Shown here piece after piece: positions 1 to 56,151 of a stretch of 56,151 nt of DNA. The notes beneath the pieces are model-generated. The model saw nothing but the letters and a program-made list of their open reading frames with translations, was not told the origin of the DNA and ran no database searches. The stretch is taken from positions 1 to 56,151 of the forward strand of contig DUMM01000011.1 in assembly GCA_012839845.1 (NCBI GenBank), written 5' to 3'. This DNA is from Bacillota bacterium (GTDB lineage: Bacteria; Bacillota; Limnochordia; DTU087). The position numbers and the translations under genes were made by a program. Every line of letters starts with the position of its first letter. Positions within the stretch are counted from its first letter, which is position 1.

Positions 1-126
1 CTCCTCCTTCGGCTTCCTTCAGACCCCACCGTTACCAGTGACGCCCTTGCCTACGGATTGTCTTCCCGCTAGTTAGGCGACAGGGTTTCTTTCAACCCAT
101 CGGCTCAGCAGACATGCTGGGCACAC
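1..126 (-). mobile_element. Group IIC-type intron, 5' end (partial, runs off the left edge)
   Basis: Read on the minus strand, position 126 begins GTGTGCCCAGCATG, the GUGYG-type 5' end of bacterial group II introns. A compact domain I-like sequence follows, including a GGGTT/AACCC hairpin (98-83) and, at 23-8, TCTGAAGGAAGCCGA, a motif I recall from introns of this class. The intron lies six bases after the yyaC terminator stem; group IIC introns are known to insert just downstream of terminator hairpins. The loop at 92-87 reads AAAGAA, the exact complement of the last six exon bases TTCTTT (132-127), as expected for an EBS1/IBS1 pair. The reverse transcriptase gene, domains V/VI and the 3' exon would lie to the left and are not visible. 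The class call rests on remembered consensus and context. Confidence 0.72.
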
Positions 127-158
127 AAAGAAGAACGGGCCTGGAAATGGGCCCGTTC
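127..158 (-). terminator. Rho-independent terminator of yyaC; intron insertion target
   Basis: A 9-bp perfect stem, GAACGGGCC (133-141) with GGCCCGTTC (150-158), has an 8-base loop. On the minus strand it is followed by TTCTTT. It sits 46 bases past the yyaC stop. The group II intron begins directly after TTCTTT, so the usual U-tract is cut short at the intron boundary. Confidence 0.8.
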
Positions 159-204
159 AAATAATGTCCAGCCGCTGCCACTGGCTGGGTAGATTCCCAT
201 TCTG

Positions 205-891
205 CTATTCCGCGGAAGAAGGTGCAGCGTGCACTGCGGCCCAGCCGTCAGCATGCGAAAGCCGCTCCGGGCTGTGATTCTTTTTGTCCATATAGAGGTT
301 GGGGTGAAAGTGTTCCCAGTACAACTCAAAAACGGCGGCTATGCTGCTGGCTATTACATCTGCCATTCGCATCACCAGGCTGAGACGGGTGTTCTGGAGA
401 ACGAAATACTCCATGAACCCCCCCACATTCACTACACCAACTAGATGGGCCGAACCCACTTGGGTCAGATTCTTGTTGACACCGGTGCCGGGTTTCAAGG
501 GTCCGTCCTTGATGCTGATGCAGCCGATGTTTTCCGCTTTGCCCAGGCATGCGTCAACAGCCAGCACAAATGACCGACCCTTCTCAGCCTCAAGAAGTCT
601 AATGTAGTCATCTAGATTAGCCGCATGGACCGGCTCATCTAGGGTGCCAAACAGCCTTACTCCTGGAGGTAATGAACCCAATGATGACAGTTTTGAGCCT
701 ACCAGCGGTCCCAAACAGTCACCGGTTGAGCGATCCGTGCCAATGCAGATAATCTGGAGAGGTGCCAATACCGGATGAACCCGGGGAAACAGAAAATGCC
801 ATAGGTCACGGGCTAAGATCTCCACAGCCCCTGGGCGGTCGACATGGACTCGGGAGACAACTGAGGGATCAGGTCCCAGTCCAGAGGTCAT
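205..891 (-). CDS. yyaC: Spore protein YyaC (GPR/HybD-like fold)
   Basis: The product (228 aa) matches the YyaC family of spore formers, which shares a fold with the germination protease GPR and hydrogenase-maturation peptidases. Visible landmarks are the GTDRSTGDCLGP motif, the LDEPVHA segment and the VDACLG strand, all bearing candidate acidic metal ligands or active-site residues. Its biological substrate is not established. I place the start at ATG 891, where GGAG lies six bases upstream; the longer GTG at 924 would overlap the inferred transcription start. The gene is divergent from a YkvI-type membrane gene and shares a control region with a perfect inverted repeat. In B. subtilis yyaC lies near spo0J, so oriC may be nearby on the left. 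Confidence 0.85.
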   Translation of the reverse strand: MTSGLGPDPSVVSRVHVDRPGAVEILARDLWHFLFPRVHPVLAPLQIICIGTDRSTGDCLGPLVGSKLSSLGSLPPGVRLFGTLDEPVHAANLDDYIRLLEAEKGRSFVLAVDACLGKAENIGCISIKDGPLKPGTGVNKNLTQVGSAHLVGVVNVGGFMEYFVLQNTRLSLVMRMADVIASSIAAVFELYWEHFHPNLYMDKKNHSPERLSHADGWAAVHAAPSSAE

Positions 892-921
892 GTTCAACTC
901 CATCACTCCCAACAGCCAGGT

Positions 922-971
922 CACTTACATGGAAGTATATGTTGCAGAGCAGCAGTCTATACATGTAAGTG
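922..971. repeat. Perfect 10-bp inverted repeat in the yyaC/ykvI divergent region
   Basis: CACTTACATG (922-931) and CATGTAAGTG (962-971) are exact reverse complements separated by 30 bases. One arm covers the inferred yyaC transcription start and the other touches the -35 region. An operator pair or a long-loop structure are both possible; which regulator would bind is unknown. Confidence 0.75.
933..963 (-). promoter_or_regulatory. Candidate forespore (sigma-G/F-like) promoter of yyaC
   Basis: On the minus strand TGTATA (963-958) and TATACTT (939-933) are 18 bases apart. The sigma-G pattern is about TGAATA/N17-18/CATACTA. The spoVT promoter candidate in this window has the same spacing and a similar -10. 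Transcription would begin near 926, which supports the start codon at 891. This is inferred from pattern only. Confidence 0.42.
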
Positions 972-1030
972 GAAGACAGCGGCTTTGCTCAGAGGGAGCT
1001 GACAGCTGGGAGAGGAGCCTGGGGCGGGCA

Positions 1031-2089
1031 ATGGATAGACGAGGCCAGATGGCAGCTGCATACGTTGGGGCTGTGGTAGGAGCAGGCTTTGCCACGGGGC
1101 AAGAGGTACTGACATTCTTTGTTGTTTACGGCTGCCGTGGGCTATTGGGAATCGTCCTTGTGACTCTCGGATTTTGCGCGTTTGGGGCCCTCAGCTTCTC
1201 CACAGCCCAAGAACTGCAGGTGGCGTCGTATAAGAACTTGCTGCAGGCAGTTGGTAGACCCCTTTGGGCAAGATTCTACGATATCACCATCACCTGTTTC
1301 CTCGCAGCCGGGGCGGGAGTCATGCTGGCTGGGGCTGGGTCATTGGTGGAGCAGCAGTGGCGCATGCCGGCAATACTGGGGGTTGGAGCAACAGCGGTGA
1401 TTACCGGCATCAGCTGTTATGCGGGCACAAGAGGCATCTTTCTACTCAACGGCTATCTGGTGCCCGTTATGGCTGCGTCTGTCATCAGCCTGGGTCTGGT
1501 GAGCATCGATGGATTGTGGCAGAGCTTTTCCCCGTCGGGCACCTCACAACTGTGGTCTTCTACCCCATCGCCCCTGCTTCCCAATTGGTGGATTGGCGCT
1601 CTCACCTACCTGTCCTACAATTCCATACTGGGCGTCTCCGCATGCACACCCTTGGCTGCTTCCCTGCCCCATCGAAAATGGGCTGTCTGGGCCGGCGTGG
1701 TCGGAGGTTTAGCGTTGGGGTTGATGCTCCTGAGCTCCAGTTTGGCTATATGGAACGGCGACCCGCAAGTGGTTCAGTTGGCGGTGCCCCTGCTTCGGAC
1801 AGCATCCCAGGTGGCCCCTGGGTTAGGCAGTATCTATGGAGTCATCATCTGGTTCGCCATGCTCACAACCGCAGCCAATAATCTATACGCTGTTATTGCG
1901 CGGCTGGGCCGACAGCCGACTCCCGGCCTCGTAGGTGGGCTGCTGGTCCTGAGCTTTGCTCTCTCACTCTTCGGCTTTAGTTCACTCATTCAGCTTCTAT
2001 ATCCCTTTTTCGGCTATCTGGGGTGCTGCTGCTGGCTGCAGATGATTATATACCGATGGCGGAGTAGATTTCTGATGCGACGGAAGTAA
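1031..2089 (+). CDS. YkvI-family polytopic membrane protein
   Basis: This 352-residue, highly hydrophobic protein has about ten predicted membrane segments and the N-terminal GAGFATGQEV signature. It resembles the YkvI family of Bacillota, which has a LeuT/APC-like transporter architecture; the substrate is unknown. I chose ATG 1031 because GAGGAG lies upstream (spacing somewhat long) and the hydrophobic core starts soon after; ATG 1049 is the alternative. The same frame is open back to 890, but that stretch overlaps the yyaC promoter. The gene is transcribed away from yyaC. The C-terminus ends in a basic WRSRFLMRRK tail, probably cytoplasmic. Confidence 0.72.
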   Translation: MDRRGQMAAAYVGAVVGAGFATGQEVLTFFVVYGCRGLLGIVLVTLGFCAFGALSFSTAQELQVASYKNLLQAVGRPLWARFYDITITCFLAAGAGVMLAGAGSLVEQQWRMPAILGVGATAVITGISCYAGTRGIFLLNGYLVPVMAASVISLGLVSIDGLWQSFSPSGTSQLWSSTPSPLLPNWWIGALTYLSYNSILGVSACTPLAASLPHRKWAVWAGVVGGLALGLMLLSSSLAIWNGDPQVVQLAVPLLRTASQVAPGLGSIYGVIIWFAMLTTAANNLYAVIARLGRQPTPGLVGGLLVLSFALSLFGFSSLIQLLYPFFGYLGCCCWLQMIIYRWRSRFLMRRK

Positions 2090-2137
2090 ATCTGTCCTCG
2101 AAAGACAGGTCCCCTGGTTAAGCCGCCGCGGGTACGG

Positions 2138-2143
2138 TATAAT
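2138..2143 (+). promoter_or_regulatory. Possible -10 box for the TPR gene
   Basis: TATAAT lies about 56 bases before the TPR gene start. No convincing -35 is visible at 17 bases upstream (TGGTTA), so activator dependence or a false match are both possible. Confidence 0.3.
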
Positions 2144-2198
2144 ATGGACAAAAACGAGAGGAGTTAGGCTTGGCCTGCCGGCCAATGCCGTAGGTCCA

Positions 2199-2732
2199 AT
2201 GATGGCGACGGATCGCGAGATAACCGAGCGAAGATTCCGCATCAACCGTCTGATAGAACTGGGACGGCTGGACGAGGCCCGTTCCGAGTTGGAAGCACTG
2301 AAAGAGCTAGAGGGTGAGTCAGCTTTTATCCTCAACAAACTGGGTATTATTGCAGTCTGCAGCGGCCAGTTGGATCAGGGCAAGACGTATTTCGAGAAAG
2401 CCCTGGCCGTTGATGACAGGTATGTACAAGCATATAATAACCTTGGGAATATTTACAAGGAAATGGGTGACTTGGACAAAGCCGTTGAGTACTATCAGTT
2501 GGCATTGAGATATGATAGAGAGTATGCTACCGCTCATCATAATCTAGGAGTTGTGTACAAACAGAAGGGCGATATACATAAGTCAGTTCAGCACCTGAAA
2601 CAGGCCAACAGGCTGCAGAGCGTGATGGCCCGACGGGAATTGGCCGTATCTCCTGCAGGTACGAAAAGAACCATAGCTTGGCTGATCATAGGAGCTTTAT
2701 TAGTGCTGCTGTTTCTTTATAGAAGGTCGTGA
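2199..2732 (+). CDS. TPR-repeat protein with C-terminal membrane anchor
   Basis: The 177-aa product has three to four tetratricopeptide repeats over residues about 10-135, with typical NNLGNIYKEMG and HNLGVVYKQKG cores. A basic linker and a single hydrophobic helix (about 157-173) ending in RRS follow. This suggests a tail-anchored protein with its TPR scaffold in the cytoplasm, used for protein-protein contacts. The partner is unknown. Two ATGs (2199, 2202) are possible and neither has a strong ribosome binding site. The gene lies alone between the YkvI-type gene and the VanW-type gene. Confidence 0.75.
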   Translation: MMATDREITERRFRINRLIELGRLDEARSELEALKELEGESAFILNKLGIIAVCSGQLDQGKTYFEKALAVDDRYVQAYNNLGNIYKEMGDLDKAVEYYQLALRYDREYATAHHNLGVVYKQKGDIHKSVQHLKQANRLQSVMARRELAVSPAGTKRTIAWLIIGALLVLLFLYRRS

Positions 2733-2838
2733 TCCTAAGTATGGACGGTCATAGCCCTAACAACGCGGCAGCGTGCTTGAGCGGCAGACTATGGCTGCAC
2801 TTCAACCAGGGGTTTCGCGCGGGAAGGAGGGTTCATGA

Positions 2839-4221
2839 GTGTATCTCGTGATCAGTTTGCGACGCCTGCGCCCTGTTTTGCTGCCGGCTGTCGCGGCGGT
2901 GATTATCGGCTGTGTGTCAACAGCCGGATATGCCTTCGTGACTTCGTATTTCTCCGGTGACTTCATATTGTCAGGAGTGAAGGTGGCTTCACTCAATGTA
3001 GGCGGTCTTACCGTTCAGGAGGCAGCCGTGTGCCTGGCCCGCCATGTGGATGAGATAATCAAGCAGCCCATCACCGTTGTTTACGGCTCACTGGAATGGC
3101 GCCTGTTCCCCCACGATATCGGTATCACGCCTGACTTGGAAACCACACTGCTGACCGCCTTCCAAGTGGGAAGACAAGGAAACATCCTCCGCAAGCTGGC
3201 AGAACACTATCACAGTCAGGTGGAAGGCTGGGACATTCCCATCGCCGTCTCAGTTGATGAAGAAAAGCTGACCAGTGCTCTCCGCAGAATAGCAGTTACC
3301 GCCAACAGTCCACCCGTTGACGCCCGCATAGTTCTCACCGAAGATGACATGATTGAGATTATTCCAGGAATCCCAGGCCAAAAAGTAGACATGGATCAGT
3401 TCATTGCAGATGTGATCGCAGCCTCCAGAAAGCCTGATGACCGGCGGGTGGTCCTCAGGCCCCGGCCGATAATTCCAGATTTCAGCACAGAGGATGCCCG
3501 AGCTCTTAGGGTTCAGCGCTGCATAGCAGAGTACACCACTACCTTCGATGCAGCGGAGTACAACCGGGTCAATAATATCCGCTTGGCTGCCGGCTGCTTG
3601 AACGGTGTCCTGCTTAAACCCGGTGAAACGTTCAGTTTTAACCGTCAGATAGGTCCCAGGCTGCGCTCCGGTGGTTACAAACCAGCTCCGGTAATTATCG
3701 ACGGTGAACTGCTGCCGGGAATCGGCGGCGGGGTTTGCCAGGTCTCTACTACACTGTACAATGCAGTTCTGCTGGCAGGACTAGAGGTACTTTCAAGATC
3801 GCCCCATTCCATCCCCATCACCTACGTGCCCTTGGGAAGGGATGCCGCTGTGGCCTACGACTATATGGATTTGACCTTTCGCAATAACTCTCCGTACGGA
3901 GTGCTGCTCAGCGCCCGGATCGATGAGAATCGATTAACCATCAAGGTATTTTCCGATGCTCCCCCGGAACGGTCCATCGAACTGGAAAGCCAAGTGGTCA
4001 AAGTTTTGCACCCAAAGGTAGTCACCAAGGTTGACCCGACGTTGAGTCCCGGGGTAGTTATCGAAGAAAAGCGGGGCCGCCAGGGCTATGAGGTTCTCCT
4101 CTGGCGGATCATAAAGATGGGTGATGAACTGATTGAGAAAGAGCTGGTGGAAAGAAGCATTTATTGGCCCCAGGACAGGATTATCAGGCAGGGCCCGCCG
4201 GTGGAAGGAGAGGATGCATAG
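2839..4221 (+). CDS. VanW-family protein with N-terminal anchor (YoaR-like)
   Basis: At 460 aa this is an envelope protein: a membrane helix or signal anchor (about 12-35), a PG-binding-like module (about 45-205), then the VanW domain with PGETFSFN and GGGVCQVSTTLYNA. The last 60 residues resemble a divergent G5 domain. VanW proteins occur in glycopeptide-resistance clusters and in spore formers, but their biochemical role is unsettled. GGAAGGAGGG precedes GTG 2839 by about ten bases. An ATG at 2835 is in another frame and soon stops. No other van genes are present, so resistance should not be assumed. Likely monocistronic, as a terminator follows. Confidence 0.85.
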   Translation: MYLVISLRRLRPVLLPAVAAVIIGCVSTAGYAFVTSYFSGDFILSGVKVASLNVGGLTVQEAAVCLARHVDEIIKQPITVVYGSLEWRLFPHDIGITPDLETTLLTAFQVGRQGNILRKLAEHYHSQVEGWDIPIAVSVDEEKLTSALRRIAVTANSPPVDARIVLTEDDMIEIIPGIPGQKVDMDQFIADVIAASRKPDDRRVVLRPRPIIPDFSTEDARALRVQRCIAEYTTTFDAAEYNRVNNIRLAAGCLNGVLLKPGETFSFNRQIGPRLRSGGYKPAPVIIDGELLPGIGGGVCQVSTTLYNAVLLAGLEVLSRSPHSIPITYVPLGRDAAVAYDYMDLTFRNNSPYGVLLSARIDENRLTIKVFSDAPPERSIELESQVVKVLHPKVVTKVDPTLSPGVVIEEKRGRQGYEVLLWRIIKMGDELIEKELVERSIYWPQDRIIRQGPPVEGEDA

Positions 4222-4253
4222 CATTCTTCTGGATAAAAGAAGAGAGCAGACTG

Positions 4254-4282
4254 CCGGCCCGTGATGGGCCGGTTTCAGCTTC
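4254..4282 (+). terminator. Terminator after the VanW-type gene
   Basis: CCGGCCC (4254-4260) pairs with GGGCCGG (4266-4272) over a 5-base loop, followed by TTTCAGCTTCC. The stem is strong but the U-tract is modest. Confidence 0.6.
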
Positions 4283-4636
4283 CTAAAGGGGTTTAGAACA
4301 GCGGTTGTCCGCTAACCTTACCCATCGGCAGGCTAGGCGGCCCGGCGCTTTCGTATAACAAGAATTGTGCGGCCGTACCGTTTGAGCCAGGGATTTAGCA
4401 GCATTTGCAATAACCAGCACACGGTAGTTCCCTCTTTCCTCGAAGCATAGTGCTAACTCTGTATTAGGATATGGGAATTGGAGTTCCAAGGTGCGCCGGG
4501 CAAATATCCATACCGAAGAAAGGCGCGGCAGGGAAAAATCCTTCGTCTAACTAATACACAAGTATGATAGCGGCTGGTCTTAATATAGGTCTCTCTGAAG
4601 CTGAAGGCCGTAAAGAGTCAGAATGGGGGTTTAGTA
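4283..4636 (+). other. Long leader region upstream of gcvT, no recognised riboswitch
   Basis: This gap of about 350 bases before the glycine cleavage operon holds no convincing gene. Glycine operons often have a glycine riboswitch here, but the conserved aptamer core (GCCGAAGG...GCAA) is absent to my reading. Structural hints are a GGAA/TTCC hairpin near 4472-4485, TGCGCC (near 4492-4497) pairing with GGCGCG (near 4525-4530), and TACCGT/ACGGTA arms near 4376 and 4421. I see no clean sigma-A promoter. An unrecognised structured RNA remains possible. Confidence 0.4.
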
Positions 4637-5761
4637 ATGGCTGGTAGAGTTACCCCTTTGGTTGATCATCACAAGCGCTTAGGGGCCCGGTTTACTGAGT
4701 TTGGCGGCTGGGAAATGCCCGTTCAGTACTCCGGCATTATTGACGAGCATTTAGCTGTCAGGCAGGGGTGTGGATTGTTTGACCTTTCCCATATGGGGGA
4801 AGTGGAGATCAGAGGGCCCCTGGCATTGGAGTTCGCCCAGTGGGTACTGACCAATGACGTCCTAAAGGCGGCCCCCGGGCGGGTTCAATACAGCCTGTTG
4901 TGCAGTGAGACAGGCGGAATCATCGACGATTTGCTGGTATATCGACATCCCGATTATGTGACTTTAATCGTAAATGCCTCCAATACAGCAAAAGACCTGG
5001 AGTGGCTGCTGCAGCAAGCCAATAAGCCTCCATACCGGGGCAAAGTGGCCATCGTCAATGTAGGAGAAGAGAGGGCCATTTTAGCAGTCCAGGGGCCCAA
5101 GGCGCCAGAGGTTATGGAGGCAGCGGGTCTAGGGGAAGTACTGGACCTGCCGTATATGGCCTTTTGCTTGCTGGGGGACAATGGAGAGCTGATGGTGTCC
5201 CGAACTGGATATACGGGGGAAATTGGTTACGAGCTTTACATGCCCGCTGGAGATGCTGCTCACTGGTGGGAAAGGTTTATGATGCTGGCTGAGCCCATGG
5301 GATTGAAGCCGGTTGGTCTGGGAGCTAGAGACACCCTGCGTCTTGAGATGGGGTATACTCTATACGGCAGTGATATTGATGAATCTACCACACCTTGGGA
5401 GGCTGGACTGGGGTGGGCTGTGAAGCTTAGCAAAGAGTTTATCGGCCGGGATGCACTGGCCGCCAGCAAGGGTAGGCACTCCCGACTGTTGGTAGGTTTT
5501 GTGCTGCACGACCGGGGTATTGCTAGGGGCGGATACACTGTCCAGGCAGAGGGTCAGCCTATAGGCAAAGTCACCAGCGGCTGTATTTCACCGACTCTTA
5601 ACCGTGCCGTGGGATTGGCCTACGTGGATATCTCCCGGTCAAAGCCGGGAACGCCGGTACAGATTGTAATACGGGGTAAAGAGGCGGCGGCAGAAATTGC
5701 ACCCCTGCCCTTCGTGCCCTCTCGGGTTAAGGACCCAGTCAAGCGCTGTACCGAGAAATAA
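4637..5761 (+). CDS. gcvT: Glycine cleavage T-protein (aminomethyltransferase)
   Basis: GcvT (374 aa, normal length) transfers the methylene group from aminomethyl-lipoyl H-protein to tetrahydrofolate, releasing ammonia. The sequence has the family landmarks: N-terminal HHKRLGARFTEFGGWEMPVQY, LFDLSHMGE, the RTGYTGEIGYELY folate-site segment and the GLGARDTLRLEMGYTLYG motif with the catalytic Asp, plus a C-terminal barrel. It starts at ATG 4637 behind GGGGG and is the first gene of gcvT-H-PA-PB-pheA. The L-protein (dihydrolipoyl dehydrogenase) is not in the window and must be supplied elsewhere. Confidence 0.96.
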   Translation: MAGRVTPLVDHHKRLGARFTEFGGWEMPVQYSGIIDEHLAVRQGCGLFDLSHMGEVEIRGPLALEFAQWVLTNDVLKAAPGRVQYSLLCSETGGIIDDLLVYRHPDYVTLIVNASNTAKDLEWLLQQANKPPYRGKVAIVNVGEERAILAVQGPKAPEVMEAAGLGEVLDLPYMAFCLLGDNGELMVSRTGYTGEIGYELYMPAGDAAHWWERFMMLAEPMGLKPVGLGARDTLRLEMGYTLYGSDIDESTTPWEAGLGWAVKLSKEFIGRDALAASKGRHSRLLVGFVLHDRGIARGGYTVQAEGQPIGKVTSGCISPTLNRAVGLAYVDISRSKPGTPVQIVIRGKEAAAEIAPLPFVPSRVKDPVKRCTEK

Positions 5762-5780
5762 GATTAAGGAGGTTCTAAAA

Positions 5781-6167
5781 ATGAAGGTGCCTGCTGATTT
5801 GAAGTACACTAAGAGCCATGAGTGGACCAAGGTAACCGATGACGGAATTATTGTCGGAATCACCGACTATGCCCAGTCAGAGATGGGCGACATCGTGTTT
5901 GCTGATCTGCCTCAGGTAGGAGCAGAGTACAAGAAAGGTGAAAGCATGGCGGTGATCGAGTCTGTCAAAGCTGTATCGGATATTTACGCCCCGGTGGGAG
6001 GCACGATCATCGAGGTGAACGAGGCTTTAGTGGACAGTCCGGAACTTATCAATGAGGACTGCTATGGTGAAGGGTGGCTGCTCAAGCTCTCACCCCATTC
6101 GCAAGCGGAATTAGACGAGCTGCTGTCTCCGGAAGAATACGAGGAACTGCTGGAAAACGAAGGGTAG
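5781..6167 (+). CDS. gcvH: Glycine cleavage H-protein (lipoyl carrier)
   Basis: The 128-aa H-protein carries the aminomethyl group between the P, T and L proteins on a lipoyl-lysine. The lipoylation site is K63 in ESVKAVSD, inside the expected hairpin turn. The family start KYTKSHEW and the C-terminal EDCYGEGWLLKL are intact. The start is ATG 5781, preceded by a consensus AAGGAGG eight bases upstream; the longer open frame back to 5697 lies inside gcvT. The gap from gcvT is 19 bases, so the two are cotranscribed. Confidence 0.96.
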   Translation: MKVPADLKYTKSHEWTKVTDDGIIVGITDYAQSEMGDIVFADLPQVGAEYKKGESMAVIESVKAVSDIYAPVGGTIIEVNEALVDSPELINEDCYGEGWLLKLSPHSQAELDELLSPEEYEELLENEG

Positions 6168-6201
6168 GTCGGTCAGTAATCTCAAAGAAGGAGCGAAGAA
6201 C

Positions 6202-7557
6202 ATGGGTTATCCCTATTTGCCCTTGACTCCAGAGGAGCGGCGGAAAATGCTGTCAGACATCGGGGTGGAGTCAGTTGATGATCTGTTTGCAGATATTCCC
6301 CGGGAAATAAAGCTGCAGAAAAACCTCCATCTACCCCAGCCCTTGGCCGAGAGTGAACTGATCCGACATGTGCAGCAGCTAGGTGACCGAAATGTCTCAC
6401 TCGATACACATGTTTCATTCCTAGGAGCTGGGGTGTATCAGCACCTGGTCCCAAGGGCGGTACATCATTTGGCCAATCGGGCCGAATTCCTCACTGCCTA
6501 CACGCCTTATCAAGCAGAGATCAGTCAAGGGGTGTTGCAGGCCACCTTTGAGTATCAGACGTTGATCTGCAACCTGACGGGCATGGAGGTTGCCAATGCG
6601 TCCATGTATGATGGAGCGACTGCCCTGGCGGAAGCAGCGCTGATGGCCATGAACATCACGGGCAGCAGCAGGGTGGTTGCCCTTGAGAGCATACATCCAG
6701 ACTACCGAGAGGTGGTAGAGACCTATCTTAAGACCGTAGGGGCAGAACTGGTGGTACTGCCCACGGACACGGGGAGAGCGGATCTGAAAGACCTAAAGCC
6801 CTATGTGGGGAAAGATACAGCGGCTGTGTTGGTCCAACAGCCCAACTTCTTCGGCCTGCTGGAGCCGGTTGGCGAGATCGGTGCACTGCTGGAAGATGTT
6901 CCAACGCTGTTCGTTGTCTGTGCAAATCCCATCTCCCTGGGCATACTCCAACCCCCGGGTGCCTACGGTGCGGACATAGTGGTCGGTGACGGCCAGCCCC
7001 TAGGCAATCCGCCGGCCTTTGGCGGGCCGAGCTTCGGCTTCATGGCGGCAAAGGAGAAATACATCAGGAGGATGCCGGGAAGGATTGTGGGGGAAACCAG
7101 GGACGACGCCGGCAACCGAGGGTTTGTGCTTACCCTGCAGACGAGGGAGCAGCATATCCGCAGGCACAGGGCGACATCCAACATCTGTACCAATTCTGCC
7201 CATTCAGCGTTAATCGGCACCATTTATCTGGCCATGCTGGGAAGAAAGGGGCTCAGAGAAGTCGCTTCCCAATGCGTTCAGAAAGCCCATTACACTGCGG
7301 AGCTGATCACAGCTTTGCCTGGCTGGGAACTGCTTTTTGAAGGACCGTATTTCCACGAGTTTGCAGTCAGGGCTCCGGTGCATTGGTCTAAAGTCCAAGC
7401 CGCTCTCTTGGATGAAGAAATTATCGGAGGGCTTCCTTTGGCTGCGGTGTATCCCTACCGTTCGGAGTGGGAAAACGCCCTTCTTTTCTGTGTGACGGAA
7501 GCTAGAACCGTCAGCGAGATCCAGCACTTGGTTCAGGTGCTAGAGGAGGTAAAGTGA
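6202..7557 (+). CDS. gcvPA: Glycine dehydrogenase (decarboxylating) subunit 1
   Basis: This is the N-terminal half of the split P-protein (451 aa), the PLP enzyme that decarboxylates glycine and loads aminomethyl onto GcvH. Split PA/PB forms are standard in Bacillota and archaea. Family segments include [40 protein letters not shown] and the NICTNSAH block near the C-terminus. ATG 6202 follows AAGGAGCG. The stop (TGA 7555-7557) overlaps the start of gcvPB, indicating translational coupling of the two subunits of the alpha2-beta2 enzyme. Confidence 0.96.
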
Positions 7558-9056
7558 TGGCAGGCCGCGACAATTTCCCGCTGTTAATGGAACTCGGTGC
7601 CCCGGGACGCCGTGCATATCTGCTGCCGGAACTAGACGTGCCCGGGAAGTCATTGGAGGAACTAATCCCAGGTGAGTACCTGCGGTCGGAGCCAGCACTC
7701 CTGCCTGAGCTGAGTGAAGTGGAGGTTGTCCGGCATTTTGTCGGTTTATCCCGGCGGAATCACGGTGTGGATGTGGGTTTCTATCCCTTGGGTTCCTGTA
7801 CCATGAAGTACAACCCCAAGGTTAATGAGGACCTAGCATTGTACCCTGGGTTTGCCAGCCTGCATCCCTATCAGCCGCAGGAGACGGTGCAGGGGGCGCT
7901 CCAGCTGATGTATGAATTGGAGCATTACCTGTGTGAGATTGCCGGGTTGGCTAGGGCCACATTGGCGCCGGCGGCCGGTGCCCACGGCGAGCTGACAGGT
8001 TTGATGTTGATTAAGGCCTATCATGAAAGCCGGGGAGAAGGCTTTCGAGATGAGATCATAATTCCCGATTCCGCCCACGGTACCAATCCCGCCAGTGCCG
8101 CCATGTGCGGCTACAAAGTAGTGGAGGTGGCTTCCAACGAGCGGGGCAGTGTGTGCGTCGATGCCCTTAGAGAGGTAGTAGGCGCGAAGACAGCTGGTCT
8201 TATGCTGACTAACCCCAATACCCTTGGGTTGTTCGAAGAGGACATTCTGACCATCAGCCAAATAGTACACGAGGCAGGCGGACTGTTGTACTACGATGGG
8301 GCCAATGCCAATGCCATATTGGGCAAGTGCCGGCCGGGCGACATGGGTTTCGACGTGGTGCACTTCAATCTGCACAAGACGTTTTCCACCCCCCATGGGG
8401 GAGGAGGCCCTGGGTCAGGTCCCATTGCGGTGAAGGCGGATCTAGTACCTTTCCTACCTGTTCCGGTGGTGGAGAAGCGGGAAAACGCAGACGAGTTCTA
8501 TCTCGATTACAACCGGCCCCAATCCATAGGGAAAGTCAAGGGCTTTTACGGCAATTTCCTAGTAATGGTGCGAGCCTATGCTTACATTCGTTCCATGGGA
8601 CCGGAGGGTCTGCGGCAAGTTAGTGAAGATGCGGTACTGGCTGCCAATTACTTAATGGCTAAGTTGAAATCAGCATATGATCTTCCCTATGACCGCATCT
8701 GCAAACATGAATTCGTCCTTTCCGCTAAACGGCAAAAAGCCAACGGAGTAACAGCGAGAGATATTGCCAAACGGCTGCTGGATTACGGCATGCATGCGCC
8801 AACTGTGTACTTCCCCCTGATCGTGGAAGAGGCGCTGATGATTGAACCCACGGAGACAGAAACAAAGGCTTCCCTTGATGAGTTTATCGAGGTGATGCTG
8901 GAGATTGCCCGGGAGGCAGAAAGCTCTCCAGAGACCCTGAAGAAAGCTCCGCACAACACCGTAGTTGGGAGATTGGACGAAACCCTGGCGGCCCGACACC
9001 CGGTTGTGCGCTGGCAGGGGAGACAGGATACGGAGGATAAGACGCGGGATGAGTAG
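7557..9056 (+). CDS. gcvPB: Glycine dehydrogenase (decarboxylating) subunit 2
   Basis: The 499-aa product is the PLP-binding half of the P-protein. The cofactor lysine lies in the [17 protein letters not shown] motif, and [12 protein letters not shown] and [12 protein letters not shown] are typical. I start at ATG 7557, which shares its A with the gcvPA stop (TGATG) and follows AGGAGG at 7543; GTG 7554 is less well placed. The end overlaps the start of pheA (ATGAGTAG), an unusual coupling of glycine catabolism to phenylalanine synthesis. Confidence 0.96.
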
Positions 9057-9903
9057 CAAACCAAAGGTCCTCGGCTATCTTGGGCCCGAGGGAACATTCT
9101 CTGAACAGGCGGCGAGGATATACCGGGCCCGAACAGCAAAAGACCGAATGGTGCTGCAGCCTTTCCACAGCATTGTCGAACTCATTCTCGCGGCTGATGT
9201 CGGCAAGATCCATCAGGCAGTAGTGCCCCTGGAGAATTCCTTGGAGGGCCCAGTAGCGCTGACCTTGGACATGCTTGCCCATGAGGTAGATCTCAAGATG
9301 GCGGCGGAGATCATCCTCTCCGTTCGCCATCATCTCTTAGCCAAGGAAAGCATGGACCTAGAGAGCATCGAGAGGGTCATTTCCCATCCCCAAGCCCTTG
9401 GGCAGTGCCGAGCCTTCCTGCAGCAGTACCTGCCTCAGGCAGAGCTGGTCACTGCCAGTTCTACAGCTGAGGCGGCTAAGATGGTGGCGGGTAGTAGAGC
9501 TCGGTGGGCAGCCGTCGGCAATGCAGCTGCAGCTGAAGTGTACAACCTAGAGATTCTGGCGGCGGATATTCAAGACAACCGCGCCAATGCCACGCGGTTT
9601 TGCGTTCTTGGAAAAGAAGACTGCAGCCATCCCACTGGTGATGACAAAACTTCCATTGTCTTCTCGCCGCGGCAAAACAAGCCGGGGGTCCTGTATGAGC
9701 AGCTGCGGGAGTTTGCGGTCCGGGGTATCGACCTGACTAGAATTGAGTCCCGGCCAGCCAAGAGCGTCTTGGGGGAATATCTGTTCTTTGTCGACTTGGC
9801 CGGACACAAAAGTGAGCCCGACACAGCTGCGGCTATAGAGGCCGTCGCGGCCAGCAGCAGTTTCTTCAAGATTCTAGGATCGTACGCCCGCTGGAAAGAG
9901 TAA
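9049..9903 (+). CDS. pheA: Prephenate dehydratase
   Basis: This monofunctional dehydratase (284 aa) converts prephenate to phenylpyruvate. The N-terminal [15 protein letters not shown], the PLENSLEG and SHPQALGQC motifs and the NATRFCVLG catalytic loop are present. An ACT domain follows ([26 protein letters not shown]), which normally binds L-Phe for feedback inhibition, with the ESRP Phe-site motif intact. There is no chorismate mutase domain. The start at ATG 9049 overlaps the gcvPB stop by eight bases, so translation is probably coupled. aroE lies about 7.4 kb downstream in a different unit. Confidence 0.95.
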
Positions 9904-9925
9904 CACCTGTCGGGAGGAGATAAGA

Positions 9926-10831
9926 TTGCTGAACAGCACTGCCGTCAGCAGCGCCATTGCGAATCTGCCTCAGATGGTGAGGACATGCATCAGTGTAGTA
10001 GTCATCATTGCTGTAACCAGAGTTGCCGTGAGGGTTGCCAGTTATATAATCACGAAGTTCTTCCAACGGGAGGCAGCTAAAGGCAAACACGCTGATGCCA
10101 AACGCCTTGCTACTTTGATGAACATTTTGAACAGTGCTGTCCGCTATCTGATCTATTTTGTCGGGGCGATGACAGTCTTGGAAAGGTTAGGCGTGCCCAC
10201 AAGTTCCATAGTCGCCACTGCGGGGATTGGCGGGCTGGCTATAGGCTTCGGCGCCCAGAACTTAGTGCGGGATGTGATCACTGGCTTTTTTATTCTCATG
10301 GAGAATCAATACTCCGTCGGCGATTATGTGCAGATAGGAAATGTGAGCGGCATCGTAGAGGAAATGGGCATTAGGGTGACCAAACTGCGGGACCTAGGCG
10401 GAGCTCTGCACATTATCCCCAACGGGCTGATTGAGCAGGTTACCAATAATATGGGCCCTGCGATGCGGGTTTTATTTGACATTTTGGTGTCCCACGACGA
10501 GGACCTGGACAGGGTGCTGGGAATTTTGGAGGACCTCTTCCAGGAATTGCGGGAGAAGGGAATGCCCGGTTTAGTGGAGGGTCCGATCTTGCTCGGGGTC
10601 AATGACCTAACTGAGACGGGCGTTAGGATTGGCGTGCTGGCGAGAGCTGAACCTATGAAGCAGTGGGGGTTGCAGAGGGAAATAAGGAGAGCTATACTCA
10701 AGAGGTTTGCCGATGAAGGTATCAGCTCACCCTATCCCCGTCAGATCGTAATCTTCCGTCAATCTCCTGACCTCGAGTTGAGTGGGGTTTCAAATGTGGA
10801 GAAGTCGGCTGCGGCTAACGCAGAAGGATAG
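9926..10831 (+). CDS. mscS: Small-conductance mechanosensitive channel (MscS family)
   Basis: At 301 aa the protein has three N-terminal membrane segments and the pore helix/beta-domain signature VATAGIGGLAIGFGAQNLVRDVITGFFILMENQ, followed by SVGDYVQIGNVSGIVEEMGIRVTKLRD. This defines an MscS channel that releases solutes on hypo-osmotic shock. The start is TTG 9926, nine bases after GGGAGGAG. In several Bacillota an MscS gene stands just upstream of a DUF951 gene and ychF, as here. The weakly conserved C-terminal tail (about 280-301) has no recognisable domain. Confidence 0.92.
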   Translation: MLNSTAVSSAIANLPQMVRTCISVVVIIAVTRVAVRVASYIITKFFQREAAKGKHADAKRLATLMNILNSAVRYLIYFVGAMTVLERLGVPTSSIVATAGIGGLAIGFGAQNLVRDVITGFFILMENQYSVGDYVQIGNVSGIVEEMGIRVTKLRDLGGALHIIPNGLIEQVTNNMGPAMRVLFDILVSHDEDLDRVLGILEDLFQELREKGMPGLVEGPILLGVNDLTETGVRIGVLARAEPMKQWGLQREIRRAILKRFADEGISSPYPRQIVIFRQSPDLELSGVSNVEKSAAANAEG

Positions 10832-10900
10832 ATTGCAGCGGTTGTAGGGAAGATCGGAGGAGTATCGAGGCTGAAGAAGCGACAGGAGAGGGGGGCGCCC

Positions 10901-11125
10901 ATGCTGCCTGTATATAGACTGGGAGATGTCGTCCAGATGAGAAAACAGCATGCTTGCGGAGGCGATCGGTGGGAAATCCTGCGTGTAGGTATGGATTTTC
11001 GCATCAAGTGCCTGCAGTGCGGCAGAGTGGTCATGCTTCCCCGGAGGAAATTCGAGCGCGCAGTTAAGAAGGTACTGAGGGAGAATCCTGCCAGCGCCTT
11101 CGATGGTGGAGGAGAGGAGCAATGA
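10901..11125 (+). CDS. DUF951 family protein
   Basis: This 74-aa protein matches DUF951, a small, widely conserved Bacillota family usually next to ychF. The diagnostic elements are [24 protein letters not shown] and [18 protein letters not shown], with three cysteines (one in HACGG, a CLQC pair) that could bind metal or nucleic acid. The function is unknown; the compact beta-rich look and the basic C-terminus suggest RNA or DNA contact, but that is inference. It sits three bases before ychF, so the two are cotranscribed. ATG 10901 has an AGGAGAGG upstream. Confidence 0.88.
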
Positions 11126-11128
11126 GAT

Positions 11129-12247
11129 ATGTATTCCATGGGTATTGTTGGGCTTCCCAACGTCGGCAAATCCACTTTGTTTAACGCCTTGACCCAGGCG
11201 GCGGCCGAGGCGGCCAACTACCCTTTCTGTACCATCGAACCTAATATCGGAATTGTACCTATCCCCGATGAGCGCCTGCAGCGGATTGCCGGTGTTGTTC
11301 GCCCTGAGAAGCTCACGCCTGCAGCCATCCAGTTCATCGACATTGCGGGCTTAGTGAGAGGTGCCAGCCGGGGAGAGGGCTTGGGGAACCAGTTTCTGGC
11401 CCATATTCGGGAAGTGGACGCGCTGGTACACGTCATTCGCTGTTTTCCAGATGACAACGTCAGCCATGTTGAGGGAGACCTGGACCCCCTCCGGGACAAA
11501 GGCATTGTTGAGACAGAGCTGCTGCTCGCCGATCTGCAGACTTTGGAAAAACGGCAGGAGAAAGTCTCCCGCTACCTGAAGACAGGTGAGGATAGATATA
11601 AAGTGGAATTCCAGCTGATTCAGCGCCTGACGGAGCATATCAATGGAGGAAATCCTGCCCGTACCTTTCCTGTAAAGGAAGACGAACGACCCTTGCTGCG
11701 GGAGTATCGCCTGCTCACTTCTTTACCTGTGCTTTACTGTGCCAATGTCAGCGGTGAGGAACTGCCGGATATAATCCGTGGCAAAGAGAGCGGGCCGTCG
11801 GGCCGCTACTATCGGGAACTAGCGGAAGCGGCGCGGAAAGACGGGGCAGCCTGCGTTGCTGTTGCCGCTCAATTAGAGGCGGAGCTTCAGGAGCTGGAGG
11901 AGGATGAGCGCAGGGAGTTTCTAGAAGAACTGGGCATATCAGAGCCCGGGCTGAACCGGCTGGTAAAGGCGGCATACCTGCAGCTGGACCTAGTGACTTT
12001 TTACACCATTAAAGGCCCGGAAACCAGGGCTTGGATCGTACCCCGGGGCACCAAAGCTCCCCAGGCAGCCGGAAGGATTCACAGCGATATGGAGAGAGGC
12101 TTTATCCGGGCGGAGGTGCTTTCTGCGGAAGAACTGATCGAGGCAGGATCCTTTGGTCGGGCGAGGGAAATGGGTATAGTGCGTTCCGAAGGTAGAGATT
12201 ACGAGGTTCAAGATGGAGATGTCTTGTTGATCCGGTTTAACGTTTAG
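11129..12247 (+). CDS. ychF: Ribosome-binding ATPase YchF (Obg-family)
   Basis: YchF/OLA1 (372 aa, usual length about 365) is a ribosome-associated P-loop protein that prefers ATP to GTP. The G1 motif GLPNVGKSTLF, the G3 region FIDIAGLVRGASRGEGLGNQFL and a non-canonical NVSGEE at the G4 position are characteristic. The C-terminal TGS-like domain contains FYTIKGPETRAWIVPRGT. It starts at ATG 11129 (ATG 11138 is possible) after a GGAGGAGAGGAG stretch. In B. subtilis the equivalent gene also precedes rpsF-ssb-rpsR. Confidence 0.96.
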   Translation: MYSMGIVGLPNVGKSTLFNALTQAAAEAANYPFCTIEPNIGIVPIPDERLQRIAGVVRPEKLTPAAIQFIDIAGLVRGASRGEGLGNQFLAHIREVDALVHVIRCFPDDNVSHVEGDLDPLRDKGIVETELLLADLQTLEKRQEKVSRYLKTGEDRYKVEFQLIQRLTEHINGGNPARTFPVKEDERPLLREYRLLTSLPVLYCANVSGEELPDIIRGKESGPSGRYYRELAEAARKDGAACVAVAAQLEAELQELEEDERREFLEELGISEPGLNRLVKAAYLQLDLVTFYTIKGPETRAWIVPRGTKAPQAAGRIHSDMERGFIRAEVLSAEELIEAGSFGRAREMGIVRSEGRDYEVQDGDVLLIRFNV

Positions 12248-12270
12248 CGAGATCTTCGGCGCCGGTCGTA

Positions 12271-12299
12271 TTGCATGGGGGAGTTGTCAGTGGTATAAT
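12271..12299 (+). promoter_or_regulatory. Sigma-A promoter of rpsF-ssb-rpsR
   Basis: TTGCAT (12271-12276), a 17-base spacer and TATAAT (12294-12299) with an extended TGG in front make a strong vegetative promoter. It lies in the 118-base gap after ychF, so the ribosomal protein operon has its own start. Confidence 0.8.
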
Positions 12300-12302
12300 T
12301 AC

Positions 12303-12340
12303 CATGGCCATCCCTGCTCCAGGTATGTCCTGGGGCCATG
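12303..12340 (+). promoter_or_regulatory. rpsF leader hairpin, candidate S6:S18 autoregulatory site
   Basis: CATGGCC (12303-12309) pairs with GGCCATG (12334-12340). Inside, CCAGG (12319-12323) pairs with CCTGG (12329-12333) over a TATGT loop and stacks directly on the outer stem. A one-sided 9-base bulge (ATCCCTGCT) remains on the 5' side. rpsF leaders in many bacteria bind the S6:S18 complex; the conserved CCG trinucleotide of that motif is not evident here, so the assignment is by position and shape only. Confidence 0.5.
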
Positions 12341-12365
12341 TCCATAGGGAGGAGGTGGAGCTCTG

Positions 12366-12653
12366 GTGAGACCTTATGAGATGATGCTGGTCATGAAGCC
12401 GGATTTGGAGGAAGAAACTGTTGATGCCCTGCTGGAGCGCCTTACCGGTATTGTTACCGGTGAAGGGGGCGCCGTTGACAAGGTAGATCGGTGGGGCAAG
12501 AGGCGTACGGCTTATGAGCTGAAAGGGTACACCGAAGGCTTCTACGTGGTGATTGATTTTCAAGCGGAGCCCGCTACAGCCAGTGAGTTGGAGCGGATCG
12601 TGAAGCTCTCCGATGAAGTCATTCGCCATTTGCTTGTACGCAGAGACAACTAA
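12366..12653 (+). CDS. rpsF: 30S ribosomal protein S6
   Basis: The 95-aa protein has the S6 signature RPYEMMLVMKPDLEEETVDALLERL and the WGKRRTAYELKGYTEGFYVVIDF core. S6 forms a heterodimer with S18 on the 30S platform. The start is GTG 12366, ten bases after a double GGAGGAGG. No acidic or glutamate tail is present. It heads the rpsF-ssb-rpsR unit. Confidence 0.97.
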   Translation: MRPYEMMLVMKPDLEEETVDALLERLTGIVTGEGGAVDKVDRWGKRRTAYELKGYTEGFYVVIDFQAEPATASELERIVKLSDEVIRHLLVRRDN

Positions 12654-12711
12654 GCGGCAACTCACGGCGAAGTTACAGCTCCGTTCCGCATAGTGACAAG
12701 GAGGAGCACCA

Positions 12712-13110
12712 ATGCTTAATCGAGTGATATTGATCGGCCGCTTAACAGCCGACCCCGAACTGCGATATACCCAGAACGGAACAGCGGTTACCAATTTTCG
12801 CTTGGCCGTAGAACGACCGTATACCAGTCAAAGCGGACAGAGGGAAGTGGATTTTATTCCTGTGGTCGTTTGGGACAAGCAAGCGGAAACTTGCGCTAAT
12901 TACCTTAGCAAGGGACGTCTGGTAGCAGTAGATGGCCGACTGCAGGTGCGTTCCTATGATGCGCAGGATGGGTCTCGGCGGTGGGTAACCGAAGTGGTTG
13001 CCCAGGATGTGAGATTCCTCGACTGGGGAAGACAGCCTGAGCAAGAAGGCGACATGCCAAAGGAAACTGACCAATCGGATGATTTCTTTGTCGATGACGT
13101 GCCCTTCTAA
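12712..13110 (+). CDS. ssb: Single-stranded DNA-binding protein
   Basis: SSB (132 aa) binds ssDNA through an N-terminal OB fold (LNRVILIGRLTADPELRYTQNGTAV, then VDFIPVVVWDKQAE) and recruits partners through its C-terminal acidic tip, here DDFFVDDVPF, which preserves the conserved D-x-PF end. The linker between OB fold and tip is short. Its place between rpsF and rpsR is the classical arrangement. ATG 12712 follows AAGGAGGAG. Confidence 0.97.
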   Translation: MLNRVILIGRLTADPELRYTQNGTAVTNFRLAVERPYTSQSGQREVDFIPVVVWDKQAETCANYLSKGRLVAVDGRLQVRSYDAQDGSRRWVTEVVAQDVRFLDWGRQPEQEGDMPKETDQSDDFFVDDVPF

Positions 13111-13125
13111 TAAGGAGTGAGAAGT

Positions 13126-13362
13126 GTGGCTAAAGATCGGAGAAGGGGCCGCAAAGGCAGGCGCAAGGTCTGCAGCTTCTGTGTAGATAAAATCGACCAT
13201 GTCGATTACAAAGAGGTAAGCAGGCTGCGCCGTTATCTTTCAGAGCGAGGTAAGATATTGCCTCGGCGGATCAACGGTAACTGTGCACGCCACCAGAGGC
13301 AGTTGACTGTTGCCATCAAGCGTGCCCGTCAGGTTGCACTGCTCCCGTACGTAGTAGAGTAA
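13126..13362 (+). CDS. rpsR: 30S ribosomal protein S18
   Basis: The S18 protein (78 aa) shows [18 protein letters not shown] and [20 protein letters not shown]. The cysteines in CSFC and the C-x-x-H of NCARHQ give a zinc-binding (C+) form, common in Bacillota. I select GTG 13126, eight bases from AAGGAG, because GTG 13117 overlaps that ribosome binding site. A strong terminator closes the operon 27 bases downstream. Confidence 0.96.
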
Positions 13363-13388
13363 CCAAAACCAAATTGAGATGCAGCAAA

Positions 13389-13418
13389 GGGTTAACTGCT
13401 TCGCGGTTAGCCCTTTTT
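13389..13418 (+). terminator. Terminator of the rpsF-ssb-rpsR operon
   Basis: GGGTTAACTG (13389-13398) pairs with CGGTTAGCCC (13404-13413), allowing G-T pairs, with a CTTCG loop and TTTTT directly after. Confidence 0.9.
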
Positions 13419-13490
13419 CACACATTTGACCACTGGCTTTATGCAGGCGGCACTGGTTGGGGCCCGAATTTTTGCCAGGAGGTGTTCAGC

Positions 13491-13808
13491 ATGTCCATGC
13501 CGAAATCCGATATCGGCATTGCCCGCAATATCAAGACCATTGAGTGGCTTAAGGCTGAGCTGGTCTCCGGAGTAGCCACCTTTTTTAGGGGTTTGGTCAG
13601 AAACGCGGAAGACATGATGATCGATGGCCTAGCCAATGTAGTAATTACCTGCTTTATTCTCGCAAACCGGCTGGGTGTTAGCTTTTCCAGGTTGGATGTG
13701 AAAATCGAGAACAAGATCAAGGCCAACATTGAACAGAACCATGAAATAGAGCAGTGGTACGGCGATTTCTCCGCTTTGCTCCGGTATCTGCAGGACAACA
13801 AGAGGTGA
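13491..13808 (+). CDS. MazG-like family protein
   Basis: This 105-aa, mainly helical protein resembles the small MazG-like family found downstream of rpsR in spore-forming Bacillota. It contains IARNIKTIEWLKAELVSGVATFF and NRLGVSFSRLDVKIENKIKANIE. The classical MazG metal-binding ExxE pairs are not obvious, so nucleotide hydrolysis is unproven. The start at ATG 13491 follows AGGAGG by seven bases; the open frame upstream runs through the rpsR terminator. yybS follows five bases later, so the two are probably cotranscribed. Confidence 0.7.
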   Translation: MSMPKSDIGIARNIKTIEWLKAELVSGVATFFRGLVRNAEDMMIDGLANVVITCFILANRLGVSFSRLDVKIENKIKANIEQNHEIEQWYGDFSALLRYLQDNKR

Positions 13809-13813
13809 AGAGG

Positions 13814-14764
13814 ATGCGACAACCAAATAGCACCAGATCGCTGACTGAGGGAGCCATGCTGGCTGCCATTACCGTTCTGCTCTCTCTTCTGGGTGCTTAT
13901 TTCTTGCCTTATCTTTTTTTTATAACGCCGGTACCGCTTATCATACTCGTGTACCGCCACGGCATGAGACCGGGCATTTTGGTGGCTGTTACCTCCGCAC
14001 TGCTTGGGGGCATGGTCCTCAGTACACTGCCGACCATGGTCTTCCTCTTGATTTTGGGTCTAGTAGGTCTAGCTATGGGGGGAGCACTGCGGGAGGGTTT
14101 TTCGCCGGGGAAAATTATGTTTATCGGCAGTGCCACCTCCATAACCGCTTTGCTTCTGATGATTCTTGTGACGTCATTCTTGCTGGATTATAATGTGCTG
14201 GAACAGACCATGGAACTCATGGAGCGTTCCCTGCAGCAGAGCATGCGGATCTCTGATAGGCTTGGCGGTGCAGCGAATCCGTTGATTACAGAAGATCTGT
14301 TAGGGGAGTTTATGCGGATGCTGCGGCTTGCCTTCCCAGCGGCGATACTGACCACGGCCGTTATCATGACATTCGTCAACTATTGGTTGGCCCACCTTAT
14401 TCTCCGCAGATTAGGCGTCAAGCTGCCTTGGCTTAGGCCGTTTCGCCTCTGGCGGTTTCCCTGGTATCTTGCCTGGGGCTACATCCTAGGGCAAGGACTG
14501 CCTCTGCTAACCCGCGGGGCAGCAGAGGGCAGTATTTGGTTTACTGTGGGGCTGAATCTGCAGATCATATTCAACTATGTTTTCCTGCTGCAGGGCCTTG
14601 CCATCCTTTGGTATTTCCTGGATAAGGCTAATGTAGTGAGAGGACTGCGCTGGCTTCTAATCTTTTTTATGTTTAACCCCCTCTTTATGACGCTGCTCGT
14701 CTGGGCAGGGGTCCTGGACACTTGGTTTGATTTCAGGAAACTGGGGCAGGAGGAGTCCCCGTGA
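13814..14764 (+). CDS. yybS: YybS-like membrane protein (DUF2232)
   Basis: The 316-aa polytopic protein has about eight hydrophobic segments and begins with the family pattern STRSLTEGAMLAAITVLLSLLG. DUF2232/YybS proteins sit next to rpsR, gdpP (yybT) or rplI in Bacillota and look like the S-component or permease part of ECF-type transporters, but no substrate is known. gdpP is missing from its usual place between yybS and rplI. ATG 13814 has a GAGGTGAAGAGG upstream; earlier in-frame starts lie inside the previous gene. Confidence 0.85.
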   Translation: MRQPNSTRSLTEGAMLAAITVLLSLLGAYFLPYLFFITPVPLIILVYRHGMRPGILVAVTSALLGGMVLSTLPTMVFLLILGLVGLAMGGALREGFSPGKIMFIGSATSITALLLMILVTSFLLDYNVLEQTMELMERSLQQSMRISDRLGGAANPLITEDLLGEFMRMLRLAFPAAILTTAVIMTFVNYWLAHLILRRLGVKLPWLRPFRLWRFPWYLAWGYILGQGLPLLTRGAAEGSIWFTVGLNLQIIFNYVFLLQGLAILWYFLDKANVVRGLRWLLIFFMFNPLFMTLLVWAGVLDTWFDFRKLGQEESP

Positions 14765-14794
14765 TGGTGATTACGCTGCAAAGGAGTGAGCTGC

Positions 14795-15244
14795 GTGGAG
14801 GTAATCTTAAAGCAGGACGTCAAGAACCTGGGCAGACAGGGCGATAGGGTAAAGGTGGCAGAAGGTTATGCCCGCAACTTCCTGATTCCCAAGGGGCTGG
14901 CAGTAGAAGCCACCAAGAGCAATCTCAAGCACTTACAGCATCAACAGAAGTTGGAACAGGAGCGGGCCGCCCGGGAAAGGACAGAAGCAGAAAAGATGAA
15001 GGCCGTTCTCGATGAACTAAACGTGGTGATTAAGGCCCGCTGCGGAGAAGGCGGCAGGTTGTTTGGTTCGGTCACCAGCGGTGACATAGCAGCAGCTGTC
15101 AAGGAAGCGGCCGGCATCGAGCTAGACAAGCGGAAAGTGGATTTGGGCGAGCCTATCAAGGCTGTCGGCAATTACACTATCAAGATAAAGCTGCTGCCCG
15201 GGGTGGTAGCTGACCTCAAGCTCAAAGTGGAAGCCTCTGAATAA
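14795..15244 (+). CDS. rplI: 50S ribosomal protein L9
   Basis: L9 (149 aa) has the N-terminal 23S-binding domain (MEVILKQDVKNLGRQGDRVKVAEGYARNFLIPKG split over residues 1-34), the long connecting helix and the C-terminal domain with GRLFGSVTSGDIAAAV. I start at GTG 14795, ten bases past AAGGAG; GTG 14786 abuts that site. It lies 30 bases after yybS and 43 before the spore-type lon. Confidence 0.96.
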   Translation: MEVILKQDVKNLGRQGDRVKVAEGYARNFLIPKGLAVEATKSNLKHLQHQQKLEQERAARERTEAEKMKAVLDELNVVIKARCGEGGRLFGSVTSGDIAAAVKEAAGIELDKRKVDLGEPIKAVGNYTIKIKLLPGVVADLKLKVEASE

Positions 15245-15287
15245 TGCTCAATGCAGTCCTTCTGATATTGAAAGGAGAAACTCCAGC

Positions 15288-17294
15288 ATGAAAAGTATAA
15301 TCCGCAGACTTCTGACGAGGAAAGAGCATAAACTAGGCACCAAGCTTTCCGGTGAAGAACAGCTGAAACGGCAAGTCACGGCGGTATACGGCCTTTTGGC
15401 CAATCTGATGGGCTCTGACAAGCTGGTAATGAAGGCTGGAAAGCTGGATGCTCTGCACCTTATGCGTTCCGAGCGTCTGGAGGAACGGGTGCTGGCTCTG
15501 AAAAAGATCGTGCTGGAGGATCCCACCCTGACTGATGTGCCGAAGCGAGAGGATATTCCAGAGGAATTGACAGAGATTGAAGATGTCCTGGCGGACCTTC
15601 TGGCCCGCCGCACGGTCCAAGAAGCGCTGGAGAAGAAAATTGCAGAGCGGATGGAGCAGCGCCACGAAGAATATCTGCGGGAACTGCGGATGGAGATCTT
15701 GAGAGAAGAGACAGGTCCTGATAATCCCTTTACCCTCAAGAAATACGCGGAGCTGGAGAAACTGGAGCGAAAAAAGCTGTCAACCTCCATCAGCGAGTAC
15801 CTCAGACCCAGAGAGCTGTCAGCAGTAATAGGTCAAGAAAAAGCCATCAAGGCCTTATTTGCAAAGATAGCTTCGCCATATCCTCAGCATGTCATCCTCT
15901 ATGGACCCCCTGGTGTAGGGAAAACCACGGTTGCCCGGCTGATCTTGGAAGAGGCCAAGCGGCTGCCCTACACTCCCTTTGATGCCGATGCCCGCTTTGT
16001 AGAGGTCGACGGTACAACCTTGAGATGGGACCCTCGAGACGTAACTAATCCGCTGCTGGGCTCGGTCCATGATCCTATCTACCAAGGTGCTAAGCGGGAT
16101 CTGGCTGACGGCGCGGTCCCTGAACCGAAGCTGGGGCTGGTTACCGAGGCCCATGGCGGGATTCTGTTTATCGATGAGATTGGCGAGCTGGACCTGATGC
16201 TGCAAAACAAGCTGCTCAAAGTCCTAGAGGATAAGCGGGTCAAATTTGACTCCTCCTACTATGACCCTTCCGATCCCAATGTGCCGAAGTATATCAAGAA
16301 GCTGTTTGAGGAGGGCGCACCCGCGGACTTCATTTTAATCGGCGCTACCACCCGGGATCCGTCTGAGATCAACCCAGCATTGCGTTCCCGGTGCGCTGAG
16401 GTGTTTTTTGAACCTTTGAGCCAGAAGGACATCCAAGTTATTGTGTGCAGTGCTGCCGAACGGCTGGGAGTGAAGCTGGAGCCAGGGGTAGCGGAACTGA
16501 TCAGCGAGTACACAGTTGAAGGCCGGAAGGCAACCAGCATTTTGGCCGACTGTTACGGCGTGGCCCTGCAGCGCTGCGGCGGTACCGGCAGTGTACCGGA
16601 GGAGGTAACCATTACCAAGCGGGACCTGGAAGATGTGATTCAAACCAGCCGTTTGGCTCCGTATGTCACTGTCCAGGCCCAGAGCGGTGCAGAAGTAGGC
16701 AAGATTTTGGGATTGGGGGTAAGCGGTTTTCTGGGGTCTGTAATTGAGATTGAGGCTGTTGCCTTTCCTGCCAAGGCGGAAAGGCAAGGCACCTTGAGAT
16801 TTAACGAGACAGCAGGTTCTATGGCCAAGGATTCAGTTTTCAATGCGGCGTCTGTGGTACGGCTGGTTACAGGTAAGGAGATTTCCGACTACGACCTCCA
16901 TGTCAACGTGGTGGGAGGAGGAAGGATCGACGGCCCTTCCGCAGGGCTGGCTGTCGCCCTTGCCTTAATTTCGGCCATTGAGAATATTCCCCTGCGTCAA
17001 GACGTGGCGGTTACGGGGGAGATCTCGCTCCAAGGCAGGGTCAGGCCGGTGGGTGGGATTCAGGAGAAGATCTACGGCGCTAAGCAGGCCCGGGTGAAGC
17101 GGGTCCTGGTGCCGGTGGAGAACCAGCGGGAAGTTCCCAAAGAGCTGAGGGATATCGAAGTCATCCCGGTGTTCAGCGTTCAAGATGCTTTGGCGCTGGT
17201 CTCGGGCTTGGAGGAAGCTGGGTCCGGAACTAATATTGGAATCAGTCCTTCTCTGTGGCCGTCGCAGCAGATCGCTCGGCCGCTGACCAGTTAA
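15288..17294 (+). CDS. Spore-type Lon family ATP-dependent protease (LonB-like/LonC type)
   Basis: This 668-aa protein fits the Lon-like family restricted to endospore formers. An N-terminal charged, helical region (1-165) replaces the usual Lon substrate domain. The AAA+ module has GPPGVGKTT (Walker A) and ILFIDEIGEL (Walker B), and the S16 peptidase domain follows. The Ser-Lys dyad is S551 (DGPSAGLA) and K594 (GGIQEK), 43 residues apart as in E. coli Lon (S679/K722). No membrane segment is visible, so it is soluble. Its position after rplI recalls lon-rplI-dnaB neighbourhoods of other clostridia. Whether it is made in forespore or mother cell cannot be told from the sequence. Confidence 0.9.
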   Translation: MKSIIRRLLTRKEHKLGTKLSGEEQLKRQVTAVYGLLANLMGSDKLVMKAGKLDALHLMRSERLEERVLALKKIVLEDPTLTDVPKREDIPEELTEIEDVLADLLARRTVQEALEKKIAERMEQRHEEYLRELRMEILREETGPDNPFTLKKYAELEKLERKKLSTSISEYLRPRELSAVIGQEKAIKALFAKIASPYPQHVILYGPPGVGKTTVARLILEEAKRLPYTPFDADARFVEVDGTTLRWDPRDVTNPLLGSVHDPIYQGAKRDLADGAVPEPKLGLVTEAHGGILFIDEIGELDLMLQNKLLKVLEDKRVKFDSSYYDPSDPNVPKYIKKLFEEGAPADFILIGATTRDPSEINPALRSRCAEVFFEPLSQKDIQVIVCSAAERLGVKLEPGVAELISEYTVEGRKATSILADCYGVALQRCGGTGSVPEEVTITKRDLEDVIQTSRLAPYVTVQAQSGAEVGKILGLGVSGFLGSVIEIEAVAFPAKAERQGTLRFNETAGSMAKDSVFNAASVVRLVTGKEISDYDLHVNVVGGGRIDGPSAGLAVALALISAIENIPLRQDVAVTGEISLQGRVRPVGGIQEKIYGAKQARVKRVLVPVENQREVPKELRDIEVIPVFSVQDALALVSGLEEAGSGTNIGISPSLWPSQQIARPLTS

Positions 17295-17340
17295 TCAAGA
17301 ATTCGCCTATGGTGCTTCCAGTCACGGGAGGGGGACGTAA

Positions 17341-18228
17341 GTGGCACGGAGTGAGAGACAAGCCTTAACAGGCACCACCGGAGTTTTAGGTGTTATTGGA
17401 GATCCCATCGCACACAGCCTGTCACCGGCGATGCAGAATGCCGCTTTGGAAGCCCTGGGTTTGGATTATATTTACGTTCCTTTTCATGTCAGCCCTCTCT
17501 GCGTTAAGGAAGCCATTGCGGGTATGAAGGCTCTCGGAATCAGGGGGCTCAATGTCACCATCCCCCACAAGGTAGCGGTTCTCCAGTATATGGATGAAGT
17601 TGAACCGGTAGCAGGTCTAATAGGAGCGGTCAATACCATCAGCAACGAGGACGGCTGCCTCATCGGCTACAACACAGATGCCTGCGGTTTTCTAATTTCC
17701 CTTAGGAAAGAGGCCGACCGCGATGTGCAGGGTCAGAGGGTGACCATCCTGGGGGCAGGCGGTTCTGCCAGGGCCATAGGTTTTCAGCTGGCTGTCTCTG
17801 AAATTGAGCAGCTGGTGATAGCCAATCGGACCCGGAGCTCAGCGGTGGCATTGGCGGAAGAAATAAGCCGCAAGACGGGATGCCCAGCAGCGGGAGTGGG
17901 GCTTGATGAGGTGGAGGCGCAGCTGCCCAGCACCGACATTCTAGTCAACACTACTCCCCTGGGTATGCATCCACGCATCGATACTATGCCCCCCGTGAAC
18001 TTAAGGAAACTGCCGGCCTCTGCCTTGGTGTGCGATATAGTCTATAATCCCTCCGAAACCTTGCTCTTAAAAAACGCTGCTGCCTGCGGCTTGCAAACAT
18101 TACCGGGTCTCGGAATGCTGGTTTACCAAGGGGCAGCAGCGTTAGAGATCTGGTTGAAAGTCAGCCCTCCCACAGATGTGATGAAGGCGGCGGTTCAGCG
18201 AGAGCTGGAAAACCGCAACGGGAGTTAG
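17341..18228 (+). CDS. aroE: Shikimate dehydrogenase (NADP+)
   Basis: AroE (295 aa) reduces 3-dehydroshikimate. Visible motifs are GDPIAHSLSPAMQNAAL (shikimate binding), NVTIPHK with the catalytic Lys, NTDACGF with the catalytic Asp, and the dinucleotide loop GAGGSARAI followed by ANRTRS, whose Arg fits NADP preference. GTG 17341 is preceded by GGGAGGGGG. The stop overlaps the stop of a convergent gene by four bases. Confidence 0.95.
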   Translation: MARSERQALTGTTGVLGVIGDPIAHSLSPAMQNAALEALGLDYIYVPFHVSPLCVKEAIAGMKALGIRGLNVTIPHKVAVLQYMDEVEPVAGLIGAVNTISNEDGCLIGYNTDACGFLISLRKEADRDVQGQRVTILGAGGSARAIGFQLAVSEIEQLVIANRTRSSAVALAEEISRKTGCPAAGVGLDEVEAQLPSTDILVNTTPLGMHPRIDTMPPVNLRKLPASALVCDIVYNPSETLLLKNAAACGLQTLPGLGMLVYQGAAALEIWLKVSPPTDVMKAAVQRELENRNGS

Positions 18229-18986
18229 GCTATGGGCGGTTCGCCTTTGATGCGTCTGATCAACTCCACGGCGGCAGCTACCTTTGGTTCAGGACCGCTG
18301 ATGACAAGGCCTACACTGCCTTCGCTTCCCCCTACGCCGCCGGCAGAGACCTGCACCGCCGTTACTCCGCAGAGAATCGCAAGGGCCTCTACTTCGGTGA
18401 CCACAGTGGCGCCAACTACGGGCACCATGCCGCAGGCCATCTCCCAAGCTTCATCTACGGCATAAATGCCCAGCTGCCGAACGGCCTCCTCCACCGACGG
18501 AATCAGCTTTTCTCGAGAGACGGGCACGATCAAGTGACTGCCTCGGGCATACAGTGTACCCAGTGCAGTGCCTATGGTTCCGCCGTTGGGCGCACCGACT
18601 AGGACACCTGCCATGCCCGATGGATCTACGGCATTGGCACCCTTGATAAACACATCATCAGCGGTGAAGTCTTGCAGGATATCCAGCCAAGGGCGGGAGC
18701 TGATCGCGCCGTTTTCGAAGCAGATATGGGTCAGACGGGTTTCGCTGGGGGTGGTTGTAAATTTGCCTTGGGTAACGATGCCGGCTGTATAGCGGATTTT
18801 GGCTACCGGCTCCTGCAGAATTTCTTCAGCGACAAAGGCGTTAGTGATCCCGGTGGCAATGATCAATCTGCCTTGCCTGCGGGCTTTTTGCACTTCCGGC
18901 AAAGCTGCAACTGCCTTGCCGATCAGCCGCTTGCCTTCAGGAACAGTTAAAGAGATGAGAACTTTTTTTTCACCGTTTTTGGTCAC
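18225..18986 (-). CDS. Conserved hypothetical protein, possible ISOCOT-like fold
   Basis: The 253-aa soluble protein has no motif I can name. It contains glycine-rich turns reminiscent of the ISOCOT/RpiA-DeoR effector fold (GRLIIATGITNAFVAEEIL; FIKGANAVDPSG; VGAPNGGTIGTALG; SAGGVGGSEGS). That fold binds phosphosugars, CoA esters or folates, but the likeness is weak. GTG 18986 follows GAAGGAG. It is convergent with aroE (4-base stop overlap) and, with the small gene at 19023, forms one of the few minus-strand pairs here. No membrane segment or signal peptide is present. Confidence 0.7.
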   Translation of the reverse strand: MTKNGEKKVLISLTVPEGKRLIGKAVAALPEVQKARRQGRLIIATGITNAFVAEEILQEPVAKIRYTAGIVTQGKFTTTPSETRLTHICFENGAISSRPWLDILQDFTADDVFIKGANAVDPSGMAGVLVGAPNGGTIGTALGTLYARGSHLIVPVSREKLIPSVEEAVRQLGIYAVDEAWEMACGMVPVVGATVVTEVEALAILCGVTAVQVSAGGVGGSEGSVGLVISGPEPKVAAAVELIRRIKGEPPIA

Positions 18987-19022
18987 CGCCTGGTCACTCC
19001 TTCAGAGCTCTGATGGGCAAGC

Positions 19023-19226
19023 TTAATCATTCATGCTTTCCAGATACTGTCGGCAGAGATGGTTGATCTGGCGCTGGGTTTGGATCAACAGTTCGGTGAT
19101 GTCTTCCTTACACTGCCGAACCAATTCCTCGTCAAAGAGGTTGATTTCAACGGTTTTCAATAGGGCTCCCAGTTGTTGGTTCAACTCTCGCTGGGTATTG
19201 ACCAGAGCTTGCCATTGATTTTCCAC
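19023..19226 (-). CDS. Small coiled-coil hypothetical protein
   Basis: At 67 aa this acidic protein is almost wholly helical, with heptad-like leucines and many Gln/Glu (ENQWQALVNTQRELNQQLGALL). I do not recognise a family; the length and amphipathicity resemble small FlgN/FliT-like or Spo0E-like helical adaptors, which is speculation. An AGGAGG lies about twelve bases before GTG 19226. It is separated by 36 bases from the downstream 253-aa gene on the same strand. Confidence 0.55.
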   Translation of the reverse strand: MENQWQALVNTQRELNQQLGALLKTVEINLFDEELVRQCKEDITELLIQTQRQINHLCRQYLESMND

Positions 19227-19351
19227 AGGTAATAATGCCTCCTACTAAAGTCGGAAGGTGTTTGATCCTACCAACTGCTAAATCTGTTATTCGACAGCAA
19301 TGCATGCGGAACCTGCCGCTTCCTGAACCGCAGGTAATAAGGGGCCAATAG

Positions 19352-19366
19352 AGTACATATAGTACT
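19352..19366. repeat. Short inverted repeat upstream of ddl
   Basis: AGTAC and GTACT flank a 5-base ATATA centre, about 75 bases before ddl. It could be an operator half-site pair, but five-base arms can occur by chance. Confidence 0.3.
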
Positions 19367-19409
19367 AGAGAACTTCCTAAAGTAAGCAGCTCGTAACGAA
19401 GGGAGAGAA

Positions 19410-19434
19410 AGGACCCCTGCTGCAGCCGGGGTCT
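19410..19434 (+). promoter_or_regulatory. Hairpin immediately before the ddl start
   Basis: GACCCC and GGGGTC form a 6-bp stem around a 10-base loop (TGCTGCAGCC) ending a few bases before GTG 19440. There is no clear AGGAGG at ddl, so the hairpin covers the only purine-rich stretch. Translation control is possible but unproven. Confidence 0.35.
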
Positions 19435-19439
19435 GCACC

Positions 19440-20621
19440 GTGACGAAGAAGAAACTGCGAATCGGAGTTATTTTTGGTGGACGCTCTAGTGAACACGAGG
19501 TTTCCCTGATCTCGGCCTCCTGCGTACTGGCCGCGATAGATAAAGACAAGTACGATGTTGTGCCCATAGGGATAACAAAAAGCGGGCAGTGGCTGTTAGG
19601 CGACAATGCCTTGCCGCTGCTCACTCAGCAGGTCCAGCGGGAGCTGGAGAGCTCAGGCCGCGGCTCAGAGGATATTTGGCTGGATAATCAGCAGCAGGTA
19701 ATACCTGTATCCTTGGTCCCCATCCCCGGCAAGGCCGCTTTTGTATCCATGAACCCCCAGACTGATGCTGCAGAGAATCGGCAGATCCTCGCCGGGCTGG
19801 ATGTGGTATTTCCGGTTCTTCACGGAACTTATGGGGAGGATGGAGCTATTCAGGGGCTTTTGGAGCTGGCCGACGTGCCTTATGTTGGGTCGGGTATTAC
19901 TGCTTCAGCGTTGGCTATGGATAAAGCCATGGCCAAAGCTGTGCTGGCGGCAAGGGGCTTTCCGCAGCTGCCCTATATCGTAGTGCTCCGTTCTCGGTGG
20001 GAACGAGATCCCCAAGCAGTGCGCCGGGAGATAGAATCCCAGATCGGGTATCCTTGTTTTGTCAAACCGGCAAATCTGGGCTCTAGTGTCGGCGTTTCTA
20101 AAGTCCGCGGACCTGAGGAACTGGATGCTGCACTCTCGGAAGCAGCTATGTACGACCGCAAGCTGGTGATCGAACAGGATGCCGGCAATGTTCGGGAAGT
20201 GGAATGCAGCGTGTTGGGCAACGACGATCCAGCTGCCTCCGTACCAGGAGAAATCGTGCCCTCCAGGGAATTTTATGATTATATAGCCAAGTATCACGAT
20301 GATAATTCACAGCTGATTATCCCGGCTCGCATTTCCGAGAAAACAACCAAAAAGGTGCAGGAACTTGCTGTAAAAGCCTTTAAGGCTTTGGATTGTGCTG
20401 GTATGGCTCGGGTTGATTTCTTCGTAGACAAGGATACGGAGGAAGTGTACATTAATGAAATCAACACCATACCGGGGTTTACTCCTATCAGTATGTATCC
20501 TAAGCTGTGGGAAGCTAGCGGACTCTCCTACGGGGAATTGATCGACCGGTTGATTCAGCTAGCTGTGGAACGGCATCGGGACAAACAGCGCAATGCCACA
20601 TCCTTTAAGCCCAAAAAGTGA
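19440..20621 (+). CDS. ddl: D-alanine--D-alanine ligase
   Basis: Ddl (393 aa, slightly longer than the usual 350-370) makes the D-Ala-D-Ala dipeptide for peptidoglycan. The ATP-grasp features are present: [52 protein letters not shown] and [17 protein letters not shown]. The omega-loop [12 protein letters not shown] keeps the Tyr expected of D-Ala (not D-lactate) ligases, so the VanW-type gene upstream is not matched by a resistance-type ligase. The start GTG 19440 lacks a strong ribosome binding site. Confidence 0.95.
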
Positions 20622-20697
20622 AAACTGTGCCAGCACCCCCATGGAGATCATCGGCCTAACACCACGATGATTTGCCCCTAGCGGGCGGAAAGGACCG

Positions 20698-21003
20698 ATG
20701 AGCATGCTGTCAACTGTCAGGATGAAAGGGTCAAGGTTGAGGTTTTGGGGGCGTGTCTTGCTGTCGGCTGCATCTCTGGGAATCACGGGGTGGGCGTGGA
20801 TGTTTTACAAGCATATCTGGGGTGCTTCCATTCCCGCCTTTGGTTCCCCGGACCCTTATCTGGAGCCTCTGCGCTGGCTGTTGGCGAGGTACTTGCTGGT
20901 CGGCGGAGGGCTGCTCTTGGCCTGGATCTCTGGTTTGGCCATGGCCAGGTCCGGTACGGAGGGGCAGGCACATCAGTCCGGCCGGCAGCGGCAAATGGGG
21001 TAG
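20698..21003 (+). CDS. Small two-helix membrane protein, unknown
   Basis: The 101-aa protein has a basic N-terminus (VRMKGSRLRFWGR) and two predicted membrane helices (about 18-39 and 62-82), then a Gln/Arg-rich tail. I do not recognise a family. The start ATG 20698 follows AAAGGA, and the stop lies 18 bases before the ABC-F start, so cotranscription is likely. A hairpin ATCATCG/CGATGAT lies between ddl and this gene but has no U-tract. Real but functionally unassigned. Confidence 0.6.
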   Translation: MSMLSTVRMKGSRLRFWGRVLLSAASLGITGWAWMFYKHIWGASIPAFGSPDPYLEPLRWLLARYLLVGGGLLLAWISGLAMARSGTEGQAHQSGRQRQMG

Positions 21004-21021
21004 TTGTGGAGGAGTTTTTGC

Positions 21022-22929
21022 TTGAGCCTGGTTCAGCTGGATGGAGTAACAAAATACTTTGGCGATCAGTTGGTCTTTGACCGGATCGCAGCTGCCGTAG
21101 AGCGGGGAGACAAGATAGGATTGGTCGGTCCCAACGGAGTGGGCAAGACCACCGTCTTGAGGATAATTGCAGAAGAAATCCTACCTGACAGCGGCTCAGT
21201 GCGTAAAGCCAGTCAATGCCGCATCGGTTATCTTCCTCAGCGGCCGGAAAGAACTTGGGACATGACCTTAAGGCATTTGCTCATGACAGAGTTGAGTGAA
21301 ATCCGGCGATTGGCTGAAGCTTTGGGCAGGCTGGAAAGGGAGATGGCGTTTCCGGAGGTTTACCAGGACCCGAGACTTCTGGAGCAAGTCATGATCCGTT
21401 ACGGTCAGCTGCAGGAGGAGTTTCGGCTGGCCGGCGGTTATTCATACGAAGTAAAGATGAAGCAGGTCCTTCGCGGTTTGGGATTTTCCGAAGAGCACCT
21501 TGACCGGCCTGTTGCCGAGTTCAGCGGTGGCGAAGCGGTGCGGGCAGAGCTGGCTCGCCTGCTGTTGACGGAACCAGACCTACTGCTCTTGGATGAACCG
21601 ACCAATCACCTAGACATGCAGGCCACCGAATGGCTGGAAGGATATCTACGGGAATTGAAAAAGGCGGTAATACTGGTCTCCCATGACCGGTATTTCCTGG
21701 ACAGTATCTGCAACCGCATTTGGGAGCTGGATAATCATCAGCTGCTTCAGTACAAGGGGAATTTCACTCGGTATGCAGCACTGCGGCAGGAACGGCTATC
21801 CCGTCAAGAGGCGGAGTATCAAGCCTTTGTGGAGGAAGCCCAGCGCCTGCAGGCATATATAGACCGATATCGGGCCGGCAACCGAGCGAGGCAGGCCCAG
21901 AGCCGGGAAAAGCGCCTGGCTAAACTCAAGGCCGTATCTAGGCCCACCGCGACGGCGGCTGTTAACTTGAAGCTGGCTTTTGATGCCAATTCAGTGAAGC
22001 AAGTGCTCCTTGTAGAGGAGATGGCCATTGGCTATGATAAGCCATTGGTGCGGAACCTAAATTTGACCGTCTTGCGGGGAGAACGTTGGGGTATCATCGG
22101 ACCTAACGGTGTAGGGAAAAGTACGCTGCTTAAGGTGTTGGTGGAAGAGGAGTCTCCATTGGCTGGGTCATTTGCCTGGGGAGACGGGGTTGCCATCGGG
22201 TATTTCCGCCAAGGCCTAGATGATATGCAGGAAGACAATACCATTCTGGACGAGGTGCTGGAAGCGAGGAATCTGCCGGTAGGCGAAATGCGCAGTTTCT
22301 TGGCACGCTTTCTGTTCACCGGCGACCAAGTTTTCAGGAAGATAGGCACTCTGAGCGGTGGAGAACGCTGCCGGGTGGCACTAGCGAAACTGATTCTGCA
22401 GAGACCTAATGTTCTGCTCTTGGACGAGCCCACCAATCACCTGGATGTTGTCAGCAGAGAGGCATTGGAGCGGGCTCTAGCGGATTTTCAGGGTACGATG
22501 CTCCTTGTAACCCATGACCGTTACTTGCTGGACAAGCTGGTGACCCATCTCTTAGTCTTGGAACCGGAGGGGTATGAAGTCTTTGAGGGAAACTACACTG
22601 CTTACCGGGAGCATAAGCGGCAAGAGCGGGAGGCCGCTGCGGCTGCTTTAGAAACAGAGGCTCCGGCGCGGACAAGAAGACAACCAGTCAAAGAGGCAAA
22701 AAGAGACCTGGCAAGGGATTTGGCGTGTGTGGAGGAAGCCATCACCGCGGCTGAGCAAGAGCTGCAGAAGTTGGCAGAAGAAATGGCCGATCCAGATGTC
22801 TATACAGACGGAGAAGCTATCAGAGCTTTGTCCTTAAGACATCGGGAGGTATCCCAAGGCTTGGAAGAACTCTATCATAGGTGGGAAGAGCTCCTATTGG
22901 AGCTGGAGCAGGAATCCAACGGAGTTTAG
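21022..22929 (+). CDS. ABC-F family ATPase (Uup/YdiF-like)
   Basis: The protein (635 aa) has two ABC cassettes without membrane domains, as in ABC-F translation factors. The first has GPNGVGKTT and LLLLDEPTNHLD with an unusual FSGGEAVRAEL signature; the second has GPNGVGKST, LSGGERCRVAL and LLLDEPTNHLD. The inter-domain linker (about 235-310) is a charged helix pair, and a C-terminal coiled coil (about 555-635) resembles the Uup DNA/RNA-binding tail. It probably works on ribosomes; antibiotic resistance is not implied. Start TTG 21022 is seven bases after GGAGGAG. A perfect hairpin follows. Confidence 0.9.
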   Translation: MSLVQLDGVTKYFGDQLVFDRIAAAVERGDKIGLVGPNGVGKTTVLRIIAEEILPDSGSVRKASQCRIGYLPQRPERTWDMTLRHLLMTELSEIRRLAEALGRLEREMAFPEVYQDPRLLEQVMIRYGQLQEEFRLAGGYSYEVKMKQVLRGLGFSEEHLDRPVAEFSGGEAVRAELARLLLTEPDLLLLDEPTNHLDMQATEWLEGYLRELKKAVILVSHDRYFLDSICNRIWELDNHQLLQYKGNFTRYAALRQERLSRQEAEYQAFVEEAQRLQAYIDRYRAGNRARQAQSREKRLAKLKAVSRPTATAAVNLKLAFDANSVKQVLLVEEMAIGYDKPLVRNLNLTVLRGERWGIIGPNGVGKSTLLKVLVEEESPLAGSFAWGDGVAIGYFRQGLDDMQEDNTILDEVLEARNLPVGEMRSFLARFLFTGDQVFRKIGTLSGGERCRVALAKLILQRPNVLLLDEPTNHLDVVSREALERALADFQGTMLLVTHDRYLLDKLVTHLLVLEPEGYEVFEGNYTAYREHKRQEREAAAAALETEAPARTRRQPVKEAKRDLARDLACVEEAITAAEQELQKLAEEMADPDVYTDGEAIRALSLRHREVSQGLEELYHRWEELLLELEQESNGV

Positions 22930-22964
22930 GAGAAGTACCTGGTATTACTGCCGCAGCCAGCCAA

Positions 22965-22991
22965 GGCCTTTGGGATTATCTCCCAAAGGCC
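22965..22991 (+). terminator. Hairpin after the ABC-F gene, weak terminator
   Basis: GGCCTTTGGGA (22965-22975) and TCCCAAAGGCC (22981-22991) form a perfect 11-bp stem with a TTATC loop. Only AATTTG follows, so the U-tract is poor, but the stem itself supports transcript 3'-end formation. Confidence 0.6.
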
Positions 22992-23029
22992 AATTTGAAT
23001 ATTGCCAGTAGTTGCCAGGAGGGATAGTG

Positions 23030-23950
23030 ATGGCAAGCGATAATACCAGGGCTTGGAGAATAGAGAACCCTTGGTGGCTGATCGCAGTGCCCCGGGAACT
23101 ACTTACTGTCTATCATCGGGTAATCGGCAATGAAGCTGTTTTGCTCTGGCTGCATCTGCAGTGTTTTGGAGACAGCACCATGCTGTGGGATATCGACGCC
23201 TTGGTGGCTGAGCTCAATGCTCGAACCGGATTTTCTCCGGAAACCGTGATGCTGGCTCTCCACCGGCTGGAGCAGTACGAGCTGGTGGAGATGAAAGATC
23301 GGGTAATCAGGGTGCGTCCGCCGCTGACGGCAGAACAGTTTGCGGCGCGCTTTGCCGGTGAATTGGCAGCAGGCTTTGACGAGGCTCAGACCTTCGGCGA
23401 AGGATCTACTAAGGGGGATTTGAAGGCGCAGGCCCCGGAGGGACCGGCCCCTGCTGCCGCGGATGCTCTTGCCGCAGCCTCTAATCTTGATTTGTCCGAT
23501 ACAGCAGGGCCGGAGTCGGCAGATCCGGCAGGTGCAGAGCACGAGTCAATTAAGGATGCTTTTTCTTCTCCCGAGGCCGATTTTCAGGCAGTGCTGGATC
23601 TTTATCATAAGCGCATCGGCATGATGGGGCCTAAGCAGCGGGATAAGCTCCGCTTCTGGGTAGAAGAAGCGGGTATGAGTGCAGAAGTCGTAGCGGCAGC
23701 CATCGATCTTACTGCCCGCAAGGCGGAGAAGCCGCGGATCCAGTACCTGGAAGGGGTTCTCCGTAACTGGTATAATGATGGTGTGCGAACGCTGGAAGAA
23801 GCATTGAAAAGATACCCGGAGATTGCTGGAGAGAGCGGTGGCGCTTCTGCCGGCTATGAGGGAGCTCCCAATGCCGGAGCCTATGCTGAAGCAGATCGAG
23901 AACTAATTCAGAAATGGAAGGAGCTTTACCCTGATGAGTATAGCAGCTAG
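23030..23950 (+). CDS. DnaD-domain replication initiation protein
   Basis: This 306-aa protein has an N-terminal winged-helix-like region (about 20-105), an Ala/Pro-rich linker (about 125-185) and a C-terminal DnaD/DnaB_2 domain (about 190-265) with the family YLEGVLRNWYNDGVRTLEEA (compare the YxxxILxxW motif). Such proteins remodel oriC DNA and help load the replicative helicase. It starts at ATG 23030, seven bases after GGAGGG. Its last 17 bases overlap the helicase gene, so loader and helicase are coupled at translation. Confidence 0.88.
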   Translation: MASDNTRAWRIENPWWLIAVPRELLTVYHRVIGNEAVLLWLHLQCFGDSTMLWDIDALVAELNARTGFSPETVMLALHRLEQYELVEMKDRVIRVRPPLTAEQFAARFAGELAAGFDEAQTFGEGSTKGDLKAQAPEGPAPAAADALAAASNLDLSDTAGPESADPAGAEHESIKDAFSSPEADFQAVLDLYHKRIGMMGPKQRDKLRFWVEEAGMSAEVVAAAIDLTARKAEKPRIQYLEGVLRNWYNDGVRTLEEALKRYPEIAGESGGASAGYEGAPNAGAYAEADRELIQKWKELYPDEYSS

Positions 23951-25337
23951 GAAGCTGGATGAATTGGAGGGTAAAGTACCCTTCGTGCCCATGGACCTCG
24001 ATGCCGAAAAGCGGGTATTGGGCATCTTGATCAAGTATCCGGACAAAATTGACCTGGTTATCGATAAGCTAAAACCCAATCATTTTTATGATCGGGTACA
24101 CCGGATGATCTTTGAGGCAATTCTGGAGCTGTATCAGTCCAAGGGGCGGATTTCCTATACACAGGTCTATGCCAAGCTGCGCAAGGAGCAGGAGATTGAT
24201 ACTCTCGAAGAGGTGCTCGTAGGCATCACTGAATCCTTCGCCAGCCAGGCGGAGCTGGAACCCAGCGTTGAAGTACTGCTGGAAAAAGACGCCAAACGGC
24301 AGATCCTCGAGGCCGCCAGGAAAATAGAACAGATGGTTCTTCTGGAGACAGAAGACAGCATCGAGAGTTACCAGGCTAAGGCCCAAGAACTGATTTTCGC
24401 AGCGACAAACGCGGTTTCGAGCCCGGAAGACGACGCCAAAGACCTCCTGCAGGTCCTCAACAAATGCTATATCAACTTGCTGCAGCGGCGGGAGGGCAAG
24501 ACCACCCATGGATTAATGGTAAGGTATCCATCTATCGATGCCTTTACCACCGGCTTCAAGAAGAAAGACCTGATAATTCTAGCTGCCCGGCCCAGCATGG
24601 GCAAGACTTCCTTAGCCCTCAATTTTGCTGTGAACGTGGCCAAGCGCGGTATACCAGTGCTCATCTTCAGTTTGGAGATGGATGATGAACAAATCGGCGA
24701 CCGTCTGGTGTTAAGCGAGCTGTTCCGCACTAAAGGCAGAGGGCCGGAAGAGGTTACAGCCTTCGACTATGCGACAAAGATGACTGATGCGCAGTTTGCC
24801 GTTACACAGTCCATTTTCAATGATCTATACAAACTGCCAATCCAGATCGTGGATAAACGGGGACTGACAGTAGCAGAGATCCGGGCTAAGGCCAGGAAAG
24901 TAAAGGCGGAACGTCCAAATCTGGGTCTGATCATAATCGACTATTTGCAGCTGATTAAACCGCCGGCGGATACGAGAAAAAACTGGTCATTAGTGGTGGG
25001 TGATATTGTCCGAGAACTTCGGGACCTGGCCGGCGAGCTGGATCTGCCCCTTATCCTTCTATCTCAGCTGAATCGAGGCGTGGAAAGCCGGGAAGACAAG
25101 CGGCCCATGATGTCAGATCTTAGGGACAGCGGTAATATCGAGGAGTTTGCTGACGTGATTATGTTCCTATATCGGGAGGATTACTATTATCCCGAACAAG
25201 CTGCCGAAAAAGGGCTTGAGGGTATCACCGAGGTGATCTTCGCTAAGCAGCGAAAGGGTCCCACCGGTAAAGTAAAGCTGCGTTACCATAAAGAATATAC
25301 CCGGTTCGTTGAGGAAAGCGATCGGGAAGAACCTTAG
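23934..25337 (+). CDS. dnaB: Replicative DNA helicase
   Basis: DnaB (467 aa; called dnaC in B. subtilis) is the hexameric fork helicase. It has the N-terminal DnaG-interacting domain (AEKRVLGILIKYPDKID onward) and the RecA-like domain with ARPSMGKTSLALN (Walker A), FSLEMDDEQIGDRL, IIIDYLQLI (Walker B) and SQLNRGVESREDKRP with the arginine finger. The N-terminal region is somewhat unlike the common DnaB start but of normal length. The start overlaps the DnaD-like gene. A small unknown gene follows after 14 bases. Confidence 0.95.
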   Translation: MSIAARKLDELEGKVPFVPMDLDAEKRVLGILIKYPDKIDLVIDKLKPNHFYDRVHRMIFEAILELYQSKGRISYTQVYAKLRKEQEIDTLEEVLVGITESFASQAELEPSVEVLLEKDAKRQILEAARKIEQMVLLETEDSIESYQAKAQELIFAATNAVSSPEDDAKDLLQVLNKCYINLLQRREGKTTHGLMVRYPSIDAFTTGFKKKDLIILAARPSMGKTSLALNFAVNVAKRGIPVLIFSLEMDDEQIGDRLVLSELFRTKGRGPEEVTAFDYATKMTDAQFAVTQSIFNDLYKLPIQIVDKRGLTVAEIRAKARKVKAERPNLGLIIIDYLQLIKPPADTRKNWSLVVGDIVRELRDLAGELDLPLILLSQLNRGVESREDKRPMMSDLRDSGNIEEFADVIMFLYREDYYYPEQAAEKGLEGITEVIFAKQRKGPTGKVKLRYHKEYTRFVEESDREEP

Positions 25338-25351
25338 GCAGGAGTATAGAT

Positions 25352-25564
25352 ATGGAGTTATTTGAAGAACTGGAGCGGATCAAGATTCGCTTTGTGGCAG
25401 CATATGACAAGCTGGTGGAGCAAGGAGTCATATCCGAAAAGGATTATCAAGAGATCCTTGAGATTATCGATGACCTGGACAGTTACAGTCTAGAGGAACT
25501 AAAGGAGCGTCTAGGGCGGTTTCGCCATGCAGCACCTTTTCAGTCCGGCGGGGATAAAGAATAA
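25352..25564 (+). CDS. Small acidic helical protein, unknown
   Basis: The 70-aa product is acidic and predicted helical (EELERIKIRFVAAYDKLVEQGVIS, then DDLDSYSLEELKERLGRF). I recognise no family. It lies 14 bases past dnaB, with a GGCAGGAG ribosome binding site before ATG 25352, and 28 bases before the YabE-like gene, so it is likely the last gene of the replication unit. A role as a helicase accessory factor is inference from position only. Confidence 0.6.
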   Translation: MELFEELERIKIRFVAAYDKLVEQGVISEKDYQEILEIIDDLDSYSLEELKERLGRFRHAAPFQSGGDKE

Positions 25565-25592
25565 TAAACATAAGAAAGCGGAGGTTTAGAAT

Positions 25593-26606
25593 TTGCGATT
25601 AGTTCCGGCAGCTCGTCCGCAAAGGCGCCAGCTGTGGCCTTATCTGCTTTCAGCAGCTGTGGTTTTGTGTTTAGGAGTGTGGCTGGCGGCGGCAAAAACA
25701 GTTACTATCATTATAGATAATGAAGTTCATCAAGTGGTGAGAACTTGGGGCGGTAAGGTGGATGATGCTCTGGCTAAGGCCGGAGTCGTTCTACAGCATG
25801 GGGACCAGGTGGAACCAGCGGTGACCCAACGGATAACCCGGGACATGGAGATTCGGGTCCGCCGCAGCTTCCCGGTTGCCCTCATTGTAGGCGGTTCGGA
25901 GCAAATAGTGCGGTTCACCGGCGGTTCTGTGGCGGAACTGCTGCAGCAGCAGGGAATTGAGCTGGGGGAACTGGATCGGGTTGTTCCCGAGCTCACCCAG
26001 ACAATTGCGGGTACCCAGACTGTTGAGGTCATTAGAGTGTCTAAAGAACAAGTGACGGTGGAGGAAGAGGTTCCCTACGGGAGCAGGGAGTGGGCAGAAC
26101 CCACGTTGGAGAAGGGCAAGACCAAGGTTGTACAGCAGGGCCAGGTGGGTCTGCGGGAAAAGGTCTACGAGGTAACGTACGAAAACGGCCGCGAAGTAAA
26201 CAGGGAGCTGCTCTTCACCCGTGTAGTAAAGGAGCCCAAAGATGAAATAATAGGGATAGGGACAAAGGAGCCGGCAAAGAACGTCATCACCACCGCCCGG
26301 GGTCCGGTGCAGTACAGAGAAGTAAAGGAAATGATCGCTACCGCCTATTCTCCGGATCCGGAGAGTACCGGCCCGTGGGCCGACGGAGTAACCGCCACCG
26401 GTGTGAAGGCCGGCTATGGGATAGCGGCAGTAGATCCAGATGTGATACCCCTGGGGACTCGGCTGTACATCCCCGGTTACGGACATGCGCTGGCCGCGGA
26501 TGTAGGTGGAGCAATTAAGGGCAACCGCATCGATTTGTGCTTCGATACACACCAGGAAGCTGTGAGATTTGGTCGGCGAACGGTAAAGGTATACATCCTG
26601 GATTAG
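25593..26606 (+). CDS. yabE: YabE-like cell wall protein: DUF348, G5 and 3D domains
   Basis: The 337-aa exported protein has a signal anchor (about 15-33), two DUF348 ubiquitin-like repeats (about 35-145), a G5 domain (about 150-220) and a C-terminal 3D domain (about 235-337). The last has the ATAYSP, GIAAVDPDVIPLGTRLYIPGYG and ALAADVGGAIKGNRIDLCF segments carrying the three conserved Asp residues. It is a probable peptidoglycan lytic enzyme of the resuscitation-factor class. TTG 25593 follows GGAGG. In B. subtilis yabE also precedes ksgA. A terminator lies just after it. Confidence 0.92.
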   Translation: MRLVPAARPQRRQLWPYLLSAAVVLCLGVWLAAAKTVTIIIDNEVHQVVRTWGGKVDDALAKAGVVLQHGDQVEPAVTQRITRDMEIRVRRSFPVALIVGGSEQIVRFTGGSVAELLQQQGIELGELDRVVPELTQTIAGTQTVEVIRVSKEQVTVEEEVPYGSREWAEPTLEKGKTKVVQQGQVGLREKVYEVTYENGREVNRELLFTRVVKEPKDEIIGIGTKEPAKNVITTARGPVQYREVKEMIATAYSPDPESTGPWADGVTATGVKAGYGIAAVDPDVIPLGTRLYIPGYGHALAADVGGAIKGNRIDLCFDTHQEAVRFGRRTVKVYILD

Positions 26607-26608
26607 AT

Positions 26609-26630
26609 GGGCAGGTCACCTGCCCTTTTT
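26609..26630 (+). terminator. Terminator after yabE
   Basis: GGGCAGG (26609-26615) and CCTGCCC (26619-26625) form a 7-bp stem with a TCA loop, followed by TTTTT. It lies 26 bases before the rsmA start, so rsmA should have its own promoter or rely on readthrough. Confidence 0.85.
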
Positions 26631-26655
26631 GCATAACAACGGAGGTTGGATTGTT

Positions 26656-27549
26656 TTGGAGTTGACTGCTGTGGATACTGCCTTGGCTTCACCTGCTGCG
26701 GTGCGCCGTTTGGCTGCCAAGTACGGATTTACCTTCCGCAGGTCTTTAGGGCAGAACTTCTTGATCGACGGCAATATCTTGAGGAAAATTATCCATGCCG
26801 CCGAGATAAGCAGAGCCGATACAGTCATAGAGGTCGGTGCCGGTATTGGAACTTTAACCAGAGCCCTGGGGAGCACGGCCGGACGGGTTCTGGCGCTGGA
26901 GGTGGACAAGCGGCTGGAACCCATTCTCCAGGAGACTGTAGGCGAGTATGACAATGTAGAGATCGTCTGGGAAGACGCTCTGAAACTGAACTGGGCCTCT
27001 TTCCGTGACCGCTACGGCCTAGGTCGGGCGAAATTCGTTGCCAATCTTCCTTATTACATCACGTCGCCCTTGATGATTAACCTTTTCCGGCAAGGGTCGT
27101 TCCTTGAAAGCATCACGGTTATGGTGCAGCGGGAAGTAGGAGAGAGGTTTACTGCAAAACCTGGAACTAAAGCCTATGGAACCCTGACTGTGTTGGCCGG
27201 TTATTATAGTGAGGTGGAGGTCTGCCAAATTGTGCCTCCTACTGTCTTTATGCCGCCGCCGGATGTGGAATCAGCGGTGGTGAAGTTTACCATCCGTCCC
27301 TATGAAGTAGAAACTCTAGACCCGACATTATTCTGGACAACCGTCAAGGCGGCTTTCGGGCAGCGAAGAAAAACCCTCGCCAATTCTCTGGCTGCAAGCC
27401 TAAAGCATCTTGTGTCCAAGAAGGAAGTCCACGATATACTGTTTGCTTGTGGTATTTCCCCGGAACGGCGAGCAGAAACTCTAACTGTTAGGGATTTTGT
27501 AGTCCTGGCGAACCAATTGGCCGCCTTTGTCTCAAAAGATGCAAAATAA
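26656..27549 (+). CDS. rsmA: 16S rRNA dimethyladenosine transferase
   Basis: RsmA/KsgA (297 aa) dimethylates A1518 and A1519 of 16S rRNA late in 30S assembly. Motifs are SLGQNFLIDGNIL, the SAM loop EVGAGIGTLTRAL, the acidic ALEVDKRLEP and the catalytic NLPYYITSPLM, followed by a C-terminal helical domain with FGQRRKTLANSL. The start TTG 26656 lies nine bases after GGAGGT; the longer frame from 26629 begins in the yabE terminator. The rnmV gene normally upstream is absent. Confidence 0.95.
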   Translation: MELTAVDTALASPAAVRRLAAKYGFTFRRSLGQNFLIDGNILRKIIHAAEISRADTVIEVGAGIGTLTRALGSTAGRVLALEVDKRLEPILQETVGEYDNVEIVWEDALKLNWASFRDRYGLGRAKFVANLPYYITSPLMINLFRQGSFLESITVMVQREVGERFTAKPGTKAYGTLTVLAGYYSEVEVCQIVPPTVFMPPPDVESAVVKFTIRPYEVETLDPTLFWTTVKAAFGQRRKTLANSLAASLKHLVSKKEVHDILFACGISPERRAETLTVRDFVVLANQLAAFVSKDAK

Positions 27550-27631
27550 CGGTGCAACCAGAAACAACCGGGAAATACCGACAGGGAATGGGTCGAGCTG
27601 TACAGAATATCTTCCCTATTGGGGTGAGCAT

Positions 27632-28108
27632 ATGGAGTACTTCCTTAGTCCGTCCAAAGGCCGCCTGTCCTTTGAAGAGGTTTGGCATGACATAATAAAC
27701 TACATCCACGAACAGCCGGAGGCAGAATACAAGCTGATCATCGGCACTGATTCGCAGTATTCGGAAGATACAACCTGTTTTGTGACTGCCATTATAGTGC
27801 ACCGCATAGGCAAGGGTGCTAGGTATTACTACACCCGTGAATATGAGTTTGTCGGCAGGTCTTTGCGCCAGCGGATTTTCTACGAAACCTCCCGCAGCCT
27901 TGCTCTGGCTAGTCAGATAGCGGAAAAACTGGCCGAGAACGGGCACGCTGATCTTAATGTGGAGATCCATCTGGACGTGGGTATCAACGGAAAGACCAAG
28001 GAGCTAATCCGGGATGTGATCGGCATGGTCGTAGGCAGCGGCTTCGATGCCCGCATCAAACCGGAGTCTTATGGAGCCTCTAAAGTAGCAGATAAGTTCA
28101 CCAAGTAG
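27632..28108 (+). CDS. YkuK-family ribonuclease H-like protein (DUF458)
   Basis: This 158-aa protein matches the DUF458/YkuK family with an RNase H-like fold. It contains FLSPSKGRLSFEEVWHDI, LIIGTDSQ (with the first acidic position), EIHLDVGINGKTKELI and a C-terminal KPESYGASKVADKFTK. The GTDSQ, HLDVG and other acidic residues could form a metal site, but nuclease activity is not proven for this family. ATG 27632 follows GGGGTG; the frame upstream to 27527 overlaps rsmA and lacks a ribosome binding site. B. subtilis has yabG at this position. Confidence 0.85.
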   Translation: MEYFLSPSKGRLSFEEVWHDIINYIHEQPEAEYKLIIGTDSQYSEDTTCFVTAIIVHRIGKGARYYYTREYEFVGRSLRQRIFYETSRSLALASQIAEKLAENGHADLNVEIHLDVGINGKTKELIRDVIGMVVGSGFDARIKPESYGASKVADKFTK

Positions 28109-28315
28109 CTAACCCGTATGCACTGCGGTTAGACTCGTCCTCCGCTGTGTTCCCCGTTCTATCCCATCCCCATTTTTCAGCTATTCCAACCTGACTGTGC
28201 TTCTCTTTTCCCTTCGCACATATTTTTCCCGGTCTCATAGTATGATTCAGGATTAAGTGCCCTGAGCAACATACGGCAGCTGACCGATGGCGCAGGTTTT
28301 GCGGGAGGCAAAATA

Positions 28316-29224
28316 ATGTGCGGAAGAATTGTGGTTAACGGACGGGTCTGGGAAGGCGCTGGTTTGTGCAGATGGGTAGATGAAGTGCTGATGCTTCCCC
28401 TTCAAGCTGTAGCGGAACGACTGGGTGCTAGGCGGCGCTGGATAGCCTATCCCCGGCACTTAGAGGTGGAAAAAGACGGAAAGGTCATGGCCCTAGAGAT
28501 TGGCGCTGCCAATGCTCGGCTGCAGAGCGAGGAAATACCCTTGGACTTTCCTGTTTATCTGGATCAGGGCCTGATTATGGTGCCGGTTTCCTTGCTCGGT
28601 CGCTTCTTCGGCCTATCTTGGACCTATGTGAAAGATGTAGATGCAGCCATCTTGAGCAGAGCTGAACCAGCTCTCGCTGACAAGAGAGTTGTACTCGATC
28701 CCGGCCACGGCGGGGATGATCCAGGGGTGATCAGCGGCTGTTTGGTGGAATCTGAGCTTACGTGGGATGTTGCCCACCGCCTCAGCGGCCTGCTGATTCT
28801 AGCCGGAGCTGTGGTGACGTCCACGAGAGAGGAGCATGAAACGGCTTCACCATTTCAGAGGGTGATGGTGGTGGAAAAGGCGAAGCCGGATGTTGTGATC
28901 AGCATTCATATGAACAGCTTTCTCTGTCCTGCTCACAACGGTCTGGAAACCTACTGGTACAACAGCTGGCCCGCCCGGCATCTGGCGGAGTATGTGCATA
29001 GGGGTATTCTCGAGGAGATAGACATGCCTGACCGGGGAGTGCGGGAGTCGGCATTTTGTATCCTGCGCCACTCACCAGCTGCCTCAATATTGATCAAGCT
29101 GGGGTTTGTCACCGGAGACAGTGACCGAGTTATACTCAAGGATAAATGGATGCGTGAAAGAGCGGCTTTGGGCATATTTAGGGGAATACGGGATTTTGTG
29201 GAAGCCTTCGCAGGGGCAATGTAA
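28316..29224 (+). CDS. Amidase_3-like protein with copper-amine-oxidase N-domain; catalytic Glu replaced
   Basis: At 302 aa this has an N-terminal copper-amine-oxidase-like domain (about 5-120) and an N-acetylmuramoyl-L-alanine amidase domain (about 124-300). The zinc ligands appear intact: H131 in LDPGHGGDDPG, E145 in the LVESELTWD stretch and H198 in SIHMNSF. The catalytic glutamate, normally in a LVExGFxSN motif, is K261 in ILIKLGFVTG (codon AAG, 29096-29098). No signal peptide is present, so a mother-cell or spore-surface protein is more likely than a secreted wall hydrolase. It may bind peptidoglycan without cutting it. It lies upstream of veg. Confidence 0.82.
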   Translation: MCGRIVVNGRVWEGAGLCRWVDEVLMLPLQAVAERLGARRRWIAYPRHLEVEKDGKVMALEIGAANARLQSEEIPLDFPVYLDQGLIMVPVSLLGRFFGLSWTYVKDVDAAILSRAEPALADKRVVLDPGHGGDDPGVISGCLVESELTWDVAHRLSGLLILAGAVVTSTREEHETASPFQRVMVVEKAKPDVVISIHMNSFLCPAHNGLETYWYNSWPARHLAEYVHRGILEEIDMPDRGVRESAFCILRHSPAASILIKLGFVTGDSDRVILKDKWMRERAALGIFRGIRDFVEAFAGAM

Positions 29225-29255
29225 AAATCTTGTTGCAAAAGACCAAAGACAAGCC

Positions 29256-29284
29256 TTGACAGGGCATTGACCCGCTGATATAAT
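29256..29284 (+). promoter_or_regulatory. Consensus sigma-A promoter P1 upstream of veg
   Basis: TTGACA (29256-29261) and TATAAT (29279-29284) match both consensus hexamers exactly with a 17-base spacer. It should be very strong. A second promoter follows 39 bases further on. B. subtilis veg is also driven by very strong vegetative promoters. Confidence 0.88.
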
Positions 29285-29294
29285 AATCCTTTAT

Positions 29295-29323
29295 TTGACT
29301 AAGAGATAGCGGTGTGGTATAAT
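29295..29323 (+). promoter_or_regulatory. Sigma-A promoter P2 upstream of veg
   Basis: TTGACT (29295-29300), a 17-base spacer and TATAAT (29318-29323) preceded by TGG (extended -10). It has the same spacing as P1, and the -10 boxes are 39 bases apart. Confidence 0.88.
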
Positions 29324-29355
29324 CTGATTGATGACAAAGAGGGAAGGTGATGCAA

Positions 29356-29622
29356 GTGCCAGCACAGAGTGCCGGAAGCCTGGATGCCATAAGGAAGAGT
29401 CTGGAAGCCAATGTCGGCAAACGGGTCAGACTGCGGGCCAATAGGGGACGTCGGAAGGTGCTAGAGGCAGAGGGTGTGCTGGAGCAAACCTACCCCAAGC
29501 TTTTTGTGGTAAAGTTGGACAAACCCAGTGCAATTAAACGCCTTTCGTACACTTACGCTGACGTGCTGACCGAGACCGTACAGGTTACCATCGGCGACAA
29601 ACAGGTTGGCTCGGCGCAGTAG
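29356..29622 (+). CDS. veg: Veg protein
   Basis: The 88-aa protein matches Veg, a small conserved Bacillota protein (86 aa in B. subtilis) that affects biofilm formation and germination. It contains LDAIRKSLEANVGKRVRLRANRGRRKVLEAEGVLEQTYPKLF (residues about 7-48) and SYTYADVLTETVQVTI, and folds as a small beta barrel. I choose GTG 29356, eight bases after GGGAAGG; ATG 29350 is possible. Two near-perfect promoters precede it and a strong terminator follows, so it is a high-level monocistronic unit. Confidence 0.92.
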   Translation: MPAQSAGSLDAIRKSLEANVGKRVRLRANRGRRKVLEAEGVLEQTYPKLFVVKLDKPSAIKRLSYTYADVLTETVQVTIGDKQVGSAQ

Positions 29623-29654
29623 CTAGGTAGTCATAGACTCTAGTTTTGGATACG

Positions 29655-29702
29655 AACCCCAGGATGAATCCTTTGCGGGATTCACCCTGGGGTTTTGCTT
29701 TT
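29655..29702 (+). terminator. Terminator of veg
   Basis: AACCCCAGG and TGAATCC (29655-29671) pair with GGATTCA and CCTGGGGTT (29678-29694) with one A-C mismatch. TTGCTTTTTC follows. It is a long, strong hairpin. Confidence 0.88.
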
Positions 29703-29769
29703 TCAATTGAGCTTCTAATCCATAACTGCTGCTGCATAAGATTTAGAGAGCTGAAGGAGGCGTCAACGG

Positions 29770-30954
29770 ATGGGCCGGGGGACTTGGCGGCCGGGGAAAC
29801 GAACAGTGCTGCGCTTGGGCGATAGGGGCTTACCTGTAACTTGGCTCCAGGAACGGCTGAAAGCCTTGGCCTATGATGTGGAGATCGATGGGATATACGG
29901 ATACCTAACTGAGGATTGTGTTTCCTCTTTGCAGCGGGAATTCGGTCTTAGGGTGGATGGATTAGCCGGTCCCCAGGTCTTTGAACTGCTCCAGGACAGG
30001 GATATTCAGGAAAAGGCGCCCCGGTGGCAGGTTTGGGGCGCAGTACACGGCGGGTGTTCTTGGCAGCAGTTGGAACGCCAGTCTTACGGAGATGTCTGGC
30101 AAAAACTGATGGGTATATTCCTCTATTGCTTTCGGGTCGGAGAAAACGGCGATGTTGCGGGAGACTTCCCTACGGCAGCAGTCTCTGACCCGTCGCTGGC
30201 TGGAATTAGGCTGGTACCGGTCATCAGCAACTACAACCAGGATTCCTATGACCAACCAGCGCTGGAAACACTGCTCAGAAAACGGCAGCTGCTCCGCCGC
30301 TTTCAAGAGGCTGCCAGGAAACTGCTGGCCAGTGCGAGAGTAGACGGCATCGCGCTGGACCTGCAGGGGGTGGGAATGGGATACGGCAGAAGGTTTGCTG
30401 CCTTAGCTGCAGGGGTGCGCAAGCTGGCTGGTCGTTACGGCAAGCGGATGTATATGATGTTAACACCGGCCGATGCTCAACGGGTACTGCCCCGGTTTGT
30501 TGAAGCCCGTTTGTGGAAGCTGCCGGATAGAGTGGTTTTCCAGGCGCCTTGGGAGAGGGTTGTCGGTGAGCCGGGGCCCAGTATGGGTTACGGATGGTTG
30601 CAGAAAGAGCTGAAAGATGTATGCCGATATCTGCCTGCCTGGAAACTGTTGGTAACCTTGCCGGTAAACGGGATTGCGTGGCATGTTGGAGAGGACCGGG
30701 ACTACAAGTACTTGTCCTACGATGAAGCCCGCAGACTTGCTTATCTAAAGCAAGCAGCTGTTCGTTGGGACAATCTAGACAAGACCTCCTACTATGATTT
30801 CTCCGATGAGAAGGGCCGCTATCGTGTCTGGTTTGAGAACAAAGACAGTCTTAAGTCGAAGCTTGACTGGCTCCAGGGACAGCGTGTCGCCGGTGTTGTC
30901 ATCAGTCCTTTGGGAAGCGAAGATATCCGGATCTGGGACGGACTTGAGAGGTAA
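29770..30954 (+). CDS. Peptidoglycan-binding, degenerate GH18-like spore protein
   Basis: The 394-aa protein starts with a peptidoglycan-binding repeat (about 14-80: LRLGDRGLPVTWLQERLKAL, IDGIYGYLTED, VDGLAGPQVF). A barrel related to spore GH18 enzymes such as SleL/YaaH follows (about 85-390). The GH18 active motif DxxDxDxE reads D192-GIAL-D197-L-Q199: the catalytic Glu is Gln and the first central Asp is Ala. Chitinase-like hydrolysis is therefore unlikely. There is no signal peptide, as is usual for spore coat proteins made in the mother cell. ATG 29770 follows AAGGAGG. A cortex-binding or structural role is inferred. Confidence 0.8.
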   Translation: MGRGTWRPGKRTVLRLGDRGLPVTWLQERLKALAYDVEIDGIYGYLTEDCVSSLQREFGLRVDGLAGPQVFELLQDRDIQEKAPRWQVWGAVHGGCSWQQLERQSYGDVWQKLMGIFLYCFRVGENGDVAGDFPTAAVSDPSLAGIRLVPVISNYNQDSYDQPALETLLRKRQLLRRFQEAARKLLASARVDGIALDLQGVGMGYGRRFAALAAGVRKLAGRYGKRMYMMLTPADAQRVLPRFVEARLWKLPDRVVFQAPWERVVGEPGPSMGYGWLQKELKDVCRYLPAWKLLVTLPVNGIAWHVGEDRDYKYLSYDEARRLAYLKQAAVRWDNLDKTSYYDFSDEKGRYRVWFENKDSLKSKLDWLQGQRVAGVVISPLGSEDIRIWDGLER

Positions 30955-30963
30955 TATTTACCG

Positions 30964-30992
30964 ATATAGTCAGAGATCTCCCAGCATATAAA
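30964..30992 (+). promoter_or_regulatory. Candidate sigma-E promoter of the SipL-like gene
   Basis: ATATAGT (30964-30970), 14 bases, then CATATAAA (30985-30992) fits the sigma-E pattern (ATA-rich -35, CATACAAT-like -10). sipL of Clostridioides difficile is sigma-E controlled. The match is moderate. Confidence 0.4.
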
Positions 30993-31035
30993 TTTCAGTG
31001 TTAGGTCTGCAACGAACAAAGGGGGGAAAGAGTTC

Positions 31036-32667
31036 ATGGCCTTAAGGGTAAGGGATGATATCGTCCAATTGGAAACGGTAATCGGTACCAACTCCACCCA
31101 GACCGTAGCCGATGGGACAGTGTCTATCCCCGGCAGTATGCTGCCGGCGGAGCGGATCGTGAAAGTAACCGCGGTTCCCAATATCAAGGAGCATTGGGTT
31201 GAAGAAGATAGAGTCAATGCCGAAGGAACCATAACCGTTGTCATTATCTACGCAGGAAAGGGCAGCATAGGAGAGACATTCTACGGAAGCACTCACATTG
31301 CTGATGCCATTTCCTTCAGCCATTCGGTGGATATACCCGGCGCACAGCCTGACATGCAGTCCCAATGCGATGCGGCAGTCCTTGACTTGCAGTCGGAGCT
31401 GAGAAGCGACGGCCGCACTGTAGACCTAGATATAGTCTTGGAGCTCACGGCAAGGGCGGTATCGACCCAAGAGTTGATGGTAGTCACCGACGCCGCGGCA
31501 GAGACCGCCGCTAAGCTGAAGGTCGTCAAGGATTGGGTTCAAATTGAGGATGTAATCGGCAGGGGAAAGGGAAAGGCGGAGATTAGAGACGTTATCCCCA
31601 TTCCGGGGGGAAGCGGACTGCACTTCAAGCTGCTGGAAATATCGAGTAGGTTCCGGGCCGTCGAGAACCGAGTGGAGATAGACCGGGCTGTTATAGTCGG
31701 AACCATGAGCTACAAAGCGGTGCTGGCACGACATAATGCTGATAGCGGGGAGGAAGAGATCATCGTACACCGCTGGGACGACATATCAAGCGTACAACTA
31801 AGCGCTGAAGTGTACGGCAGTCAGCCGGGAATGACTGCGTATTTCCAGGTGGCTGCTCCGGTGGTTTCCGGTCAGCTGACCAATGATGGCCAAAGCCTGA
31901 TTGTTGAGGGCGAGCTGAGTGCGGATGTCAAGGTCGTCCAGCCTTTGAACATCTCAGTAGTCACCGACCTGTCCGCAGAAGGCGATATGGAGATCGGGGT
32001 TAGGCATGAGACCATCCAGCTTCAGCAAGTGGGCGACACTGCCTTCAAGGATATCTATGTAGACGGCACTGTACAGCTGCCAGCTGCCCATCCTCCTTTG
32101 GAAAGGCTGCTGGATGTGGAGGCCAGAGCTGCTGTTACCAGCACTTCCACTGCCGGCGGTCGGGTGATGGTGTCGGGATATGTGGATCTGGCAATCCTAT
32201 ATGCTGCTCGGGCCGATGATTTCAGCCAGCCTGTCTATCAAGCAGTTTGGAGCACGGCCGCAGCATTCGAGACCAGCATCAACGTCCCAGCACTGGCCAC
32301 TGCCGCCGAGGGTGAAGCCGAAGCCGGCGTGGTGATTCATGATGTGCGGGCAGAACCCATCAGCAGAGATACAATTAGCTTTCATGTGATGGGTTCCGTG
32401 TCTTGTCGTCTGCAGGAGACTTTGACTAAGGATGTAGTGGCAGAGGCTGTAGAACTGCGGCAGTTTAGGGGCAGGCGGCCCACGTATACTTGCGTGATCT
32501 TGCAGCCAGACGATTCCCTTTGGAAACTGGCCGCCAAGTACCGTACCACAGTGGAGAACCTGCTGGAACTCAACCCAAATCTCGCGGAGGCAGCCATGAC
32601 AAGCGGGGGGCTTCCAGTAGGCAGCAAGGTGCTGATATCACACTCAGGGCCGTCCCAATCAGAGTAA
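31036..32667 (+). CDS. SipL-like spore morphogenesis protein (SPOCS repeats plus LysM)
   Basis: The 543-aa protein has three DUF3794/SPOCS repeats (about 1-125, 175-290, 325-440), each with KVTA/RILL-type strands, and a C-terminal LysM domain (about 485-540: TYTCVILQPDDSLWKLAAKYRTT). SipL of C. difficile has SPOCS and LysM modules and links the basement coat protein SpoIVA to the spore. This is a likely functional equivalent, acting in the mother cell. ATG 31036 follows AAAGGGGGG. It sits next to the ispE region, as I recall for sipL in C. difficile. A terminator follows. Confidence 0.85.
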   Translation: MALRVRDDIVQLETVIGTNSTQTVADGTVSIPGSMLPAERIVKVTAVPNIKEHWVEEDRVNAEGTITVVIIYAGKGSIGETFYGSTHIADAISFSHSVDIPGAQPDMQSQCDAAVLDLQSELRSDGRTVDLDIVLELTARAVSTQELMVVTDAAAETAAKLKVVKDWVQIEDVIGRGKGKAEIRDVIPIPGGSGLHFKLLEISSRFRAVENRVEIDRAVIVGTMSYKAVLARHNADSGEEEIIVHRWDDISSVQLSAEVYGSQPGMTAYFQVAAPVVSGQLTNDGQSLIVEGELSADVKVVQPLNISVVTDLSAEGDMEIGVRHETIQLQQVGDTAFKDIYVDGTVQLPAAHPPLERLLDVEARAAVTSTSTAGGRVMVSGYVDLAILYAARADDFSQPVYQAVWSTAAAFETSINVPALATAAEGEAEAGVVIHDVRAEPISRDTISFHVMGSVSCRLQETLTKDVVAEAVELRQFRGRRPTYTCVILQPDDSLWKLAAKYRTTVENLLELNPNLAEAAMTSGGLPVGSKVLISHSGPSQSE

Positions 32668-32737
32668 TTTGGGAAAAGGTTGCTGGGAAGTTCCAGGCTG
32701 TATACCACGCCATAGCCAATAGAATCCGTTTATATTA

Positions 32738-32776
32738 CTGCCGGCGCACAGTACTGCACCGGCAGTTGATTTTGGC
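32738..32776 (+). terminator. Terminator after the SipL-like gene
   Basis: CTGCCGG (32738-32744) pairs with CCGGCAG (32759-32765), extended by GCA/TGC inside, then TTGATTTTGG. The 259-base gap to the next gene is otherwise A+T-rich and empty, with possible sporulation-type -10 elements (CATACTATA near 32885). Confidence 0.7.
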
Positions 32777-32926
32777 GGAGCTTTTCTCAGCCAGTCTGAT
32801 ATAGGCGTATTATGACCTTCCGCTGATAAGCCGCAGTGTGTATACATTTGTTACTAATAAGCATAATCTGTATTATACATACTCATACTATAGAGTACCA
32901 AACAAGTCCAAAAAGGAGGGGATTCG

Positions 32927-33925
32927 ATGGGTTCTCAGGTGAGGGAAGAGACTGCAGTGATAGACAATGCCAACCGCATGTATACTGAAGAGGAAGATCA
33001 AAAAATCTTAGCCAAGTGGTGGAACAAGAAACTCAGACCGGAGTTGGCGCGGGAATTAGGTAGAACTGAAGCTGCCCTTGCGCAGCGTTTTTATGCCATT
33101 CTAAAAAAGAAGGGGATAGATCCTAAGACTTATAGAGAAAAAATGAGGGAGCAAAACGGTCGGTACCTGCAGTCCGTAACTCCAGCATCCGGCCGCAGCT
33201 GGACCAGAGATGAAGACATAATTCTGTGGCGAAGTGTTAAAGCTGGCGAAGACTTTGTAGATATTGCTGCCCGGCTTCCAGGTCGAACAATAGACGAATG
33301 CCGGGAGCGCTATGAAGTCCTGCGGCAGGCCAACGCAGCCGCGGATACTTCTGGGCAAGCTTCAGAAGCATTCCGCCCTGAAGTCCCGCAGACTGCCGAA
33401 GCGGAAGATGAGAGAAAACAAGAAATTCAAAAATCCGCAGAAGATGGGCAAGCAGCTGGTGCAAGAATAGATATCCATGATAAGGATAGCGAAGACGCCG
33501 GCGATTTCTTGGAAGTGCTGAGACAGTTTCCCCAGCAGGCCGAAACCCTGAGCCACCGCATGAACGATATTGAAAGGGATATAGAATATATAAAGGGCAG
33601 TCTGCAGTTCACCCTGGAACACCTGGCCAAAGGTCTGCAGAATATCGCCAACTATCTGGTGGGACAAGAGCAAGATTTTACGGCCTTTGAGAAAATACGA
33701 CAGGAGAATCAAGCTCTCCGCACGCAGTTGGCAGCATTGAAACAGCGTATGGAAAATGAAAAAAAGGAACTGAGAAAGGTTTATAATGAACTGGAATTCT
33801 GGCTTGGCGAATTCTTGGAGATGCGGAAAATCGAGAAAGTGGCCAATCTGGGTGAGCTGATACCGAAGCTCAAGTACTCCTATGATAAGTTTGGGGTACT
33901 ACTGCAGATCGAGAAAGAAGCTTGA
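32927..33925 (+). CDS. SANT/Myb-like DNA-binding protein with coiled coil
   Basis: The 332-aa protein has two SANT/Myb-like helix-turn-helix modules: about 15-65 (YTEEEDQKILAKWW, ARELGRTEAALAQRFYAIL) and about 82-130 (RSWTRDEDIILWRSVKAGED, ARLPGRTIDECRERYEVL). A charged, low-complexity linker (about 135-185) and a long coiled coil (about 190-300) follow. It recalls the sporulation regulators RsfA/YlbO, which pair a Myb-like domain with a coiled coil, but two modules and its length make it distinct. AAAAAGGAGGGG precedes ATG 32927. Position between sipL-like and dacF-like genes suggests a sporulation role (inference). Confidence 0.78.
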   Translation: MGSQVREETAVIDNANRMYTEEEDQKILAKWWNKKLRPELARELGRTEAALAQRFYAILKKKGIDPKTYREKMREQNGRYLQSVTPASGRSWTRDEDIILWRSVKAGEDFVDIAARLPGRTIDECRERYEVLRQANAAADTSGQASEAFRPEVPQTAEAEDERKQEIQKSAEDGQAAGARIDIHDKDSEDAGDFLEVLRQFPQQAETLSHRMNDIERDIEYIKGSLQFTLEHLAKGLQNIANYLVGQEQDFTAFEKIRQENQALRTQLAALKQRMENEKKELRKVYNELEFWLGEFLEMRKIEKVANLGELIPKLKYSYDKFGVLLQIEKEA

Positions 33926-33959
33926 CTAAGACTGCTAAAACCAGCGGTTGTGAAGTATG

Positions 33960-33993
33960 CCCTGGGGTTTACGCCGCCAGGGTTTCATTGTTT
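33960..33993 (+). terminator. Terminator after the SANT gene
   Basis: CCCTGG (33960-33965) and CCAGGG (33977-33982) form a 6-bp stem with an 11-base loop, followed by TTTCATTGTTT. Confidence 0.7.
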
Positions 33994-34112
33994 ATCCAGG
34001 TCAAATATTCCTATTAACTCTCCACTGGTGAGCGGAGAAGACTATGGTACGAGAAGTGATTTGAGTATAAGATAATAAGTAAAAGCAAGGTACAGGAAGG
34101 GACGGAGAAAAC

Positions 34113-35354
34113 TTGCAAAGGCGGTCGAAGGAGAAAATGAAGCTCAGAAGAAAGACACTGCGCTGGCCGACCGGTGCTGCCGTGGCCATGATATTGATTA
34201 TCTCGTTCTTGTCCGCACCGGTGGGATTGGGAGTGGCAGAGGCCCTGACCTCCGATGATGTGCAAGCCGATGTGGCTATGCTGGTAGTTGCAGGTACCAA
34301 CCAGGTGCTTTTCGAAAAAAACCCGGACAAATCCGTTGAACCTGCCAGCATTGCCAAGATTATGACTCTGTTGTTGGCTTTGGAAGCCGTGGAGAGGGGT
34401 GAAAGCTCCCTTTCCGATAAAATAGTGATCAGCCCCGATGCCGAGGCTATCGGAGGCTCTCAAGTTTGGCTTAGGGCCGGTGAGGTATTTACCCTGGAGG
34501 AGCTGCTGAAGGCAGTAGCTATCCAATCAGCCAACGATGCTGCCTACGCGGTGGCCGAACATGTGGCGGGATCAGTCTCTGCCTTTGTTAAGCAAATGAA
34601 CCGCAGAGCTCAGGAACTGGGCATGAAGGACACTGTGTTCACCAACGTCCACGGCCTGCCTCCAGATCCGGGTCAGGAGCGGACCGTGACCACTGCCCGG
34701 GATATTGCCAAGATGTCCCAGGAAATTCTTAAATTCCCAGTGGTTTTGGAGTGGACCTCCACTTGGACAGAGGTTTTTCGCCGCGACAATCCCCGCACCG
34801 TGCTGTATAACACCAATCAGATGCTGAGGGAGTATCCAGGGCTTGATGGTCTTAAGACCGGTCATACTGACAGTGCAGGGTATTGTCTCGTAGCCACTGC
34901 CAAGCAAGACGACCTGCGGCTGATATCCATCGTCATGGGCACATCCAGCGATGCGGAGCGCCGTCGGGAAACCCGCAAGCTGCTGGACTACGGCTTTAAG
35001 GGCTTTACCAAACAGAGGTTAGTTGAGGCTGGGGAAATCGTGGGTGAGGTCGTGGTTAAGAATGGAGTTCCGGAGGTCGTCAAGGTATTGGCTTCAGCTC
35101 CCCTAGACGCCCTTGTGGAAAAAGGAAGTTCTGGACCTTTCCACCGGCATCTTGAGCTGCAACCGGATTTGGAAGCGCCGCTGAAAGCCGGAGAGAGGGT
35201 TGGGGTAATGGCTGTCACTCAAGAGGACCGGATTCTGGGGGAAGTGCCCTTGGAATTGGAGCGAGATGTCAATCCCGCCGGCATTCTTGTCAGAGTCTGG
35301 CGCTGGCTGCGGGATCTTGTGCGCTCACTAATTACCGCCCAGCCAGCTGCCTAA
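34113..35354 (+). CDS. D-alanyl-D-alanine carboxypeptidase (DacF/DacB-like, S11)
   Basis: This 413-aa penicillin-binding protein trims D-Ala from pentapeptide stems. A signal peptide (about 20-44) is followed by the S11 domain with S79-IAK-82, S139-AN and K248-TG. A C-terminal beta domain and an amphipathic, basic anchor helix (WRWLRDLVRSL) complete it. Its family in spore formers includes DacF and DacB, which set cortex cross-linking. I use TTG 34113; ATG 34137 is possible, with AAGGAG only about four bases before it. The next gene, ispE, begins ten bases after the stop. Confidence 0.92.
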   Translation: MQRRSKEKMKLRRKTLRWPTGAAVAMILIISFLSAPVGLGVAEALTSDDVQADVAMLVVAGTNQVLFEKNPDKSVEPASIAKIMTLLLALEAVERGESSLSDKIVISPDAEAIGGSQVWLRAGEVFTLEELLKAVAIQSANDAAYAVAEHVAGSVSAFVKQMNRRAQELGMKDTVFTNVHGLPPDPGQERTVTTARDIAKMSQEILKFPVVLEWTSTWTEVFRRDNPRTVLYNTNQMLREYPGLDGLKTGHTDSAGYCLVATAKQDDLRLISIVMGTSSDAERRRETRKLLDYGFKGFTKQRLVEAGEIVGEVVVKNGVPEVVKVLASAPLDALVEKGSSGPFHRHLELQPDLEAPLKAGERVGVMAVTQEDRILGEVPLELERDVNPAGILVRVWRWLRDLVRSLITAQPAA

Positions 35355-35363
35355 AGGTAAGAC

Positions 35364-36353
35364 ATGGGGGAGTTGTGGGCCTTGGGTCGGATAGTTGAAA
35401 GTGCCCATGCCAAGATCAATTTGGTGTTGGATGTTGGTCCAGTAAGGTCTGATGGCTATCATTGGATTCATACGGTAATGCAGTCTCTGGAACTGAGAGA
35501 TATAGTAATAATGGAAGAACGCCCGGCAGGGATATCCATAGAGTGCCTGCCGGGGGATCCTACCCGCCAGGGAGCGATGTTCTGCCTGGAACTTGAACCC
35601 TGCTCCATGCCTCCCAGCAATGCCGAGAATCTGGCGTGGAAGGCAGCGGATCTCTTGAGGCAGGCGGTAGGCATTCAGCGGGGTGTGTCTATTACCATCA
35701 GAAAGGCCATTCCCCTGGCAGCCGGCTTGGCTGGGGGTAGTGCCGATGCCGCAGCCGTCCTTCGGGGGTTAAACCGGCTGTGGAACCTAGGCCTGGACTT
35801 GGCGGAATTGGCTGCCGTAGGAGTAAAGGTAGGCGCCGATGTTCCTTTTTGCTTGCTGGAAGGAACTGCAGAAGTAACCGGCATCGGCGAAAAAATCAGA
35901 CCCGTGGATTCTCCTCCGCCGTGGCCGGTGCTGCTGCTGAAGCTGCCGGTATCAGTGTCTACCAAGTCTTGTTACGAAGCCTATGATAAGCTGGCTTCCC
36001 CTCCCCGTGTGAATGCGCCTGCCATGCTGGAAGCTCTGGCAAATTGCGATTTGGCCGCGGCGGCAAGAAGGCTTGGCAATTCTTTGGAGGCGGTTACATT
36101 CCAGCAGGTACCGGAGCTGGCATTTTGGCGGCAGGCTATGGAACAGGCTGGGTGTCTGGGAGTGCTGATGAGCGGCAGCGGGCCCACCCTTTTTGGGCTG
36201 GTCCGAGACGAAGAGCACGGTCATGCTGCGTTTCAGCGCCTTGCTCACAGGATAAAGCAGGAACCACCGGCTATGTTGCCTAACCTATACCTCACCAGGT
36301 TTTTGTCGAGTAACAGGCAGGATCAGTTCGAAGGAGGCACACGGCATGCGTAA
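35364..36353 (+). CDS. ispE: 4-diphosphocytidyl-2-C-methyl-D-erythritol kinase
   Basis: IspE (329 aa) phosphorylates CDP-methylerythritol in the MEP isoprenoid pathway. GHMP-kinase motifs are AHAKINLVLDVG, PLAAGLAGGSADAAAVL (ATP loop) and MSGSGPTLFGL, with the substrate-site NAENLAWKAA region. The ATG at 35364 follows AAAGGTAAG; TTG 35382, behind GGGGGAG, is a reasonable alternative. The stop overlaps the GntR gene by eight bases, forming an ispE-gntR-nucleotidyltransferase unit. Confidence 0.94.
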   Translation: MGELWALGRIVESAHAKINLVLDVGPVRSDGYHWIHTVMQSLELRDIVIMEERPAGISIECLPGDPTRQGAMFCLELEPCSMPPSNAENLAWKAADLLRQAVGIQRGVSITIRKAIPLAAGLAGGSADAAAVLRGLNRLWNLGLDLAELAAVGVKVGADVPFCLLEGTAEVTGIGEKIRPVDSPPPWPVLLLKLPVSVSTKSCYEAYDKLASPPRVNAPAMLEALANCDLAAAARRLGNSLEAVTFQQVPELAFWRQAMEQAGCLGVLMSGSGPTLFGLVRDEEHGHAAFQRLAHRIKQEPPAMLPNLYLTRFLSSNRQDQFEGGTRHA

Positions 36354-37041
36354 ACGGCTGGCCCCAATCCAACTGGACAACTATAAGCCTCTGCGGGATG
36401 TGGTTTTTGAAAACCTAAGGGAGGCAATCATTACCGGCCAGCTGCGACCTGGCGAGAGATTAATGGAGGTGCAGATTGCCGAAGAGCTTGGTGTAAGCAG
36501 GACACCTGTGAGGGAGGCAATCCGCAAGCTGGAACTGGAAGGCCTGGTGGTTATGGTTCCCCGGAAGGGGGCATACGTCTCCAATGTGTCCATTAAGGAC
36601 ATAAGCGACGTATTCCAGATCCGGAGGGTTTTAGAAGGTTTGGCAGCGGAACTTGCCGCTGATAGGTTAACTGACGAGCAGCTGGAGGAGTTGGAGCAGC
36701 TTTTGGACCGTACCACGGAGACAGTGGAAAAGCTGGATGTATTAACTACAGTAGATATGGACACCGGTTTTCACCAGGTTATCTATGAAGCCAGCCGTAA
36801 CGAAAAACTGAAGAGCATGCTCTATCATCTGCGGGAACAGATTCAGCGCTTTCGCACCCAGTCCCTGAGCAGACCAGGCCGCTTGCAGCAGGCATTGGTT
36901 GAGCACAGGGCTATCCTGGAAGCCTTGAGAGAGCGAGATGGACAACTGGCCCGTCGGTTAGTGGAGGAACATATTGAGAGTGCGGAAAGTGCGCTGCTGG
37001 CTGCTTTTGAAGAAAGTGAAGAAGAGGAAGAGGACTCATGA
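36346..37041 (+). CDS. GntR-family transcriptional regulator (FadR subfamily)
   Basis: The 231-aa regulator has a winged helix (about 15-80) with GQLRPGERLMEVQIAEELGVSRTPVREAIRKLELEGLV, and an all-helical FCD effector domain (about 90-215) that normally binds carboxylate ligands through a metal. Its C-terminus is very acidic (EEEEEDS). ATG 36346 lies behind GAAGGAGG inside the end of ispE. It occupies the position of purR in B. subtilis. Its ligand and targets are unknown; autoregulation of the operon is possible but no operator is evident. Confidence 0.9.
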   Translation: MRKRLAPIQLDNYKPLRDVVFENLREAIITGQLRPGERLMEVQIAEELGVSRTPVREAIRKLELEGLVVMVPRKGAYVSNVSIKDISDVFQIRRVLEGLAAELAADRLTDEQLEELEQLLDRTTETVEKLDVLTTVDMDTGFHQVIYEASRNEKLKSMLYHLREQIQRFRTQSLSRPGRLQQALVEHRAILEALRERDGQLARRLVEEHIESAESALLAAFEESEEEEEDS

Positions 37042-37850
37042 ATGAAGTCGATGCAGTTGTGCTAGCTGGTGCCAAGAATACAGGTCGGTTGCGAAAAATG
37101 GATAACAGCTCCTATGAAGCCAGTATTGAGATCGCAGGGCGGCCTATGCTGTATTATGTGCTGGATGCTCTTGCGGCTGTGCCGGAGATTAAGAGGATAG
37201 TGGTAACAGCTCCCTTTGGGGCTTTTGAAGGCGACTGGCAGGGGAAGGTGACCTTTTTGCCGGCAGCTGACACTATGCTGGAAAACATACGGAGGGGGAT
37301 TGCAGCTCTTAACAGCAAGGGCAAAATCCTCATCGTCACCTCCGATATTCCTCTGATCAGCCCTGCCGCTGTATCAGATTTTATTCAGAGATGTAAAGAG
37401 CGGGAAGCGGATATTTATTATCCCATCGTCTGCCGGGATGTGAATGATCGGCATTTTCCGGGAGTTAAGCGAACCTATGTCCGTCTGCGGGAAGGAGTAT
37501 TTACCGGCGGCAACATGGCCTTGGTTTCCCCCAATGTGATCGAAAGGTGTTCTGACATTATTGAGCGGGCCATCGCCATGCGCAAGAATCCTCTGCAGTT
37601 GAGCCGGCTGCTCGGCTTCAAGTTTATCGTCAAATTCCTGTTTAACCAGTTAAGCTTGCAGGAGATAGAAGCCAGGGTGCAGGATGTGCTGCACTGCCGG
37701 GGAGTAGGTGTGATCTCGCCTTATCCCCAGGTTGGAATCGATGTAGATAAGCCCAGCGATCTAGAATTGGTGCGGCAGGTCTTGGAGAGCGGGGCTCAGA
37801 GTTATTCGGGCTCAGAACTGATGGCAGGAAAGGATATGCATTTTCACTGA
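37038..37850 (+). CDS. Nucleotidyltransferase family protein (MobA/GlmU-N-like)
   Basis: The 270-aa protein has the Rossmann-like NTP-transferase fold: VDAVVLAGAKNTG, SIEIAGRPMLYYVLDAL, VTSDIPLIS (metal Asp) and VFTGGNMALVSPNV. The usual GxGTRM loop is changed to GAKNTGRL, so nucleotide preference cannot be predicted. The protein ends with a helical region and GIDVDKPSDLELVRQVL, common in MobA-type transferases. It overlaps gntR by four bases (ATGA). The acceptor substrate is unknown; glmU, which has the same domain, lies 0.5 kb downstream and may be a paralogue. Confidence 0.8.
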   Translation: MNEVDAVVLAGAKNTGRLRKMDNSSYEASIEIAGRPMLYYVLDALAAVPEIKRIVVTAPFGAFEGDWQGKVTFLPAADTMLENIRRGIAALNSKGKILIVTSDIPLISPAAVSDFIQRCKEREADIYYPIVCRDVNDRHFPGVKRTYVRLREGVFTGGNMALVSPNVIERCSDIIERAIAMRKNPLQLSRLLGFKFIVKFLFNQLSLQEIEARVQDVLHCRGVGVISPYPQVGIDVDKPSDLELVRQVLESGAQSYSGSELMAGKDMHFH

Positions 37851-37937
37851 ACTCCAATCAAGTTTGGCAGCAACCGACCAGCATAGCTGCCTCCTTAAGG
37901 GCCCAAACTAGGAATGGACCCGATAGGAGGTGAAAAC

Positions 37938-38177
37938 ATGGGTACTGGTCAGAAGAGGAATACGCCTCTGATTCAGGAGGCCTACAATGCTCTTCAGCAG
38001 TTTAAGTATGAAACCGCAAATGAGTTGGGTATTCAGGTGCCTCAGGGCGACTATTGGGGTCACATCTCGTCTCGAGACTGCGGAGCAGTGGGCGGCAATA
38101 TGGTGCGGAAGATGATCGCCGCTGCTGAGCAGTCTTTGATCGCTCAGGCCGGCGGTAATACACAGCAGAACTATTAG
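37938..38177 (+). CDS. Alpha/beta-type small acid-soluble spore protein
   Basis: This 79-aa protein matches alpha/beta SASPs, which coat forespore DNA and protect it from UV and heat. It contains the two conserved helices ALQQFKYETANELGIQVPQGDYWG and SRDCGAVGGNMVRKMIAAAEQ; KYETANELG is the region cut by the germination protease GPR. It diverges from consensus (Cys in SRDCGAVG). ATG 37938 follows TAGGAGG. No clear sigma-G promoter is visible upstream. A hairpin follows the gene. Confidence 0.92.
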   Translation: MGTGQKRNTPLIQEAYNALQQFKYETANELGIQVPQGDYWGHISSRDCGAVGGNMVRKMIAAAEQSLIAQAGGNTQQNY

Positions 38178-38258
38178 ATTTAGGTATCCTAAGCAGATAC
38201 CCATCGGTGAAATGCACTGCAATACACTGGTTGTGCAGACCATAGCTGGTTTTATATG

Positions 38259-38280
38259 AGCCCGCCATCTGGCGGGCTTA
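38259..38280 (+). terminator. Hairpin after the SASP gene
   Basis: AGCCCGCC (38259-38266) and GGCGGGCT (38271-38278) form an 8-bp stem with an ATCT loop. The sequence after it (TATGTG) is not U-rich, so it may be an imperfect terminator. Confidence 0.55.
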
Positions 38281-38350
38281 TGTGCGATCGAGGTATAATA
38301 ATATAAGGAGTTTATAACATCTTATTCCTCACAGTTGGGAGGGTAAATAT

Positions 38351-39739
38351 ATGTCAATAACGGCAGTGGTTCTGGCGGCGGGGAAAGGCACCCGCATGAA
38401 GTCTTCAGTGCCCAAGGTCCTCCATCCCGTATGCGGGCTCCCCATGATATCCCATGTAATAAACAACCTCAAGGAGGCTGGTGTTGAGCGAATCATAGTT
38501 GTAGTCGGCCCAGAAGGGCAGGGGATTAGAGAAATGCTTGGGTCCGAAGTGGAGTACGTCCTGCAGGCCGAGCAGCTGGGTACAGGCCACGCAGTTCTGC
38601 AGACAGAACCTCTACTGAGAAACCGCGTAAGCACTCTGCTGGTGACCTACGGTGACACACCCTTGTACCGAGCCGAGACCTTGCGTAGACTGATCAAAGT
38701 CCACCAAGAAACTCAAGCCAGCGCCACTGCATTGTCTGTATTTCTCGATAATCCCACAGGATACGGACGGATTATCCGAGATGCCGAGGGGGTATTTTGT
38801 AAAGTCGTGGAAGAAAAGGATGCAGCGCCAGAAGAGGCAGCGGTAAAAGAGATCAACAGCGGCACTTATGTTTTCCAATCTGAGCCGCTGTTTGCCGCTC
38901 TGCACCAGCTCAGCCCCAAGAATGCCCAACAGGAGTACTACTTAACAGACGTGTTGGAGATTATTAAGAAACAGTCTGGCCGCATAGAGATATTCACCCA
39001 TGATGACTGCGAGGAAGTATTGGGGATCAACAACCGGGTGCAGCTGGCAGCGGCGGAGAAAATCCTGCGGAATCGGATCCGAGAAAAATGGATGCTGGCC
39101 GGTGTGACAATGATGGATCCAGATACTACTTATATAGATGCCCAAGCTGAGTTGGAGCCGGATGTGGTGCTTATGCCGTTTACGTTTATTGAAGGACGTA
39201 CCCGGATTGCTTCCGGCTCAGTCATCGGTCCCTTCGCCAGGCTGAGGGATTGTGTGGTAGGAGAGAATGTGACCATAGATCATGCAACGGCACTGGAAAG
39301 TGCTTTCGAACCGGGCTGCACCGTAGGGCCCTACACTTACATCCGCCCGGGGTGCCGTGTGGCAGAAAAGGCCAAGGTGGGAGGATTTTGCGAGATCAAG
39401 AATACCACTGTGGGACCTGGCAGCAAGGTGCCTCACCTGTCATACTTAGGCGATACCACTGTGGGAAGTGGAGTCAACATCGGCGCGGGAACCATCACCT
39501 GCAATTATGACGGTCAGAAAAAACACCGTACAGAGATTGAGGATGGAGCCTTTGTCGGCAGCAACTGCAATCTGGTGGCTCCTGTTAAAGTGAGGGCAGG
39601 TGCTTATGTGGCAGCCGGTTCTACCATAACCGAAGACGTGCCTTCTGGGGCCCTCGGGATAGCCAGGAACAGACAGCGGAACATTCTCGGTTGGGTTGAG
39701 CGCCGGCTGCAGAAAAGAAGCTCCCAGGAAGAGGGATAA
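38351..39739 (+). CDS. glmU: Bifunctional UDP-GlcNAc pyrophosphorylase / GlcN-1-P acetyltransferase
   Basis: GlmU (462 aa) makes UDP-GlcNAc for peptidoglycan. The N-terminal pyrophosphorylase has LAAGKGTRMKSSVPKVLHPVCG and EQLGTGHAV; the C-terminal left-handed beta helix (about 250-450) has hexapeptide repeats and the catalytic region RPGCRVAEKAKVGGFCEIKNT with KVPHLSYLGD. ATG 38351 follows TGGGAGGG. B. subtilis has the same glmU-prs-ctc-pth order. A TATAAT at 38294 lacks a partner -35. Confidence 0.96.
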   Translation: MSITAVVLAAGKGTRMKSSVPKVLHPVCGLPMISHVINNLKEAGVERIIVVVGPEGQGIREMLGSEVEYVLQAEQLGTGHAVLQTEPLLRNRVSTLLVTYGDTPLYRAETLRRLIKVHQETQASATALSVFLDNPTGYGRIIRDAEGVFCKVVEEKDAAPEEAAVKEINSGTYVFQSEPLFAALHQLSPKNAQQEYYLTDVLEIIKKQSGRIEIFTHDDCEEVLGINNRVQLAAAEKILRNRIREKWMLAGVTMMDPDTTYIDAQAELEPDVVLMPFTFIEGRTRIASGSVIGPFARLRDCVVGENVTIDHATALESAFEPGCTVGPYTYIRPGCRVAEKAKVGGFCEIKNTTVGPGSKVPHLSYLGDTTVGSGVNIGAGTITCNYDGQKKHRTEIEDGAFVGSNCNLVAPVKVRAGAYVAAGSTITEDVPSGALGIARNRQRNILGWVERRLQKRSSQEEG

Positions 39740-39813
39740 TTATACGATTCTCGAATTATCCGGAGGAGGCAGTGAATCCTCCAAAAAGTCGATGATACAG
39801 GATGTGAGAAGAT

Positions 39814-40767
39814 GTGTCTATCAGGCACAATTATAAGAAACTAAAGATCTTTACAGGAAATGCCAATCCAAAACTGGCCCATGACATCGCCCGTTATTTA
39901 GGTACAACGGTGGGCCGCTGCGAAGTAAAGCGGTTCAGAGATGGAGAGATTAACATTCGCATCATGGAGACGGTGCGGGGAGCTGATGTGTTTGTTGTTC
40001 AGCCCACAAGCGCTCCCACCGATACACATTTGGTTGAGCTTTTGATTATGATTGATGCTTTTAGACGGGCATCGGCTAAAGAAATAGCGGCTGTCATCCC
40101 GTATTACGGCTATGCCCGCCAGGACCGAAAGACGCAGCCCAGGGACCCTATCAGCGCCAAGTTGGTCGCCAATCTGCTGACCGCTGCCGGTGCTGACCGA
40201 GTGTTGACCATGGATTTACATGCCGGACAGATTCAAGGCTTCTTTGACATTCCCGTGGACAACCTGCGGGCACTGCCCATTCTGGTCAACTATTTCCGCG
40301 AGAAGCAGCTGGAAGATGTAGTAGTGGTATCCCCCGACGTAGGGGGAGTCTCCCGGGCACGGGAATTTGCCAATCGCTTGAACTGCGGTTTGGCCATTGT
40401 AGACAAACGGCGGCCAGAACCCAATAAGGCCGAAGCCGTCAATGTGATCGGGGAGATTGAGGGGAAGACTGCCATCATAGTTGATGACATCATCGACACC
40501 GCAGGCAGCATGGTGGAGGCTGTCAGAGTGCTTCTCGACCGGGGTGCGAAGGAAGTGTATGCCTGCTGCAGTCATCCGGTGCTGTCGCCGCCGGCTGTGG
40601 AGCGTTTAGCAGCATGTCCGGTGAAGGAAGTAGTGGTAACCGACAGCATTCCTCTGCCGCCTGAGAAGCAGCTTGACAAGATCAAGGTACTATCCGTGGC
40701 TCCCTTGTTCGGTGAAGCCATCAGGAGGATTTTTGAGGAGCTGCCGGTAAGTAAACTCTTTGAGTAG
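39814..40767 (+). CDS. prs: Ribose-phosphate pyrophosphokinase
   Basis: Prs (317 aa, class I length) makes PRPP from ribose 5-phosphate and ATP for nucleotides, His and Trp. Motifs are FRDGEINIRI, YYGYARQDRKTQPRDPISAKL (flexible loop), TMDLHAGQIQGFFDIPVDN and the PRPP loop VDDIIDTAGSM. GTG 39814 is the start with GTGAGAAG upstream. A GGAGGA/TCCTCC hairpin near 39763-39783 lies between glmU and this start. L25 follows but from its own promoter. Confidence 0.96.
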   Translation: MSIRHNYKKLKIFTGNANPKLAHDIARYLGTTVGRCEVKRFRDGEINIRIMETVRGADVFVVQPTSAPTDTHLVELLIMIDAFRRASAKEIAAVIPYYGYARQDRKTQPRDPISAKLVANLLTAAGADRVLTMDLHAGQIQGFFDIPVDNLRALPILVNYFREKQLEDVVVVSPDVGGVSRAREFANRLNCGLAIVDKRRPEPNKAEAVNVIGEIEGKTAIIVDDIIDTAGSMVEAVRVLLDRGAKEVYACCSHPVLSPPAVERLAACPVKEVVVTDSIPLPPEKQLDKIKVLSVAPLFGEAIRRIFEELPVSKLFE

Positions 40768-40804
40768 TTTCTCCATATGGAAATCGGTGGCTGCTGAGGC
40801 TTAT

Positions 40805-40833
40805 TTGACCAGCACGTAGACCAGTGGTATAAT
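40805..40833 (+). promoter_or_regulatory. Sigma-A promoter of rplY
   Basis: TTGACC (40805-40810), a 17-base spacer and TATAAT (40828-40833). Transcription would start near 40840, which excludes the ORF start at 40834 and supports ATG 40903 for L25. Confidence 0.85.
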
Positions 40834-40902
40834 ATGAAGGCCAAAGAAAAGCCTAGAAAAGAAGGCGCGTATTCTGCTGATCAATGCGAGGAGGACGAGG
40901 CT

Positions 40903-41550
40903 ATGCAACAGCTGCAGTTGACGGCCGAAGTCCGTCATGAGACGGGTAAAGGAGCCAGTAATCGATTGCGTCGGTCAGGATACATTCCTGCGGTTGTCTA
41001 CGGTGCAGGCAAAGTCAACCTGAATCTCAAAGTCGAGGAAAGGCTTGTCAGCCGGCTCATCCGGGAGGGCGGGATTAACCGGCTTCTCAGCCTCAAGGTG
41101 GACGGTGAGGAAAGAACCGTTCTGATGCACGAGATTCAGGTTCATCCGATAAAGGGTACTTTGCAGCATATCGATTTTCTGGAGGTCCGTTTGGACGAGG
41201 AAGTTGAGGTCACGGTGCCCGTCCAGTTGGTCGGAGATTCGCCGGGTGTCCGGGAGGGTGGAGTTTTGGCCCAGCTGTTGTGGGAGCTGCAGATATCCTG
41301 CCTGCCGACACGGATCCCCGAAGCTATAGAGGTCGATATATCCGGCCTTGAAATCGGCGACACGCTGCTGGTGAAGGACATCAGCGCACCAGAGGGAATC
41401 GAGGTTTTGACCGATCCCGAAACCACTGTGGCAATGATCGCCGCTCCAGAGACGGCAGCGGAAGAAGCCGGCGAAGCAGCTGAAACCGACGGGGCCGGGG
41501 AAGACGTAGACCGCGGCGCCGCGGCAGCCCACAAAGAACCGGCTGAGTGA
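40903..41550 (+). CDS. rplY: 50S ribosomal protein L25 (CTC type)
   Basis: The 215-aa protein is the long Ctc form of L25: an N-terminal 5S rRNA-binding barrel (about 1-95; TGKGASNRLRRSGYIPAVVYG) and a C-terminal TL5 domain (about 98-185), then an acidic Ala/Glu-rich tail. Ctc is a general-stress protein in B. subtilis. I start at ATG 40903 with GAGGAGG eight bases upstream; the open frame upstream overlaps the promoter. pth follows after 154 bases, so an RNA may be read through. Confidence 0.94.
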   Translation: MQQLQLTAEVRHETGKGASNRLRRSGYIPAVVYGAGKVNLNLKVEERLVSRLIREGGINRLLSLKVDGEERTVLMHEIQVHPIKGTLQHIDFLEVRLDEEVEVTVPVQLVGDSPGVREGGVLAQLLWELQISCLPTRIPEAIEVDISGLEIGDTLLVKDISAPEGIEVLTDPETTVAMIAAPETAAEEAGEAAETDGAGEDVDRGAAAAHKEPAE

Positions 41551-41704
41551 TTCGACTGCAACCGGCAGGTTTGCCGAGAGCAGTGGAATGCAATCACAGT
41601 GTTAGTCTGACGGAAAATGCGTGGCCCGTTGTAAGCTGCGCATTTTTCTTTGCTGGAACTTGTTGTGTAGGGAGGTAAAGGCTGCATCGGGCAGCCGTAA
41701 AGCC

Positions 41705-42283
41705 ATGAAGGCTGTAGTTGGATTGGGAAATCCGGGCGACCGTTATGCCGGTAACCGCCATAATCTTGGTTTTATGGTGGTAGATAGGCTGGCTGCCAAT
41801 TGGAAGGCCCGGGATTGGCACAGCAGCCATCAGGCGCTGATGTGCCGAATATCCCTGCCCGAAGGAGAGATACTGCTGGTCAAGCCGCAGACATATATGA
41901 ACAACAGCGGTACCGCTGTAAAGAAGATCGCAGATAGTTTCGGAATAAAACCGGCGGACCTGCTGGTTGTCTATGATGATCTGGACCTAGAAGTTGGCCA
42001 ACTGCGCTTAAGGCGTAAGGGCAGCGCCGCAGGCCATAAAGGGGTTGCTTCTGTTATTTCTTGCCTGGGCACAGATGAATTTCACCGCCTGCGAATTGGA
42101 ATCGGCAGGCCCCCTGCAGGAGTAGAGGTTGTCGATTATGTACTGGAGGACTTTCCCGACGACCAGTGGGAAATAATGGAAAAAGTAATTGCCAGTGCCT
42201 GTCATGCTGCTTTCATCTGGATGAAGGACGGCATCGATGAAGCTATGACCCGTTTCAACGGCTTGCGCCTACAACGAATCTGA
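41705..42283 (+). CDS. pth: Peptidyl-tRNA hydrolase
   Basis: Pth (192 aa; spoVC in B. subtilis) releases peptides from stalled peptidyl-tRNA. The catalytic His is in GNRHNLGF, with NPG, PQTYMNNSG, YDDLDLEVG and RRKGSAAGHKGV typical. ATG 41705 gives the family's normal MKAVVGLGNPG start. The best AGGAGG (41669-41674) is 30 bases upstream, so the start has a weak ribosome binding site, which is worth noting. Essential in most bacteria. Confidence 0.95.
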   Translation: MKAVVGLGNPGDRYAGNRHNLGFMVVDRLAANWKARDWHSSHQALMCRISLPEGEILLVKPQTYMNNSGTAVKKIADSFGIKPADLLVVYDDLDLEVGQLRLRRKGSAAGHKGVASVISCLGTDEFHRLRIGIGRPPAGVEVVDYVLEDFPDDQWEIMEKVIASACHAAFIWMKDGIDEAMTRFNGLRLQRI

Positions 42284-42378
42284 TTTCATGTATAAAGCTT
42301 CGGCCTGCGGTCTACCTTAGTATAAGGGCTGCTGCCCAGCACGGGTACAACGGAGCAGTGTTTTGACCAGTATGGAGT

Positions 42379-42798
42379 ATGTATAATGATATGGAGCATG
42401 CGGCAAAGGCACTGGCGGTTGCAGGGTCAGCTGCATTTCTCGCACTCAAAATCAATCGTGTGCTGATGCGCAGGTTCGGCGAGCATGCTGTCCAGTTCCT
42501 CATTCCTTTGGCAGAAGAGGCTATTAAAACAGGTTCAGCCGTCTTGTTGCAATTCTCGGTGGTCTCTATTCATCTCGGTTTTGGTCTCTGTGAAGCTGGA
42601 TATGATTTGATTGCCAATCCGGAAGTAGGCAGTGCCAAACGCTTGGGTGCGGCTCTCCTGGCCATTGCAGGCCACGGGCTTTTCGGTTGGATTACTTGGC
42701 TGTTGATGGAACTGGTGGGGAGTGTCTTTTTTGCTGTTGCGGCCGCCTACATGGTCCATGTATTGTGGAACCTGGTGGTCTTCAACATAAAGCGGTGA
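42379..42798 (+). CDS. Small membrane protein with PrsW-like motifs (candidate metalloprotease)
   Basis: The 139-aa polytopic protein has about four hydrophobic stretches. Four motifs match the order in PrsW-type intramembrane metalloproteases: E46-E47-x-x-K50, G67-F-G-x-x-E72, H99 in GHGLFGW, and H127-x-x-x-N131 in MVHVLWN. In B. subtilis PrsW the EE pair and one His are required. This protein is shorter than the usual 200-plus residues, so it may be a minimal or partial form. No ribosome binding site is clear; ATG 42379 or 42391. It occupies the fin position between pth and mfd. Confidence 0.55.
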   Translation: MYNDMEHAAKALAVAGSAAFLALKINRVLMRRFGEHAVQFLIPLAEEAIKTGSAVLLQFSVVSIHLGFGLCEAGYDLIANPEVGSAKRLGAALLAIAGHGLFGWITWLLMELVGSVFFAVAAAYMVHVLWNLVVFNIKR

Positions 42799-42915
42799 GG
42801 GGCCACCAAATGGTATTTCCGGCTTATTTGGCGCGCCTATGATTGCTCGCGCCTGTCTTAAGAGCGGCAGGTTTGATGTTTCCTAGAGGATCGGTGGGAG
42901 GGGACAGAGGCGTAT

Positions 42916-45900
42916 ATGCAGGGACTCTTAAGGACTATTAGACAGTCAGAGGAGTTTGTCCAGCTGCGGGCTGGACTGAGGCGTGGACTGGCAGAGCAAG
43001 CAGTGATCGGCCTAGTCGGGTCCCAAAAAGCCGGTTATATCGCCGGACTGTATGCAGAAGTGAAAGACAATCCAGAGCTGCGCAGTGGTCCCTTGTTTGT
43101 GGTTACCTACAGCGTCCATCGAGCTGAACAGCTCCTTGCAGACCTCACGTCCTTTCTGCCCGAAGAGGACCTCTTTTTCTTTCCTCCCCAGGAGGTTTAC
43201 GTCTACGAAGAAGTCACCCGCAACTTGGATATTCTGCGGAACCGCCTCCTAAGTTACAGGGCACTCCTGGAAAGAAGCACTCCGATTATAATAGTCCCCA
43301 TCCAAGCTTTGGCGGAAAAGCTGATTCCTCGGGATATTTTCTCGTCTGTCACCTTTTCGATAAACATGGAAACACGGGTTCGCCCGGAAGAGCTTTCCAC
43401 TGAGCTGGTCAACATGGGGTATCAGCGGGTTGACCTAGTTGATGCCCCTGCCCAGTTCGCCATCCGGGGAGGTATAATCGATATTTTCCCTCTCACTGAA
43501 GAGCTGCCGGTGCGGGTGGAACTGTTTGATGATGAAGTTGACTCCATCCGGCGGTTTAGTCCCGATACGCAGCGCTCGACAGAGACGATACCAGAGGTCA
43601 GGATCTTGCCTGCCGGTGAATTCATCCTCCCTGCTCTAGTGCGGGAGCAGGGCGTAGAAACCCTGCGGCGGCAAGGCGAACTGCAGATCAGGCGTCTAAA
43701 GCGGGCCGGAAATGCTGACGGTGCTGCGGCACTGGAAGAGAGACTGGCAGCCCACCTGGAGAAGTTCGAGGAGGGGGTTGCCTTTGAAGGGATGGAGCAG
43801 TACAAACCCTACTTCTACGCCAATCTAGTTTCGCTGCTGGACTACGCCGATTGCGGCTGTGTCATTCTTGATGAACCGGCCCGGACTAGCGAACATCTCC
43901 GGTCGTTTCTCAGCGATTTTCAAGAATCTTACCAAAGCCTGCTGGAGAAGGGCCGCCTGCTCCCCGGTGCTGCCGAAAACTATCATGATTGGTCGAGTAT
44001 TATCAGCAGCGCCCGCCGCCATTACCTTGTCTATCTGGCAGCTCTTTCTAAACGTGCTCCGGGGATGAGTCCGCTCCAGACCATCAACGTCCATGCCCGG
44101 CCGCCGGAGTTGTTTCACGGCAAACTGGATCGGCTGGCGGCAAGCCTGCGGGAATGGCGCCAGCAGGGATGCAGTGTTGTGATGTTCGTGTCTGCAGAGG
44201 ACCGAGCTCAGCGGCTTGTGAGTATTCTCAAGGACTACGATGTATGGAGCATTTTTGTGCCTGAGATCAATGCGGAAGGCACAGCCGGCAGCGTAGTGGT
44301 AAGCACAGGCAGTCTGGAAGCAGGTTTTGAGCTCCCGCAAAGTAAACTGGTTGTGCTTACAGAGAACGAGATATACGGAAGGTCCCGGCAGACCCGGCGC
44401 AGCCGCAGCGTCGAAGCCGGCGTCCGGATCACAGATTACAGTGCCCTGCGGGAAGGAGATTACGTAGTCCACGTAAATCACGGCATCGGGCGTTATTTGG
44501 GTATCCAAACCCTCGAAGTGGCCGGCGTCCACAAGGATTATTTGGTGGTGCAGTACGCCGGAGCAGATCGGCTCTATGTTCCCATAGAGCAGGTGGGCCT
44601 GCTGCAAAAATACGTCGGATCGGAGGACGGTCCTCCTAAGCTGTACAAACTGGGCGGCGGTGAGTGGGCCCGGGTAAAGAGGAGGGTTAAGGAATCTGTC
44701 CACGAATTGGCGGAAAGTCTCCTACAGCTATACGCTGAACGGGAGACCATCAAAGGCTTCCAGTTCTCGCCGGACACCGTCTGGCAGGCGGAGTTTGAAG
44801 CAGCTTTCCCCTATGAACCGACGCCGGACCAGCTCCGGGCCATCGAAGAAGTGAAACGGGATATGGAATCGCCCAAACCCATGGACCGGCTGTTATGTGG
44901 CGATGTAGGCTATGGGAAGACAGAAGTTGCCATTCGGGCGGCCTTTAAGGCCATCATGGATGGAAAGCAGGTCGCTGTCTTGGTGCCGACCACAATTCTG
45001 GCACAGCAGCATTACCGCACCTTCACCGAGAGGTTTGAGGGATATCCAGCTATTATCCGCGTGCTGAGCCGCTTCCAGTCACCAGCTGAGCAAGCAGTTA
45101 CCCTCAAGCGGCTCAGGGAGGGAAAAGTCGATATCATCATCGGTACCCACCGCCTGCTGTCTAAGGATGTGGTATTCAAGGACCTGGGCTTGGTGGTCGT
45201 CGATGAAGAACAGCGCTTTGGGGTAGCCCAAAAGGAGCGTCTCAAGCAGCTGCGCAAATCGGTGGATGTGCTGACCCTGACCGCTACCCCTATCCCCCGA
45301 ACGCTTCATATGTCCTTAGTGGGCGTCAGGGACATGAGCTTGATTGAGACGCCCCCCGAAAACCGCTTTCCCATTAGAACCTATGTCATTGAGTATAACG
45401 ACGAGGTGATCCGGGAGGCCATCCAGCGGGAGCTGGCCCGGGATGGACAGGTGTACTTCGTCTATAACCGGGTTCAGACCATTGACAGGATGGCTGCTCA
45501 CCTGCTGGATCTTGTGCCGGAGGCCCGGGTGGCAGTAGCCCACGGTCAAATGGAAGAAAGCCGGCTCGAGAAGATCATGCTGGATTTCCTGCATGGGGAG
45601 TACGACATATTGTTGTGCACAACCATTATAGAGACGGGAATGGACATCTCCAATGTCAATACCTTGATCGTCTACGATGCCGATCAAATGGGGCTCGCCC
45701 AGCTGTATCAGCTGCGGGGTCGGGTTGGCAGAACAAATCGAGTGGCCTATGCCTATTTTACTTATCGAAAGGATAAACTACTGACAGAAACAGCGGAGAA
45801 GCGGCTGCAAGCCATCAAGGAATTTACAGATCTGGGTTCGGGTTACAAAATCGCCATGCGGGATCTAGAGATCCGGGGAGCAGGTAACCTCCTGGGGCCT

Positions 45901-46467
45901 GAGCAGCACGGGTTCATTGCCTCCGTGGGTTTTGAGCTTTACTGCCGGCTGCTGGAGGAGTCAATTCGGGAGCTGAAGGGCGAAGTCAAACAGGAACCGC
46001 CTGACCCGGTAATTGACCTTGATGTTGATGCTTACCTGCCGGACAGCTATATACCCGATCCCGCCCAGAAGGTGGAGCTCTACAAACGCATAGCCGGTCT
46101 CAGCAGTATAGATGAGGCCGACGAGCTCCTGGAGGAGATGGAGGACCGCTTCGGAGAAGCTCCAGGTGCTGCCTACAATCTCCTGACTGCTGCTAGAATC
46201 AAACTGTTGGCTAGGGAGCTGGGAATTGGCAGTATCAGCCAGAAAAGGGATCAATTCATCATCAAGATGCTGTCGGGCCTGGATGTACCGGAAGCAGCAG
46301 TGCGGAATCTGTCCAAGCTGCCCGGAAGGAAACTGCGGCTATTGGGCAAGAGAGGGTCTCAGCTTAGATTCCGCAGCCTGACGAAGAATGCACAGGAGGC
46401 CCTGGCCGAGTTGGAGCAGGTTTTGCTTGCGATGCGGGAGGCGGCAGCTGAACCCAGTGTTGTCTGA
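42916..46467 (+). CDS. mfd: Transcription-repair coupling factor
   Basis: Mfd (1183 aa, normal size) dislodges RNA polymerase at lesions and recruits UvrA. The N-terminal UvrB-like region runs from FVVTYSVHRAEQ to the FELPQSKLVVLTENEIYG segment. The RNAP-interaction domain starts at DYVVHVNHGIGRYLG. The RecG-like helicase has LLCGDVGYGKTEVA (Walker A), VVDEEQRFGV (DEEQ box) and YQLRGRVGRTNRVAYAY, and the C-terminal D7 domain follows. ATG 42916 follows GGGAGGGG and AGAGG. No clear promoter is seen. Confidence 0.97.
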   Translation: MQGLLRTIRQSEEFVQLRAGLRRGLAEQAVIGLVGSQKAGYIAGLYAEVKDNPELRSGPLFVVTYSVHRAEQLLADLTSFLPEEDLFFFPPQEVYVYEEVTRNLDILRNRLLSYRALLERSTPIIIVPIQALAEKLIPRDIFSSVTFSINMETRVRPEELSTELVNMGYQRVDLVDAPAQFAIRGGIIDIFPLTEELPVRVELFDDEVDSIRRFSPDTQRSTETIPEVRILPAGEFILPALVREQGVETLRRQGELQIRRLKRAGNADGAAALEERLAAHLEKFEEGVAFEGMEQYKPYFYANLVSLLDYADCGCVILDEPARTSEHLRSFLSDFQESYQSLLEKGRLLPGAAENYHDWSSIISSARRHYLVYLAALSKRAPGMSPLQTINVHARPPELFHGKLDRLAASLREWRQQGCSVVMFVSAEDRAQRLVSILKDYDVWSIFVPEINAEGTAGSVVVSTGSLEAGFELPQSKLVVLTENEIYGRSRQTRRSRSVEAGVRITDYSALREGDYVVHVNHGIGRYLGIQTLEVAGVHKDYLVVQYAGADRLYVPIEQVGLLQKYVGSEDGPPKLYKLGGGEWARVKRRVKESVHELAESLLQLYAERETIKGFQFSPDTVWQAEFEAAFPYEPTPDQLRAIEEVKRDMESPKPMDRLLCGDVGYGKTEVAIRAAFKAIMDGKQVAVLVPTTILAQQHYRTFTERFEGYPAIIRVLSRFQSPAEQAVTLKRLREGKVDIIIGTHRLLSKDVVFKDLGLVVVDEEQRFGVAQKERLKQLRKSVDVLTLTATPIPRTLHMSLVGVRDMSLIETPPENRFPIRTYVIEYNDEVIREAIQRELARDGQVYFVYNRVQTIDRMAAHLLDLVPEARVAVAHGQMEESRLEKIMLDFLHGEYDILLCTTIIETGMDISNVNTLIVYDADQMGLAQLYQLRGRVGRTNRVAYAYFTYRKDKLLTETAEKRLQAIKEFTDLGSGYKIAMRDLEIRGAGNLLGPEQHGFIASVGFELYCRLLEESIRELKGEVKQEPPDPVIDLDVDAYLPDSYIPDPAQKVELYKRIAGLSSIDEADELLEEMEDRFGEAPGAAYNLLTAARIKLLARELGIGSISQKRDQFIIKMLSGLDVPEAAVRNLSKLPGRKLRLLGKRGSQLRFRSLTKNAQEALAELEQVLLAMREAAAEPSVV

Positions 46468-46502
46468 AACCTAGATGGCAAGCTGGGCTCCGGCAGCGGC
46501 AA

Positions 46503-46533
46503 TGAATAAAAGTGCTGTACCGGCTATATACTA
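46503..46533 (+). promoter_or_regulatory. Candidate sigma-G promoter of spoVT
   Basis: TGAATA (46503-46508), 18 bases, TATACTA (46527-46533). The sigma-G consensus is TGAATA/N17-18/CATACTA, so only one base differs. spoVT of B. subtilis is sigma-G dependent. Confidence 0.7.
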
Positions 46534-46576
46534 TCTGTGACGGCTGAGTGCGCCCAACATAAAGGAGGGGTGCTGT

Positions 46577-47125
46577 TTGAAGGCAACTGGTATAGTTCGA
46601 AGAATAGATGACTTAGGGCGAGTAGTAATCCCCAAGGAGATTCGGCGTACTCTGCGGATTCGGGAAGGGGATCCGCTGGAGATTTTTGTCGATAGAGACG
46701 GGGAAGTCATCCTAAAGAAATACTCACCCATCGGAGAGTTGGGTGACTTTGCTCAGGAATATGCTGATTCGCTGTTTGAAGCAACGGGACGGATCTCGAT
46801 AATCTGCGATCGAGATGCCGTTGTGGCCGTAGCCGGTGCTCCAAAAAAGCAGTGGATGGACAGGAGTATACCCGGACACATTGAAAAGATCATGGAAAAC
46901 CGCAAGCCGGTGATTTTGCCTTCCTCTGATGATTCAGAGGGAATCGGCGAGATCGAAGATGAGCAGTGGGCATTCCCCAACCAGGTATTGGCACCTATCG
47001 TCTCGGAAGGTGATCCCATCGGTGTAGTAATGATTTGCTCCACCGAGCCCACAGACAAGATGACTGAGCTGGAACTTAAGCTGGCAGAAACCGCGGCGGG
47101 TTTCTTGGCGAAGCAGATGGAATAG
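46577..47125 (+). CDS. spoVT: Stage V sporulation protein T
   Basis: SpoVT (182 aa) is an AbrB-type regulator of forespore genes. The N-terminal swapped-hairpin DNA-binding domain has KATGIVRRIDDLGRVVIPKEIRRTLRIREGDPLEIF, and the C-terminal GAF-like domain covers about 60-180. TTG 46577 follows AAAGGAGG. Its candidate sigma-G promoter is described separately. The order mfd-spoVT-yabM is as in B. subtilis. Confidence 0.97.
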   Translation: MKATGIVRRIDDLGRVVIPKEIRRTLRIREGDPLEIFVDRDGEVILKKYSPIGELGDFAQEYADSLFEATGRISIICDRDAVVAVAGAPKKQWMDRSIPGHIEKIMENRKPVILPSSDDSEGIGEIEDEQWAFPNQVLAPIVSEGDPIGVVMICSTEPTDKMTELELKLAETAAGFLAKQME

Positions 47126-47198
47126 GAAGTCTAAGCGAGATTCATGGGTCGAGGTAGAGGGCAAGCACCCCCCTCTTAGGACTCAGAGCGGATGGGGT

Positions 47199-47238
47199 CA
47201 AGCCTGTGAGTTCTTCCAGGCTTGGCTTTTTGTTTTTT
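47199..47238 (+). terminator. Terminator of spoVT
   Basis: CAAGCCTG (47199-47206) and CAGGCTTG (47217-47224) form an 8-bp stem over a 10-base loop, followed by CTTTTTGTTTTTT. It is a very strong U-tract. Confidence 0.93.
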
Positions 47239-47314
47239 AAGTTCGACTGCCTTCTTGTCAGCATAGCCCCGCCCTCCTTGTCGTAAATATGTGGGTGACA
47301 AGGAGGGTGTATCA

Positions 47315-48964
47315 GTGGGGAAGCATTCTTTTACCAGGGGCGCAGCAATTCTCGCTTCGGCCAGCATTATCAGCCGCCTGCTGGGGGTCTGGTACATAAT
47401 AGCCCTTCCCCGGATAATCCGGGACGAAGGTATGGGCCTGCTGCAGATGGTGCGGCCCTTTTACAATCTAGCGGTGATTCTGTCCATTGCCGGACTGCCG
47501 GTAGCCCTCTCCAAATTGGTTGCCGAACAAGCCGCTTTGGGGAATACTCGAGGCGCTGTACAGGTGTTCAAATTCACTTTGGCGATGCTGGTGTTGTCAG
47601 GAACGGTCTTTACATTGCTCTTGGGCGTCGGCAGCAAGTGGTTTGTGGAAAACATCGTTCGAGATCCTCTGGCATATCCGCCCCTTCTGGCTGTTGTCCC
47701 TTCTGTGTGCCTGCTGGCCGTGGTGTCGGCCTTTAGGGGCTTTTTTCAAGGCATGCAGTATATGACCCCCACTGCGGTTTCCCAGGTAGTGGAACAGATG
47801 TCCCGTGTGGCGGCCATGATTATCCTGGGAGCCATGCTCATGCCTCGGGGAGTGGAATACGGCGCCGCGGGAGCAGCCTTTGGGTCTACTGTGGGTGCAG
47901 CTGCAGCACTAATTGTGATGGTTTTCTACTACTTTCGGTGGAGAAAAAAAAGACCGCTCACTTCCGGAAACATCCGCCGGGATGCACGCATGCCTATGGC
48001 GTTTGTTCTTCGGCGCCTGGTAGCCGTATCTTTGCCTATTGTGTTAGGCTCCATCCTGTGGCCCATGATGCAGATGATCGATACCAGCTTAGTGCCGCTT
48101 CGGATGCAGGCCGCCGGTTTTAGCCGAGATGCTGTCCGGGAGGCCGTTGGGTATTTCGGCATGGCATTATCTTTAATGCATTTTCCCAATGTCTTCACCC
48201 ATGCCCTATCCGTGACGCTGGTCCCAGCTGTTGCGGAGGCCAGTGCCTTGCATTCCTATCATCAGGTTCAGCACAGGGTAAATGAAGCCGTGCGGATAAC
48301 AGTGATGCTGGGCTTACCTGCATCCACCGGTCTGTTGGTGTTGGCAGACAAAGCGGCTTTCTTGCTTTTCGGTTATGCGGAGGCGGGAGAACCGCTGAAG
48401 ATCCTGGCCCTTGGGACTCTCCCCCTGGGCCTGTTTCAAGTCTGCTCCGGAATCCTGCAGGGTCTGGGCTTAGTCGTCGTGCCGGTTCGCAATCTAGTGG
48501 TAGGAGCAGCCGTGAAATTTGCCGTGAACTACTGGCTGACCGGCCTGCCGGAAGTCGGTATCAAGGGAGCGGCTTGGGGCACAGTACTGAGTTTTGCTGC
48601 AGCCGGCTTGTTGAACACAGCAGCTGTGTACCGCCGGGTCCGAGTCAGGCCCAATTGGCGGGAAGCCCTGCTCAAACCCGGACTGGTATGCCTGATCATG
48701 GCCCTCGGCGTCGCAGCTGCCTATGATGGATTATACAGTCTTTTTACCCTACTTGCGGCAAGGGATGACTGGCCGTGGGCCCAGATCAATCCTACAGTCT
48801 TTGCCAACGGTTTAGCTGTCATCGGCGCCGTGTGCGCTGGTGCAGGCATTTACGGCCTTGGGCTCGTGGGCACCGGCGCCCTCCACCGGCGGGATGTCGA
48901 AATGATTCCCAAAATCGGAGGAAAACTGAGCCGCTGGCTGAGCCGGTACGGATGGGTGAGGTAG
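47315..48964 (+). CDS. yabM: YabM/SpoVB-like polysaccharide flippase (MVF family)
   Basis: The 549-aa protein has about 14 membrane helices and the MOP/MVF flippase pattern (GAAILASASIISRLLGVWYI at the N-terminus). YabM and SpoVB proteins are candidate lipid-linked precursor flippases used for spore cortex or envelope polymers; which lipid it moves is not known. I start at GTG 47315, seven bases after AAGGAGGG. Its stop lies six bases from the stop of the convergent MazG gene, with no terminator visible between them. Confidence 0.9.
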   Translation: MGKHSFTRGAAILASASIISRLLGVWYIIALPRIIRDEGMGLLQMVRPFYNLAVILSIAGLPVALSKLVAEQAALGNTRGAVQVFKFTLAMLVLSGTVFTLLLGVGSKWFVENIVRDPLAYPPLLAVVPSVCLLAVVSAFRGFFQGMQYMTPTAVSQVVEQMSRVAAMIILGAMLMPRGVEYGAAGAAFGSTVGAAAALIVMVFYYFRWRKKRPLTSGNIRRDARMPMAFVLRRLVAVSLPIVLGSILWPMMQMIDTSLVPLRMQAAGFSRDAVREAVGYFGMALSLMHFPNVFTHALSVTLVPAVAEASALHSYHQVQHRVNEAVRITVMLGLPASTGLLVLADKAAFLLFGYAEAGEPLKILALGTLPLGLFQVCSGILQGLGLVVVPVRNLVVGAAVKFAVNYWLTGLPEVGIKGAAWGTVLSFAAAGLLNTAAVYRRVRVRPNWREALLKPGLVCLIMALGVAAAYDGLYSLFTLLAARDDWPWAQINPTVFANGLAVIGAVCAGAGIYGLGLVGTGALHRRDVEMIPKIGGKLSRWLSRYGWVR

Positions 48965-48970
48965 AGACAG

Positions 48971-50473
48971 CTACAGCTTCTTCTTAGCAGCATTCCACAA
49001 CTCATCCATTTCCTCCAAACTCATCTGATGGAGGTCTTGTCCCTTTTGGGCAGCGGCTTTCTCAATATATTGGAATCTAGCTATGAACTTCTCGGTGGCC
49101 TCCCGCAGCGCCATCTCTGGATCGACATCTAGATAGCGGGCTACGTTGACTATAGCAAACAAAAGGTCGCCTAACTCAGCGTGGACAGCTGCGCGGTCCT
49201 TTTCTTTCCATGCTTCTTGCAGCTCCTGGATTTCCTCCAGGAGTTTCTCCAGGGCTCCAGCAATGTCTTCCCACTCAAAGCCGACCTTGGCAACCTTGGC
49301 TTGAATTTTCTCAGCCCTGGTCAATGCCGGCAGCCCCTTAGGTACGCCGTCAAGTATTGACTTGTACTCCTCACCCATAAGTTCCCGTTCCCGCTGCTTG
49401 ATTTTCTCCCAGTTGATGCTGACCTGGGCTGCGTTCTCTACATGGACGGCCCCAAAAACGTGGGGGTGACGGCGAACCAGCTTTTCTGTCACGGCGGCAA
49501 TCACGTCGTTGATGTCAAACCGCTGGTTTTCAGCAGCGATTTCGGCATGGAAAACCACCTGCAGCAATACATCGCCCAGTTCTTCTTTGACATGCTCCCA
49601 ATCGGCTTTGTCGATGGCCTCCAAGACTTCATAGGTCTCTTCAACTAGGTAGCGCCTGAGGCTCTCGTGGGTCTGCATCTGATCCCAGGGACAGCCTCCA
49701 GGGGCCCGAAGTTTCTTCATAACCTCGACCAGAGGATCCAGAGGATAGGTGCATTTCTCGGCCGTCGGGCCTGGTGCTGCCGGAACTACCTGAGACTGGG
49801 CCGGGATGTATACAGATGTCATGTGATCGATCCAAGGTACTCTATCTAGTTCATAAAGGGGGATGTGGGCAACCATTTCCTCGCCTGGAACGCCGGCAGC
49901 TCTAATCACTGTAATTGGATGCTCATCGTCAAGCTGCTGCATCAGTTTCAGCTTGACTTCAGAGGCTATTAGGCGGCTGTACACCTGGGTCACGAGGAGG
50001 GGCTTGCCGAGAAAGACGCCTTGCAGCTCAAAAGCATCTCCGACAACCAACCCCTTGGTGGGGTCAATGCCCAAGGCGGAACAGACGGCATCTACGCAGC
50101 TCATGCTGGGGACCAGTTTAACGCTTTTGCCGGTGTTTCTTGCCCATTCTAGGAGCCCAACTACAGTGGCTTCTGCAACTGCTGGGTGACCCGGTACAGC
50201 ATAGGTTACGCTGGCTCCCTCGCTTACTTTCCCCGTGAGTATATCCACAATCTCTCGGTAAACTTGGTCAAAGGATTGGGCACTCTCGTAGATTGAATCA
50301 AAGGTGGTGTAGTCGGCGGGGGAAAGGCCCAATTCCTCGATCAGCCACGGAACTAAAGGGTGCAGCTTGGTGCGGAAGTAAATGTGGTCTGCCTCCCGCA
50401 GAGCTTCGAGGGCCCCGAGGGAGATTTGATCCGCTGAGCCCGGACCGAGACCAACAACAGTTATATCTGACAT
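48971..50473 (-). CDS. yabN: Tetrapyrrole methylase-like / MazG fusion (YabN)
   Basis: This 500-aa fusion joins an N-terminal SAM-dependent tetrapyrrole methylase-like domain (1-230; VVGLGPGSADQISLGALEAL, YAVPGHP) to a MazG NTP pyrophosphohydrolase (240-500; GGCPWDQMQTHESLRRYLVEETYEVLEAI, EELGDVLLQVVFHAEIA), with the second half-domain (GDLLFAIVNVARYL). MazG hydrolyses non-canonical (d)NTPs; the role of the methylase-like half is unclear. ATG 50473 follows AAAGGAGACGG. In B. subtilis yabN follows yabM on the same strand, so its reversed direction here is notable. Confidence 0.93.
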   Translation of the reverse strand: MSDITVVGLGPGSADQISLGALEALREADHIYFRTKLHPLVPWLIEELGLSPADYTTFDSIYESAQSFDQVYREIVDILTGKVSEGASVTYAVPGHPAVAEATVVGLLEWARNTGKSVKLVPSMSCVDAVCSALGIDPTKGLVVGDAFELQGVFLGKPLLVTQVYSRLIASEVKLKLMQQLDDEHPITVIRAAGVPGEEMVAHIPLYELDRVPWIDHMTSVYIPAQSQVVPAAPGPTAEKCTYPLDPLVEVMKKLRAPGGCPWDQMQTHESLRRYLVEETYEVLEAIDKADWEHVKEELGDVLLQVVFHAEIAAENQRFDINDVIAAVTEKLVRRHPHVFGAVHVENAAQVSINWEKIKQRERELMGEEYKSILDGVPKGLPALTRAEKIQAKVAKVGFEWEDIAGALEKLLEEIQELQEAWKEKDRAAVHAELGDLLFAIVNVARYLDVDPEMALREATEKFIARFQYIEKAAAQKGQDLHQMSLEEMDELWNAAKKKL

Positions 50474-50591
50474 GATGGTTCCGTCTCCTTTGATGCGTCC
50501 TTATATCTCGATGAAAAGGCAAAAGAGGCCTGATGCCATTGAGTAGCTTTGCCGTCGGCGAAGTGAAATACACCGCGGGCTGAGTTCCCAT

Positions 50592-50636
50592 AATAAAAGG
50601 CTTAGCCACCCACTAACAGCACCAGGGAGCTAAGCC
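50592..50636 (-). terminator. Terminator of the HU gene
   Basis: On the minus strand GGCTTAGC (50636-50629) pairs with GCTAAGCC (50606-50599), then TTTTATT. The loop is long (22 bases) and can form a smaller inner pairing. Confidence 0.75.
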
Positions 50637-50663
50637 GGTTGATCATTAAGAGCAAGGGAACGA

Positions 50664-50939
50664 CTACTTCGCAACAACTTCTTTGAGATTTTTACCTGCC
50701 TTAAAAGCTGGGACTACAGTGGCTGGGATGTCGATAGGAGCACCGGTGGCGGGATTTACTCCTCTGCGGGCAGCTCTCTCCCGCACCTCAAAGGTGCCGA
50801 ATCCCACGAGCGTGACCTTTTCGCCGGCTGCTAGTGCCTCAGCAATGGTGTTGAGGACTGCTTCGACGGCTTCGCCAGCTGCTTTCTTGGACAGGCCAGA
50901 TTTCTCCGCGACAGCCGAGATCAATTCGCTCTTGTTCAC
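50664..50939 (-). CDS. hup: HU-family DNA-binding protein
   Basis: HU (91 aa) is a nucleoid protein that bends DNA. It shows [50 protein letters not shown] and the arm/tail [17 protein letters not shown] 50939 follows AAGGAGGG. It stands between yabN and the SpoIID-like gene, divergent from the latter, where B. subtilis has yabO (S4 RNA-binding); HU is a common replacement in clostridia. Confidence 0.97.
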
Positions 50940-51042
50940 TCTTTACCCTCCTTGATAAATTAGGTGGACAATCGCTGATTGTATTCGCTGCAAAACCAGC
51001 TGTTCCTGCTTATTATGCAGATTTTGCCACCAAAAATCCCTC

Positions 51043-51048
51043 TATAAT
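51043..51048 (+). promoter_or_regulatory. Possible -10 box for the SpoIID-like gene
   Basis: TATAAT lies 60 bases before ATG 51109. The -35 is weak (TTTTGC at 15-base spacing). Its position rules out the longer ORF start at 51058. Confidence 0.35.
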
Positions 51049-51108
51049 GGGAAAACTATGCCTGCCGACAATGCAACAACTGAAAAGACAGAGGGAGCGG
51101 AGCGGAAC

Positions 51109-52071
51109 ATGGATCTTAGAGATCGCAGAACAAGGACAGTAGCTGCCGTAGCGCTGTTGGCAGCGGGGTGCTTGGCTTTGGTAATCGGGTGGCCTGGTAC
51201 CAAGAAAGGGACGGTAAGGAACTTCGCCAAGGAACCCACTATCACCGTGTACATTAAAGAAGAGGACAAGAAGGAGGAAATGCCGATAGAAGAATACATT
51301 GCCGGCGTTGTGGCCGGAGAGATGAAACCCAATTGGCCGCTGGAGGCCTACGCCGCTCAGGCCATCCTAGCCCGCAGCTTTACCATGGAGTTTATCAGCC
51401 GCGGGGGGACCAGGGCGGTTCACGGTACCGACATATCTACTGATCACGAAGAAGCCCAAGCCTACAATGCAGACAACATCACCCCAATCATCAGAAGAGC
51501 GGTGGAGATGACCAGGGGAAAAGTAATGACCTACGACGATCAATACATACGGGCTTGGTTTCATTCCTACAGCGGAGGGCACACTGCCACCGCTAAGGAA
51601 GGGCTGAATTTCAAGGAAGATGAACCGCCGTATGTACGCAGCGTCAAGATCAAGGATAATCCCTATGTCCCGGCGGATATCAAAGAATGGCGGGCTAGCT
51701 TCCCGCTGTCCAAGGTGCAGGAAGTACTGAAGGAACTAGGCGCAGATGTCGGCGATATTCGGGAAGCGGAAATCAACAAGAAGGGCAGTACTGGCCGAGC
51801 AACGGAACTTGCCTTCACAGGAAGCAAGGGTAAGAAAACAGTGCCTGCCACTGATTTTCGCGTAGCCTTGGACGCCATGACTATGAAATCTACGCTGTTG
51901 AGCCGCTTTGAGGTTCAAGGGAACAATCTAGTCATGATAGGCAGAGGATTTGGGCACGGAGTAGGCTTAAGTCAATGGGACGCGTACATGTTGGCCAAAG
52001 AAGGCAAGAGTCCGGAGGAGATCGTGAAGTTCTTTTTCAAGGACATCGAGATTAAGAAGCTCTGGGATTAA
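51109..52071 (+). CDS. SpoIID/LytB-domain protein
   Basis: The 320-aa protein has an N-terminal membrane anchor (about 10-30) and the SpoIID/LytB domain (about 60-310), with VVAGEMKPNWPLEAYAAQAILARSF (catalytic Glu position), SGGHTATAKE and GRGFGHGVGLSQWDA. SpoIID is a lytic transglycosylase of the engulfment DMP machine; a second SpoIID paralogue near yabP is common in clostridia. I start at ATG 51109 with GGGAGCGGAG upstream. It opens the YabP-YabQ-DivIC stretch. Confidence 0.92.
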   Translation: MDLRDRRTRTVAAVALLAAGCLALVIGWPGTKKGTVRNFAKEPTITVYIKEEDKKEEMPIEEYIAGVVAGEMKPNWPLEAYAAQAILARSFTMEFISRGGTRAVHGTDISTDHEEAQAYNADNITPIIRRAVEMTRGKVMTYDDQYIRAWFHSYSGGHTATAKEGLNFKEDEPPYVRSVKIKDNPYVPADIKEWRASFPLSKVQEVLKELGADVGDIREAEINKKGSTGRATELAFTGSKGKKTVPATDFRVALDAMTMKSTLLSRFEVQGNNLVMIGRGFGHGVGLSQWDAYMLAKEGKSPEEIVKFFFKDIEIKKLWD

Positions 52072-52204
52072 GCTGCAGTACCCGGCTCAGTATAACCTGT
52101 GCGGGCAGCTGCCCTTTTCACCCGGCAGGGAAGGCATCAAAATCTCATCGGCCGCATAACCTTGTACCAGGAATTGGCTACTATCCTGGAAAGGGGTTAG
52201 GGTT

Positions 52205-52492
52205 ATGGAAGAACGACAGCTGGCGGTGAGAAAAAGGCATCAGGTCACCCTGCAGAACCGGGAAAAGCTGTCCATTGACGGAGTAACCCATGTGGAAAGC
52301 TTCGATGACATGGAGATTGTCCTGCAAACCGATGCGGGGACACTGGTTATCCGGGGGGAGGGGCTCCACATTAAAGAGCTGAACATCGACAGCTCCAACC
52401 TTGCTGTAACAGGTCATGTGACTGCTATGGAATATACCGACGAAGCGGGAGACAAAAAAGGCAGGGGCCTGTTGGGCAAGTTATTCAAGTAA
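52205..52492 (+). CDS. yabP: Sporulation protein YabP
   Basis: YabP (95 aa) is a mother-cell sporulation protein of the YabP/YqfC family. It has the beta-rich pattern RHQVTLQNREKLSIDGVTHVESFDD and LVIRGEGLHIKELNIDSSNLAVTGHV. Together with YabQ it acts in cortex formation in B. subtilis. ATG 52205 follows GGAAAGGGG. No clear sigma-E promoter is evident in the 130-base gap before it, which instead holds GGGC/GCCC followed by TTTT, a short weak terminator at about 52103-52118. Confidence 0.93.
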   Translation: MEERQLAVRKRHQVTLQNREKLSIDGVTHVESFDDMEIVLQTDAGTLVIRGEGLHIKELNIDSSNLAVTGHVTAMEYTDEAGDKKGRGLLGKLFK

Positions 52493-52581
52493 AACTTACA
52501 AATCTGTGCACCACCGGCACACTTGGTCCCCCGGGAGCATAAGCTAATAGAGTCAGCCTGGAGTTCGTAGGGGGGCACAGC

Positions 52582-53091
52582 ATGGACACTTTGGCGGGGC
52601 AGATCTATGGATTTGCCGCCACTATTGCGGCAGGGTTCACTCTAGGGCTGTTTTTCGATTTGTACAGGCTTTGGCGAAGGGTCACCAGGCCGAAGAAGGT
52701 GGCAACAGCCCTTTCGGATCTTCTCTTCTGGGTGATTACAACACCCGTTACTTATGCTTATTTGTTGATGGGAAACTGGGCAGAGCTGCGGTTCTACGTA
52801 TTCCTCGGCATTTTTTTGGGCCTTTTTCTCTACTTCACGGTATTCAGCGTCATCGTGCTCAATCTCTTGCTCACCATATGGTATTACGGTGAGATGCTGA
52901 CTGTGGGCTTGGTGCAGGGGATGTGGCGCCTCTTTACTGTCCCCTGGGAGGGGGTTGTTCGGTGGCGCTCCAGCCGCCGGTGGCGGCCTGGGCGAAGATC
53001 ACCTGCCTGGGGATTTGCCTGGAGGCCTGTTCGCAGCAGAGGTGCAGACCCGCGGCGTCTATTGCTCAGGCTTTCCTTTTTCAGAAAATAG
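52582..53091 (+). CDS. yabQ: Spore cortex biosynthesis protein YabQ
   Basis: The 169-aa protein has four or so membrane segments typical of YabQ (AGFTLGLFFDLYRLWRRVTRP early; YFTVFSVIVLNLLLTIWYYGEML later). YabQ localises to the forespore membrane and is needed for cortex. The last 45 residues are unusually Arg/Trp/Pro-rich (SSRRWRPGRRSPAW), a basic cytoplasmic or intermembrane tail. ATG 52582 follows GGGGGGCACAGC. Confidence 0.88.
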   Translation: MDTLAGQIYGFAATIAAGFTLGLFFDLYRLWRRVTRPKKVATALSDLLFWVITTPVTYAYLLMGNWAELRFYVFLGIFLGLFLYFTVFSVIVLNLLLTIWYYGEMLTVGLVQGMWRLFTVPWEGVVRWRSSRRWRPGRRSPAWGFAWRPVRSRGADPRRLLLRLSFFRK

Positions 53092-53221
53092 GACCAAAAG
53101 CACTGACTGCCCGTTTCACGTCCCGCAGGGATTTTCCGGTTGGATGCCGAAGTCTCCTCACAATCTAGTTCCCCGGTTTCAGCTTTTCCCGGCTCCAGTC
53201 GGAGGGCGGAGGTGAAGATGG

Positions 53222-53626
53222 GTGGCAGAGGATGTAATATCCATCAAATCCCGGCGCAAGCAGAAAGCCAAAGCCTGCAGACGGTGGAAAATCAAACCTC
53301 GTTTCTTTATCCTGCTGTTCAGCCTGCTGGTGTTATGGGTGGCAGTGGGCTTTGTCCACCGTCATGTGCAAATAGCTGTGCTCCAGGCTAAGATTGTTAG
53401 GGTGGAGAGGGAAATAGCCGCCCTGCAAATCCGCAACGAAGCCATCAGACAGCAGCTTAAGGAAATGCAGAGTGATGCCCATATCGAGCGGGTAGCCAGG
53501 GAGAAGCTGGGTCTGGTCAAACCTGGAGAGATAGTCTACATTCCCGTACACCCGGCGCGGCCGGGCGATCCAGCAGATGTTCAGAAGCGCCCGGGAACCG
53601 CCAGCAACTTCGCCAGTGGTTACTAG
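53222..53626 (+). CDS. divIC: Septum formation initiator DivIC/FtsB
   Basis: The 134-aa bitopic protein has a basic N-terminus, one membrane helix (about 28-47), a coiled coil (about 55-80: VEREIAALQIRNEAIRQQLKEM) and the family AREKLGLVKPGEIVY motif. It is part of the FtsL-FtsB-FtsQ divisome complex. GTG 53222 follows GGAGG. In B. subtilis divIC also follows yabQ, so the placement confirms the identity. Confidence 0.92.
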   Translation: MAEDVISIKSRRKQKAKACRRWKIKPRFFILLFSLLVLWVAVGFVHRHVQIAVLQAKIVRVEREIAALQIRNEAIRQQLKEMQSDAHIERVAREKLGLVKPGEIVYIPVHPARPGDPADVQKRPGTASNFASGY

Positions 53627-53687
53627 AGGGTAAGTTTGGACAAGGCTGAACAGGCCTTTGCCTACTTTGTTGGGAATGTGGGGTGTA

Positions 53688-53716
53688 TTGACACTAAATT
53701 ATTGATAATGTATACT
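53688..53716 (+). promoter_or_regulatory. Sigma-A promoter of the S1-domain gene (yabR)
   Basis: TTGACA (53688-53693), 17 bases, TATACT (53711-53716): one mismatch to consensus. It lies 52 bases before the start codon. Confidence 0.85.
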
Positions 53717-53768
53717 TACTTCAGCGGGGTAGGCCCTGTACAATCTGCGAGGAGGCATTTATCTACGT

Positions 53769-54155
53769 ATGGCAATTGAGGTCGGCAGCATTGTCGAGGG
53801 GAGAGTTACCGGTATTACAAATTTCGGCGCTTTTGTGGAGCTAGCCGACGGTAAGACAGGCTTAGTTCACATCTCAGAAGTAGCCGACACTTACGTCAAA
53901 GACATCAACGACTATCTAAAGCAAAACGACCGGGTCAAAGTAAAAGTAATCAACATTAACGGCGACAGGATAGGGTTATCCATTAAGCAAGTAAATAGCG
54001 CCAGCAGCGACAACCGCGTCAATCGGAGGATTTCCCAGCAAGAGTTTGAAGAACGGCTTTCTAAGTTTCTCCGGGAGAGCGAGCAGCGACAGCAGGATCT
54101 TCGGAGAAGCTTAGACTCGAAGCGGGGGGGTCGAGGAGGTCCAGCGCGGTTTTAA
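53769..54155 (+). CDS. yabR: S1 RNA-binding domain protein (YabR-like)
   Basis: The 128-aa protein is one S1 domain (about 1-75: VGSIVEGRVTGITNFGAFVELADGKTGLVHISEVADTYV, VKVKVININGDRIGLSIKQ) plus a basic Arg/Gln-rich tail. It resembles the polynucleotide phosphorylase-like S1 proteins next to divIC. It may bind RNA or the ribosome. ATG 53769 is preceded by GAGGAGG at 13 bases. A hairpin with U-rich end follows the stop. Confidence 0.92.
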   Translation: MAIEVGSIVEGRVTGITNFGAFVELADGKTGLVHISEVADTYVKDINDYLKQNDRVKVKVININGDRIGLSIKQVNSASSDNRVNRRISQQEFEERLSKFLRESEQRQQDLRRSLDSKRGGRGGPARF

Positions 54156-54184
54156 TATATTATCATAGGGATTGATTGGACTGG

Positions 54185-54216
54185 AGGCGCCAGACAAAGG
54201 GCGCCTTTAGCTTATT
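54185..54216 (+). terminator. Terminator after yabR
   Basis: AGGCGCC (54185-54191) and GGCGCCT (54200-54206) form a 7-bp stem with an 8-base loop, then TTAGCTTATT. Confidence 0.65.
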
Positions 54217-54244
54217 ATTGTACATGGAGAGGATACTATCGCCA

Positions 54245-54811
54245 ATGCTGCGCCACGAAGACCTAGCAAAAATTGCCCGCCAGTTGGGCAGGCAGCCCCA
54301 GGGAGTGGCGGATGTTGTGAAGCGGTGCCTAGCCGGACACCCGCAGGTGATTACCAATTACCCCATCCGTTGGTGTTCCGGCACTCCCGAAATCTTTCCC
54401 ACCCTTTACTGGCTCACCTGTCCCGTCTTGAGACGGCAGGTGGGGGCTCTGGAAACAGAAGGTTGGATCGAAAGGGTGCAGAAAAGGTTGGCAAGCGATG
54501 TTCCGCTGGCCGAGAAGTTGCAAGCAGCCCATCAGGCGTACGCCGATAAGAGGCTTCAGCTGGTACCTGGAGATGAAATGGCACTGCTTGCTCGGCACTA
54601 TCCAGGTCAACTCCAAGCCCTAAAGGAAAGCGGGATCGGGGGGATTAGGGGAGAGGGCATCAAGTGCCTCCATACCCATTTGGCCGACTATTTGGCCGAT
54701 CAGACCAAGTTAAACCCCATTGGAAAACTGGTAGTTGAGCTGCTGCGGGATCGGAACATCACCATAGACTATTGTTTCGACTATCAAATGGAAGGGCTGT
54801 GCAGGGGCTGA
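54245..54811 (+). CDS. DUF501 family protein
   Basis: The 188-aa protein matches DUF501: LRHEDLAKIARQLGRQPQGV at the start, PTLYWLTCPVLRRQVGALE, and SGIGGIRGEGIKCLHTHLADYLADQ with NPIG. Members lie beside divIC/FtsB and eno or ppx in many bacteria, but the function is unknown; the conserved Cys and His (CLHTH) could bind a metal. I start at ATG 54245; ATG 54224 is in frame upstream. A perfect hairpin TGCAGGGGCTG/CAGCCCCTGCA (54800-54830), lacking a U-tract, spans the stop. Confidence 0.85.
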   Translation: MLRHEDLAKIARQLGRQPQGVADVVKRCLAGHPQVITNYPIRWCSGTPEIFPTLYWLTCPVLRRQVGALETEGWIERVQKRLASDVPLAEKLQAAHQAYADKRLQLVPGDEMALLARHYPGQLQALKESGIGGIRGEGIKCLHTHLADYLADQTKLNPIGKLVVELLRDRNITIDYCFDYQMEGLCRG

Positions 54812-54830
54812 AGGTGCTCCAGCCCCTGCA
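54800..54830 (+). terminator. Perfect 11-bp hairpin over the DUF501 stop, no U-tract
   Basis: TGCAGGGGCTG (54800-54810) pairs with CAGCCCCTGCA (54820-54830) around AAGGTGCTC. TAGCCCGGGG follows rather than uridines, so it is a poor intrinsic terminator and may act as an mRNA end-stabiliser. Confidence 0.5.
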
Positions 54831-54850
54831 TAGCCCGGGGTCAGCGGGCA

Positions 54851-54879
54851 TTGACCGGATGGAAGATGTGATGTATAAT
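54851..54879 (+). promoter_or_regulatory. Sigma-A promoter of tRNA-Leu
   Basis: TTGACC (54851-54856), a 17-base spacer and TATAAT (54874-54879). The mature tRNA begins 15 bases after the -10. Confidence 0.85.
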
Positions 54880-54893
54880 TATCTCGCCAGCTT

Positions 54894-54984
54894 GCCGGAG
54901 TGGCGAAACAGGCATACGCGACAGACTTAAAATCTGTTGATCTTTTATGAGGTCGTGCGGGTTCGAGTCCCGCCTCCGGCACCA
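54894..54984 (+). tRNA. tRNA-Leu (anticodon UAA)
   Basis: This is a 91-base class II tRNA. GCCGGAG (54894-54900) pairs with CTCCGGC (54974-54980), with discriminator A and encoded CCA. The anticodon stem ACAGA/TCTGT holds the loop CTTAAAA, giving anticodon TAA. A long variable arm (GATCTTTTATGAGGTC region) marks a leucine-type tRNA, and the TTCGAGTCC T-loop is normal. Confidence 0.95.
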
Positions 54985-54987
54985 CTT

Positions 54988-55020
54988 AGCCGCTCCGAAT
55001 ACGGGAGCGGCTGTTTTTTT
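54988..55020 (+). terminator. Terminator of tRNA-Leu
   Basis: AGCCGCTCC (54988-54996) pairs with GGAGCGGCT (55004-55012), then GTTTTTTT. It directly follows the CCA end. Confidence 0.9.
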
Positions 55021-55190
55021 GCTGTTCGTTCGCAACTCCCCAGCACCATCCGGCGGAAAGCCTATCAGATCTTGGTCTTGCCCGTCAAGAGGAATCCCTG
55101 TTCGCTGTGAAGAAAGTGATACGGTAGCTGTTTTATGCAGAAGACTGCTGAAAGCTGCTTTTGTTGAGCTTTTGCCAGGGGGACTGGACT

Positions 55191-55751
55191 GTGTACATGC
55201 ACGTTGGCCGATATGAAGCGGCAGGATGGGGTGAGTTTTGGGCCGGGGTGGTCGGCGGCAGAATAGCTTTCTTACATCTTCCGGAGGAAGGTTCCCCAAA
55301 GCCGCCGCAGGCAGATGGGCCGCCGAGGGAGCTGCTGCAGTTTGCCCGTAAGTGGGGGCTGTCCATCACCTCCGCAAAGAATAATAGTCTGCTGGATGAA
55401 CTGTGGCAACAGCTGGGGCAGTATTTGCAGGGCGAGCGCAGACAGTTCCAACTGCCGCTCTTGCTCTTAGGTACAGGGTTTCAGAAAGCGGTCTGGGAGA
55501 AGTTAACAACCATTCCCTGGGGTACCACCGTTACCTATGGTGAATTGGCTGCAAGCTTGGGCAACCGAGGTTTAGCCCGGGCAGTGGGACAGGCCAACAG
55601 CCTTAACCCAGTGCCGATTATTGTGCCCTGTCATAGGGTAGTGGCTGTCGGCGGCTTAGGAGGTTATTCCGGCGGATTAAGCATGAAGCAGCGTTTGCTG
55701 CAGCTCGAGGGATGGCCGTTGACTACAATGGTTGAAGGAAAGGGTGGATAA
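55191..55751 (+). CDS. ogt: Methylated-DNA--protein-cysteine methyltransferase
   Basis: The 186-aa protein repairs O6-alkylguanine by suicide transfer to the Cys in VPCHRVV. The DNA-binding helix-turn-helix GTTVTYGELAASLGNRGLARAVGQANSLNPV is intact, as is the C-terminal GGYSGGLSMKQRLLQLEG. I start at GTG 55191, eight bases after AGGGGGA; an in-frame ATG is at 55197. It probably shares a transcript with the two following short genes. Confidence 0.94.
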   Translation: MYMHVGRYEAAGWGEFWAGVVGGRIAFLHLPEEGSPKPPQADGPPRELLQFARKWGLSITSAKNNSLLDELWQQLGQYLQGERRQFQLPLLLLGTGFQKAVWEKLTTIPWGTTVTYGELAASLGNRGLARAVGQANSLNPVPIIVPCHRVVAVGGLGGYSGGLSMKQRLLQLEGWPLTTMVEGKGG

Positions 55752-55752
55752 G

Positions 55753-55950
55753 TTGCAGCCGCAGGATATCATCTGGCGCCTTTTGGAGCACTATTCACTT
55801 CAGCTTCAGCTTTTGGACGAAAGCATGGGGGAGCTGGACCCCAAGAAACAGGTGGACTTGCTCAATGCACTGCGGGAATGTGAGCAGCTCACCCGTACAC
55901 AGGTCAATATTCTGCGGCGAATGCAGCGTCGTTATGACCAGGTTGAGTAA
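55753..55950 (+). CDS. Small helical hypothetical protein
   Basis: This 65-aa, mostly helical protein (IWRLLEHYSLQLQLLDESMGELD; VDLLNALRECEQLTRTQVNILRRMQRRY) resembles no named family. TTG 55753 starts right after ogt, with GGAAAGGG nine bases upstream; GTG 55744 abuts that site. Its last 17 bases overlap the PocR-domain gene, suggesting one operon. Confidence 0.55.
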   Translation: MQPQDIIWRLLEHYSLQLQLLDESMGELDPKKQVDLLNALRECEQLTRTQVNILRRMQRRYDQVE

Positions 55951-56151
55951 CAATCCTCTCAGCAAAGTAGCCGACACCGATGAACTGCAGCGCCTGCTGG
56001 ACGGTTATGCTCTAATCAACGGGGTAAATGTCGCGGTCTTTGACGAGCAGGGCGAGATCTGCTGTTCCTCTTCCCGCCCCCCCGCCCGGCTGTGCAAACT
56101 GGTGCAGGAGACACCTCACGGCAGGCGGGCTTGCCGGTTGTGCAGAGCCTA
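55934..56151 (+). CDS. PocR-domain protein, N-terminal part (partial, runs off the right edge)
   Basis: ATG 55934 opens a frame that remains open to the window end (72 codons). The product reads like a PocR sensory domain: LQRLLDGYALINGVNVAVFDEQGE followed by Cys-rich RLCKLVQ and RRACRLCRA. PocR domains sense ligands such as small diols and often precede histidine kinase or AraC-type output domains, which are not visible here. The cysteines may bind a cofactor. Confidence 0.7.
   Translation, partial: MTRLSNNPLSKVADTDELQRLLDGYALINGVNVAVFDEQGEICCSSSRPPARLCKLVQETPHGRRACRLCRA

Follow-up and report, generated by a model that had tools for sequence, protein, structure and literature searches.

Head of a very probable full-length group IIC intron at the yyaC terminator in a genome of an uncultured Bacillota group

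Insertion after terminator hairpins is a known habit of group IIC introns, and the catalytic triad of their domain V is commonly AGC, with CGC present in some introns (PMC4424553). In the solved structure of the IIC intron from E. rectale, EBS1 lies at nt 184 to 188, in the loop of domain Id (PMC10190682). The window analyzed here, a stretch of 56,151 nucleotides, is contig C38 of a Bacillota genome. On its minus strand, positions 126 to 1 very probably form the 5′ end of a full-length, ∼2.1-kb group IIC intron that encodes a reverse transcriptase (RT) and reached the T-rich tail of the intrinsic yyaC terminator by retrotransposition. When set against GsI-IIC and the E. rectale intron, the element is alike in its insertion after a terminator hairpin, in the RT of its relatives, and in a short predicted EBS1 (nt ∼181); nothing notable differs, and the catalytic triad position in domain V reads AGC. 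Its target and fold, together with the protein class and exon pairing seen in relatives, match those of known IIC introns. The locus records the expansion of a IIC intron lineage within an uncultured group of Bacillota and offers a clear covariation test locating EBS1, and is otherwise ordinary mobile-element biology.

Intron relatives, intron head, and target site

Complete relatives of the intron were located by protein scan in Desulforamulus putei (L053), Thermotalea (L054), Thermoanaerobacterales 50_218 (L052), and Phaeodactylibacter (L057/L058). They span about 2.1 kb with both ends present, and their heads are about 81 to 92% identical over the aligned part. The family, the length, and the hairpin targets are shared, whereas EBS1/IBS1 and the hosts differ. 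L052 to L054 and L057 encode a TIGR04416 reverse transcriptase/maturase (E value, 1.7e−130), with the reading frame complete in L053 and L057. The nearest PDB entries to these proteins were the RTs of GsI-IIC (333 bits) and E. rectale IIC (283 bits), compared with 165 for LtrA and 162 for the maturase RT 6me0. In Pfam searches, RVT_1 and GIIM were the only domains found in the relatives' RT proteins, with no endonuclease domain. By database scores, and not by a tree, the RT of the relatives would be assigned to class C.

Within the window, the spore protease gene yyaC (DUF1256; TIGR02841 E value, 2.5e−56; PF06866 E value, 2.2e−52) occupies 205 to 924 of the minus strand and is the gene upstream of the terminator targeted by the intron. 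The terminator hairpin, which forms the target motif, lies at 133 to 158 on the same strand and comprises a 9-bp stem, GAACGGGCC (158 to 150) pairing with GGCCCGTTC (141 to 133), and an 8-nt loop (RNA fold, −17.9 kcal/mol; z, −5.6). It is followed by TTCTTT (132 to 127), the T-rich tail of the terminator, which on direct reading is the end of the 5′ exon and makes up IBS1 positions −6 to −1. Directly after it, the minus strand continues with GTGTGCCCAGCATG. The GUGYG 5′ end of group II introns is present there as GTGTG at 126, 6 nt past the stem, and the bases from 126 to 1 are the first 126 nt of the intron, the 5′ half of domain I, with the contig ending inside the element. The stem, the TTCTTT spacer, GTGTG, and an AAAGAA motif considered below were all found where the original prediction had placed them, and its siting of the intron at the yyaC terminator is borne out by the TIGR02841 match together with the 9-bp stem and 6-nt spacer.

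A family covariance model built from nine relatives, with the genome under study left out, matched window positions 1 to 126 with 145.5 bits (E value, 3.7e−38), including the fold of domain I, and had no other match within the window at E values up to 1. The Rfam covariance search that had been proposed as a check did not itself detect the intron: with the stock library (gathering threshold; E values up to 10), nothing in the window rose above threshold, and the best match, group-II-D1D4-3 (E value, 0.44), was subthreshold, began at window position 41, and ran off the contig end. It was the family-specific model that matched, and this match, together with the identical head at five other contig ends, puts the intron head far beyond chance and upholds the assignment to group IIC.

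A strong hairpin was identified near the junction in 44 of the 47 distinct 5′ exons; the corresponding fractions were 7.7% for exons after shuffling and 7.3% for stretches drawn at random from the window. In the proposed mechanism, the intron ribonucleoprotein would read the terminator hairpin by its shape, the short IBS1 would be recognized through pairing with EBS1 in the terminal loop of domain Id, and reverse splicing would then occur past the T-rich stretch. The yyaC copy is presumably mobile and able to splice. Its remainder falls within the assembly gap, and contig C98 starts with its 3′ end.

Intron copies, the assembly break, and the partner contig

The left edge of the window is a contig end, and six contigs of the assembly end in the intron head (C38, C126, C9, C130, C10, and C29). 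The 126 bases of C38 are identical to the other five ends over the part held by each contig, and each of those five heads lies directly after a hairpin and a T-rich stretch. The intron tail, comprising domains V and VI, stands at the ends of another six contigs (C35, C61, C64, C96, C98, and C101). Domain V on C98 and the five others exceeded the cutoff of RF00029 (42.7 to 45.7 bits), and in the fold of domain VI an A bulges out at −7 from the intron 3′ end. The six heads and six tails arise because the assembler cannot separate at least six nearly identical copies, and the window starts at position 1 because the contig breaks inside this multicopy intron. In practical terms, the window edge is an assembly break caused by a multicopy element and no chromosomal boundary. 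Terminators in this genome are occupied by a minimum of six full-length copies as well as several decayed stubs, with diverged or decayed copies on C86, C71, C42, and C31.

The middle of the yyaC copy, including the RT and EBS1, is absent from the assembly of this genome. What remains of the RT there is a C-terminal end on C101 and a decayed RVT_1 fragment on C31, the latter being the sole RVT_1 match across the genome. The missing middle was also sought in congeners, the order, and the class, where contigs likewise break or the copies are decayed. The RT and domain V that the original prediction expected to the left of the window were recovered in part: domain V is present on the partner contig C98 and the RT is complete in relatives, but the genome's own assembly holds only the C-terminal end of the RT.

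C98 was recognized as the tail of the yyaC copy because of synteny with four congeners (G001 to G004) that lack the insertion. In these genomes, the sequence past yyaC matches, among the six tails, only the 3′ exon of C98 (E values, 1e−50 to 1e−129). The joined flanks of C38 and C98 align to the four empty sites with no duplication, and the hairpin is kept at the empty site in all four. After the tail, C98 carries UPF0180, larC, parB, parA, a second parB-like gene (noc), rsmG, and mnmG, all oriented towards yyaC. A parAB/noc/rsmG/mnmG cluster marks oriC by the usual gene order of Firmicutes, and its presence beside the intron insertion supports the earlier guess that the site is oriC proximal.

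EBS1/IBS1 pairing and alternative explanations

EBS1 was sought in 20 aligned introns with domain I complete up to the Id loop. At each of about 230 columns, pairing with the copy's own IBS1 was compared with pairing after IBS1 had been shuffled among copies (1,000 permutations). A single column stood out, at intron nt ∼181 (z, 6.4 to 7.5 for 4- to 6-mers; 0 of 1,000 permutations), and the variable 6-nt block at nt ∼181 to 186 follows unusual IBS1 sequences such as GCAATC, TTGGCG, and GTTCGC. By this covariation in relatives, the true EBS1 is located at intron nt ∼181 to 186, outside the window; that of the yyaC copy falls in the assembly gap. EBS1-IBS1 pairing was poor in L033, L053, and L084, which may be decayed or imprecise insertions. 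At IBS1 position −1, the yyaC copy carries T and the other five full-length copies of its genome carry G; were a single EBS1 common to all copies, one or more IBS1-EBS1 mismatches would be likely here. Judged by those five copies, EBS1 would read CAAGAA or CAAAAA, which leaves one mismatch with TTCTTT.

The original prediction had instead assigned EBS1 to AAAGAA at 92 to 87 of the minus strand (intron nt 35 to 40), whose 6 nt are, within the window, the exact complement of TTCTTT. At exact register this loop reached permutation rank 24 of 1,000 (z, 2.6), but it was one among about 230 columns tested and is nearly invariant, with no credible tracking of IBS1; it ignores the very IBS1 changes that the block at nt 181 follows, and the solved IIC intron has its EBS1 in domain Id at nt 184 to 188 (PMC10190682). 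The match is without weight because the loop is rich in A and hardly varies, and the terminator tail facing it is rich in T. In AAAGAA, the final A (nt 40) is part of the closing base pair, outside the loop, and the stem of the surrounding GGGTTGAAAGAAACCC hairpin (83 to 98, minus strand; intron nt 29 to 44) contains a compensated pair at columns 33/42 (UA in five, CG in four). This element is a conserved structural hairpin, and there is next to no probability that AAAGAA functions as EBS1 or as an additional site for exon binding. The yyaC copy is also very unlikely to be a decayed or internally deleted stub in place of a full-length intron. The order has many decayed copies, among them 5′ stubs of 26 to 125 nt and internally deleted introns such as L042 (283 nt, both ends present) and L034 (98 nt), but the assembler would have read through a stub that was short and unique. 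The break in C38 instead comes 126 nt into a stretch shared without difference by five other copies, which a full repeat predicts, and C98 starts with an intact 125-nt tail like those of other full copies.

For a full-length intron at this site, altered formation of yyaC 3′ ends had been raised as a question, and the retained terminator argues against it. The insertion leaves the yyaC stem and the first six T-rich bases unchanged, with sequence change only further downstream; in the predicted fold, the 9-bp stem persists both with and without the intron. With these parts kept, the 3′ ends of yyaC are expected to change little and termination should still occur, which would probably leave the intron almost without consequence for its host gene. 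A measurable influence on 3′-end formation at yyaC or at the convergent UPF0180/larC/parB genes could draw on the T-rich tail now running into GUGUG, formerly CUGUG, and on the convergent genes now lying behind an antisense intron of ∼2 kb, but with the terminator unaltered in this way we consider it very improbable. A bidirectional terminator for the convergent gene is likewise not evident and was dropped as a candidate because the other strand has no T-run past the stem. It is exceedingly unlikely that the oriC-proximal insertion changes yyaC-UPF0180/larC/par transcription in a way kept by the host, for example, through antisense or read-through RNA.

Spread, terminal stubs, and neighboring genes

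Matches to the intron were carried by 30 of the 73 genomes of the class. One head (L082; G018:C32:43329-43449), in a genome from another family of the same class, shares 100% identity with window positions 1 to 126 over 121 nt, where the comparison stops, and this identity suggests recent horizontal spread. A search of viral contigs with an exact 54-nt pattern gave no match, and the plasmid collection gave only partial matches (78 to 82%).

Several stubs located at terminators consist of intron ends only: L042:1291-1574 (283 nt), L034 (98 nt), L124 (about 74 nt), and L009 (27 nt). In L124 (G002:C59:315-388), a 31-nt head is joined directly to a 43-nt tail. These end-only stubs seem more likely to have decayed independently than to represent a mobile miniature form.

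On the partner contig, the larC reading frame (L132:531-1388, G000:C98) covers only profile positions 1 to 235 of 375. The spacing between larC and UPF0180 appears to be several hundred bases longer in G004, G002, and G007 than in the genome studied here and in G001. Beside the complete mnmG on C98, a second frame resembles the C-terminal part of MnmG (the two adjoining frames being L132:5222-7123 and 7128-7943); it is a paralogue in tandem or else a broken copy.
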